NCBI GenBank assembly: GCA_003132305.1
Contig: PKXJ01000029.1
Span: 6,861-42,300 of the forward strand
Reading direction: 5' to 3'
Length of the DNA: 35,440 bases
DNA from: Acidimicrobiaceae bacterium
GTDB taxonomy: Bacteria; Actinomycetota; Acidimicrobiia; Acidimicrobiales; RAAP-2
In this document: piece by piece, positions 1-35,440 of the stretch
How the letters are laid out: each line of letters starts with the position of its first letter
Numbering within the stretch: position 1 is the first letter of the stretch
The notes under the pieces: model-generated
Told to the model about the DNA's origin: nothing
The model's input: the letters and a program-made list of their open reading frames with translations, nothing else
Databases searched by the model: none
Program-made: the position numbers and the translations under genes

Positions 1-737
1 ACCAGTTCGCTGTCCGCTTCGACGACGTCAAAGGGCGGCCGACCGAGTTCGGCGGTGATGGCCATCCAAAAAATCACGAAGGGGACGAAGCCGAGACGTA
101 TGACGTTCCAGTGCCAGATGCCGTGGGCCTGGGAGGTCACGATGTCGTGGGTGGAGAGCGATCCCGTCACGAGCACGATGGTGACGATCGTGATGCCCAG
201 CGCCGCCTCGTAGCTGATCATCTGCGCGCTCGCGCGAACCGACGAGATGAGCGGGTACTTGGATCCCGACGCCCAACCCGCGAGCATCACGCCGTAGACC
301 GAGATCCCCGACATCGCGAGCAGGACCAGTATGCCCATGGGCGGGTTCGCGATTTGGAGCATCACTCGATGGCCCGCGATGTCTAAGGTCCCACCCAGCG
401 GCACGATCGAGAACGTAATGAGGGCGGGCACCAAGGCGAGGTAGGGCGCCAACTTAAAGACGAAGGGATCGGCCTCGGCCGGCAAGAGGTCTTCTTTAAA
501 AAACAGCTTGATGCCGTCGGCCAAGGTCTGCAAGATGCCAAAGGGACCCCAACGCTGCGGCCCGATGCGGCTCTGCATGTCGGAGATCGCCTTGCGCTCG
601 AACCAGATCATGAGGGTCACCGAGCCCATCAAGACCGCGAAGCCCACGATGACCTTGACCACCACGATCAAGAGCACGACGCCAAAGCCGTCGACGCCGT
701 GAACGAAGAGCGGATCGATCGTGGAGAGCCAGCTCAT
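1..737 (-). CDS. nuoH: NADH-quinone oxidoreductase subunit H (partial at window edge)
   Basis: NuoH is a membrane subunit of respiratory complex I that sits at the junction of the peripheral arm and membrane arm and helps form the quinone chamber. I translated the minus strand from ATG 737-735; 245 codons are visible and the 3' end lies beyond base 1. Family hallmarks seen are an N-terminal hydrophobic helix, the segment WFERKAISDMQSRIGPQRWG, then LADGIKLFFKED, and later AELGRPPFDVVEADSELV, all strongly conserved in NuoH. The ATG overlaps the nuoG stop as ATGA, so translation is probably coupled. Several transmembrane helices are evident between these motifs. It is the last visible gene of the nuo operon; nuoI-N would be expected to the left. 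The identification is very secure. Confidence 0.97.
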   Translation of the reverse strand, partial: MSWLSTIDPLFVHGVDGFGVVLLIVVVKVIVGFAVLMGSVTLMIWFERKAISDMQSRIGPQRWGPFGILQTLADGIKLFFKEDLLPAEADPFVFKLAPYLALVPALITFSIVPLGGTLDIAGHRVMLQIANPPMGILVLLAMSGISVYGVMLAGWASGSKYPLISSVRASAQMISYEAALGITIVTIVLVTGSLSTHDIVTSQAHGIWHWNVIRLGFVPFVIFWMAITAELGRPPFDVVEADSEL

Positions 738-3334
738 TTGGTCTTCAACCTCACCTGGGTGATAGCGCTCGACGGGTCCACCAGCGAGCGCGACGTGTCG
801 TCACCGTTCTCATCGATTGACGCGAAGACGACGTTGAGCGTGCCGCGCGGCGTCTCGTCGCTCAACGCGACCGGCAGACTCAGCGTGACCGTGGGACCCG
901 TCACGTCCACGACGTCGCCGGTCACGAGACCCAGCCGATCAAGGTCGAAGTGATTGAGGTACGCGGTCGTTCGCGCGACGAGGTTCGCGAGCGCGGGCGA
1001 CCCCTGCACCGCGACACCGTGGTCGTAGAGATGACGTGAGACGTTGAGCGCCAGGGCGTAGGCGTCGAACGCAGGAACCTCCACGCCGCGCCCGGCCGAG
1101 ATCTCACTCAACGTGGCGCCGATCGGCGACGGCGAAGGGCTGGCCTCTTCTTCGGCGACGGCGCCCGAGAACTCGCCGAGTCCGGCCATGTTCGTTGAAC
1201 GGATACCGGGAAACGCCATGGGGTCAAGGGGTCGACGCTCCACGCGCTCTCTGTCACGGCCCACCACGGCGCCCTCGTCGGAGACGTCGTTCAGCACACT
1301 GAGCGCGGGGTAGCCGACCGTTTCTTCGATGACTTTGGCGCACTCGACGTCGGAGAAGAGTCCCAAGCTCTGGCCACACTGCTCGGCCAGTTCGGCGGCG
1401 ATGTTGACGTCGGACCAGGCCGACCCGGGCGCGACGATCTTCGCCGTGACGGCCGTGACGCGACCTTCGATGTTGGTGACCGTGCCGTGGCGCTCGTGTT
1501 GTACCGCGGCCGGCAAGACCACGTCCGCGTAGGCCAGCGTTTTCCCGCCGTGTCCCGAGACCACGACCACACCACCGGCTTCGAGGGCCGCGCTCGCGCC
1601 GTCGACGTCGAGCACATTACCGAGCAGACAGCCCAAGAGCAGCACGGCCTTTTGCTCGCCCGTTCGAAGGGCTTCTAGTTGTTGGAGAGTGGTGCGACCC
1701 TCGTCGTTCGCGGCGTAACCGCGTCCCGGACGAAGTTTTGGTCCAAGACCCATGTCGAGCGCGCCCACGACGTTCGCTCGACGATGAGCCGGCAGGAACT
1801 TTGCCGCGGTGAACTTCTCCGCGAGAACGCGAATCGCGCGCTCCATGACGCCCGCGTCTTCGGCGAAGTTGGGACGTCCGACGATAAAGACGACACCTTC
1901 GCCACTTTCACCGAGTAGACGACGAGTTTCGTTGAGTTCGCTCTCGGTGACGTTCGAGCCCTTCAACACGGTGCCGTCGCTGCGCGTGAGGGCCTCGGCG
2001 ACGAGGTGAGCCTCGCCGGGGCGAACGGGCATCGAGACTCTCGCGAGCGAGTGCAGCCCGCTCGACGCAAAAGCGAACTCGACGAGTGCGTTCTCGCGCT
2101 TGATGAAGTTCTCTCTTAGACGTAAGAGGAGAACGGGAAGTTCTTCGCGCAGGTCTCCCGTCAACGTCACGACGACGCGGGCGTTCGCCGCTTCGTCGAT
2201 CGTGGCCTTCGGGAGGGCCTGAATCAGCGCGCCGTCGAGTCCGTCGCCGTACTGCGCGTCGAGGTTGTCACTACCCAGCACACCACGAACGAAACGCTCC
2301 CAGGCGAAGGCCCCTTCGTTGGTGAGCGCGGCGCCGCCAATGGCGCCCACGCCGCCGGGAACCTGCGCGGCGTCTTGAAGGATCGTCGCCGCGCGCGCCA
2401 GCGCCTCGCCCCACGTCGTGGGCGTCAAGACGCCGTTCATGCGAACGAGTGGTTCACGAAGGCGCGACGCCGCGCTCAGGGGATCGAGCGACGCCTCGTT
2501 GCCGTCGATTGAGTCAAGCGTGAAGCGGCCCTTGTCGCAGAGCCAGCCATGATTCACGGGCTCACTGTCGACGCCGAGCACGCGCGTGAGTCGATTGCCC
2601 GAGGACTGCACGGCCACCCGACATCCGACGGCACAGGTCGTGCAGGTGCTCTCGACCTGTTCTAAGTCCCAGGGGCGCGCGCTGAAGCGGTACGGCTTGG
2701 CGGTCAAGGCACCGACCGGACAGATCTGCACGGTGTTGCCCGAGAAGGTCGAGTCGAAGGGTGTCGTCGGCGACGGCGCGACTTCGATTTGATCGCCGCG
2801 ACCGGAGAAGGCGATCTCGGTGTCACCCGACACTTCGGCGCTAAAGCGCGTGCAGCGCGCGCACTGGATGCACCGTTCGCGATCAAGCAGCACGAGCTCG
2901 CCGATCTCGATGGGCTTGACGAAGTGACGCTTCTCTTCAACGAAACGCGTCTCGCCCGATCCGTGCGTCAGGGTCTGATCTTGGAGGGGACACTCGCCAC
3001 CCTTGTCACAGACCGGGCAGTCGAGTGGGTGGTTCGCGAGGAGGAACTCCAACACGCCGTCTTGGGCCTTCTTCACCTTTTCCGAGTCGGTGACGACCGT
3101 CATGCCGTCGTGCACTTTGATGTAGCACGCCGGTTGCAACGTCGCGCCGCGCGGGCCATCAACTTCGACGAGGCACATTCGACACATGCCCACGGGTTCC
3201 ATACGGGGGTGGTAACAGAATCGTGGCACGTAGTGACCCGCGCGTTCGGCCGCTTCAATCACTAACTCACCGGGCGCGGCCTCGAGGCTTCGCCCGTTCA
3301 CGGAGATAGTCACACCGGACTTGACGTCAGTCAA
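734..3334 (-). CDS. nuoG: NADH-quinone oxidoreductase subunit G
   Basis: NuoG is the large iron-sulfur subunit of the complex I peripheral arm, passing electrons from NuoF towards NuoB. The N-terminus is a [2Fe-2S] ferredoxin domain (Cys40, Cys51, Cys54 plus a Cys in QPACYIK). It is followed by the DCPVCDKGGECPLQ region, a RCIQCARC cluster, a CTTCAVGC cluster, and then a molybdopterin-oxidoreductase-like domain without an obvious cofactor role, as usual in NuoG. The open frame runs further upstream, but that part has no family similarity. I chose TTG 3334-3332, which overlaps the nuoF stop by 8 bases and has GGGAGG 8 bases upstream, giving 866 residues. GTG 3313 is the alternative start. The C-terminal 100-150 residues are less familiar to me. 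Confidence 0.94.
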   Translation of the reverse strand: MTDVKSGVTISVNGRSLEAAPGELVIEAAERAGHYVPRFCYHPRMEPVGMCRMCLVEVDGPRGATLQPACYIKVHDGMTVVTDSEKVKKAQDGVLEFLLANHPLDCPVCDKGGECPLQDQTLTHGSGETRFVEEKRHFVKPIEIGELVLLDRERCIQCARCTRFSAEVSGDTEIAFSGRGDQIEVAPSPTTPFDSTFSGNTVQICPVGALTAKPYRFSARPWDLEQVESTCTTCAVGCRVAVQSSGNRLTRVLGVDSEPVNHGWLCDKGRFTLDSIDGNEASLDPLSAASRLREPLVRMNGVLTPTTWGEALARAATILQDAAQVPGGVGAIGGAALTNEGAFAWERFVRGVLGSDNLDAQYGDGLDGALIQALPKATIDEAANARVVVTLTGDLREELPVLLLRLRENFIKRENALVEFAFASSGLHSLARVSMPVRPGEAHLVAEALTRSDGTVLKGSNVTESELNETRRLLGESGEGVVFIVGRPNFAEDAGVMERAIRVLAEKFTAAKFLPAHRRANVVGALDMGLGPKLRPGRGYAANDEGRTTLQQLEALRTGEQKAVLLLGCLLGNVLDVDGASAALEAGGVVVVSGHGGKTLAYADVVLPAAVQHERHGTVTNIEGRVTAVTAKIVAPGSAWSDVNIAAELAEQCGQSLGLFSDVECAKVIEETVGYPALSVLNDVSDEGAVVGRDRERVERRPLDPMAFPGIRSTNMAGLGEFSGAVAEEEASPSPSPIGATLSEISAGRGVEVPAFDAYALALNVSRHLYDHGVAVQGSPALANLVARTTAYLNHFDLDRLGLVTGDVVDVTGPTVTLSLPVALSDETPRGTLNVVFASIDENGDDTSRSLVDPSSAITQVRLKTK

Positions 3335-4631
3335 AGGGACAACCTCCCTTTTGGACGTGGCTAATGAACTCACTGCGGAACATCGAAATGGCGCGGGTGA
3401 CCGACGAAGGGATCGAGGGACCGAGCGGACAGATGGTGGTTTGTTGCGGCGGCCAACCGAGGCCGGGCGCGATGTTGTCACAGAGATCGAGCAGAAGTTC
3501 GAGGTCCTCGACGCGTCCGCCACCGTGCTCCATTCGGTACATCACGCGTTCGATCCAACCAGAACCTTCACGGCACGGCGTGCACTCACCGCAGGACTCC
3601 CGAGCGAAGAACTTCGTTATGCGCCACGCGGCACGAACCACGCAGGTCGTTTCATCAAAGACGATGACTGAACCCGACCCGAGCATCGAGCCCTTCTCGC
3701 CCACCTCGTCTTGGCCGAGGGGCGTGTCCAACAGTTCCGGTCCGAACCACGGCGCCGAGACCCCACCGGGAACGAAGGCCTTGATGGTGTGGCCGTCGAG
3801 CAGCCCGCCGCCGAGTTTCGGGTCATAGATGAGATCGCGAAACGTGTTCTTCACCATCTCGACCTCGAAGACGCCGGGATTCTTCACGCGGCCCGCGAGC
3901 GCGAAGAGCCGCGTCCCGGTCGATCGACCGGCGCCCAGGGCCGCGAAGGCCTCGCCACCGTTCAACACAATCCAGGGAATGTTGGACATGGTCTCGACGT
4001 TGTTGACGACCGTGGGCTCGCCGTAGAGTCCGCTCACCGCGGGAAAGAACGGCGGCTTGATGCGCGGAAAGCCCCGCTTGCCCTCGAGTGATTCCAAGAG
4101 CGCCGTCTCGTCACCGCAGATGTACGCGCCCGCGCCCGGGTGCACGACGATATCGAGGGAAAAGTCCGAGCCGAAGATCTTTGATCCGAGCGCGCCGTGT
4201 TCGTAGGCGTCGTTGACGGCCTGTTGGACCCGCTCGAGTCCGAGCGCGAACTCGCCGCGCACGTAAAAGAACACTTGACTTACCTGCAGCGCGTACGCCG
4301 AGATGATGATGCCCTCGATGATTTGGTGCGGATCGCGTTCGAGGAGGAGATGATCCTTGAAGGTCGCCGGTTCGGACTCGTCACCGTTCACGACGAGGTA
4401 CGAGACCGGCGATTTACGCAACATCGACCACTTACGACCCGCCGGGAAGCCCGCGCCCCCCCGACCAAGCAACGAGGCCTCGTCGACTTCGAGCGCGACG
4501 TCCTCGGGAAACATCGTGAGGGCCTTACGAAGCCCCTCGTAGCCGCCCGTCGCGAGAAACCGCGCCAGGGTGAACGAGTCGTCGTACCCGGTACGCGCCG
4601 TGACGATGCGGGGGGCTTCGAGGGTGGCCAC
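3327..4631 (-). CDS. nuoF: NADH-quinone oxidoreductase subunit F (NADH-binding, 51 kDa)
   Basis: NuoF oxidises NADH through FMN and hands electrons to the N3 [4Fe-4S] cluster. The 434-residue product has the glycine-rich NADH/FMN motif GRGGAGFPAGRKW (57-69), the FMN segment NGDESEPATFKDH, GAGAYICGDETALLESLEGK, and the N3 ligands Cys347, Cys350 and Cys353 (SCGECTPCR) with Cys401 (TICPLG). Length and motif order match the family. The GTG start (4631-4629) shares its first base with the nuoE TAG stop, so the two genes abut as TAGTG and are likely translationally coupled. The stop lies inside the start region of nuoG. No missing residues were noticed. Confidence 0.97.
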   Translation of the reverse strand: MATLEAPRIVTARTGYDDSFTLARFLATGGYEGLRKALTMFPEDVALEVDEASLLGRGGAGFPAGRKWSMLRKSPVSYLVVNGDESEPATFKDHLLLERDPHQIIEGIIISAYALQVSQVFFYVRGEFALGLERVQQAVNDAYEHGALGSKIFGSDFSLDIVVHPGAGAYICGDETALLESLEGKRGFPRIKPPFFPAVSGLYGEPTVVNNVETMSNIPWIVLNGGEAFAALGAGRSTGTRLFALAGRVKNPGVFEVEMVKNTFRDLIYDPKLGGGLLDGHTIKAFVPGGVSAPWFGPELLDTPLGQDEVGEKGSMLGSGSVIVFDETTCVVRAAWRITKFFARESCGECTPCREGSGWIERVMYRMEHGGGRVEDLELLLDLCDNIAPGLGWPPQQTTICPLGPSIPSSVTRAISMFRSEFISHVQKGGCPFD

Positions 4632-5248
4632 TACTTCTTCTCCCCTTCGCGCTTCGCCCGCGCCGCCTTCGCCTCTTCGCGCTCGGTAGCGATCTCACTC
4701 TTGGAAGCGTGCAGGCCGCCACTTCGACGCACTCGTAGCAGTGTGCCGTGGACGGGAATGTCGTGATCGCGACGTCCCTCTCTGAGTTCACCGACAAGTC
4801 CGTCAAAGGTCTCGGGAGTCGTCGTTCGAACGAAGCGGTGATTCACCTGCACGCAGGGCGCGAAGTTGCAGTCGGCGAGACACTCGGTCTCTTCCAGCGT
4901 AAAGAGTCCGTTGTCCGACGTTGAACCCACCGAGCACCCCAACGTCGAACTGGCGTGGTCGAGCAGCTCTAATCCCCCGGCCAAGAGACAGGCAATGTTC
5001 GTGCAGATGCCGACGACGTACTTGCCGACGGGCTCGAGGTGGAGCATGTCGTAGAAGGCGGCCGTGCCCCGCACGTCCGCCGGCGTCGTGCCGGTCAGTT
5101 CGGCGACTTCAGCGATGCCCTCGACGCTGACGTAGCCGTCTTGCTCTTGGGCGAGATGAAGCAACGGCAACATCGCCGAACGAGGTCGCGGGTAGAGCGC
5201 CACGAGTTCTTCGGCGCGCTGGCGAAGTTCGACGCGCAGGTGACTCAC
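4631..5248 (-). CDS. nuoE: NADH-quinone oxidoreductase subunit E (24 kDa)
   Basis: NuoE is the thioredoxin-fold [2Fe-2S] subunit of the NADH dehydrogenase module and pairs with NuoF. Cluster N1a ligands are visible as Cys82-x4-Cys87 (CTNIAC) and Cys123-x3-Cys127 (CLADC). The frame is open for another 350 bases upstream inside nuoD, but that extension is not NuoE-like. I chose GTG 5248-5246 because it overlaps the nuoD TGA as GTGA, the same coupling used by nuoC and nuoD, and gives 205 residues. The last 25 or so residues are a highly charged Lys/Glu/Arg tail that extends past the usual end of the domain. No function is assigned to the tail. Confidence 0.95.
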   Translation of the reverse strand: MSHLRVELRQRAEELVALYPRPRSAMLPLLHLAQEQDGYVSVEGIAEVAELTGTTPADVRGTAAFYDMLHLEPVGKYVVGICTNIACLLAGGLELLDHASSTLGCSVGSTSDNGLFTLEETECLADCNFAPCVQVNHRFVRTTTPETFDGLVGELREGRRDHDIPVHGTLLRVRRSGGLHASKSEIATEREEAKAARAKREGEKK

Positions 5249-6597
5249 CGGTCCACCTCGCCCATGATGGGGTCGACCGACGAGATGACGGTGATGGCGT
5301 CCGAGACCGATCCGCCGCGCATCAAGAGTGGCACGGCTTGCATGTTCACGAAACTCGGCGCGCGTACGTGAATCCGGTACGGCTTGGGTCCCCCGTCGGC
5401 GACGAGGTAGCAGCCAAGTTCGCCGCGCGGCGACTCGATGGCGCTGTAGACCTCGCCGGCCGGCACTTGGAAACCCTCGGTGAAGAGTTTGAAGTGGTGA
5501 ATCAACGCCTCCATCGACTCGTCGATTCGCGCGCGCGGCGGCGGCGTGACCTTGGGGTCCTGGCTGCGGTAGTCGCCGCTCGGCATCTTCTCGATGCACT
5601 GGCGCACAATGCGCAGCGACTCACGAATTTCGTTGAGGCGAATGGCGTACCGGTCGAAGTTGTCGCCGAAGGTGCCGACGATGACGTCGAATTCCACCTC
5701 GTTGTAGGCCAGGTACGGCATCGAGCGACGAAGGTCCCACGGGACGCCCGTCGAGCGAAGGAGTGGACCCGTCACGCCGAGGGCCAACGCCTCTTCGGCG
5801 GTGATGGGCGCGACGCCGATCATGCGACCGCGAAAGATGGGCTGACCGGTCAAGAGTTCGTCGTACTCGAAGGTCCGCTCGTAGATCGTGTCGCAGATGA
5901 CGAGCACGTCGTCTTCCCAGCCGTCGGGCAGATCCGCGGCTACCCCGCCGGGTCGCACGTAGTTGAGGTTCATCCGCAGTCCGGCGGTCTTTTCGAAGAA
6001 GGCGAGGATCAACTCGCGCTCTCGAAAGCCGTAGATCATCATTGAGGTCGCGCCCAAGTCCATGCCGTTCGTCGCGAGCCACACCAGGTGCGACGCGACG
6101 CGATTGAGTTCGGACATCATCATGCGAATCCAGATGGCGCGGGTGGGCACTTCAATGCCGAGCAGCTTCTCCACGGCCATCGAGTAGCCCAGTTCATTGG
6201 CAATGGGACTGACGTAGTCCATGCGCGTCACGTTGGTGCCGCCCTGGACGTAACTCAGCACCTCGCCGGTCTTTTCCATGCCGGTGTGCAGATAGCCAAT
6301 GACGGGCTTGGTACGCAGCACGAACTCGCCGTCGAGTTCGAGCATGAGACGAAGGACCCCGTGGGTCGAGGGGTGCGCGGGCCCCATGTTGATAATCATC
6401 GTCTCGTCGTCGCGGCGTTCGAAGTCGACGTCGTTGGGATCGAGCGTCAGTCCGCTCTGGCGAAGAACGGCGCCGACCTCGCGACCGAGTTCGTCGGTGG
6501 TCGTCTTCTTTCGCGGCTGTAGGCCTTGCGCGCCCTCGGACGTTTCAGCGGCGAGCAGATCAACGCGCTCGGCGACGCGGATTGTGGGATCACTCAC
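5245..6597 (-). CDS. nuoD: NADH-quinone oxidoreductase subunit D (49 kDa)
   Basis: NuoD is the 49-kDa-type subunit that, with NuoB and NuoH, forms the quinone-binding pocket of complex I. The 450-residue product carries the signature GPAHPSTHGVLRL (residues 72-84), GYLHTGMEK, DYVSPIANELGY, and near the C-terminus PRGELGCYLVADGG. The GTG start (6597-6595) overlaps the nuoC TGA as GTGA. Roughly 65 residues precede the conserved core and look poorly conserved (RKKTTTDELG region). A shorter protein starting further downstream is possible but would lose the overlap coupling seen throughout this operon. The family call is secure. Confidence 0.97.
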   Translation of the reverse strand: MSDPTIRVAERVDLLAAETSEGAQGLQPRKKTTTDELGREVGAVLRQSGLTLDPNDVDFERRDDETMIINMGPAHPSTHGVLRLMLELDGEFVLRTKPVIGYLHTGMEKTGEVLSYVQGGTNVTRMDYVSPIANELGYSMAVEKLLGIEVPTRAIWIRMMMSELNRVASHLVWLATNGMDLGATSMMIYGFRERELILAFFEKTAGLRMNLNYVRPGGVAADLPDGWEDDVLVICDTIYERTFEYDELLTGQPIFRGRMIGVAPITAEEALALGVTGPLLRSTGVPWDLRRSMPYLAYNEVEFDVIVGTFGDNFDRYAIRLNEIRESLRIVRQCIEKMPSGDYRSQDPKVTPPPRARIDESMEALIHHFKLFTEGFQVPAGEVYSAIESPRGELGCYLVADGGPKPYRIHVRAPSFVNMQAVPLLMRGGSVSDAITVISSVDPIMGEVDR

Positions 6598-7088
6598 CGG
6601 GGACCTGGCGCTTCTTTGAACTGCACGGGAACTTTGCCAACGGCGTAGTCCTTACGCAGGGGGTGACCCTCCCAGTCTTCGGGCATCAAGATGCGCGTCA
6701 AGTCGGGGTGGCCGCTAAAGAGCACGCCAAAGAGATCGAAGGCTTCGCGCTCCATGGCTTCGGTGCCGGGATAGAGATCGAAGAGCGTGTCGAGGCGGGG
6801 TTCTTCGTTGCCCGCTTGCACGCGAATGCGCACGCGCTGTTTCTTCGAAAGACTGAGCAGATTGACGACGATCTCAAAACGCGTGGCGCTAACGCCCTCA
6901 GGCAGTGGACGGTCCAGGTGCTCAAGGTAGTCGACGGCGCAGAGATCGACGCACATCTCGAAGCCGTCGTCTTTGAACGAGCGCACCAGGGGCACGTACT
7001 CTTCGAGCGTCGGAAAGCAGCCGAGGTCGCTCGCCAGCACGTCGGCGGTAACGACGCCTGGGGGGGCCGTAAGAGGAAGCGGGATCAC
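6594..7088 (-). CDS. nuoC: NADH-quinone oxidoreductase subunit C (30 kDa)
   Basis: NuoC is the 30-kDa-type subunit of the complex I peripheral arm; here it is a stand-alone gene, not fused to nuoD. Recognisable family features are [10 protein letters not shown] in the N-terminal half and the C-terminal signature [18 protein letters not shown] followed by [16 protein letters not shown] start it at GTG 7088-7086, which overlaps the nuoB TGA as GTGA and gives 164 residues. The open frame continues upstream as arginine-rich sequence antisense to nothing conserved, and that part is not counted. The C-terminus ends in [10 protein letters not shown], a typical post-signature tail. Confidence 0.95.
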
Positions 7089-7648
7089 TTCGGCGTTCCC
7101 ACCCTTACGGCCACGGGAACTTCCGGCGTCCAGACGTTCGACTGGTCTTCTACGTGCGTGGGGCGACCTTCGTGGCGCCGCTGGAGGATCTCGCCGGTGC
7201 GGATCTGCTCGTGGAGGGTCAATATGGCGTGCATGAGGGTCTCGGGGCTCGGAGGGCACCCCGGCGCGTAGACGTCCACGGGGACAATTTGGTCAACGCC
7301 CTGCACGATGGCGTAGTTGTTAAAGAGGCCACCGCTCGACGCGCACACGCCCATCGAAATCACCCACTTGGGCTCCATCATCTGGTCGTAGACCTGGCGA
7401 AGAACCGGCGCCATCTTCTGGGATACGCGCCCGGCCACGATCATGAGGTCGGCCTGGCGCGGCGAGTTGCGAAAGACCTCCATGCCGTAGCGCGCGAGGT
7501 CGTAGTTCGCGGCGCCCGCCGCCATCATCTCGATCGCGCAACACGCGAGACCGAAGGTCGCCGGCCACACCGAGGCCCGCCGGGCCCAGCGCACCAGGTC
7601 TTCGACCTGGCCGGTAAGAAAGTTGTGTTGGAGATCTTCGAAGGCCAC
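7085..7648 (-). CDS. nuoB: NADH-quinone oxidoreductase subunit B (20 kDa)
   Basis: NuoB holds the terminal N2 [4Fe-4S] cluster that reduces the quinone. All four ligands are visible: the tandem Cys36-Cys37 ([10 protein letters not shown]), Cys102 (GVCASSGG) and Cys131 ([10 protein letters not shown]). The 187-residue length fits the family. The GTG start (7648-7646) shares a base with the nuoA TAG stop (TAGTG), as seen again at nuoE/nuoF. The C-terminal 40 residues after ILTLHEQI are variable, as is common. It sits second in the operon after nuoA. Confidence 0.98.
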
Positions 7649-8097
7649 TACGCCACTTCCTTTTCGTCGGCGCCAATGCGCACAATCGTCGAAGAACTCG
7701 TACGGGGCGGCATGCCCGGTACCAAGTGCTTGATCGGTCCCCAGGTGAGGGCCCCTTCGGCCACCAAAAAGAGCAGCGCACCAAAGACGGCGACGGAAAA
7801 GACCAGTACTTCAATGAGACCAAAGCCACGAAGTTGGCGAAAGACCACGGCGAAGGGGTACATGAAGACGACTTCGATGTCGAAGATCACGAAGATCATC
7901 GCCACGAGGTAAAAGCGCACCGGAAAACGTTGTGGCGGCTCGATCTCGGGGACAATCCCACACTCGTAGGGCGCGAGCTTCGCGTCCGATGGTCGTTTGC
8001 GTGGCGCCAGAAACGCCGACGCTACAAACGATCCCGACGCAAAGAGCACTCCGAGTATGAGCAGCCCCAGTATTGGTAAGTACTGGTCCACGTCCAT
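7648..8097 (-). CDS. nuoA: NADH-quinone oxidoreductase subunit A
   Basis: NuoA is a small membrane subunit of complex I with three transmembrane helices. The product (149 residues from ATG 8097-8095) shows an N-terminal helix ([12 protein letters not shown]), the conserved loop [11 protein letters not shown], then [20 protein letters not shown] and a third helix around [14 protein letters not shown]. The reading frame stays open further upstream under the divergent gene, but homology starts at this ATG. It is the first gene of the nuo operon. No strong Shine-Dalgarno is seen; GAGG lies about 13 bases upstream. The 69 bases to the divergent flavoprotein gene must hold its promoter, and I could not identify a convincing one on this strand. 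Confidence 0.95.
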
Positions 8098-8132
8098 TAT
8101 TTCTACCAGACCTCGCGAGACCCTTTCGACGG

Positions 8133-8160
8133 TTGAGGCACTCTGGCCACGACGTAGGCT
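8133..8160 (+). promoter_or_regulatory. Predicted promoter of the geranylgeranyl-reductase-family gene (leaderless)
   Basis: TTGAGG (8133-8138) and TAGGCT (8155-8160) are separated by 16 bases and form a reasonable sigma-70-type promoter. The hexamer ends six bases before GTG 8167, so transcription would start at or next to the start codon. No Shine-Dalgarno precedes the gene, which fits a leaderless mRNA. Confidence 0.6.
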
Positions 8161-8166
8161 TGACGC

Positions 8167-9504
8167 GTGAAAAGCCTCAGTGACGTGGTCGCCAAAGAGA
8201 CGATCTACGACGTCGTCATCGTTGGCGGGGGGCCGTCGGGCTCGGCGTGCGCGTACTGGCTGGCCCACGCCGGCTGGTCGGTCTGTCTCATTGAGAAGAA
8301 ACACTTTCCTCGAGAAAAAACCTGTGGTGACGGCCTGACGCCGCGCGCGGTCCACCAGCTGAGCGAGATGGGACTCGAAGGAATCGTGGCCGCGAACGGC
8401 CATAAATACAACGGTCTTCGTGCCTTCGGCTTTGGTGCGTCGCTCGAGATGAACTGGCCCGAGCACCCGATTTTTCCTAACTACGGCTACACCATCACCC
8501 GCTTTAATCTCGACGGACTGGTCGCGGAGAACGCGGCCAAATACGGCGCGGCCGTGTTGAACGGCGTCGAGGCGCTCGACCTCCTCGAACCCGTCCCGGG
8601 CGAGGAAAGCGGCCTCGTGGGCGCGTCGGGCGTGGTCGTCAAGGACAAGGACACCGGCGCCTCCACCGAGATCCGAGGACGCTACCTGGTGATCGGAGAC
8701 GGACAGAACTCGCGCTTGGGACGAGAGCTCGGCGTCACGCGCAATCGCGACTGGCCAATGGGTATGGCGCTACGCGGGTACTACACGAGTGATCGCCACG
8801 ACGAACCGTGGATCGACTCGCACCTCGACATTCGCGACACGAACGGCGAGGTCGTTCCCGGCTACGGCTGGATCTTTCCCCTCGGCGACGGCCGCGTCAA
8901 CGTCGGCGTCGGGCTGCTCTCGACGAGCGGGGCGTGGAAGGGCGTCAACACCACGAAGCTTCAGGAGTACTTCGTCGCGCAAGTGGCCGACGCGTGGGGC
9001 CTCAGCGACGAAACGTGCTTGGGACCACCGACGGGCGGACGACTCCCGATGGGGCTCTCGATCGGTCCACGGGTGGGCGTGAACACCCTCACCATTGGTG
9101 ACGCCTCCGGCATGGTCAATCCCTTTAACGGCGAGGGCATCGCCTACGGCTACGAGTCGGGACGCTTGGCGGCGTCGGTGCTCGGTGAAGCACTCCTCGC
9201 CAACGACCCCTCGGCGCTTCGTCTCTACGACGAGCGCCTGCAGGGGGCCTACGGCGACTACTTCAAAGTGGCGCGCGGCTTCGTCCGGTTGATCTCTGAG
9301 CCCAGGATCCTGGCGGCCTGCGTGGGAATGGGACTACGCGTCGCACCGGTAATGAACGAGCTCCTCGCCGTGATGGCGAACCTCATGAGTAACGACGACA
9401 AGGGTCCCGCGGAGATCGGTTACCGCGCGGTGTCGCGCCTCGCGAAGGCCATACCCGATCAAGCGTGGGAACTGGTCTTTGGCGAGTCGACGCTCGCGCG
9501 CTAG
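8167..9504 (+). CDS. Geranylgeranyl reductase family FAD-dependent oxidoreductase
   Basis: The 445-residue product is a flavoprotein of the geranylgeranyl-reductase/PHBH-like family, which saturates isoprenoid double bonds. The N-terminal Rossmann motif VVIVGGGPSGSACAYWLA binds FAD. CGDGLTPRAV follows where the family has its CGDG motif, and GDASGMVNPFNGEGIAYGYE in the C-terminal third is the second FAD-contacting signature. Divergence from nuoA suggests it acts on the menaquinone tail (a MenJ-like role), since complex I uses menaquinone in actinobacteria; archaeal-type lipid or chlorophyll-chain reductases are related alternatives. The GTG 8167 start is supported by a TAGGCT hexamer six bases upstream. 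Its 3' end is only 7 bases from the convergent gene at 9512, leaving no room for a terminator. Confidence 0.88.
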   Translation: MKSLSDVVAKETIYDVVIVGGGPSGSACAYWLAHAGWSVCLIEKKHFPREKTCGDGLTPRAVHQLSEMGLEGIVAANGHKYNGLRAFGFGASLEMNWPEHPIFPNYGYTITRFNLDGLVAENAAKYGAAVLNGVEALDLLEPVPGEESGLVGASGVVVKDKDTGASTEIRGRYLVIGDGQNSRLGRELGVTRNRDWPMGMALRGYYTSDRHDEPWIDSHLDIRDTNGEVVPGYGWIFPLGDGRVNVGVGLLSTSGAWKGVNTTKLQEYFVAQVADAWGLSDETCLGPPTGGRLPMGLSIGPRVGVNTLTIGDASGMVNPFNGEGIAYGYESGRLAASVLGEALLANDPSALRLYDERLQGAYGDYFKVARGFVRLISEPRILAACVGMGLRVAPVMNELLAVMANLMSNDDKGPAEIGYRAVSRLAKAIPDQAWELVFGESTLAR

Positions 9505-9511
9505 TGCCGCG

Positions 9512-10603
9512 TCAAACAACTTTTGACGTCGAGGTGCTCGTGCGAGAGAGCAGGGTGTTCACGATGTTCGCCAAGAGACTCTGCGACTTCGCGAACGATC
9601 CCACGAGGGCGCTGAGCGTGATCTCGTAGTGTCCCTTCGTGATGATCACCATCACGAGTTGCAACTTGGTCGTGACCCCCGGCACCTGAAAGGCCACCAC
9701 GCCACCGCGCGAGTAGCCCTTGGTGAAGGTCACCGGCTGCCAGTTCGTGGCCCCGGGGGTGCCGGAGTTTGTCGCACCGAGACCCGAAAGAATGAGCGCC
9801 GCGCTCGAATCGACAAAACACTCGCCAAAATTCTTCCTCGACATCTCCTTCGTGTCTTTGCGAACCATCGTCGTGGTGTGGTAGTACTGCGACGTCGACG
9901 CGAGTTCGATGCCCCCGAGAGAGTTCGTGTTAAAGACGGGTGACGAGACCTGATAGTCGGACTGTTGACCGGCGGCGCCGTAGACGCGGTCGCTCTTGTT
10001 GGTAACGCCGAGGCACGTCTGAAAGACCTGGGCCGCGGTGTCGAAACTCGAGTTCTTCGCGGGCGCGGTCGTGGTCGTCGAGGTGTAGACGACGCCCGCG
10101 GCCGGGACGAGCGCGTCCAACACCGAGTTCGACGACGTGAACCAACTGCTCGGCAGGTCCTTCAAGGTGAGATTCACGGCCCTCGCGTCGGCGAGTTCTT
10201 TCGCGCCGCCACTCCCGCGATTGAACCACGCCGCGATGCCCCCAGCGAAACTGACCAGCACCACGATCGCGACAATCACGAGCACGCCAACGCGGCGACG
10301 GCGATGCGTGACGACCCCACCGTGTTCCAAGACGAGAGCCCGGATTTTTTCAAAGTCCGTGAGTTCACGGTGGCGCCAGCAGTAACGCACGCCCCCGACC
10401 GTGCCAAAGAGCGCCATCTGAGAAGCGAAACGAACGAGTTCGAGATTGCTTATCTCACTCCAGGGGGTCTGCCACGCCACGGCCGGGATGCCCGCGAGTT
10501 GCGTGAGGCCGGCGTCGTCCGCAAGGAGCACCACCGGCGACGTGGGTCCGTTCGGGACGAAGGACGGGCGCACCGACCAGTCTTCACTTCGCAAAGTCGT
10601 CAC
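9512..10603 (-). CDS. Unrecognised single-pass membrane protein at the end of the haem cluster
   Basis: I do not recognise this 363-residue protein. Residues 1-100 are a predicted cytoplasmic domain containing WSEISNLELVRFASQ, YCWRHRELTDFEKI and a Cys. A basic stretch (HRRRR) is followed by one transmembrane helix at about 105-127. The remaining 235 residues are probably extracytoplasmic, rich in Thr, Ser and Asn, with STTTTAPA and a Thr/Ser-rich C-terminus. Two Cys (QTCLG and GECFVD) could form a disulfide. The GTG start (10603-10601) overlaps the hemL stop as GTGA, so it is co-translated with the haem genes. A role in envelope or haem-related function is only a guess from context. Confidence 0.8.
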   Translation of the reverse strand: MTTLRSEDWSVRPSFVPNGPTSPVVLLADDAGLTQLAGIPAVAWQTPWSEISNLELVRFASQMALFGTVGGVRYCWRHRELTDFEKIRALVLEHGGVVTHRRRRVGVLVIVAIVVLVSFAGGIAAWFNRGSGGAKELADARAVNLTLKDLPSSWFTSSNSVLDALVPAAGVVYTSTTTTAPAKNSSFDTAAQVFQTCLGVTNKSDRVYGAAGQQSDYQVSSPVFNTNSLGGIELASTSQYYHTTTMVRKDTKEMSRKNFGECFVDSSAALILSGLGATNSGTPGATNWQPVTFTKGYSRGGVVAFQVPGVTTKLQLVMVIITKGHYEITLSALVGSFAKSQSLLANIVNTLLSRTSTSTSKVV

Positions 10604-11871
10604 GCCGTCACCGCCTTGGCGGCCTCCGCGGCAATGCCGACGGTCCGTTCCAAATCCGCCCTGGTGTGCGCGAGTGAGACGAAGAGAATCTCGTACGCGC
10701 CGGGAGCAAGCGCGACGCCTCGCTCCAACATGGCGTGGAAGAACTTTCCGTACAGTCCGTTCTCACAGAGCACCTTCGCCTCGGCGAAGTTCGTCGGAAC
10801 ACTCACTTCTTCTTCGGCGAGGTAGAGACCCATCAAAGCGCCCACGCTCGGCGCCAAAGCGAAGAGTCCGGCGTCACGAATCGCTGCTTGGAGTTCACTG
10901 GCGAAGTTCGTGACGCGTTCACTAAGAATCGCGAGATCGTCCGGGGTCACGTGGTCGAGCACCGCGACGCCCGCGGCGGTGGCTAAGGGATTGCCCGAAA
11001 GCGTGCCCGCTTGGTAGACGGGTCCCGACGGCGCGAGTGACGAAAGCACCTTCTTCGATCCGCCAAAGGCCCCGACCGGCAGTCCCCCGCCGATGACCTT
11101 GCCAAAACACCAGAGGTCGGGCGTGACCCCGAAGAACTCTTCCGCGCCGCCTTGGGCCAAGCGAAAGCCCGTGATGACCTCGTCAAAGATCAGGAGCGCG
11201 CCGACGCGGTCGCACTCGGTGCGCAGTCCTTCGAGGAATCCCTGCAGCGGCGCGACGAGGTTCATGTTCGCCGCGACCGGCTCGACGAGCACCGCCGCGA
11301 CTCCGTCATCGAGCGTCGGAACCTCGTTGTACGGCGCCACGACGGTGTCCTGAACGGCCCCCGCGGTGACGCCCGCCGATCCGGGAAGTCCCATCTGCGC
11401 GACGCCACTACCGCCCGCGACCAACAGGGCGTCCGAGTGACCGTGGTAGCAGCCGTCGAACTTCACGATCTCGTCGCGACCGGTGAAACCCCTGGCGAGT
11501 CGTACGCAACTCATGACCGCTTCGGTGCCCGAGGAGACGAGACGAACCTGCTCGAGACTACGAACGCGCTCCGTCATCGCCTCGGCCAGCAACACCTCGC
11601 CGGGCGTGGGCGCGCCAAAGGTCGTGCCCTTCGCGGCGGCTTCTCGCAACACTGATACGACGGTCGGGTGAGCGTGACCGAGGAGCGACGCGCCGTAGGA
11701 CTGTACGTAGTCGAGGTAGCGCGTCCCCTCAACGTCGACGACCTCGGCGCCTTCGCCACTGGCGACGGTGTAGGGAGTCCCCCCGACCGAACGGAACGAC
11801 CGCACCGGTGAGTCGACGCCTCCGGGGATCACGACTTCAGCTCGATCAAACCACGCCTGATTCGAACTCAA
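10600..11871 (-). CDS. hemL: Glutamate-1-semialdehyde 2,1-aminomutase
   Basis: HemL is the PLP enzyme that converts glutamate-1-semialdehyde to 5-aminolevulinate, the second step of the C5 tetrapyrrole route begun by HemA in the same cluster. The 423-residue protein has the N-terminal PGGVDSPVRSF signature, GTEAVMSCVRLAR, the PLP-binding FDEVITGFR and the Schiff-base lysine Lys258 in CFGKVIGGGLP. I start at TTG 11871-11869, which overlaps the hemB stop as TTGA and has GAGGAG 8 bases upstream. Length and motifs are typical. Context with hemA, hemC, hemD and hemB makes the haem role certain over other class III aminotransferases. Confidence 0.97.
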   Translation of the reverse strand: MSSNQAWFDRAEVVIPGGVDSPVRSFRSVGGTPYTVASGEGAEVVDVEGTRYLDYVQSYGASLLGHAHPTVVSVLREAAAKGTTFGAPTPGEVLLAEAMTERVRSLEQVRLVSSGTEAVMSCVRLARGFTGRDEIVKFDGCYHGHSDALLVAGGSGVAQMGLPGSAGVTAGAVQDTVVAPYNEVPTLDDGVAAVLVEPVAANMNLVAPLQGFLEGLRTECDRVGALLIFDEVITGFRLAQGGAEEFFGVTPDLWCFGKVIGGGLPVGAFGGSKKVLSSLAPSGPVYQAGTLSGNPLATAAGVAVLDHVTPDDLAILSERVTNFASELQAAIRDAGLFALAPSVGALMGLYLAEEEVSVPTNFAEAKVLCENGLYGKFFHAMLERGVALAPGAYEILFVSLAHTRADLERTVGIAAEAAKAVTA

Positions 11872-12848
11872 CGACTCAGCTCCTCGGCCAGCTCTCGAGC
11901 GAAGTACGTCAACACGAAGTCCGCACCGGCGCGGCGTATGGCCGTCAGCTGTTCAATCGCGACGGCGGTGCCGTCGATCCATCCGTTCGCGTCAGCGGCC
12001 TTCACCATGGCGTACTCGCCACTGACGTGATAGGCACAGAGCGGTACGTCAAGTTCGCGGCGCAGATCACTCACGACGTCGAGGTACGTCATGGCGGGCT
12101 TCACCATCACGATGTCGGCCCCCTGTTCGACGTCGGCGCGCGCTTCACGCAACGCTTCGCGGCGATTCCTCGAGTCTTGCTGGTAGGCCGTGCGATTACC
12201 GCCGCCTTCGATCTCGACCCCGACGGCCTCACGAAAGGGTCCGTAGAGTCCGCTCGCGTACTTCGCGGCGTAGGCCAAGATGATCGTCTCGTCGTAACTC
12301 GCTTTATCGAGGGCGCCGCGAATAGCGGCGACCTGACCGTCCATCATGCCGCTCGGCGCCACGACGGCCGCGCCGGCTTCGGCTTGAGCCACCGCGACGC
12401 GAGCGTAGAGCTCGAGCGTGGCGTCGTTATCAACGGTGCCGTCGCTTCGAAGTACGCCACAGTGGCCGTGCGTCGTGTACTCATCCAGACAGAGATCGGC
12501 CACGAGCACGATGTCGTCACCGAAGGAATCGCGCAACGATCGCAGCGCCACTTGGGCCACACCCTTCGGGTTCCAGGCACCGCTGCCGTACTCGTCCTTG
12601 GTCTCGGGAACGCCAAAGAGAATGACGCCGCTCACTCCAACGCTCTGCAGGGCCTTCACTTCGTCGTGGAGTGAGTTCAGCGTGTGCTGAAAGTGTCCCG
12701 GCAATGAGAGAATGGGCTTGGGTTCACTCAGGCCTTCGCCGACGAAGAGGGGCGCGACGAAATCACTGGGCGACAGTGTCGTTTCGGCCACGAGCCGGCG
12801 AATTGCGGGCGTGCGACGAAGGCGACGAGGGCGCTGAGCGGGAAACAC
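11868..12848 (-). CDS. hemB: Delta-aminolevulinic acid dehydratase (porphobilinogen synthase)
   Basis: HemB condenses two 5-aminolevulinate molecules to porphobilinogen. The 326-residue protein has the two Schiff-base lysines Lys196 (YAAKYAS) and Lys250 (MVKPAM). The metal site reads DLCLDEYTTHGHCG: Cys120 and Cys130 are present, but the middle Cys of the zinc-type CxC is Asp122, a mixed pattern between the Zn and Mg forms. The substrate-side segment SRNRREAL is also present. Unlike its neighbours it is preceded by a 45-base gap from hemD. The GTG start (12848-12846) has no Shine-Dalgarno but has TAGGCT exactly six bases before it, suggesting an internal leaderless promoter. Confidence 0.97.
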   Translation of the reverse strand: MFPAQRPRRLRRTPAIRRLVAETTLSPSDFVAPLFVGEGLSEPKPILSLPGHFQHTLNSLHDEVKALQSVGVSGVILFGVPETKDEYGSGAWNPKGVAQVALRSLRDSFGDDIVLVADLCLDEYTTHGHCGVLRSDGTVDNDATLELYARVAVAQAEAGAAVVAPSGMMDGQVAAIRGALDKASYDETIILAYAAKYASGLYGPFREAVGVEIEGGGNRTAYQQDSRNRREALREARADVEQGADIVMVKPAMTYLDVVSDLRRELDVPLCAYHVSGEYAMVKAADANGWIDGTAVAIEQLTAIRRAGADFVLTYFARELAEELSR

Positions 12849-12854
12849 GAGTCC

Positions 12855-12860
12855 AGCCTA
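12855..12860 (-). promoter_or_regulatory. Predicted -10 hexamer of an internal leaderless hemB promoter
   Basis: On the minus strand TAGGCT is followed by six bases and then GTG 12848. The same hexamer and spacing occur before the gene at 8167. No convincing -35 is seen. It lies in the only sizeable gap (12849-12893) of the hem cluster. Confidence 0.45.
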
Positions 12861-12893
12861 TTGCGCCCTTTGTGAGGCGTTTCCAGGCCCGCG

Positions 12894-13565
12894 CTAAAGA
12901 GCGAGTAAATGTTCTCGCAGTGCTGGTCCCCAACCTTCGATCACGCGTTCGTGTTGGCGTCGCACCACTTCACCCGTGGTCGCGCCGGGCACCACGACCC
13001 ACGAGTTCGCCGAAATGAATGCCCTTGCGACGAGCCACGCCGACGGCGCGCCGATAAAAACGACGTCCGCTGCGCGCAGAATCCGCTCTTCATCCGTGGT
13101 GAGGACGGCGGGCAGCGTCTCGTAACAAGTGAGCGGGGTGACTTTCACGCCTCTCGACTGAAGTGCCACGGTGAGATCATCGCGCATCGTGGCCGCCCCG
13201 AGCAGCAGCACCGGCCCTTCGGTGATCTCGGGAGCGAGATCGACGGCCCCCGCGTCGCCCACCACGTCGACATCAATATCTTCACTTTCGAGAGCACGCG
13301 CCGTGGCTGATCCCACACTCAGCACCGTTCCACCGTCGACGAGTCCCTCTCGGGTCAGGGCCACGTAGAGGGCACTGCGCGCACTGGTGACGACGAGCGC
13401 GCGAAACGTGCCGTAGTCATCGCTCGCTCGAAGCGCCGCGAGAACTTCACTCGCGTCGAAGAACCGCGTGGTCGTGAGAGCGACTTCGTTGACGGTGACC
13501 CCCTCGGGTAACCATGACGTGAGTGGGTCGTTGTATCCCTGTTCTCGTGTCACCACGACGTGCAC
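12894..13565 (-). CDS. hemD: Uroporphyrinogen-III synthase
   Basis: HemD cyclises and inverts ring D of hydroxymethylbilane to give uroporphyrinogen III. The family is poorly conserved in sequence. Support comes from position between hemC and hemB, from length, and from typical pieces: VVVTREQG at the N-terminus, LVVTSARSALYV, VLSVGSATARAL, LTCYETLP and VVFIGAPSAWLV. The frame is open to TTG 13583 inside hemC, but I chose GTG 13565-13563, five bases after the hemC stop with GGAG about 11 bases upstream, giving 223 residues. It is a stand-alone HemD, not fused to a CobA-type methyltransferase as in many other actinobacteria. Confidence 0.88.
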   Translation of the reverse strand: MHVVVTREQGYNDPLTSWLPEGVTVNEVALTTTRFFDASEVLAALRASDDYGTFRALVVTSARSALYVALTREGLVDGGTVLSVGSATARALESEDIDVDVVGDAGAVDLAPEITEGPVLLLGAATMRDDLTVALQSRGVKVTPLTCYETLPAVLTTDEERILRAADVVFIGAPSAWLVARAFISANSWVVVPGATTGEVVRRQHERVIEGWGPALREHLLAL

Positions 13566-13570
13566 GAGTC

Positions 13571-14467
13571 TTACGACTCCCAACCCAGTAGTGCGCCGCC
13601 GCCCATATCGTCGCGTAGCAAACGCGCGAGGTCACTTCCTAGTTGATGGGGATTAGTACTCACGAGTTCAGCTCGCACGCTCTTCGCGCCGTCGGGCGCG
13701 ATCATGACCCCGCGCAGTGTCAACGTCTCGCCGTCGACGTCGGCGTTCGCGCCGGCCGGAATCGCACAACCGGCGCCTAGTTCTTCCAAGAACGCTCGCT
13801 CGGCCACGACGGCCTTCAGCGCGGATTCATCATTGATCGACAAAAGGGCTTCGCGCACCTCGTCGTCGTCGACCCGCGCTTCGAGAGCGAGCGCGCCCTG
13901 ACCGACTTGGGGAACGAACCACGTGGGATCGAGTCGTTCACTGACGAGACCACTTTCGTCCAACCGTTCGACCGCCGCCATCGCGGCGACGATGGCGTCA
14001 ACGCCGTTCTTTCCGGCGGCGGCGAGTCGTGTCGCCATGTTTCCCCGCAGCGGCACCACTCGAAGATCCGGGCGACGTTCGAGCAGCAGCGCGCGACGAC
14101 GCGGCGAACCGGTGGCGACGGTGGCCCCGGGACCCAGGCCGGCGAGCGAGCGGCCCACCAGAACGTCGGCGGGGTCGCGACGCTCGGGCACGCTCACGAG
14201 CGCGAGTCCTTCGGGCGTTGAGCTCGGAAGATCCTTCGCACTGTGAATAGCGACGTCCGCCTCGCCGTGGAGCAACGCCCGCTGAATTTCAACCGCGAAG
14301 AGGCCTTCGCCGCCCATGGTCGCGAGATCGAGACCCGCCTCGCGGTCACCCTTGGTCTCAACGAGTACCAACTCGCTCTCGCGACCATGCTCGGCGAGGC
14401 GACCTTGCACGTAGCGCGCCTGAATCAGGGCCAACGGCGAGCGACGCGTCGCCAGGCGAAGCGTCAT
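13571..14467 (-). CDS. hemC: Porphobilinogen deaminase (hydroxymethylbilane synthase)
   Basis: HemC polymerises four porphobilinogen molecules into hydroxymethylbilane on a covalently bound dipyrromethane. Visible features are LATRRSPLALIQA at the N-terminus, the catalytic Asp79 in HSAKDLP, RRDPADVLVGR, TGSPRRRALLLERRPDL, VPQVGQGALALE and the cofactor-attachment Cys234 in ELGAGCAIPAGA. The 298-residue length is normal. The ATG start (14467-14465) overlaps the hemA stop as ATGA. The gene is third in rex-hemA-hemC-hemD-hemB-hemL, an order also known from other actinobacteria for its first members. Confidence 0.97.
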   Translation of the reverse strand: MTLRLATRRSPLALIQARYVQGRLAEHGRESELVLVETKGDREAGLDLATMGGEGLFAVEIQRALLHGEADVAIHSAKDLPSSTPEGLALVSVPERRDPADVLVGRSLAGLGPGATVATGSPRRRALLLERRPDLRVVPLRGNMATRLAAAGKNGVDAIVAAMAAVERLDESGLVSERLDPTWFVPQVGQGALALEARVDDDEVREALLSINDESALKAVVAERAFLEELGAGCAIPAGANADVDGETLTLRGVMIAPDGAKSVRAELVSTNPHQLGSDLARLLRDDMGGGALLGWES

Positions 14468-15726
14468 AGATCAAAGAGGTTGCGCGTCGCCTCACTGAGT
14501 CGGGTCCCCTGGTCGGTTCCAGCAGCCTCCTTGAGGGCCACGGTGGGACGGTGAGCAATCTTCGCCACGACTGAACGGACGAGTGACGCAACGGTTTCGC
14601 GCTGTTCAACCGATAGATCTTCGAGGTCGTGACCGCGACGCGAGAGCTCGCCCGCGACCACTTCGTCGAAGTGCTCGCGCAGTTCTCGAACGATGACGGC
14701 GGCGCCCCTGGCTCGCTGATCGTTAAGAAAGCGCTCAACGTCCTCGGCGACGATCAACTCGGCCGCGTCCATTGACTCACGACGATCGCCCAGTGCCCGT
14801 TCCACTCGGTCGCGAAGATCGCTGATGTCAATTCGTCGGACGTGAGCCAAATCGTTGACGTCACTGGCGACGGCGCGCGGCACGCCCAGATCGACAATCA
14901 ACGTCTCACCCTCGTCGGCAACAAAGTGATCCCGAGCCAGAACCGGCGCAGAGACTTCGAGAGCGCTCACGACGAGGCGAGTTCCGCGAAGGTGTGTCGG
15001 GGCGCTTTCGAGGGAATCGACGAAAACTCGTTCGTCATGGACGTCGCTCTTGAGTCCCTCGGCTCTCTCAATCGTCCGATTGAGAATGGTCAACTTCGCG
15101 AGCGGTGGCCTGGCCGCGAGCAAGCTCTTCACGACGCCACTCGCCATCTGACCGGCGCCTAAGACGACGACGTGGGCGCCCGCTAACTCGTCGCCGAGTT
15201 CGTCGATCGCGGCCGACGCCGCGGCCTGCGCGAAACTCGTCGTTCCTCTCGAAATTGAGGTCTCCGCACGCACGCGCCGTCCCGAGGCGATCGCGCGCTG
15301 GAAGATGTCGGTCACCTCGCTGCCCGCGCTCTGCTCTTCCACGGCCAGTTCGAGCGCGCGGCGAAGTTGGCCGAGAATCTCGAACTCGCCCGGCACGACC
15401 GACCTAAGGCCGGCGGCGACGCTGAAGAGGTGGGTGGCGACGTCGTGTTCGAAGTTGACCGTCAGTCGATCTTCGAACTCACTCGACGAAAGTCCCGTCG
15501 CTTCGGCCAGGGTCTCGGTGATCTCGTCGATCGCGCCGTGGAAGCGGTCGATGACGGCGACGACTTCGGTGCGTAGACACGTTGACACGAAAACGGCCTC
15601 GTGAATATTTCGGTGGCTGACGAGCGTTCGGAGCATCTTCGCCCACTCGTGCTCGGGTAGCGTGGCCCGTTCCAAGAGGTCGAGCGAGGCGTGCTCGTAA
15701 TCAATGCCTACCGATATCAATGCCAC
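14464..15726 (-). CDS. hemA: Glutamyl-tRNA reductase
   Basis: HemA reduces glutamyl-tRNA(Glu) to glutamate-1-semialdehyde with NADPH, the committed step of the C5 tetrapyrrole pathway. The 420-residue protein has the catalytic Cys50 in VSTCLRTEV, VVPGEFEILGQLRRA, and the NADPH-binding VVVLGAGQMASG (about 186-197), followed by the C-terminal dimerisation helices. The usual N-terminal GINH is GIDY here. The GTG start (15726-15724) has a good GGAGG six bases upstream. It lies 24 bases after rex, so redox control by Rex acting on this transcript is plausible. Confidence 0.97.
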   Translation of the reverse strand: MALISVGIDYEHASLDLLERATLPEHEWAKMLRTLVSHRNIHEAVFVSTCLRTEVVAVIDRFHGAIDEITETLAEATGLSSSEFEDRLTVNFEHDVATHLFSVAAGLRSVVPGEFEILGQLRRALELAVEEQSAGSEVTDIFQRAIASGRRVRAETSISRGTTSFAQAAASAAIDELGDELAGAHVVVLGAGQMASGVVKSLLAARPPLAKLTILNRTIERAEGLKSDVHDERVFVDSLESAPTHLRGTRLVVSALEVSAPVLARDHFVADEGETLIVDLGVPRAVASDVNDLAHVRRIDISDLRDRVERALGDRRESMDAAELIVAEDVERFLNDQRARGAAVIVRELREHFDEVVAGELSRRGHDLEDLSVEQRETVASLVRSVVAKIAHRPTVALKEAAGTDQGTRLSEATRNLFDL

Positions 15727-15750
15727 TTGGCCTCCGAGGTTCTTGTCATG

Positions 15751-16446
15751 CTACGACCCACGCAGTGGATTGGTGCTCGCAATGCCTATTGAGTGCAGTA
15801 GTCCCCCGCCCAAGGGACCAGTGCCGTTATTGAGGTGGTACATCAGGATCTGCAGCTCAATGGAGAAGTCCACGTAGTGCACCGCGGTGCCGAGTGGCAC
15901 CGTCACGACTTGTGGGGCGAAGTTCAAAATCGCGTGAATGTTGGCTTCCACCATGCGATCGGCAACTTCTTGTGCCGCGCTGCCGGGCGTGCAGATGACG
16001 CCCACGGTCGCGGGAGGCATGGGCTCATTGAGCGACTGGACCACGAGCCCGGCCACTTCGTGGCCGATCATCGCGGGATCGTTGTCGTAGAGCGCCACGA
16101 GACGGGCTCCTCGGATGAGAAAGTTAGAAGAGTTCACGAGCGCGCGCCCGAGATTGCCAATGCCCACCACGACCACGTCGTACAGTCGGTCGTGGCCGAG
16201 CGCCTCGGCGATGCGCTCGATCAAAACATTGACGTCGTAACCGGCACCCCGGGTGCCAAACGAACCAAGGCCCGCCAGGTCTCGGCGAACGGTCGTCGCG
16301 GTCACGCCCGCGAGTTCACCGATCTGTTTCGAGTCGATCTTGTTTTCACCACGCTGAAACCAGCCCTCGGCGATGCGCTGATAGACGGGCAGACGCGCGA
16401 TGGTCGGTTCGGAGAGTTTTTTCGAGCGAAGTCGCGGCGTCGCCAT
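15751..16446 (-). CDS. rex: Redox-sensing transcriptional repressor Rex
   Basis: Rex represses respiratory and fermentation genes when NAD+ is high and is released by NADH. The 231-residue protein has an N-terminal winged-helix domain (residues 12-62, with IGELAGVTATTVRRDLAGLG as recognition region), the conserved GTRGAGYDV, and a Rossmann domain with GIGNLG at 95-100 for NAD(H) binding. The rex-hemA linkage is known from Streptomyces, where Rex autoregulates the operon. Here ATG 16446 is preceded by TAATGT six bases upstream, with TTGGGT 18 bases further up inside the proC 3' end, so rex probably has its own leaderless promoter. I found no clear Rex operator palindrome at this site. Confidence 0.96.
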   Translation of the reverse strand: MATPRLRSKKLSEPTIARLPVYQRIAEGWFQRGENKIDSKQIGELAGVTATTVRRDLAGLGSFGTRGAGYDVNVLIERIAEALGHDRLYDVVVVGIGNLGRALVNSSNFLIRGARLVALYDNDPAMIGHEVAGLVVQSLNEPMPPATVGVICTPGSAAQEVADRMVEANIHAILNFAPQVVTVPLGTAVHYVDFSIELQILMYHLNNGTGPLGGGLLHSIGIASTNPLRGS

Positions 16447-16452
16447 CTCCCC

Positions 16453-16482
16453 ACATTAGTAGAGGGTTCTTTAGCGACCCAA
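16453..16482 (-). promoter_or_regulatory. Predicted leaderless promoter of rex
   Basis: On the minus strand TTGGGT (16482-16477) and TAATGT (16458-16453) are 18 bases apart. The hexamer ends six bases before ATG 16446. The -35 element overlaps the last codons of proC, so the hem cluster can be transcribed independently of mshA-proC. Confidence 0.5.
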
Positions 16483-17277
16483 CTGTCGACTTCGCTCCGC
16501 CGCCGCCGCAACCGCGTCAAGAAACGCCGCACGAACAGCGCGAGATTCAAGTACCCGTAGACCCGCCGCGGTCGTTCCGCCGGGTGAGGTGACCTGGGCT
16601 CGCAGCTCTTCGGGTGACTCCCCTGTCTCACTTAGTAGCGCCGCTGATCCTTCGAACGTGGACACCACGAGCTGGCGTGACACCTCGCGCGAAAGTCCTT
16701 GGTGGACCCCGGCCTCAATCAGCGCTTCGACGACGAGATAGAGATAAGCCGGCATCGGGCCAGAGAGCCCCGTCACGGCGTCGATGTTGCGCTCGGTCAC
16801 GCGCACGACGATCCCGACCGCGCTCAGAATCGACTCCGCCCAGTCGAGGTCGTCACTCGTGACGTTCGATCCCCCGGCGATGGCGCTCGCACCCTTTCGA
16901 ACCAGCACGGGCGTGTTGGGCATCGAACGAATGACCGCGACAGGACCGGGAAAGACCGCTTCCAGGCGCGCCGTGGAGAGGCCCGCCACAATCGAGAGAA
17001 GTCGCGTCACGCCGGTCGCGCCCACGACGCGTGCGGCACTTTCGGCGTGATCGGGTTTCACGCACAAGACGACGCCCGTCGAGGCGTCCACCTCCGCGAG
17101 TTCGATCGACGCGCAGACCACGACGCCAGGTAGTCGTGTCTCCAGTGCGCCACGCTGCACGAGCGCGCTTTCCACGACCGCGAGCTCGCTGGCCGTACAC
17201 CACTTCGCTCTGAGAAGTCCTTCGGCCAGGGCCGATCCCATGCGACCGCCGCCAATGATGATGAGTTTGAAAGCCAC
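16471..17277 (-). CDS. proC: Pyrroline-5-carboxylate reductase
   Basis: ProC makes L-proline from pyrroline-5-carboxylate with NAD(P)H. The 268-residue protein starts with the Rossmann motif LIIIGGGRMGSALAEG. It carries VLCVKPDHA and VIRSMPNTPVLVRKG, and ends in the family signature running from VTSPGGTTAAGL to the final helix. The SGPMPAYLYLVVEALIEAG helix matches the substrate/dimer region, with Met in place of the commoner Ser/Gly-Pro context. The GTG start (17277-17275) lacks a Shine-Dalgarno and has TAGCGT exactly six bases upstream. Location between mshA-ybjN and rex resembles mycobacterial neighbourhoods, where proC lies near mshA. Confidence 0.96.
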   Translation of the reverse strand: MAFKLIIIGGGRMGSALAEGLLRAKWCTASELAVVESALVQRGALETRLPGVVVCASIELAEVDASTGVVLCVKPDHAESAARVVGATGVTRLLSIVAGLSTARLEAVFPGPVAVIRSMPNTPVLVRKGASAIAGGSNVTSDDLDWAESILSAVGIVVRVTERNIDAVTGLSGPMPAYLYLVVEALIEAGVHQGLSREVSRQLVVSTFEGSAALLSETGESPEELRAQVTSPGGTTAAGLRVLESRAVRAAFLDAVAAAAERSRQLGR

Positions 17278-17283
17278 GGTGTA

Positions 17284-17289
17284 ACGCTA
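17284..17289 (-). promoter_or_regulatory. Predicted -10 hexamer of a leaderless proC promoter
   Basis: TAGCGT on the minus strand ends six bases before GTG 17277, within the 23-base gap between the YbjN gene and proC. No clear -35 is visible. Confidence 0.4.
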
Positions 17290-17300
17290 CAAGGTTGGTC

Positions 17301-17789
17301 TCAACGTGCCTTCCTGCGTCGATAGACCGAACCCAGTCCCATCGTCATCGCCGTCGGAAAGATCTCGTCGACGTAGGTCACCGTCGCGCCGACGAGTTCG
17401 TCCAGTCGCTCGACCGTCAGTTCTTGGATGGGCACTTGCGTGACGAGGTAGATCCCCTCTTCGGGCCCGATGGCCAGATGTAGTTCGCGCAGTTCGTGGT
17501 TCTTCACCATCAGGTACCGGTAGAGCTCTTCGCGATTCTCTTCGGGCGCGGGCATGAGTTCCGTTTCGGCGAAGACCGTTCGTTGACGAAGCGAGAGCCA
17601 GAGCGTGATGACGTCTTTTTCTTCACCCATTAGTCGAATCAACCAGTGAAAGTGACCCTTGTCGTCGGGCACGTCCTGGTGCTCGATCTCGCCCACGAAG
17701 GAACTGGCGTTCCACAGTGCGGACCATTCGTGAAGGGTTTCGTTGAGACGCGAGGCCGCGTCCGCGTCACTGAGGGGTGCGCGCGTCAC
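17301..17789 (-). CDS. YbjN-domain protein
   Basis: The 162-residue product resembles YbjN-family proteins, a fold related to type III secretion chaperones, whose biochemical role is not established. Visible features are an acidic soluble protein with WLIRLMGEEKDVITLWLSLRQ, YRYLMVKNHELRELHLAIG and VPIQELTVERLDELVGAT. The same pair, mshA followed by a YbjN gene, occurs in mycobacteria (Rv0486-Rv0487), which supports the call. GTG 17789-17787 follows the mshA TAA directly with no spacer, so expression is coupled to mshA. No catalytic residues can be named and no membrane segment is present. Confidence 0.8.
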   Translation of the reverse strand: MTRAPLSDADAASRLNETLHEWSALWNASSFVGEIEHQDVPDDKGHFHWLIRLMGEEKDVITLWLSLRQRTVFAETELMPAPEENREELYRYLMVKNHELRELHLAIGPEEGIYLVTQVPIQELTVERLDELVGATVTYVDEIFPTAMTMGLGSVYRRRKAR

Positions 17790-19007
17790 TTAACAGCGAA
17801 CGAGACTCTCTGAGGCGAGCTGATCGATCAGGGCCGCGAGTGACTCGGCGGCGCGTCGCCAGGTGTAGCGGCGAGCGCGCAAGACGGCGGCGTTCGAAAG
17901 TGAGGTGGCGCTGTTGGCGTCGAGCGCGAGTTCCACGACGTCCGCCCAGCGCGCAACGTCGCGTTCACTCACGAGGTAGCCGGTCACGCCCTCTTCAATC
18001 AACGTTGACAGCCCGCCGACATCGCTCGCCACGACGGGCGTGCCACAGGCCGAAGACTCGAGGGCCACCAGTCCAAAACTCTCGGCGCGCGAGGGTACCA
18101 GCGTCACGTCGGCCGCGCGCATCCACGAAGAGAGCAGTTGGTGAGCCTGCGGCGCGACGAACGTCACCTGGTCGATGACCCCCGCCTCGGCCACGCGCTG
18201 GTGCAACTTTTCCAAGGTCGCCTTGCCGTCGGGTCCGGAAGGTCCCCCCACGATGGCGAGCATGGCGTGACGTCCGCGTTGGCGTAGTTCAATCAGCGTC
18301 TCTAATGCCAAGTCCGCGCCCTTGAGCTCTTGAAGACGCCCGACGAACAACAACATGATGGCGTCCCTATCGAGTCCGAGGGCGCGACGAGCTTGGGGCC
18401 GGAAGCCGGGAGAGAAGAAGGCGTGCTCCACGCCGAGGGGCACGACGTGCACGCGAGATGGTTCGGCGTTGTAGAGACGGACGAACTGCGCGGCCTCGAC
18501 GTCACAACTGGCGAGGACGGCGTCCGCACAGGCGACGATCGCCGCCTCTTGGAAGGCGCGATCGTCCGACTCGGCTTCGAAGGTGTCGGCCTTCACTCGC
18601 TCGAGTGTGTGAAAGGTCATGATCAGGGGAATGTTCAACTCATGCTTCAGCCGGTGTCCCGCGAGGCCGCTCAGCCAGTAGTTGGCGTGAATCGCGTCGG
18701 GCGTGCCCGAACATCGAAAGAGGGTCTTCACGGTGTCGGTGAACTCACCGACGTACTCCGTCAGTCCCTCGCGGTCAAGCGCTGTGGCCGGCCCGGCCGT
18801 CACGTAGTGCACGCGAAAGCCCGGTTCGACGAACTCCATGTCGCGCACCTGGGTGTTGTCGCGCCGGGTGTAAACGTCGACCTCGTGTCCGAGACGCGCC
18901 AGCGCGCTCGAGAGCTCTCGAACGTAGACGTTCATGCCCCCGCCGTCACCGGTACCCGGCTGGGCCAGGGGCGACGTGTGATAGGAGAGAACGGCGAGAC
19001 GAGCCAT
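17790..19007 (-). CDS. mshA: D-inositol-3-phosphate glycosyltransferase (mycothiol biosynthesis)
   Basis: MshA transfers GlcNAc from UDP-GlcNAc to inositol 3-phosphate, the first step of mycothiol synthesis; mycothiol is the low-molecular-weight thiol of actinobacteria. The 405-residue GT4-family protein has the N-terminal HTSPLAQPGTGDGGGMNVYV signature of MshA, YWLSGLAGHRL, TFHTLERVK, the nucleotide-binding Arg224/Lys229 (VGRLQELKG), and the EX7E region AESFGLVALESSACGTPVVA. ATG 19007 has no Shine-Dalgarno; a near-consensus TAGAAT lies six bases upstream, so the message is probably leaderless. It is the first gene of the long leftward run that continues to hemL. Confidence 0.95.
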   Translation of the reverse strand: MARLAVLSYHTSPLAQPGTGDGGGMNVYVRELSSALARLGHEVDVYTRRDNTQVRDMEFVEPGFRVHYVTAGPATALDREGLTEYVGEFTDTVKTLFRCSGTPDAIHANYWLSGLAGHRLKHELNIPLIMTFHTLERVKADTFEAESDDRAFQEAAIVACADAVLASCDVEAAQFVRLYNAEPSRVHVVPLGVEHAFFSPGFRPQARRALGLDRDAIMLLFVGRLQELKGADLALETLIELRQRGRHAMLAIVGGPSGPDGKATLEKLHQRVAEAGVIDQVTFVAPQAHQLLSSWMRAADVTLVPSRAESFGLVALESSACGTPVVASDVGGLSTLIEEGVTGYLVSERDVARWADVVELALDANSATSLSNAAVLRARRYTWRRAAESLAALIDQLASESLVRC

Positions 19008-19013
19008 AGACGA

Positions 19014-19019
19014 ATTCTA
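19014..19019 (-). promoter_or_regulatory. Predicted -10 hexamer of a leaderless mshA promoter
   Basis: TAGAAT on the minus strand, one mismatch from TATAAT, ends six bases before ATG 19007. The -35 region is not obvious. It is the best-matching hexamer of the seven sites with this geometry in the window. Confidence 0.6.
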
Positions 19020-19128
19020 CCGGTCAACGTTTCTCGAGAGACTTGGCCCTAAAAACCATAGGCCGCGCGCAGCGTTTCCCTCTCCAAGGAAGCACCGCGT
19101 TGTCGAACAATCTGAAACACTAGAAGCC

Positions 19129-20199
19129 ATGACGTCACTCCCGCTCCCGACCGAAAGACCCAAGCTGGTCTCGCCGCCCGCGGTCAAACCCGGTGACCGT
19201 GTGGCAATGTTGTCGCCGTCGTGGGCCGGCCCGGCCGTCTATCCCGAGGTGCACGACATCGGACTGCAAGTGCTTCGCGACCAACTCGGCCTGGAACCAG
19301 TCGAGTACCCAACGACCCTGCAACTCGGCGCCTCAGCCAAGGACCGCGCGCGCGACCTCATGGAGGCCTTCGGTGACGATTCGATCGCCGCCGTCATGGC
19401 CTCCATTGGTGGCGACGACCAGATCACGATTCTTCCGTACCTGGATCCCGACGTCTTGGCGGCGCATCCCAAGCGCTTCTATGGTTACAGCGACAACACC
19501 AACTTCTTGAACTATCTCTGGAACCTCGGCATCGTCGGCTACCACGGCGGCTCGACGTTGATTCACTTGGCTCGAGCCGGCGGCGTACACCCACTGTCCT
19601 TGGCGTCGCTGGGCTCGGCACTCTTTACGAACGACACGGTTGAGCTAAAACCAGTCGAGGAGTTCACGGACTTGTCGCCCGAGTGGTCGGACCGAGCGAC
19701 GTTGAACTCCGCGCTTCCCACGACGAAAGAGAGCGGCTGGCACTGGCACAACGCGGATCGCTTGGTCAGCGGGCCGACGTGGGGCGGCAATCTCGAAATT
19801 CTGCACTGGAACTTGGCCGCGAACCGCTGGATCCTGCGCGTCGAGGCGTACCGCGGGTGCGTCCTACTCGTAGAGACGTCCGAAGACATGCCCTCCCATG
19901 AAGAGGTGTTCTACATGCTTCGCAACTTCGGCGAACGAGGGCTTCTCCAACGCTTTGACGCCATAGTCGTCGCGAAACCCAAGGCGTGGCGCCACGACCG
20001 AATGAACGACGCCGCGACCCGAGAAGCTTTTCGCAACGACCAGCGCGACGCCGTTCTTCAAGCAGTTGCTACCTACAATCCCAGCGCCGTCGTCGTGATT
20101 GGTCCGGACTTTGGCCACACCGACCCTCAGTACGTCGTTCCTTACGGTGGACAGATGACGGTCGACGGTCCGGCTCGACGAATCACCATCACGTACTAA
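19129..20199 (+). CDS. Peptidase S66 family protein (LD-carboxypeptidase / MccF-like)
   Basis: S66 serine peptidases either remove D-Ala from murein tetrapeptides (LdcA) or, as MccF, inactivate microcin C-like peptide-nucleotides. The 356-residue protein has the nucleophile Ser121 in FYGYSDNTNF, preceded by MASIGGDDQITILPYLD. The presumed catalytic Glu249 is in LLVETSED and His330 in GPDFGHTDP. The VETSED and DFGHTDP context looks closer to MccF-like than to LdcA members, but the substrate cannot be read from sequence. No signal peptide is seen, so it should be cytoplasmic. The ATG start has only a weak upstream GAAG. It is divergent from mshA (121 bases) and convergent with sodX (15-base gap). 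Confidence 0.88.
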   Translation: MTSLPLPTERPKLVSPPAVKPGDRVAMLSPSWAGPAVYPEVHDIGLQVLRDQLGLEPVEYPTTLQLGASAKDRARDLMEAFGDDSIAAVMASIGGDDQITILPYLDPDVLAAHPKRFYGYSDNTNFLNYLWNLGIVGYHGGSTLIHLARAGGVHPLSLASLGSALFTNDTVELKPVEEFTDLSPEWSDRATLNSALPTTKESGWHWHNADRLVSGPTWGGNLEILHWNLAANRWILRVEAYRGCVLLVETSEDMPSHEEVFYMLRNFGERGLLQRFDAIVVAKPKAWRHDRMNDAATREAFRNDQRDAVLQAVATYNPSAVVVIGPDFGHTDPQYVVPYGGQMTVDGPARRITITY

Positions 20200-20214
20200 T
20201 AGGGCAGCGTTTCG

Positions 20215-20520
20215 CTATCGAGATGACGCCAAGACGATGTAGATCACGTCGCGCGTGGGCACCAGACCGAAATCGCGCGAGTCCGTGGACGCCTGGACGT
20301 TGTCGCCTCGTAGATCCAACAACGAGCCGACCGTCGACACGCAGCGCTTCAAGAGCCAGCGCGACGGATTCCTCGGGTCGCGAACTACCACCACGTCACC
20401 CTTTCGCACCCGACGCCACCGGCGAAGTGCCGTCAGGCGTTCGCCCGGAAGGTACGTGGGCGCCATCGACGACCCCTCGACGGTCACACGTCGCAGGAAG
20501 AACTCGAGGATCCGGGCCAC
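20215..20520 (-). CDS. sodX: Nickel-type superoxide dismutase maturation protease
   Basis: SodX is an S26-family (signal-peptidase-like) protease that trims the propeptide of Ni-superoxide dismutase. The product has the Ser nucleophile region VEGSSMAPTYLPGE and the Lys in SRWLLKRCVS, expected as a Ser/Lys dyad, then LRGDNVQASTDSRDFG, which corresponds to the GDN-x-DSRD box of S26 peptidases. The open frame extends to 20631, overlapping sodN on the other strand. I chose GTG 20520-20518 (101 residues) because TATCGT lies exactly six bases upstream and the extension is not family-like; GTG 20541 is an alternative. It is divergent from sodN, its presumed substrate gene. Confidence 0.9.
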   Translation of the reverse strand: MARILEFFLRRVTVEGSSMAPTYLPGERLTALRRWRRVRKGDVVVVRDPRNPSRWLLKRCVSTVGSLLDLRGDNVQASTDSRDFGLVPTRDVIYIVLASSR

Positions 20521-20526
20521 GGCGAA

Positions 20527-20532
20527 ACGATA
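20527..20532 (-). promoter_or_regulatory. Predicted -10 hexamer of a leaderless sodX promoter
   Basis: TATCGT on the minus strand ends six bases before GTG 20520, which supports that start over the longer frame. A candidate plus-strand hexamer for sodN, TATCCT (20548-20553), lies 16 bases away, so the two promoters would share a compact control region. Confidence 0.45.
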
Positions 20533-20608
20533 CCTGAGCACTGTGACTATCCTGCAGATTGACATCGCGTTCGAATATCGCTGGGCGCACCTATCGAAAG
20601 GCACCGTT

Positions 20609-21025
20609 ATGACACTGCTTACCCGTCTCAATGCTCTGCTCGACGCATCAACGACGCCGCTGGTGGCTTCCGCTCATTGCGACCTGCCCTGTGGTGTGTA
20701 CGACCCGGCCCAAGCCCGCATCGAAGCGCAGTCCGTGAAGGGGTGCATGGAGAAGCACAACGCGTCGAGCGACGCCGACTTCAAGGTGCGCGCCGCCTTC
20801 ATCAAGGAAGAGCGCTGCGAACTCGTAAAGCACCACCTCTGGGTGCTCTGGACCGACTACTTCAAGGTCGAGCACTTAAAGGAGTTCCCGAACCTGCACG
20901 ACCTCTTCTGGATGGCCACGAAGACCGCTGGCGACGCGAAGAAGACCAACGACGTCAAAGTCGCGGACAACTTGCTAGCGCAGATTGACGACATCGCCGA
21001 GATCTTCTGGGCCACGAAGAAGTAG
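20609..21025 (+). CDS. sodN: Nickel superoxide dismutase
   Basis: SodN converts superoxide to oxygen and peroxide at a Ni centre held by the mature N-terminus. The 138-residue precursor has the nickel hook HCDLPCGVYDPAQARIEA. His23, Cys24 and Cys28 correspond to His1, Cys2 and Cys6 of the mature enzyme, and Tyr31 to Tyr9. A 22-residue propeptide (MTLLTRLNALLDAS..) must be removed, presumably by the adjacent SodX; it is longer than the 14-residue Streptomyces leader. The remaining 115 residues are the helical bundle, including VRAAFIKEERCELVKHHLWV. ATG 20609 has GAAAGG about 8 bases upstream. The strong hairpin at 21038 follows the stop by 12 bases. Confidence 0.97.
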   Translation: MTLLTRLNALLDASTTPLVASAHCDLPCGVYDPAQARIEAQSVKGCMEKHNASSDADFKVRAAFIKEERCELVKHHLWVLWTDYFKVEHLKEFPNLHDLFWMATKTAGDAKKTNDVKVADNLLAQIDDIAEIFWATKK

Positions 21026-21037
21026 TCCAATTCACCT

Positions 21038-21083
21038 AGAAAGCGAGAGCCCGGTGGCGAAGGCCACCGGGCTCTCGCTTTCT
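21038..21083. terminator. Bidirectional intrinsic terminator, perfect 21-bp stem
   Basis: Positions 21038-21058 and 21063-21083 are perfectly complementary (21 bp, GC-rich core AGCCCGGTGGC) around the four-base loop 21059-21062. The A-run and T-run at the stem ends (GAAAG / CTTTC) give U-rich ends in both directions. It sits 12 bases after sodN and 4 bases after the traR-like gene, between two convergent units. Confidence 0.93.
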
Positions 21084-21087
21084 CGCA

Positions 21088-21276
21088 CTACGCGAGTTCG
21101 GGGTGAGCTCGACAGTTGGCGAGCAGGGGGTTCGCTTCGAGGTCAGCGCCATCGATCGGCGTGGAACAGACTTGGCACGTCCGATACGTACCGAGGCGAA
21201 GGCGCTCCAGCGCCCGATCGACGTCATTCAACGTGGACTCGATGGCCACCACACTGTCGTTAGTGAACTCTGGCAT
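21088..21276 (-). CDS. Small TraR/DksA-family zinc-finger protein
   Basis: The 62-residue product matches the C-terminal zinc-finger part of TraR/DksA proteins, which bind the RNA polymerase secondary channel. A short helix (STLNDVDRALERLRLG) precedes YRTCQVCSTPIDGADL and LLANCRAH. Metal ligands would be Cys34, Cys37, Cys55 and His58, i.e. the usual fourth Cys is replaced by His. There is no long coiled coil with the acidic tip needed for full DksA action, so its role is uncertain. ATG 21276 lacks a Shine-Dalgarno but has TACGAT six bases upstream, so it may be a separate leaderless transcript. It lies 78 bases beyond prpB on the same strand. Confidence 0.82.
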   Translation of the reverse strand: MPEFTNDSVVAIESTLNDVDRALERLRLGTYRTCQVCSTPIDGADLEANPLLANCRAHPELA

Positions 21277-21282
21277 GGCGAC

Positions 21283-21288
21283 ATCGTA
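21283..21288 (-). promoter_or_regulatory. Predicted -10 hexamer of the TraR/DksA-like gene
   Basis: TACGAT on the minus strand ends six bases before ATG 21276. No clear -35 is seen. Read-through from prpB is the alternative source of transcription. Confidence 0.4.
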
Positions 21289-21354
21289 CTTGCCCCATGC
21301 GCGTCTGCCCGGATGAGCTGATGCAAGCGGCCCGACCTACGGAAAACACTCGAA

Positions 21355-22254
21355 TTAACGCGGCACGTCAAAGTTAAAGATTGATGAGTCGTAGGCGTTG
21401 TACGACTCGTAGTCCAGCAGGTCGTAGAGTTCCGCTCGATCTTGCATCTGGTCGAGCATCGAGGCGAGGCTTCCTTCGGTTTCGATGGCCTCAAGAGCGC
21501 GAGCGGCGACCCCCATTGCCAGACGCAACAGCGAGACCGGGTAGATGATGATATTGATGCCAACGTTGGCCAGCTGGCTGGTCGTGAACAACGCACTCTT
21601 GCCGAACTCGGTCATGTTCGCCAAGATCGGAACGTCGACGGCGGCGCGGATCGTTTCGAACTCGTGCAGGTCCATCATCGCCTCGGGAAAGATCGCGTCG
21701 GCCCCCGCGTCAACGAGGGCCTTGGATCTCGCGACGGCGGCACTGAGACCTTCGACTGCTCGGATGTCCGTTCTGGCCATAACGAGCAGATTCGAGTCAC
21801 GCCGAGCGGTGACGGCGGCCCGGATTCGCCGAATGGCCGTTCCCTCATCGACCACCTGTTTTCCGTCAAGGTGACCACAGCGCTTCGGATTGACCTGATC
21901 TTCAAGGTGCAGTCCGGCGACCCCACTGTCCTCCAACACCTGCACGGTTCGCGCCACGTTCATGGGCTCGCCGAATCCGGTGTCGGCGTCGACCAGGGTC
22001 GGAAGATCGGTGACTCGGGCGATCTGGGCGCTTCGCGCGGCGACCTCGCTCAACGTGGTCAAGCCAATGTCGGGCAGACCTAGATCCGCCGCGAGCACCG
22101 CGCCCGACACGTACACGCCGTCGAAGTGCTTGCGCTCGATCAGTTTCGCGGACAGAGGATTGAACGCTCCCGGCACGACGAGCAGATCGCCCGTCGCCAA
22201 TCGTGTACGTAGTCGCACGCGCTTCTCCGCCGCGGTGACGAGTGATTGGAGCAT
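21355..22254 (-). CDS. prpB: Methylisocitrate lyase
   Basis: PrpB splits 2-methylisocitrate into pyruvate and succinate, the last step of the methylcitrate cycle for propionyl-CoA. The 299-residue protein has LVDADTGFGEPMNVARTV, HLEDQVNPKRCGHLDGK with the catalytic Cys126 of the KRCGH motif, VMARTDIRAVEGL, and the PrpB-like ILANMTEFGKSALFTT. The C-terminal half follows E. coli PrpB closely from memory, so methylisocitrate is preferred over other members of the isocitrate lyase/PEP mutase family. ATG 22254-22252 shares a base with the prpD TGA (TGATG), giving tight coupling. It is the last gene of the large leftward catabolic unit. Confidence 0.93.
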   Translation of the reverse strand: MLQSLVTAAEKRVRLRTRLATGDLLVVPGAFNPLSAKLIERKHFDGVYVSGAVLAADLGLPDIGLTTLSEVAARSAQIARVTDLPTLVDADTGFGEPMNVARTVQVLEDSGVAGLHLEDQVNPKRCGHLDGKQVVDEGTAIRRIRAAVTARRDSNLLVMARTDIRAVEGLSAAVARSKALVDAGADAIFPEAMMDLHEFETIRAAVDVPILANMTEFGKSALFTTSQLANVGINIIIYPVSLLRLAMGVAARALEAIETEGSLASMLDQMQDRAELYDLLDYESYNAYDSSIFNFDVPR

Positions 22255-23780
22255 CAGAACAGCCCCTCGGGTTCGGGGACCGACGCCAGAAGACCTGGCT
22301 TCGCACTGAAGTTGAGTTCAGTGAATTCGTTCGCCGTCAGGGCCGGCAAACGTTGCGCGGCACCGAGAAAGCGCTCGATCTCTTCGTCCTCGAGCACGTC
22401 GTTGGCCAGAGTTCGAAACTTGGCCACGTACTGCTCGCGAGCGAACGGTCGCGCCCCGAGCGGGTGGGCGTCCGGCAGGGCGATCTCGTCAACGATCGTC
22501 GTGCCGTTTGAAAGGACGATCTCGACTCGCCCACCGTACGCCTTCTCTCTCGGGTCGGAGGACAGGTATCGACGAGACCATTCGGGATCTTCCACGGTGC
22601 TCACCTTGCGCCACAGTTGGACCGTATCGGCACGCGCTGCTCGTGCGGGCGCGTACGAGTCGGCGTGGTGCCAGGAACCGTCTTGGAACGCCACGGTGAA
22701 GATGTACGGTAGCGAGTGGTCGAGCGTCTCTCGCGACGCGTTCGAGTCGAACTTTTGCGGATCGTTCGCGCCAGAGCCGATCACGTGGTGCGTGTGGTAG
22801 GAGGAGTGGATGACGACGCTCTCGATCTGTCGACCATCGAGTAGTTCGGGATGTTCAAAGTGGAGCTTGCGCGCGAGGTCAATCCACGCCTGGGCCTGGT
22901 ACTCGGCGGAGTGCTCCTTGGTGAAGCTCTCGAGTATGCCGAGCTTCGCTTCACCTCGGGCCGGCAAGGAAACCGTGTAGGAACCCTCGGGCCCGTCGAG
23001 CAGCCACGCGATCACGCCGTCTTCGCCTTCGTAGATCGGTGCCGGCGATGTCTGACCGCGCATCGCGCGGTCTACGGCTTCAATGGCGGCCTTGCCCGCG
23101 AACGCCGGGGCGTAGGCCTTCCACGTAGAGATCTCGCCCTTGCGTGATTGGCGCGTCGCGGTGGTTGTGTGCAACGCCTGACCGATCGCCTGGTAGATCA
23201 CTTCTTCGCTAAGACCGAGCAGTGTTCCAAGACCCGCCGCCACACTGGGTCCGAGGTGCGCGACGTGATCAATCTTATGCTCGTGCAAACTGATCGTGCG
23301 CGCCAACGCGATCTGTATCTCGTAGGCCGTGGCGATCGCTCGCACGACCTCGACGCCCGTCAACCCGCGAGCGGCACCGACGTGCTGTGCCACCGCCGCG
23401 ATTGGGGGAATATTGTCGCCCGGATGCGAGTACTCGGCGGCCAAGAAGGTGTCGTGAAAGTCGAGCTCGCGCACGGCGACCCCGTTGGCCCACGCTGCCC
23501 ATTCCGGGGCGACACGAACGTCGAACGTCGTACCCACCACGGTGCTGCCCGGAGAAAAACGGTGCATGGTGGCCTGCGCCCGTGCGGCGACCACCGGGCT
23601 TCGAAGGAGCGACGCGGCGGCGACCGCCGCGTTGTCAATGACACGGTTGATCACCATGTCGGTGACCTCATCAGTTGCGGCGACGGGGTCCACCGCCGCT
23701 TCGGCAATCTTCCACGCCAGCTGTTGAGTCCGAGGGAGTTCTTCGTCACTTCTATAGACGCGCACTTTATGGTCAATCAC
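22254..23780 (-). CDS. prpD: 2-Methylcitrate dehydratase (MmgE/PrpD family)
   Basis: PrpD dehydrates 2-methylcitrate to 2-methylaconitate in the methylcitrate cycle. The 508-residue protein carries [54 protein letters not shown] and, later, [17 protein letters not shown], all typical of PrpD; the arrangement resembles mycobacterial PrpD. The GTG start (23780-23778) has AAAGGA about 7 bases upstream. It is followed immediately by prpB. No prpC is present in the window, so methylcitrate synthase must be encoded elsewhere if the cycle is complete. A 108-base gap separates it from the upstream iclR gene, and I saw no obvious promoter there. Confidence 0.94.
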
Positions 23781-23888
23781 TCGATTCCTTTCGGCGCCAG
23801 CCTGCCCGACACTGGGCCGTCGCAGGGGTTCTCAGCCCACGGTCCTTCGCAGTGCACGGCCAGTCGTCAGCTCGTCTACAGGTCGCCC

Positions 23889-24656
23889 TCACGGCAGTCG
23901 TTTGGTGATCGCGGTACTCGCCCGTTTCAGCTCGACGACGCACCACTCCGCTTTGCTCTCGTTCAAGTCTTCGGTGGGGCCAGAAACTTGCAGTGACGCG
24001 ACGACGGCTCCCTCTTGACTGACGACGGGCACCGCCACCGAGGCGGCACCGAGTTCACGTTCGCTATTGCTATAGGCGTAACCCTGTTCACGGATTACTT
24101 GCAGGCTTTCGACAAATTCCTGTCGCGTGACGACCTGACCGCTCGCCAGACGAATCTCTGGGACGTCGACCATCAGTTCGGTCACTTCTTCGGGCGTCAG
24201 CGCGGCGGTGTGGATTTTGGCGCCCCCCAGGTAGAGCGGTGTGGGCTCACCCAGCGGTAACAGGTAGCGAACGGGCGCGTTGCCCTCGACGCGAAGAATC
24301 TTCACCTGCGCGAAGTCGACTCGGATCGAGAGTGACGACATGAAGCCGCTCGCGCCCGCCAACTCTTGCAAGATCGACAGCGATATCTGGCTCAGGCTGT
24401 TGGTGACGTGGAACGCGAAGCCGTTTATGACGGACGTGACGCCAATCGTGTAGCCGTACCTCTCCTGAGAGACGTAGCCATACTGCAATAAGACACTAAG
24501 GATCCGCTGGGTCGTCGCGAGATGAATACCGGACTCCAACGCGATGTCGGTGAGTCGCATGGGGACCCGACTTCGCCGAAGAATGCTGAGTATGTCGAAT
24601 GAGCGCTCGAGCGAGCGCATCGAACTCGAGGTCGAAATGCGATTTACCGCCGCCAT
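23889..24656 (-). CDS. IclR-family transcriptional regulator
   Basis: IclR proteins have an N-terminal winged helix and a C-terminal ligand-binding domain that senses small acids of the pathway they control. The helix-turn-helix spans about residues 35-58 (LTDIALESGIHLATTQRILS), followed by the wing YGYVSQERYGYTIG. The effector domain contains VRYLLPLGEPTPLYLGGAKI and SERELGAASVAVPVVSQEG, both typical positions. The open frame begins at TTG 24665; I prefer ATG 24656 (255 residues), although no strong Shine-Dalgarno marks either. It is embedded between the lyase gene and prpD on the same strand, so it is probably the local regulator and co-transcribed with its targets. Confidence 0.92.
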   Translation of the reverse strand: MAAVNRISTSSSMRSLERSFDILSILRRSRVPMRLTDIALESGIHLATTQRILSVLLQYGYVSQERYGYTIGVTSVINGFAFHVTNSLSQISLSILQELAGASGFMSSLSIRVDFAQVKILRVEGNAPVRYLLPLGEPTPLYLGGAKIHTAALTPEEVTELMVDVPEIRLASGQVVTRQEFVESLQVIREQGYAYSNSERELGAASVAVPVVSQEGAVVASLQVSGPTEDLNESKAEWCVVELKRASTAITKRLP

Positions 24657-24695
24657 AACATCCAATCGGACATTCGCGTCGCCTCGCTTGCGAGA

Positions 24696-25841
24696 TCAAG
24701 GAGCGCCATGTGTTCCCTTCGAATCAAGTCGAAGCCCTGCCCGGGCGCGCGACACGATCGGTTCCTTCCACGGTGACCGCGCTCCTTCGTACGCGCGCGA
24801 ACCCAGACGAAAGTGTTGGGCTTGCTCCTCGGTCTCGATGAAGGGCAAGTCCATTGGAAAGAGCGCGTCTCCGCGTGGTCGCGGACCCGCCTTGGTCACG
24901 TGGCCCCACAACGAATGTCCCACGACCTCTTCGGCCAGAAGCGATGCCTCGATGAGGCGACCGAGGTCGACGCCGGTGGGGACGCCGAGTTCGTTCAACA
25001 GATCCACCAGATCCTCGGTCGGTATCATGCGCGTCATGCGGCCGTGACCACCGTAGGGGCAGCCGCCCATGCCCCCAATTGAGGTGTCGAGGATCAGCGT
25101 CTGGTCTGCAGTGAGGGCCTTGAGCGCCTCGTAGGCGGACAGCAACGCCGTGCCGCGAGCGTCGTGCAGATGTAGGTGCACCGTCTCAATCTCGGGCCAT
25201 CGATCTTGAATCGCGCGCAGTTGCGACGCGACCTGATCAGGCATGTTCCACGCCATCGGGTCACCGATCCAGACCTTGTCGACTGTGACGCCCGCCGCGC
25301 TCCAGAGCTCGTGTTGGCGCTCGAGCATCGACATCCGGTACTCCTCGTCGAAGGGGCCGAGCCAGTTCGAGCCCCATGCAGCGTTGATCGCGATGCCGGC
25401 ACTGCGAGCGCCGGCGTTCACCGCTCGTTCGATGACCGCCGGCCATTCGGCGATTTCGTCTGCTTGCGACCGGTTGGTGTTGCGGCGAACAAAGACGTCA
25501 CAGAGATGAACGAACGTCCGGGGGGACCCCGAGGGCTCGCTCAGTGGCGGCATGTACTTTCGCATCCTCTCACGACCCCGTTCGTTGAGGGCGAGCGCGG
25601 TGTACGTCACACCCGCCATGGGTGTGAACCGTGAGACCAGCTCGTCGATCTGGACCATTTGCGGGGTCCACTTGGGACTGACGAAGGAGCCGACGACAAT
25701 GGTCTCCAGGCCCGTGCGCGACAGCGCGTCGAGCAACGTGATCTTGGCGTCCAAGGTGATCGCCGTGCTCTCGATCTGCATCCCTTCGCGCATCCCCTCT
25801 TCGATGATGGCGACCCTGGGATAGGAACTCTGGCGCGTCAC
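24696..25841 (-). CDS. HMG-CoA-lyase-like carbon-carbon lyase (DRE-TIM metallolyase)
   Basis: This protein belongs to the HMGL/pyruvate carboxyltransferase family, which cleaves 3-hydroxy-acyl-CoA esters such as HMG-CoA with a divalent metal. From GTG 25841-25839 it has 381 residues. The usual DGLRDGLQ catalytic loop reads EEGMREGMQ (Arg18 kept). The metal histidines are His224 and His226 in HLHLHDARG, and the reactive Cys261 is kept in SIGGMGGCPYG. The Asp-to-Glu change in the loop marks it as an uncharacterised-type homologue, so HMG-CoA should not be assumed. The start was chosen over the longer frame because AGAGAG/GGAG lies just upstream and homology begins there. It follows the CoA-transferase gene by 46 bases. 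Confidence 0.87.
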   Translation of the reverse strand: MTRQSSYPRVAIIEEGMREGMQIESTAITLDAKITLLDALSRTGLETIVVGSFVSPKWTPQMVQIDELVSRFTPMAGVTYTALALNERGRERMRKYMPPLSEPSGSPRTFVHLCDVFVRRNTNRSQADEIAEWPAVIERAVNAGARSAGIAINAAWGSNWLGPFDEEYRMSMLERQHELWSAAGVTVDKVWIGDPMAWNMPDQVASQLRAIQDRWPEIETVHLHLHDARGTALLSAYEALKALTADQTLILDTSIGGMGGCPYGGHGRMTRMIPTEDLVDLLNELGVPTGVDLGRLIEASLLAEEVVGHSLWGHVTKAGPRPRGDALFPMDLPFIETEEQAQHFRLGSRAYEGARSPWKEPIVSRARAGLRLDSKGTHGAP

Positions 25842-25887
25842 GGCTCCACTCTCTCTTCTTGAAACAGCATGCCAGTCATTCGTGTCA

Positions 25888-27090
25888 TCAGATGGCTTCC
25901 CGGTCACGGAGAGCTTCGATCTCCTCTTTGGAATAGCCGAGTTCACTGAGGATTGTGTTGGTGTGCTGACCGAGTCGCGGCGGGGGAAGCGACGGCGCCA
26001 ACGTGTGTCCGTCCACGTGCACGCCACTTCCGAGCACCTTCACGCTTGGTCGTCCCGGCACGTTGACCTCGACGTCGTGCACGAGTCCTCGCACTTTTAT
26101 CTGCTCTTGGTTCAGGGCCTGTTCGACGTTCAGCAGTCGACCAACGGGTACACTCACGTCGGCCAACATCGCTTCCCACTCCTCGGCGCTTCGCGCACTG
26201 AGCGCCGACTCCAGTTCGCGCGTGAGTTCGCTGCGATTTCGCTTGCGGTCGGCTCGGTTGAGGAACCGTTCGTCGATGATCAAATCGAGACGACCGCAGA
26301 CCTGGCACAGCGACTCGAACTGCTTTTGCGTATTGGACGCGATGTTGACGGGTCCGTCACTCGCCTGGAACGTCCCCGAAGGAGACGACGCGGCGTTGTC
26401 GTTGCCGTGTCGAAGGGCGGAGCGACCGCTGATGAGCTGCTCGGAGACCGCCCAGCTCATCGAGGTAAGCGCCGTCTCGAGCATGGAGACGTCGAGAAAG
26501 CATCCGGTCTGTTCCATCGATCGCCGCACCAACGCCGCGCAGATCGCCATCGCGGCGACGAAGCCGCCCAGGGCGTCACAGATGGGAAAGCCGACGCGAA
26601 GCGGACCGCCCGACGCCAGACCGGTGACCGAGGCCATGCCGGCAAAGCCCTGGATGATCTGGTCGTACGCGGCGCGCTCGGCGAGCGGCCCGGTCTGACC
26701 GAATCCCGAGACCGCGCAGTAGACGATCTGGGGATTGATCTCACTGATTCGCTCCCACGAGAAGCCGAGACGAGCAAGGACCCCTGGTCGCATGTTCTCC
26801 AGGAGAACGTCCGAAGAGCGCACGAGGCGCTCAAACACCTCGGCGCCCTGCTCACTCTTGAGATTCACCGTGATCGAGCGCTTACCCGAGTTTTGTGCGA
26901 GAAATGAGGGACCCATCGAAGCGGACTTCAAAACCTCATCCTCTCCGAACTCTCGCGCGACGTCGCCGGTGCCGGGGACTTCAATCTTGATGACGTCGGC
27001 GCCCATCAAGCTCAACTGGTACGCGCCGAACGGCCCCGCGAGCACCGTCGTCAGGTCGAGCACTCGTATCCCGCCAAGCAATTCGGTCAC
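25888..27090 (-). CDS. CaiB/BaiF (class III) CoA-transferase
   Basis: Class III CoA-transferases move CoA between carboxylic acids through an Asp-CoA anhydride. The 400-residue protein has LLGGIRVLDLTTVLAGPF, GADVIKIEVPGTGD, the NSGKRSITVNLKSE segment, LLENMRPGVLARLG, and the nucleophile Asp143 in SGFGQTGPLAERAAYDQ. GTG 27090-27088 has GAGGA about 8 bases upstream; the open frame extends 12 codons further without support. Next to the lyase it most likely converts the imported acid to its CoA ester. The acceptor and donor acids cannot be read from the sequence. A hairpin lies between this gene and livK. Confidence 0.93.
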   Translation of the reverse strand: MTELLGGIRVLDLTTVLAGPFGAYQLSLMGADVIKIEVPGTGDVAREFGEDEVLKSASMGPSFLAQNSGKRSITVNLKSEQGAEVFERLVRSSDVLLENMRPGVLARLGFSWERISEINPQIVYCAVSGFGQTGPLAERAAYDQIIQGFAGMASVTGLASGGPLRVGFPICDALGGFVAAMAICAALVRRSMEQTGCFLDVSMLETALTSMSWAVSEQLISGRSALRHGNDNAASSPSGTFQASDGPVNIASNTQKQFESLCQVCGRLDLIIDERFLNRADRKRNRSELTRELESALSARSAEEWEAMLADVSVPVGRLLNVEQALNQEQIKVRGLVHDVEVNVPGRPSVKVLGSGVHVDGHTLAPSLPPPRLGQHTNTILSELGYSKEEIEALRDREAI

Positions 27091-27217
27091 GATTCGTTCC
27101 TCACGTGGGGGCCCGGCATCGTCCAACGCCAGGCGCTACTTTGCACCGCACTGATTGATTGCGTCTTGCGCACCACGTCAACACTGTTCAACGTTCTGTC
27201 GCGCCAACAACTCGGTG

Positions 27218-27253
27218 GGGGATGGCCAACGGCGCGAGCCGCTGACCATCCCC
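27218..27253 (-). other. Intercistronic hairpin between livK and the CoA-transferase gene
   Basis: GGGGATGG (27218-27225) pairs with CCATCCCC (27246-27253), and an inner stem CGGC/GCCG (27230-27233, 27238-27241) closes a four-base loop, with a small internal loop between. There is no T-run after it in the direction of transcription, so a processing or mRNA-stability element is likelier than full termination. It lies in the 192-base gap after livK. Confidence 0.6.
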
Positions 27254-27282
27254 TACCGGGCGAACAGGTACAAACCTCGTTG

Positions 27283-28572
27283 TTAACCCTCCTTGGCCAC
27301 AACGGCCGCGAGCTGGGCGGGAGTGACGTACGCCCGGGTCACGTTGCTCAGGCTGGAGTCAAAACCGATCATCTGGAAGCCACTGAAGACATTGTGAAAC
27401 TTGTTGAAGTCGTCACTGCCAGAAGCACCGTTGTAGTTGATCTGCTTATGCTGCTTGATTAACTTGACGCACGTGGCGTAGGTTCCACACACGACGCCCG
27501 GTGGGTCCGCGACCTTCGTCACGTCCTTCACCCAGACCTTCGGGTCGGTGGACTTCGCCATGGTCATGGCGAGCGACGCGATGACGATCGAGTCGTACTC
27601 GTTGAACGTCGTGGGCAATATCGTCGTGGTCTTCCACACCGACTGGTAGTCGGCGAGGAAGTGGCTGTACGCGCCGTCCGCCGTCGTCGGTGTCGCCGGC
27701 AGCGCCGCCGTCAAGTCGGTGGACGCGGTGGGACCAAAGGACTTGGCGTAGGCACCTTGGGGTGCTGACTGCAAGTCGTCACCAATCCACGGCGTCGACA
27801 TGTAACCGAGCTGCTGACCGTCCGAGAACAACGTGGCGGCCGTCTGGGTGTCCATGGAGTCAAAGATGACCTGAGGCTTTCCCGCGAACGCCGATGTCAG
27901 TTCAGAGCTGTACGACGACTGACCGGGGGTGAGCGTGATGTTCTGCTGGATCGTGCCGCCCAGCGCCTTGAAGGCCGCTTCGAGAGGCGCGATGAAGCCC
28001 TGGGAGTTCGCCGAGTTGTCGAAAATCAACGACGCCGTCTTCCAACCCTTGCTGATCGCGTACTGCGCCATTGCGATCGACTCGTTGGAGTCGGACGAGG
28101 AGGTGCGGAACACGAACTTCTGCTTCATGTTGTCCAGAGTCGTCAGTCCACCGACCATGAAGTCCACGACGTCATTGGGCTGGAACTGGTTGATGATCCC
28201 TTCAATTGTTGGTGAGAACGGCCCGACGATGACCTTCGGGTGGCTCAACTCCAACTTGCGAAACGCGGGGAGCACGTCCACCGAGTCCGCGGCGTCATCG
28301 ACGTAGACGCTCTTCAGTTGGTCACCCAAGACACCGCCGTTGTGGTTGATCTCGTAGACACCCACGGCCACGCCGTGCGTTCCCCAACTCGAGAGCAGTG
28401 ACTTCGTTCCCGTAAACGGAAAGATGCCACCGACCACCAGCTTCGTCTTCGATTTACTCGCGCTCGCGGTGCCGCTCGTCAAGCCAATACCGGCGAGCGT
28501 TGACACCATGGCCAGAACCAGCATCACTCTGGCACCCCCGCGGCGACCGGCTATTTTCCTAATAGATTTCAT
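27283..28572 (-). CDS. livK: ABC transporter periplasmic-type substrate-binding protein (LivK-like)
   Basis: This is the type I periplasmic-binding-fold receptor of a branched-chain-amino-acid-type (HAAT) importer. It has a Sec signal peptide (MKSIRKIAGRRGG.. followed by MLVLAMVSTLAGIGL) with a likely cut after ASA, and no lipobox Cys. The mature domain begins LVVGGIFPFTGTKS and contains GVYEINHNGGVLG, VIVGPFSPT and LTPGQSSYSSELTS. ATG 28572-28570 is preceded by a strong AAAAGGAGGA, the best ribosome site in the operon, as expected for the most abundant component. HAAT receptors also bind amides, aromatic acids and dicarboxylates, so the ligand is open. It comes last of the five transporter genes, 59 bases after livF. 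Confidence 0.92.
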   Translation of the reverse strand: MKSIRKIAGRRGGARVMLVLAMVSTLAGIGLTSGTASASKSKTKLVVGGIFPFTGTKSLLSSWGTHGVAVGVYEINHNGGVLGDQLKSVYVDDAADSVDVLPAFRKLELSHPKVIVGPFSPTIEGIINQFQPNDVVDFMVGGLTTLDNMKQKFVFRTSSSDSNESIAMAQYAISKGWKTASLIFDNSANSQGFIAPLEAAFKALGGTIQQNITLTPGQSSYSSELTSAFAGKPQVIFDSMDTQTAATLFSDGQQLGYMSTPWIGDDLQSAPQGAYAKSFGPTASTDLTAALPATPTTADGAYSHFLADYQSVWKTTTILPTTFNEYDSIVIASLAMTMAKSTDPKVWVKDVTKVADPPGVVCGTYATCVKLIKQHKQINYNGASGSDDFNKFHNVFSGFQMIGFDSSLSNVTRAYVTPAQLAAVVAKEG

Positions 28573-28631
28573 TCGGCACTTCCTCCTTTTGTTACTTTCA
28601 TTTACTTCAAGCCCGTGGGAATTTCCCACTG

Positions 28632-29351
28632 TTACGAACTCGTAGCCTCCGCTCGACCCAAGAAGATGGCGGCCAGGTCGTGCTTGGCGATCTCCGACGT
28701 GGGACCGTGCATGTGGTTGGAACCCGCCACGAAGATGTGCACGAAATCGGCGTGCGCGAGGGCACGTTCGACGTTCTGTTCGACCACCAACACCGCGGTG
28801 CCAGACTTGGCGATGAGATCGATCTGGTTCCAGACGACGTCGGTGTAGGCCGGCGACAGTCCGGCGGTGGGCTCGTCGAGGACAATCACCGTGGGCTCGA
28901 CCATGAGTGAGCGCGCGATCGCCAACAGGTTCTGTTGACCACCTGAGAGGTACCCGGCCTTCTTGCCTTGGGCCTTCTTCAGGTCGGTGAAGATGTCGAG
29001 AATCTCTTCCAGCCGGGCGTCGGTGTTTCCTCGAACGGCGAAGCCGCCGACTTCTAGATTCTCGCGAACCGTCAAGTTCGTAAAGACGTTCTCATTTTGC
29101 GGAACGTAGACCAGCCCGTTGCGCGGAATCAGATGACCCGGCATCTTCGTGATGTCCAGGTCGTTGACGACGATTCGCCCCGTCACCGCGCGCAAGACCC
29201 CCACGAGGGTCTTGGCGTAAGTCGACTTCCCCGCACCGTTAGGCCCGATGATCGCGGTGATGGTGCCCACGTCGGCCGAGAGCGATATGTCGTTGATGAT
29301 GGGCGTACGACCGTAGCCGGCCGTGATATTTTCAGTTATGAGGGCCGGCAT
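28632..29351 (-). CDS. livF: Branched-chain-type ABC transporter ATP-binding protein LivF
   Basis: LivF is one of the two ATPases of the HAAT importer. The 239-residue protein has Walker A GPNGAGKST, the Q-loop region LVYVPQNENVFTNLTVREN, the signature LSGGQQNLLAIARSLM and Walker B VIVLDEPTAG, ending with ALAHADFVHIFVAG. ATG 29351-29349 overlaps the livG 3' end by 20 bases. Subfamily assignment to LivF over LivG rests on the shorter length and on VPQNENVF, the typical LivF Q-loop context. Confidence 0.95.
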   Translation of the reverse strand: MPALITENITAGYGRTPIINDISLSADVGTITAIIGPNGAGKSTYAKTLVGVLRAVTGRIVVNDLDITKMPGHLIPRNGLVYVPQNENVFTNLTVRENLEVGGFAVRGNTDARLEEILDIFTDLKKAQGKKAGYLSGGQQNLLAIARSLMVEPTVIVLDEPTAGLSPAYTDVVWNQIDLIAKSGTAVLVVEQNVERALAHADFVHIFVAGSNHMHGPTSEIAKHDLAAIFLGRAEATSS

Positions 29352-30156
29352 TGATGATCTCTCCTAGGTACGCCTGGACCACTTCGGGGTTGGCACGGAG
29401 TTCGCTGAGGCGACCAGTCGCCAGCGTCCGCCCTTCCGCCAAGACGATCACGTTGTCACAGATCTTTTCCACGACGTTGAGGTTGTGTTCGATCATGAGT
29501 ACCGTCATGCCTTGGCGCTTCATGTCGAGGATGTAGCCGCCGATGCGTTCAATGAGCGCCGGGTTCACGCCCGCCATGGGCTCGTCGAGCAAGAAGAGGC
29601 TGGGTGAGGCCATGACGCCCCGCGAGATTTCGAGCAACTTCTTCTGGCCCCCCGAGAGCTCGCGCGCCAGACTGTCTCGAAGCTCGTAGAGACCGTACGT
29701 GCGCAGTATCTCGGTCGCGCGCTCGATGTTCTGACGCTCCTCGCGCTTCAAGAGACGCGGGCGAAAGAAGATGTTGAACAGCGACTCCCCCGCTTGGACC
29801 TTGGGCGCGACCAGGAGATTCTCCAGCACCGTGAGACCCCCGAGTTCGCGCGACAACTGGAACGTTCGCATGAGGCCCAAGCGCGCGATCTTGTACCGTT
29901 CCCAATTCGTCACGTCAGTTGAACCCATGTGCACGGTGCCGGAGTCACACTTCATCGCGCCGGAGATGATGTTGACGACGGTCGTTTTGCCCGCGCCATT
30001 GGGACCGATGAGCGCCGTGATCTTGCCTTTGGGAACGTCGAACGTCGCGCCGTTGACGGCGTTGACGCCGAGAAACGACTTGGTGATGTCCTGGCAACGA
30101 AGGATCGGCTCGTTGACCTGATCGACCGGGGAGTTCATCTCATCACGCGTCGTCAT
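29332..30156 (-). CDS. livG: Branched-chain-type ABC transporter ATP-binding protein LivG
   Basis: LivG is the second ATPase of the importer. The 274-residue protein has ITKSFLGVNAVNGATFDV, Walker A GPNGAGKTT, the Q-loop segment GLMRTFQLSRELGGLTVLEN, signature LSGGQKKLLEISRGVM, Walker B LFLLDEPMAGVNP and the H-loop MIEHNLNVV. The insertion between the Q-loop and signature (APKVQAGESLFNIFF) is typical of LivG. ATG 30156-30154 overlaps the livM stop as ATGA. About 17 extra residues precede the first strand. Confidence 0.95.
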   Translation of the reverse strand: MTTRDEMNSPVDQVNEPILRCQDITKSFLGVNAVNGATFDVPKGKITALIGPNGAGKTTVVNIISGAMKCDSGTVHMGSTDVTNWERYKIARLGLMRTFQLSRELGGLTVLENLLVAPKVQAGESLFNIFFRPRLLKREERQNIERATEILRTYGLYELRDSLARELSGGQKKLLEISRGVMASPSLFLLDEPMAGVNPALIERIGGYILDMKRQGMTVLMIEHNLNVVEKICDNVIVLAEGRTLATGRLSELRANPEVVQAYLGEIINAGPHN

Positions 30157-31220
30157 GACTCGTCCTTCTCGTCAACGTTGCGCAACGCCGCAGAATCCGT
30201 CGCCGTCATCACTGAAGACGGTGAGGTGGGAACGACCACTTGTTGACCGTCTGACTTCGAAAACGTCGACAGCAGCGGACTGCGGCGAACTCGCTCGGGA
30301 ATCATTCCCTGGGGACGGAACCAGAGCATCACCATGAGGAGAATGCCGATCAGCATGGCGTCGATGTACTGGATCAATTCGGGGTGCCCCGGTATATCGG
30401 GTAGGAAGGCTGGTAGGTGGATCAACAACGTCTCGACGAGAAGTGCGCCAACGAGCAGGCCCAAGTTGTTGCCCACCCCGCCAACGATGATGACCGCGAA
30501 GATGACAAACGTCTCGCCGGGTAGCCAGGCCGAGGTGTTGAACGAGCCACCGAATTGGATGATCAACCCGCCGCCGATGCCGGCGTAGAAAGCGCCAATC
30601 AACATCGACGTCAGCTGGTAGCGAAAGACACCCTTGCCGAGTGCCGCCGCGACGTCCGCGTCGTCGCGAATCGCCCGAAACGTACGCCCCAATGGTGAGC
30701 GGGTGATCCGACTCATCAAGAACCACAGAATGAGCGCCACGGCGGCCGTGACGCCCGCGAAAAACGGCACGAAGGAGTTGGTGGTCAGCTTGAAGACGCT
30801 GGCCATGGGCTCGGGAACGTTGTACAGACCGTCGGCGCCGTTGAACAAGCGCACGTAGTTGTTGATGAGGTCCCAGAGGACCAGCGAGAGCGAGATCAAG
30901 ACCATGGCCAAGTAGTCGGTGCGCAATCGGCGCAGAGTAATCAATGCCACGAAGAGGGCTAGCGCACTCGCCGCCAGTCCCCCGATGATCAGGTTGATCG
31001 GAAACGGCAATGACAGGCCGAGGATGTACTGCTGACCGGTGCCGGCGGAACTGGGCAGACTCACCGCACCCGTGACGTACGAGCCAATCGCGACGAACCC
31101 GATGTAGGCGAAGTTGAGGATTCCCGTTTCGCCGTACTGGATGTTCAGGCCCATCGCCAAAATGAAGTAGTCGAAGAGGAAAAAGATGAGGGTGAAGACG
31201 TAGTACCAAAACGCGGGCAT
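30153..31220 (-). CDS. livM: Branched-chain-type ABC transporter permease LivM
   Basis: LivM is one of two permease subunits of the importer. The 355-residue protein is strongly hydrophobic with about eight to ten membrane helices. It carries AMGLNIQYGETGILNFAYIG near the start, LRRLRTDYLAMVLISLSL, and the cytoplasmic coupling region ITRSPLGRTFRAIRDDADVA, all characteristic of LivM. It ends with a soluble tail after LMVMLWFRPQGMIP of some 55 residues (including SSVMTATDSAAL), somewhat longer than usual. ATG 31220-31218 lies two bases after the livH stop. Confidence 0.95.
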   Translation of the reverse strand: MPAFWYYVFTLIFFLFDYFILAMGLNIQYGETGILNFAYIGFVAIGSYVTGAVSLPSSAGTGQQYILGLSLPFPINLIIGGLAASALALFVALITLRRLRTDYLAMVLISLSLVLWDLINNYVRLFNGADGLYNVPEPMASVFKLTTNSFVPFFAGVTAAVALILWFLMSRITRSPLGRTFRAIRDDADVAAALGKGVFRYQLTSMLIGAFYAGIGGGLIIQFGGSFNTSAWLPGETFVIFAVIIVGGVGNNLGLLVGALLVETLLIHLPAFLPDIPGHPELIQYIDAMLIGILLMVMLWFRPQGMIPERVRRSPLLSTFSKSDGQQVVVPTSPSSVMTATDSAALRNVDEKDES

Positions 31221-31222
31221 GC

Positions 31223-32101
31223 CTAGGCCCTTCCGGGCCGGGCAAACAAGCCATTGGGCCTGAACAACAAGGTCAGTATCAAGATGACGAACGCGACGTC
31301 CAGCTTGTAGGACGCGTTAAAGAAGGCGGCGGAGATTTCGGTGGCGAGTCCAATCAGCACCGCTCCGGCCATCGCTCCGTAGATGCTTCCCACGCCGCCC
31401 ACGATGACGGCGGCAAAGATCACGAAGAGGAACAGTTCACCCGGGGCCGGCGTGACGTTGCCCTCGGTGATGCCCAGCACCGATCCCGCGAGACCGGCGA
31501 GGGTCCCTGACAGAAACCACGTGATGGTGGTGATGCGGCGGGTGTCAATGCCGCTCGTCATGGCCAGCGTGGTGTTGTCGGACATCGCGCGCATCGACTT
31601 GCCGAGTCGGGTGGTCTTCAGCATGAGGTGCACGAGCAGCATCATGACCACCGAGATGGCCATGACGATCAATTGGTTCCTCGTCAACAAGAAGGGACCG
31701 ATGTGCAGGACTTGCTCGATCTTCATGTTGTACGCGCGAACGTTTGCTCCCCAGATCGAATAGATCGCGTTCAAGATGATGAGCGAGAGACCGAAGGTGA
31801 CGATCAGTACGTAGAAGGTCTTATTGAACCGCCGGGCGAAGGGACCGAGAAGAAAGTGATTGAACAGCACGGCCAAGAGCCCCATGCAGAGGGATCCGCC
31901 CACGAGCGCTATCCAGACGTTCAAGTGGAGGAATTCGGAGTTCAGGGCGTAGGTAAAGTACGCACCGAGGGCCATGAAGTCCCCGTAGGCAAAATTGATG
32001 TAGTTCGTGATACCGAACTGCAGACTCAGCCCGACGGCCGCGATCGCGAGTACCGAGGCCGTGACAAGGCCGAAGCCGAATGCCAACCAGAACTGGGCCA
32101 C
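31223..32101 (-). CDS. livH: Branched-chain-type ABC transporter permease LivH
   Basis: LivH is the other permease subunit and the first gene of the ten-gene leftward unit. The 292-residue protein has the helix-rich layout of the family with AVGLSLQFGITNYINFAYGD near the N-terminus and the coupling loop TTRLGKSMRAMSDNTTLA, then GIDTRRITTITWFLSGTLAG. GTG 32101-32099 has a G-run (GGGGGGAAGA) immediately upstream as ribosome site. The open frame continues to 32191 but crosses the predicted promoter, so it is not used. The final segment LLFRPNGLFARPGRA is typical. Confidence 0.95.
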   Translation of the reverse strand: MAQFWLAFGFGLVTASVLAIAAVGLSLQFGITNYINFAYGDFMALGAYFTYALNSEFLHLNVWIALVGGSLCMGLLAVLFNHFLLGPFARRFNKTFYVLIVTFGLSLIILNAIYSIWGANVRAYNMKIEQVLHIGPFLLTRNQLIVMAISVVMMLLVHLMLKTTRLGKSMRAMSDNTTLAMTSGIDTRRITTITWFLSGTLAGLAGSVLGITEGNVTPAPGELFLFVIFAAVIVGGVGSIYGAMAGAVLIGLATEISAAFFNASYKLDVAFVILILTLLFRPNGLFARPGRA

Positions 32102-32124
32102 TCTTCCCCCCAAATAAATGACGT

Positions 32125-32155
32125 AACCGCAGGCCTCGTATGGTCTCCTGCGGTT
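32125..32155 (-). promoter_or_regulatory. Perfect 9-bp inverted repeat at the predicted liv transcription start
   Basis: AACCGCAGG (32125-32133) and CCTGCGGTT (32147-32155) are exact inverted copies with a 13-base spacer, centre-to-centre 22 bases, about two helical turns. They begin one or two bases after the predicted start of transcription and end 23 bases before livH. It may be a repressor operator (IclR is the obvious candidate) or a 5'-leader stem-loop in the mRNA. Confidence 0.65.
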
Positions 32156-32162
32156 GTGAGAG

Positions 32163-32191
32163 TTTCTATCGCAGTTTTCGACGCTTGTCAA
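32163..32191 (-). promoter_or_regulatory. Predicted sigma-70-type promoter of the liv-prp unit
   Basis: On the minus strand a consensus -35 TTGACA (32191-32186) is followed after 17 bases by TAGAAA (32168-32163). This is the best two-box promoter in the window. Transcription would start near 32156, leaving a leader of about 55 bases before livH. Confidence 0.7.
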
Positions 32192-32201
32192 TTAGTTGCC
32201 G

Positions 32202-32254
32202 GTTGAGGTTCACCTCGCAGCCAATCCTGAGTGTTATCGACACCTCAACTGAGG
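32202..32254. promoter_or_regulatory. Cluster of CCTC/GAGG palindromes upstream of the liv promoter
   Basis: GAGGT-TC-ACCTC (32205-32216) and CCTCA-AC-TGAGG (32243-32254) are two small palindromes. In addition GTTGAGGT (32202-32209) is the inverse of ACCTCAAC (32242-32249). They lie 11 to 63 bases upstream of the -35 box, a normal place for an activator. Confidence 0.4.
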
Positions 32255-32454
32255 CGGCGTTCGCGGGTCATTGCAGCGCGGAAACGCCCTGATCACCGCG
32301 CCGTCGAATCCAAAACGAACTCCCGCAAGAATCCTCCGACCTGGTATCAAGACTCCGAGTCTCATCTTGTCGCCCGAAGAAGGTTTTCCTCCATTCTTGA
32401 GGCTCGCCCAAGAATCCCCAGAGTAGTGACGTTCGGGCTGCAATAGTTGTCACC

Positions 32455-33261
32455 ATGCCAAATCCGGATCGATACTCGCACGGTCACCACGAATCAGTAC
32501 TACGAAGCCACCGGTGGCGAACGGCACAGAACTCTGCGGCCTTTCTCCTTCCCCACTTGACACCTGCGCACCACGTGTTGGACGTGGGTTGCGGGCCGGG
32601 AACGGTCACGATCGACCTGGCCAGAGTGGTGTCGTCGGGTCACGTCACCGGTATTGACATCTCCGAAGAAGTGATCGAGATCGCTCGTCGTGCACTGCAC
32701 GACAGTGACGCCCACAATGTCGATTTCGAAGTCGGCGACGTGTACGGCCTTTCATTCGACAATAAATCGTTCGACGTCGTTTACGCGCATCAAGTGTTGC
32801 AACACCTAAGCAATCCCGGCGCCGCACTCTCCGAGATGCGCCGAGTCTTGCGCGGTGGGGGCCTGCTCGCCGTACGCGACAGCGACTACGCTGCTTTCAG
32901 CTGGTCCCCGGATGATCCTCGTCTCGATCGGTGGATGGACATTTACCAGGGGCTGACCAGGATAAACCATGTTGACGCCAACGCGGGGCGACATCTTCAC
33001 GCGTGGGTACGACAGGCCGGATTCTCCTCCTTGGAAGTTACAACGTCGAACTGGACGTACTACCTGCCCCAAGAGCGCGCGTGGTGGGGACAACTCTGGG
33101 CTGACCGAGTTCGAGAGAGTGAATTCGCGCGCCAGAGCTTGGAGCACGAACTGACGACTGAAGTTGAGCTGAACCAGATCGCTGAGGCGTTCTTGGAGTG
33201 GGCGGTCGACCCAGACGGTTTTTTCAATCTCGTCCACACTGAGGTACTCGCCAGCTGTTAG
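32455..33261 (+). CDS. Class I SAM-dependent methyltransferase (UbiE/COQ5-like)
   Basis: The 268-residue product is a Rossmann-fold methyltransferase. Motif I is VLDVGCGPGT (41-50), followed by VTGIDISEEVIEIARR (acidic residue of motif II), FEVGDVYGLSFDNKSFDVVY and QVLQHLSNPGAALSEMRRVL, a Methyltransf_11/UbiE-type pattern. The C-terminal third, with WTYYLPQERAWWGQLWADRV, may form the substrate lid. The substrate is unknown; small-molecule targets are more likely than nucleic acid. No clear Shine-Dalgarno precedes ATG 32455, and it does not have the TANNNT-6 spacing seen elsewhere. It is divergent from the liv unit. Confidence 0.9.
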   Translation: MPNPDRYSHGHHESVLRSHRWRTAQNSAAFLLPHLTPAHHVLDVGCGPGTVTIDLARVVSSGHVTGIDISEEVIEIARRALHDSDAHNVDFEVGDVYGLSFDNKSFDVVYAHQVLQHLSNPGAALSEMRRVLRGGGLLAVRDSDYAAFSWSPDDPRLDRWMDIYQGLTRINHVDANAGRHLHAWVRQAGFSSLEVTTSNWTYYLPQERAWWGQLWADRVRESEFARQSLEHELTTEVELNQIAEAFLEWAVDPDGFFNLVHTEVLASC

Positions 33262-33478
33262 GCAAACCCAATTTACTCGAAGCGCTGCGTAAGTCGCGTC
33301 TGGTAAATGTCGTCTTCTCCTACTTCGATCGCGGCGACGCTTTCGTTACTGAGGTCAGGCACGTGGTCAGACTTAGTTGACCCTCATCGCGACGTTTCGA
33401 CGACGGACTCCTCGGGGTCATTTTCGTCGCTCACGAAGTGGGTACTCTGCCAATGGGGAGACGAGACGAGAGAAGACC

Positions 33479-35185
33479 ATGGAACAACCCGGACGCGATG
33501 ACCTCATCAGTTGGAAGGAGTCCCAACCCGCCAATTTCTTCACTGCCGTGCCCCAACTCCGGTCACTGCTGGAACTACGCATGGGCAAGCCACTTACGGC
33601 GCTTCTGGAAGAGAAACTCACGAACTTTGGTCGCGACGTCGCCCAGATAATCGAACCAGCGGTCCACACCCAGGAACGAAATCGTGAGTTCCCCAAACTG
33701 CGCTCGTTCGACGAAGTAGGGCGCCACGTTGAACAAGTCGAATTTCACCCCGCTCACGAAGAAGCCGCGCGCGCGGCGTGGGCATCGGGCATGCTCGGTA
33801 CCGCACTTAATTTCGAGGGAGCCTTCGAAGTAGCCGGGCTCTTCTTTTTGCTCTCGCACGTCGGTGAGGGCGGCCAAGCCTGTCCCATTGTCTGCACCAT
33901 TGGCTTACGAAGAGCAGTCGAGCACCGAGCGTCTCCAATGATCAAAGAGCGCTACTTGAAAGGCCTCACCGAAACTGACTCGTCGAAGGCCCTGCGAGGT
34001 TCTCAGTTCCTAACTGAGGTGCAAGGAGGATCCGACGTTGGCGCGAACGTCACCAGGGCGACGTTAGACCCGGAGGTACCTGGCGCTTGGCGGATCAGTG
34101 GTGAGAAGTGGTTCTGCTCTGTCGCCGACGCGGATCTCTTTGCCGTGACAGCTCGCCCCGACTCCGCGGGACCCGGTACGAAGGGACTGGCCTGCTTTGT
34201 TGTCCCGCGTTCACTCGACGGCGCCACCCCCAATGGCTTTCGTCTACGTCGCTTGAAGGACAAACTGGGTACGAGAATACTGGCCTCGGCCGAGATTGAC
34301 TTCAACGACGTGCTGGCGTGGCCCATTGGAGAGTTAGACGAGGGATTTCACGTCGCAGTCGAAGAACTACTCAATACTTCCAGGTGGCTGAACGCCGTCG
34401 GCTCCGCCGGGATTATGAGTCGCGCGTACTTAGAAGCATCCTCTTTCGCGCTTCACCGCACGGCGTTCGGCGTATCGATTGCGTCGTATCGTGCCATTCG
34501 TGAACAACTAGCAAGGATGAAAATTGAGACCTCAGCGGCTCTTGCGTCAACCTTCGCGCTGACTGAACTCGTGGGCAGAATCGACGAAGGTACGGCCACA
34601 GAAAGCGACGCGGGCGTTCATCGGTTTCTGGTGAACGCTAATAAGTACGTCACGTCAATCGCGGCGTCCGACGTAGTCCACCAGGGAATTGAGGTGCTAG
34701 GCGGCAACGGCACGATTGAGGAATTCTCCCCTCTGCCTCGTCTCTATCGTGACGCTGTGGTCTTTGAGAGTTGGGAAGGAACCCACAACGTCCTCTGCGC
34801 CCAGGTGCGTCGAGACTGTGTTCGTCTAAAACTTCTAGATGTTATGAATCAGTGGATCGAAAAGGAGCTCTCGCTGGTATCGACTAAGTATTCTCGCGAA
34901 GTCGAACAGATCCTTCACTCGCTGAGCGCACTTCAGCCCGGACTGCTCGAGAGCCTTATAGATTCAAGCCGGTCTGACCCGAACTTCCGCCGACTTCTCA
35001 CTGATCTCATGCACGTTGTTCAAGCCACGTGTCTACTTCGCGAGGCTGACAACTCTCCCTCTGATGCCAGCAAGAAAGCTACCGCGTCAGCCTTCATTCT
35101 TCTTCACCTCGAGAACGGAGGGTTCGGCGCAGAACCCCGATGGGCTCTGTTCGTCGACGACATTCTTGTCGAGGCACTTAGCTGA
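33479..35185 (+). CDS. AidB-like acyl-CoA dehydrogenase
   Basis: The 568-residue flavoprotein belongs to the acyl-CoA dehydrogenase superfamily and is closest in layout to the AidB branch. It has GSQFLTEVQGGSDVGANVT (174-192), WRISGEKWFCSVADADLFAV, KDKLGTRILASAEIDF, and near the end GIEVLGGNGTIEEFSPLPRL plus YRDAVVFESWEGTHNVLC (423-440). AidB-type proteins often lack demonstrated acyl-CoA turnover, so the substrate is unclear. ATG 33479 is preceded by GAGAGAAG. An open frame extends to 33377 but is Arg-rich and unlike the family. G+C is clearly lower than in the left half (29/60 at 34321-34380). The last 130 residues form an extra helical region. Confidence 0.9.
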   Translation: MEQPGRDDLISWKESQPANFFTAVPQLRSLLELRMGKPLTALLEEKLTNFGRDVAQIIEPAVHTQERNREFPKLRSFDEVGRHVEQVEFHPAHEEAARAAWASGMLGTALNFEGAFEVAGLFFLLSHVGEGGQACPIVCTIGLRRAVEHRASPMIKERYLKGLTETDSSKALRGSQFLTEVQGGSDVGANVTRATLDPEVPGAWRISGEKWFCSVADADLFAVTARPDSAGPGTKGLACFVVPRSLDGATPNGFRLRRLKDKLGTRILASAEIDFNDVLAWPIGELDEGFHVAVEELLNTSRWLNAVGSAGIMSRAYLEASSFALHRTAFGVSIASYRAIREQLARMKIETSAALASTFALTELVGRIDEGTATESDAGVHRFLVNANKYVTSIAASDVVHQGIEVLGGNGTIEEFSPLPRLYRDAVVFESWEGTHNVLCAQVRRDCVRLKLLDVMNQWIEKELSLVSTKYSREVEQILHSLSALQPGLLESLIDSSRSDPNFRRLLTDLMHVVQATCLLREADNSPSDASKKATASAFILLHLENGGFGAEPRWALFVDDILVEALS

Positions 35186-35229
35186 CGTCGAAGTCGAAGC
35201 CCTGACTTTTCGAGTAGTCGAAGACAGCC

Positions 35230-35256
35230 TTGACGGCATTCGCCCTGGAGTAAAGT
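35230..35256 (+). promoter_or_regulatory. Possible promoter of tRNA-Lys
   Basis: TTGACG (35230-35235) and TAAAGT (35251-35256) are 15 bases apart, a short spacer. The start would fall about 40 bases before the tRNA. The spacing makes this tentative. Confidence 0.3.
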
Positions 35257-35302
35257 AACTGGTCGGTGGCTTTCAGTTTGCAGATGAAGAAAGCCATGCA
35301 CC

Positions 35303-35378
35303 GGGCCGCTAGCTCATCGGGAAGAGCAGGGGACTTTTAATCCCAAGGTGCCGGGATCGAGACCCGGGCGGCCCACCA
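35303..35378 (+). tRNA. tRNA-Lys(TTT), CCA encoded
   Basis: The acceptor stem GGGCCGC (35303-35309) pairs with GCGGCCC (35368-35374), followed by discriminator A and an encoded CCA. The D stem is GCTC/GAGC (35312-35315, 35324-35327). The anticodon loop CTTTTAA (35334-35340) has anticodon TTT at 35336-35338, and the T stem is CCGGG/CCCGG (35351-35355, 35363-35367). The base pair at the foot of the anticodon stem is G-A, a mismatch where G-U is common. The T loop ATCGAGA is slightly unusual at its first base. Confidence 0.96.
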
Positions 35379-35440
35379 GGAGTTTGTTCTATCTCGGTTG
35401 ATCCTAGACAGATCGATAACGGATGTTCTGTTACTCAGTA

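Follow-up and report, generated by a model that had tools for sequence, protein, structure and literature searches.

An inverted repeat at the start of a liv-type operon

What is the function of a perfect inverted repeat that lies at the predicted transcription start of a transporter operon? In the stretch of DNA analysed here (35,440 nt of an Acidimicrobiaceae contig, the window), the arms AACCGCAGG (32155-32147) and CCTGCGGTT (32133-32125) are 100% complementary, separated by 13 nt, and located on the minus strand just downstream of a TTGACA-17-TAGAAA promoter (32191-32163) that was read directly from the sequence. Letters and coordinates proved to be as a first-pass annotation had given them. 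That annotation proposed either a site at which a repressor blocks initiation or a 5′-terminal RNA stem-loop, and the window's own copy alone could not decide between an RNA hairpin and a DNA operator.

The promoter precedes a gene for a livH-type permease (31223-32101, minus strand, with a GTG start codon at 32101-32099), the first in a series of codirectional genes that presumably form one operon (32101-21355). Genes for livM, livG, livF and a substrate-binding protein follow (27283-31220, minus strand), the first three named by reading their translations and the last by Pfam, with support from the order in relatives. Behind them lie genes for a CaiB-type CoA-transferase, an HMGL-like lyase, an IclR-family regulator, and PrpD-like and PrpB-like proteins (21355-27126, minus strand). 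PrpB reaches the curated NCBIfam cut-off (TIGR02317) and PrpD falls below its own (817 of 950 bits). This gene order is common to many relatives. The presence of CaiB, HMGL-like, PrpD-like and PrpB-like proteins behind a liv transporter suggests uptake coupled to CoA-dependent breakdown, and the gene content would suggest a branched or tricarboxylic acid as the substrate. Past prpB, at a distance of about 270 nt from its end, lies a likely terminator (21038-21083), a perfect hairpin with arms of at least 21 bp and a GAAG loop.

Judged by sigma-70/SigA criteria, the livH promoter combines a -35 box (32186-32191, minus strand) that matches TTGACA at 6/6 positions and a 17-nt spacer, both shared with promoters of this class, with a -10 box (32163-32168, minus strand) that matches TATAAT at 4/6 positions. 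Unlike the usual -10 box, TAGAAA lacks the final T, and it is constrained by a palindrome in which it is embedded; the site was absent from the output of a sigma-70 scan because the scan demands that T. The term "consensus promoter" in the first-pass annotation is thus apt for the -35 box and overstated for the -10 box, although the whole block is strictly conserved, with TTGA fixed 17 nt from GATAG in 25 exact sites in the genus. From the spacing to the -10 box, transcription is predicted to start at 32157, 32156 or 32155 on the minus strand. Downstream, 23 nt separate the repeat from the livH start codon and are made up of 13 nt, a G-rich Shine-Dalgarno sequence (GGGGGG, 32111-32106, minus strand) and AAGA.

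A chance palindrome that happens to lie near a promoter has to be considered, as the window has 6 separate places with perfect repeats of 9-bp arms and loops of 3-20 nt (14 matches including nested ones) and ten shuffled windows contained a mean of 5.4 matches each. With about five such repeats per shuffled window, the reported one is unremarkable on a window-wide scale. Within the 110 nt around the livH promoter, however, a perfect 9-bp-arm repeat arose in just 0.35% of 2000 shuffles. The other five places lie inside listed reading frames (four) or between converging gene ends (one, at 21042), which fits the remark that this is the only perfect repeat in front of an operon. When the genome (2.9 Mb in 35 contigs, 95% complete) was scanned for the arms with up to 3 mismatches, the single perfect copy was accompanied by one other place, at 3 mismatches.

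Orthologous leaders conserve a promoter block

A protein search at E 1e-80 or better found livH in 24 of 99 genomes of the genus, with 25 matches (two in G049). Upstream of livH, a block of the form TTGA-N17-GATAGnAACTnTCA is strictly conserved: when up to one mismatch was allowed, 25 exact sites were found in 22 of the 99 genus genomes, and none with one mismatch. The 73 genomes from other genera of the family contributed one site with one mismatch, for a family total of 23 of 172 genomes, and a reversed-pattern control gave 3 in the 172 genomes. Addition of the variant L005, which reads TGATATGAACTATCA without TTGA at the 17-nt spacing and also runs into livH, brought the set to 26 distinct leader sequences. 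The longest G run before the start codon measures 5-8 in 25 of these 26, L115 being the leader that departs before the run is complete.

Twenty-three of the exact sites run into a livH start. The other two are L115 (G057), which departs from the conserved leader inside the Shine-Dalgarno sequence, and L116 (G068), which keeps the first few livH codons before it departs. Both contigs end 176-178 nt past the palindrome start, and the breaks into unrelated sequence may reflect either assembly breaks or rearrangement at the promoter; in G068, livH is found on a contig other than that of L116. Five leaders in all (L105, L115, L116, L118 and L123) end at contig ends 98-272 nt past the palindrome start and were kept in the counts. 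Three genomes (G038, G049 and G076) each carry two copies of the block on different contigs, and the two livH genes in G049 would suggest duplicated operons. In two of the 24 livH-bearing genomes, G033 and G039 (L026 and L025), the match is a 57-58% identical paralog with a different promoter. These two loci, and also L092 and L093, belong to a paralog operon with caiB and hmgl in which a hairpin-like CCGTTC stretch again precedes 7 consecutive G, here too distant from the start for a Shine-Dalgarno role.

The arms of the repeat itself were not kept, even in close relatives, so repression through this sequence, one of the two roles first proposed, is unsupported and the repeat was rejected as a conserved operator. 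The presence of the same repeat before orthologous operons, the proposed test of its function, thus failed for the sequence but held for the structure, which recurs in most lineages as described below.

A hairpin of changing sequence follows the promoter

Alignment with MAFFT and alifold yielded no common RNA structure in the nine-sequence CGATAG subgroup because the letters are too divergent, and each leader was therefore folded individually and compared with shuffled versions of itself. In most leaders the segment between the palindrome and the G run folds into a hairpin, the sequence of which varies widely (mean z of the 26 leaders -1.91, 13 of them at p ≤0.05). The first paired base lies at index 1-3 from the last A of the palindrome in 22 of the 26, and at 4, 6, 6 and 7 in the others.

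Both the 34-nt folding window and the grouping of leaders into 15 clusters at 0.75 similarity were chosen after looking at the leaders, and a scan of 47 offsets from -150 to +120 relative to the palindrome start served as a guard. Folding excess peaked at +12, +14 and +18 (15-cluster mean z of -1.93, -2.04 and -1.33; t of -6.5, -5.5 and -4.4). The peak had a shoulder at +6 (-1.10), and milder dips appeared elsewhere in the scan (-0.94 at -54 and -0.78 at -30). Eleven of the 15 clusters had a mean z below -1, with L007 at -1.00, and four (L005, L019, L023 and L116) showed a weak excess with a mean z above -1. Control promoters of the form TTGACA-17-TAnnnT from the same genome (11 of 12, with L151 left out) gave a mean z of -0.57 and differed from the livH clusters at p 0.011. 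A position kept across 11 sequence-divergent clusters, like the 0.35% frequency in shuffled promoter regions, argues against a chance palindrome, to which we give only the slimmest probability.

When the folding analysis was run again, the excess was stronger on the sense strand than on the antisense strand (mean z -1.92 vs. -1.14, Wilcoxon p 0.018; sense stronger in 21 of 26 leaders), and 34 of the 255 pairs in the leader hairpins are G-U pairs. Because the excess is stronger on the sense strand, the element is probably RNA. The window's own repeat is nearly strand-symmetric (sense z -4.73, antisense -4.86), and its perfect pairing in either strand explains why it drew attention in the first place; its whole 71-nt leader is unexceptional (z -1.33). 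Compensatory changes are few and come from three comparisons (L116 vs. L010; L118 vs. L020; L003 vs. L004 and L006), and several hairpin pairs are broken between relatives within leader subgroups.

These data bear on whether a repressor (IclR or another protein) uses the 9-13-9 repeat itself as its DNA operator, bound at the start site to arms two helical turns apart. Its geometry would suit such a role, as 22 bp separate the centres of the two perfect arms at +1; a survey of the IclR family describes tandem sites about two turns apart as common (PMC8222616), and the window's copy folds equally well on both strands. The arm letters are unique in the genome, however, and orthologs lack them even when their IclR has an identical recognition helix, and the hairpins of relatives use G-U pairs and fold better as sense RNA. 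We consider this operator very unlikely. A 5′-end RNA hairpin is favoured instead, since the letters change, the place is fixed and folding is on average better in the sense strand. The reported repeat (32125-32155, minus strand) most likely forms a small hairpin with which the livH operon mRNA begins. The suggestion of a 5′-terminal stem-loop is thereby supported by hairpins that occupy the same place, with other letters and with G-U pairs, in most orthologous leaders.

Known classes of leader element were also considered. An intrinsic terminator or attenuator was rejected: the stem is followed by ACGTCATTTATTTGGGGGG, and no terminator-like site was found between 31000 and 33400. A known riboswitch or leader RNA was likewise rejected, there being no match to a curated Rfam family; at gathering score, a search of the whole window returned only a tRNA, and the promoter region gave merely two irrelevant plus-strand matches near E 1.

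A palindrome over the -10 box is a candidate IclR operator

The conserved block contains a 15-bp palindrome, CGATAGAAACTCTCA in the window (32171-32157, minus strand) and TGATAGnAACTATCA as the family consensus, which overlaps the -10 box and ends at or beside the predicted start. The first-pass annotation had missed it. Among the 25 exact sites it varies only at the first base (T/C), one central base (A/G) and one base of the right arm (A/C/T); it reads TGATAG-nAA-CTATCA in L023 and L024 and has CTCTCA or CTTTCA as its right arm in the other exact sites. Searched alone as TGATAGnAACTnTCA, a pattern that leaves out the CGATAG variant found in the window and eight other leaders, the palindrome gave 16 sites in 14 of the 99 genus genomes and none in the control; from this near-single occurrence per genome it is essentially one site per operon. 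Regulon-wide copies were not seen in the window's own genome, where a scan for GATAGAAACTNTCA that allowed 2 mismatches matched at 24 places (13 in the control), of which the livH site alone was exact, none had one mismatch and 23 had two. In 5 of 26 leaders the main palindrome is preceded by a second one of this type, which is weaker (p ≤0.02), at -41 in L013, L016, L017 and L019 and at -43 in L014, or about four helical turns away. The -41 position had the best average of the 86 tested; in the window this second palindrome is absent (best p 0.38).

A candidate repressor is encoded within the operon itself. The IclR-family protein (23889-24665, minus strand) carries HTH_IclR and IclR_C domains (PF09339 and PF01614, both above curated cut-offs) and resembles the solved chains 2o0y and 1mkm. 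The IclR-family survey distinguishes two palindrome types and gives TGRAACAN1-2TGTTYCA as the group-2 consensus (PMC8222616). With group-2 operators the livH palindrome shares a 6-3-6 layout and TGA...TCA ends (PMC8222616), as well as a location near a gene start and beside an operon-encoded IclR; in contrast, its inner half-site letters are TAG/CTA rather than RAAC/GTTY. Most site centres in the same survey fall 20-80 nt upstream of gene starts (PMC8222616), and that of the livH palindrome lies about 63 nt upstream of the GTG.

The co-occurrence of regulator and block was scored at 55 named loci of 56 (L107, a weak match, was left out). Both features could be judged at 27 of them: 15 have the block and iclR, 10 have neither, 2 have iclR without the block (L087 and L089, both Microbacteriaceae), and none has the block without iclR. 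At the remaining 28, the contig ends too early (6 with the block and 20 without) or upstream sequence is missing (2, one of them with iclR). This linkage is confounded by phylogeny, because the block was found only in the genus and the loci judged to have neither feature apparently lie outside it. All 17 IclR proteins of the genus that were compared share an identical recognition helix, HLATTQR, at an overall identity to that of the window of 45-79%; in L087 and L089 the helix differs by one residue. In TtgV, according to the survey's account of that protein, Ser48, Thr49, Gln51 and Arg52 contact DNA directly (PMC8222616). With the Gln-Arg pair aligned, three of these four contact residues would be present in HLATTQR, with Ala in place of Ser48. 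Taken together, the palindrome at 32171-32157 is the probable repressor site, rather than the reported repeat; repression of the livH promoter by the local IclR, as first proposed, is thus plausible but would act through a different sequence. An IclR site is said, in work by Pan et al. from 1996, to overlap the aceBAK promoter.

The palindrome could instead be bound by another regulator, for example of the MarR or TetR type. Within the half-sites its core departs from the group-2 consensus in the literature, and in another genus (L124, G161) a perfect TGATAGTAACTATCA palindrome precedes a gene named MarR-like from its translation, hinting that such palindromes may serve other regulator families and making a MarR-type binder possible. 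The 15 of 15 judged block-bearing loci that encode IclR, the invariant recognition helix, and a block that is nearly unique per genome, as expected of a local regulator, make a different binder unlikely.

A proposed two-element control region

Our preferred explanation, to which we assign a probability of roughly 0.55, is that the operon's IclR blocks initiation at the palindrome and that the transcript starts with a stabilising stem-loop and a G-rich Shine-Dalgarno sequence. The control head of the liv-caiB-hmgl-iclR-prpD-prpB operon would then consist of two elements. IclR bound to CGATAGAAACTCTCA, which covers the region from the -10 box to the start site, would repress by blocking RNA polymerase, and a ligand, probably a substrate of the operon, would release it. 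The transcript would begin with the stem-loop (32155-32125), or no more than about 3 nt from it, followed by the G-rich Shine-Dalgarno sequence, and the stem-loop would shield the 5′ end from pyrophosphohydrolase and from entry of RNase E and RNase J, thereby stabilising the long polycistronic mRNA. IclR binding, repression and mRNA stabilisation are all predictions from comparative sequence data. The poor -10 box, TAGAAA, counts against this explanation.

Stem-loops that stabilise mRNA from the 5′ terminus are known from ompA and papA of E. coli and from aprE of B. subtilis. As with these, the livH stem would start no more than about 3 nt from the 5′ end predicted here, with single-stranded RNA and then a strong Shine-Dalgarno sequence downstream. 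The livH hairpin differs in that species share it despite the turnover of its sequence, and in that it comes from a genus known from metagenome assemblies. Published work describes how such structures act: in E. coli RppH is hindered when the message starts with a hairpin, and such a hairpin can stabilise bla mRNA; in B. subtilis, messages are stabilised by a hairpin or a ribosome-binding site close to the 5′ end (PMC3997798). A second article adds that ompA messages without a start codon stay stable given a strong Shine-Dalgarno sequence, and that mutations in the ribosome-binding site shorten the half-life of aprE (PMC7509114). B. subtilis RppH, as described in the former article, requires a minimum of two unpaired nucleotides at the 5′ end, with a preference for at least three; a start at 32157 would leave up to three in many leaders, which that enzyme would accept (PMC3997798), and protection therefore depends on the exact start.

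A genuine RNA hairpin might, on the other hand, act on translation or transcription rather than on mRNA decay, through ribosome standby, access to the start codon, early pausing, or binding of an RNA-binding protein or ligand. The window's hairpin ends 13 nt upstream of the Shine-Dalgarno sequence, and a conserved position fits several physical roles. The Shine-Dalgarno sequence is outside the hairpin, however, the lack of conservation in both stem and loop argues against a ligand or protein motif, and neither the Rfam searches, in which no leader family reached the gathering score and the weak matches were irrelevant, nor the search for terminator-like sites gave a candidate for such a role. 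We regard action on translation or transcription as a possibility to be taken seriously, although a minority one.

Implications

Our literature search, limited to open-licence PMC articles, found no paper on the element at the livH promoter. The hairpin and the operator candidate are of known kinds; their combination, and the turnover of sequence at a fixed position, are of moderate interest. A broader interpretation, offered tentatively and as doubtful, is that selection in this genus-specific module keeps only the existence of a hairpin and its 5′-terminal position, while the sequence turns over almost freely. If this is true, the hairpin would be a letter-free protective cap directly 3′ of a fixed repressor site, and transcriptional release and mRNA survival would be set by adjoining elements around +1. 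Literal sequence conservation would be the wrong test for repeats of this type. In a lineage for which metagenomes are the main source of knowledge, the locus would provide a natural example of a 5′ mRNA hairpin seemingly selected for structure and position, not letters, beside an invariant candidate operator, and the local IclR of a liv-type uptake operon gains a concrete candidate operator.
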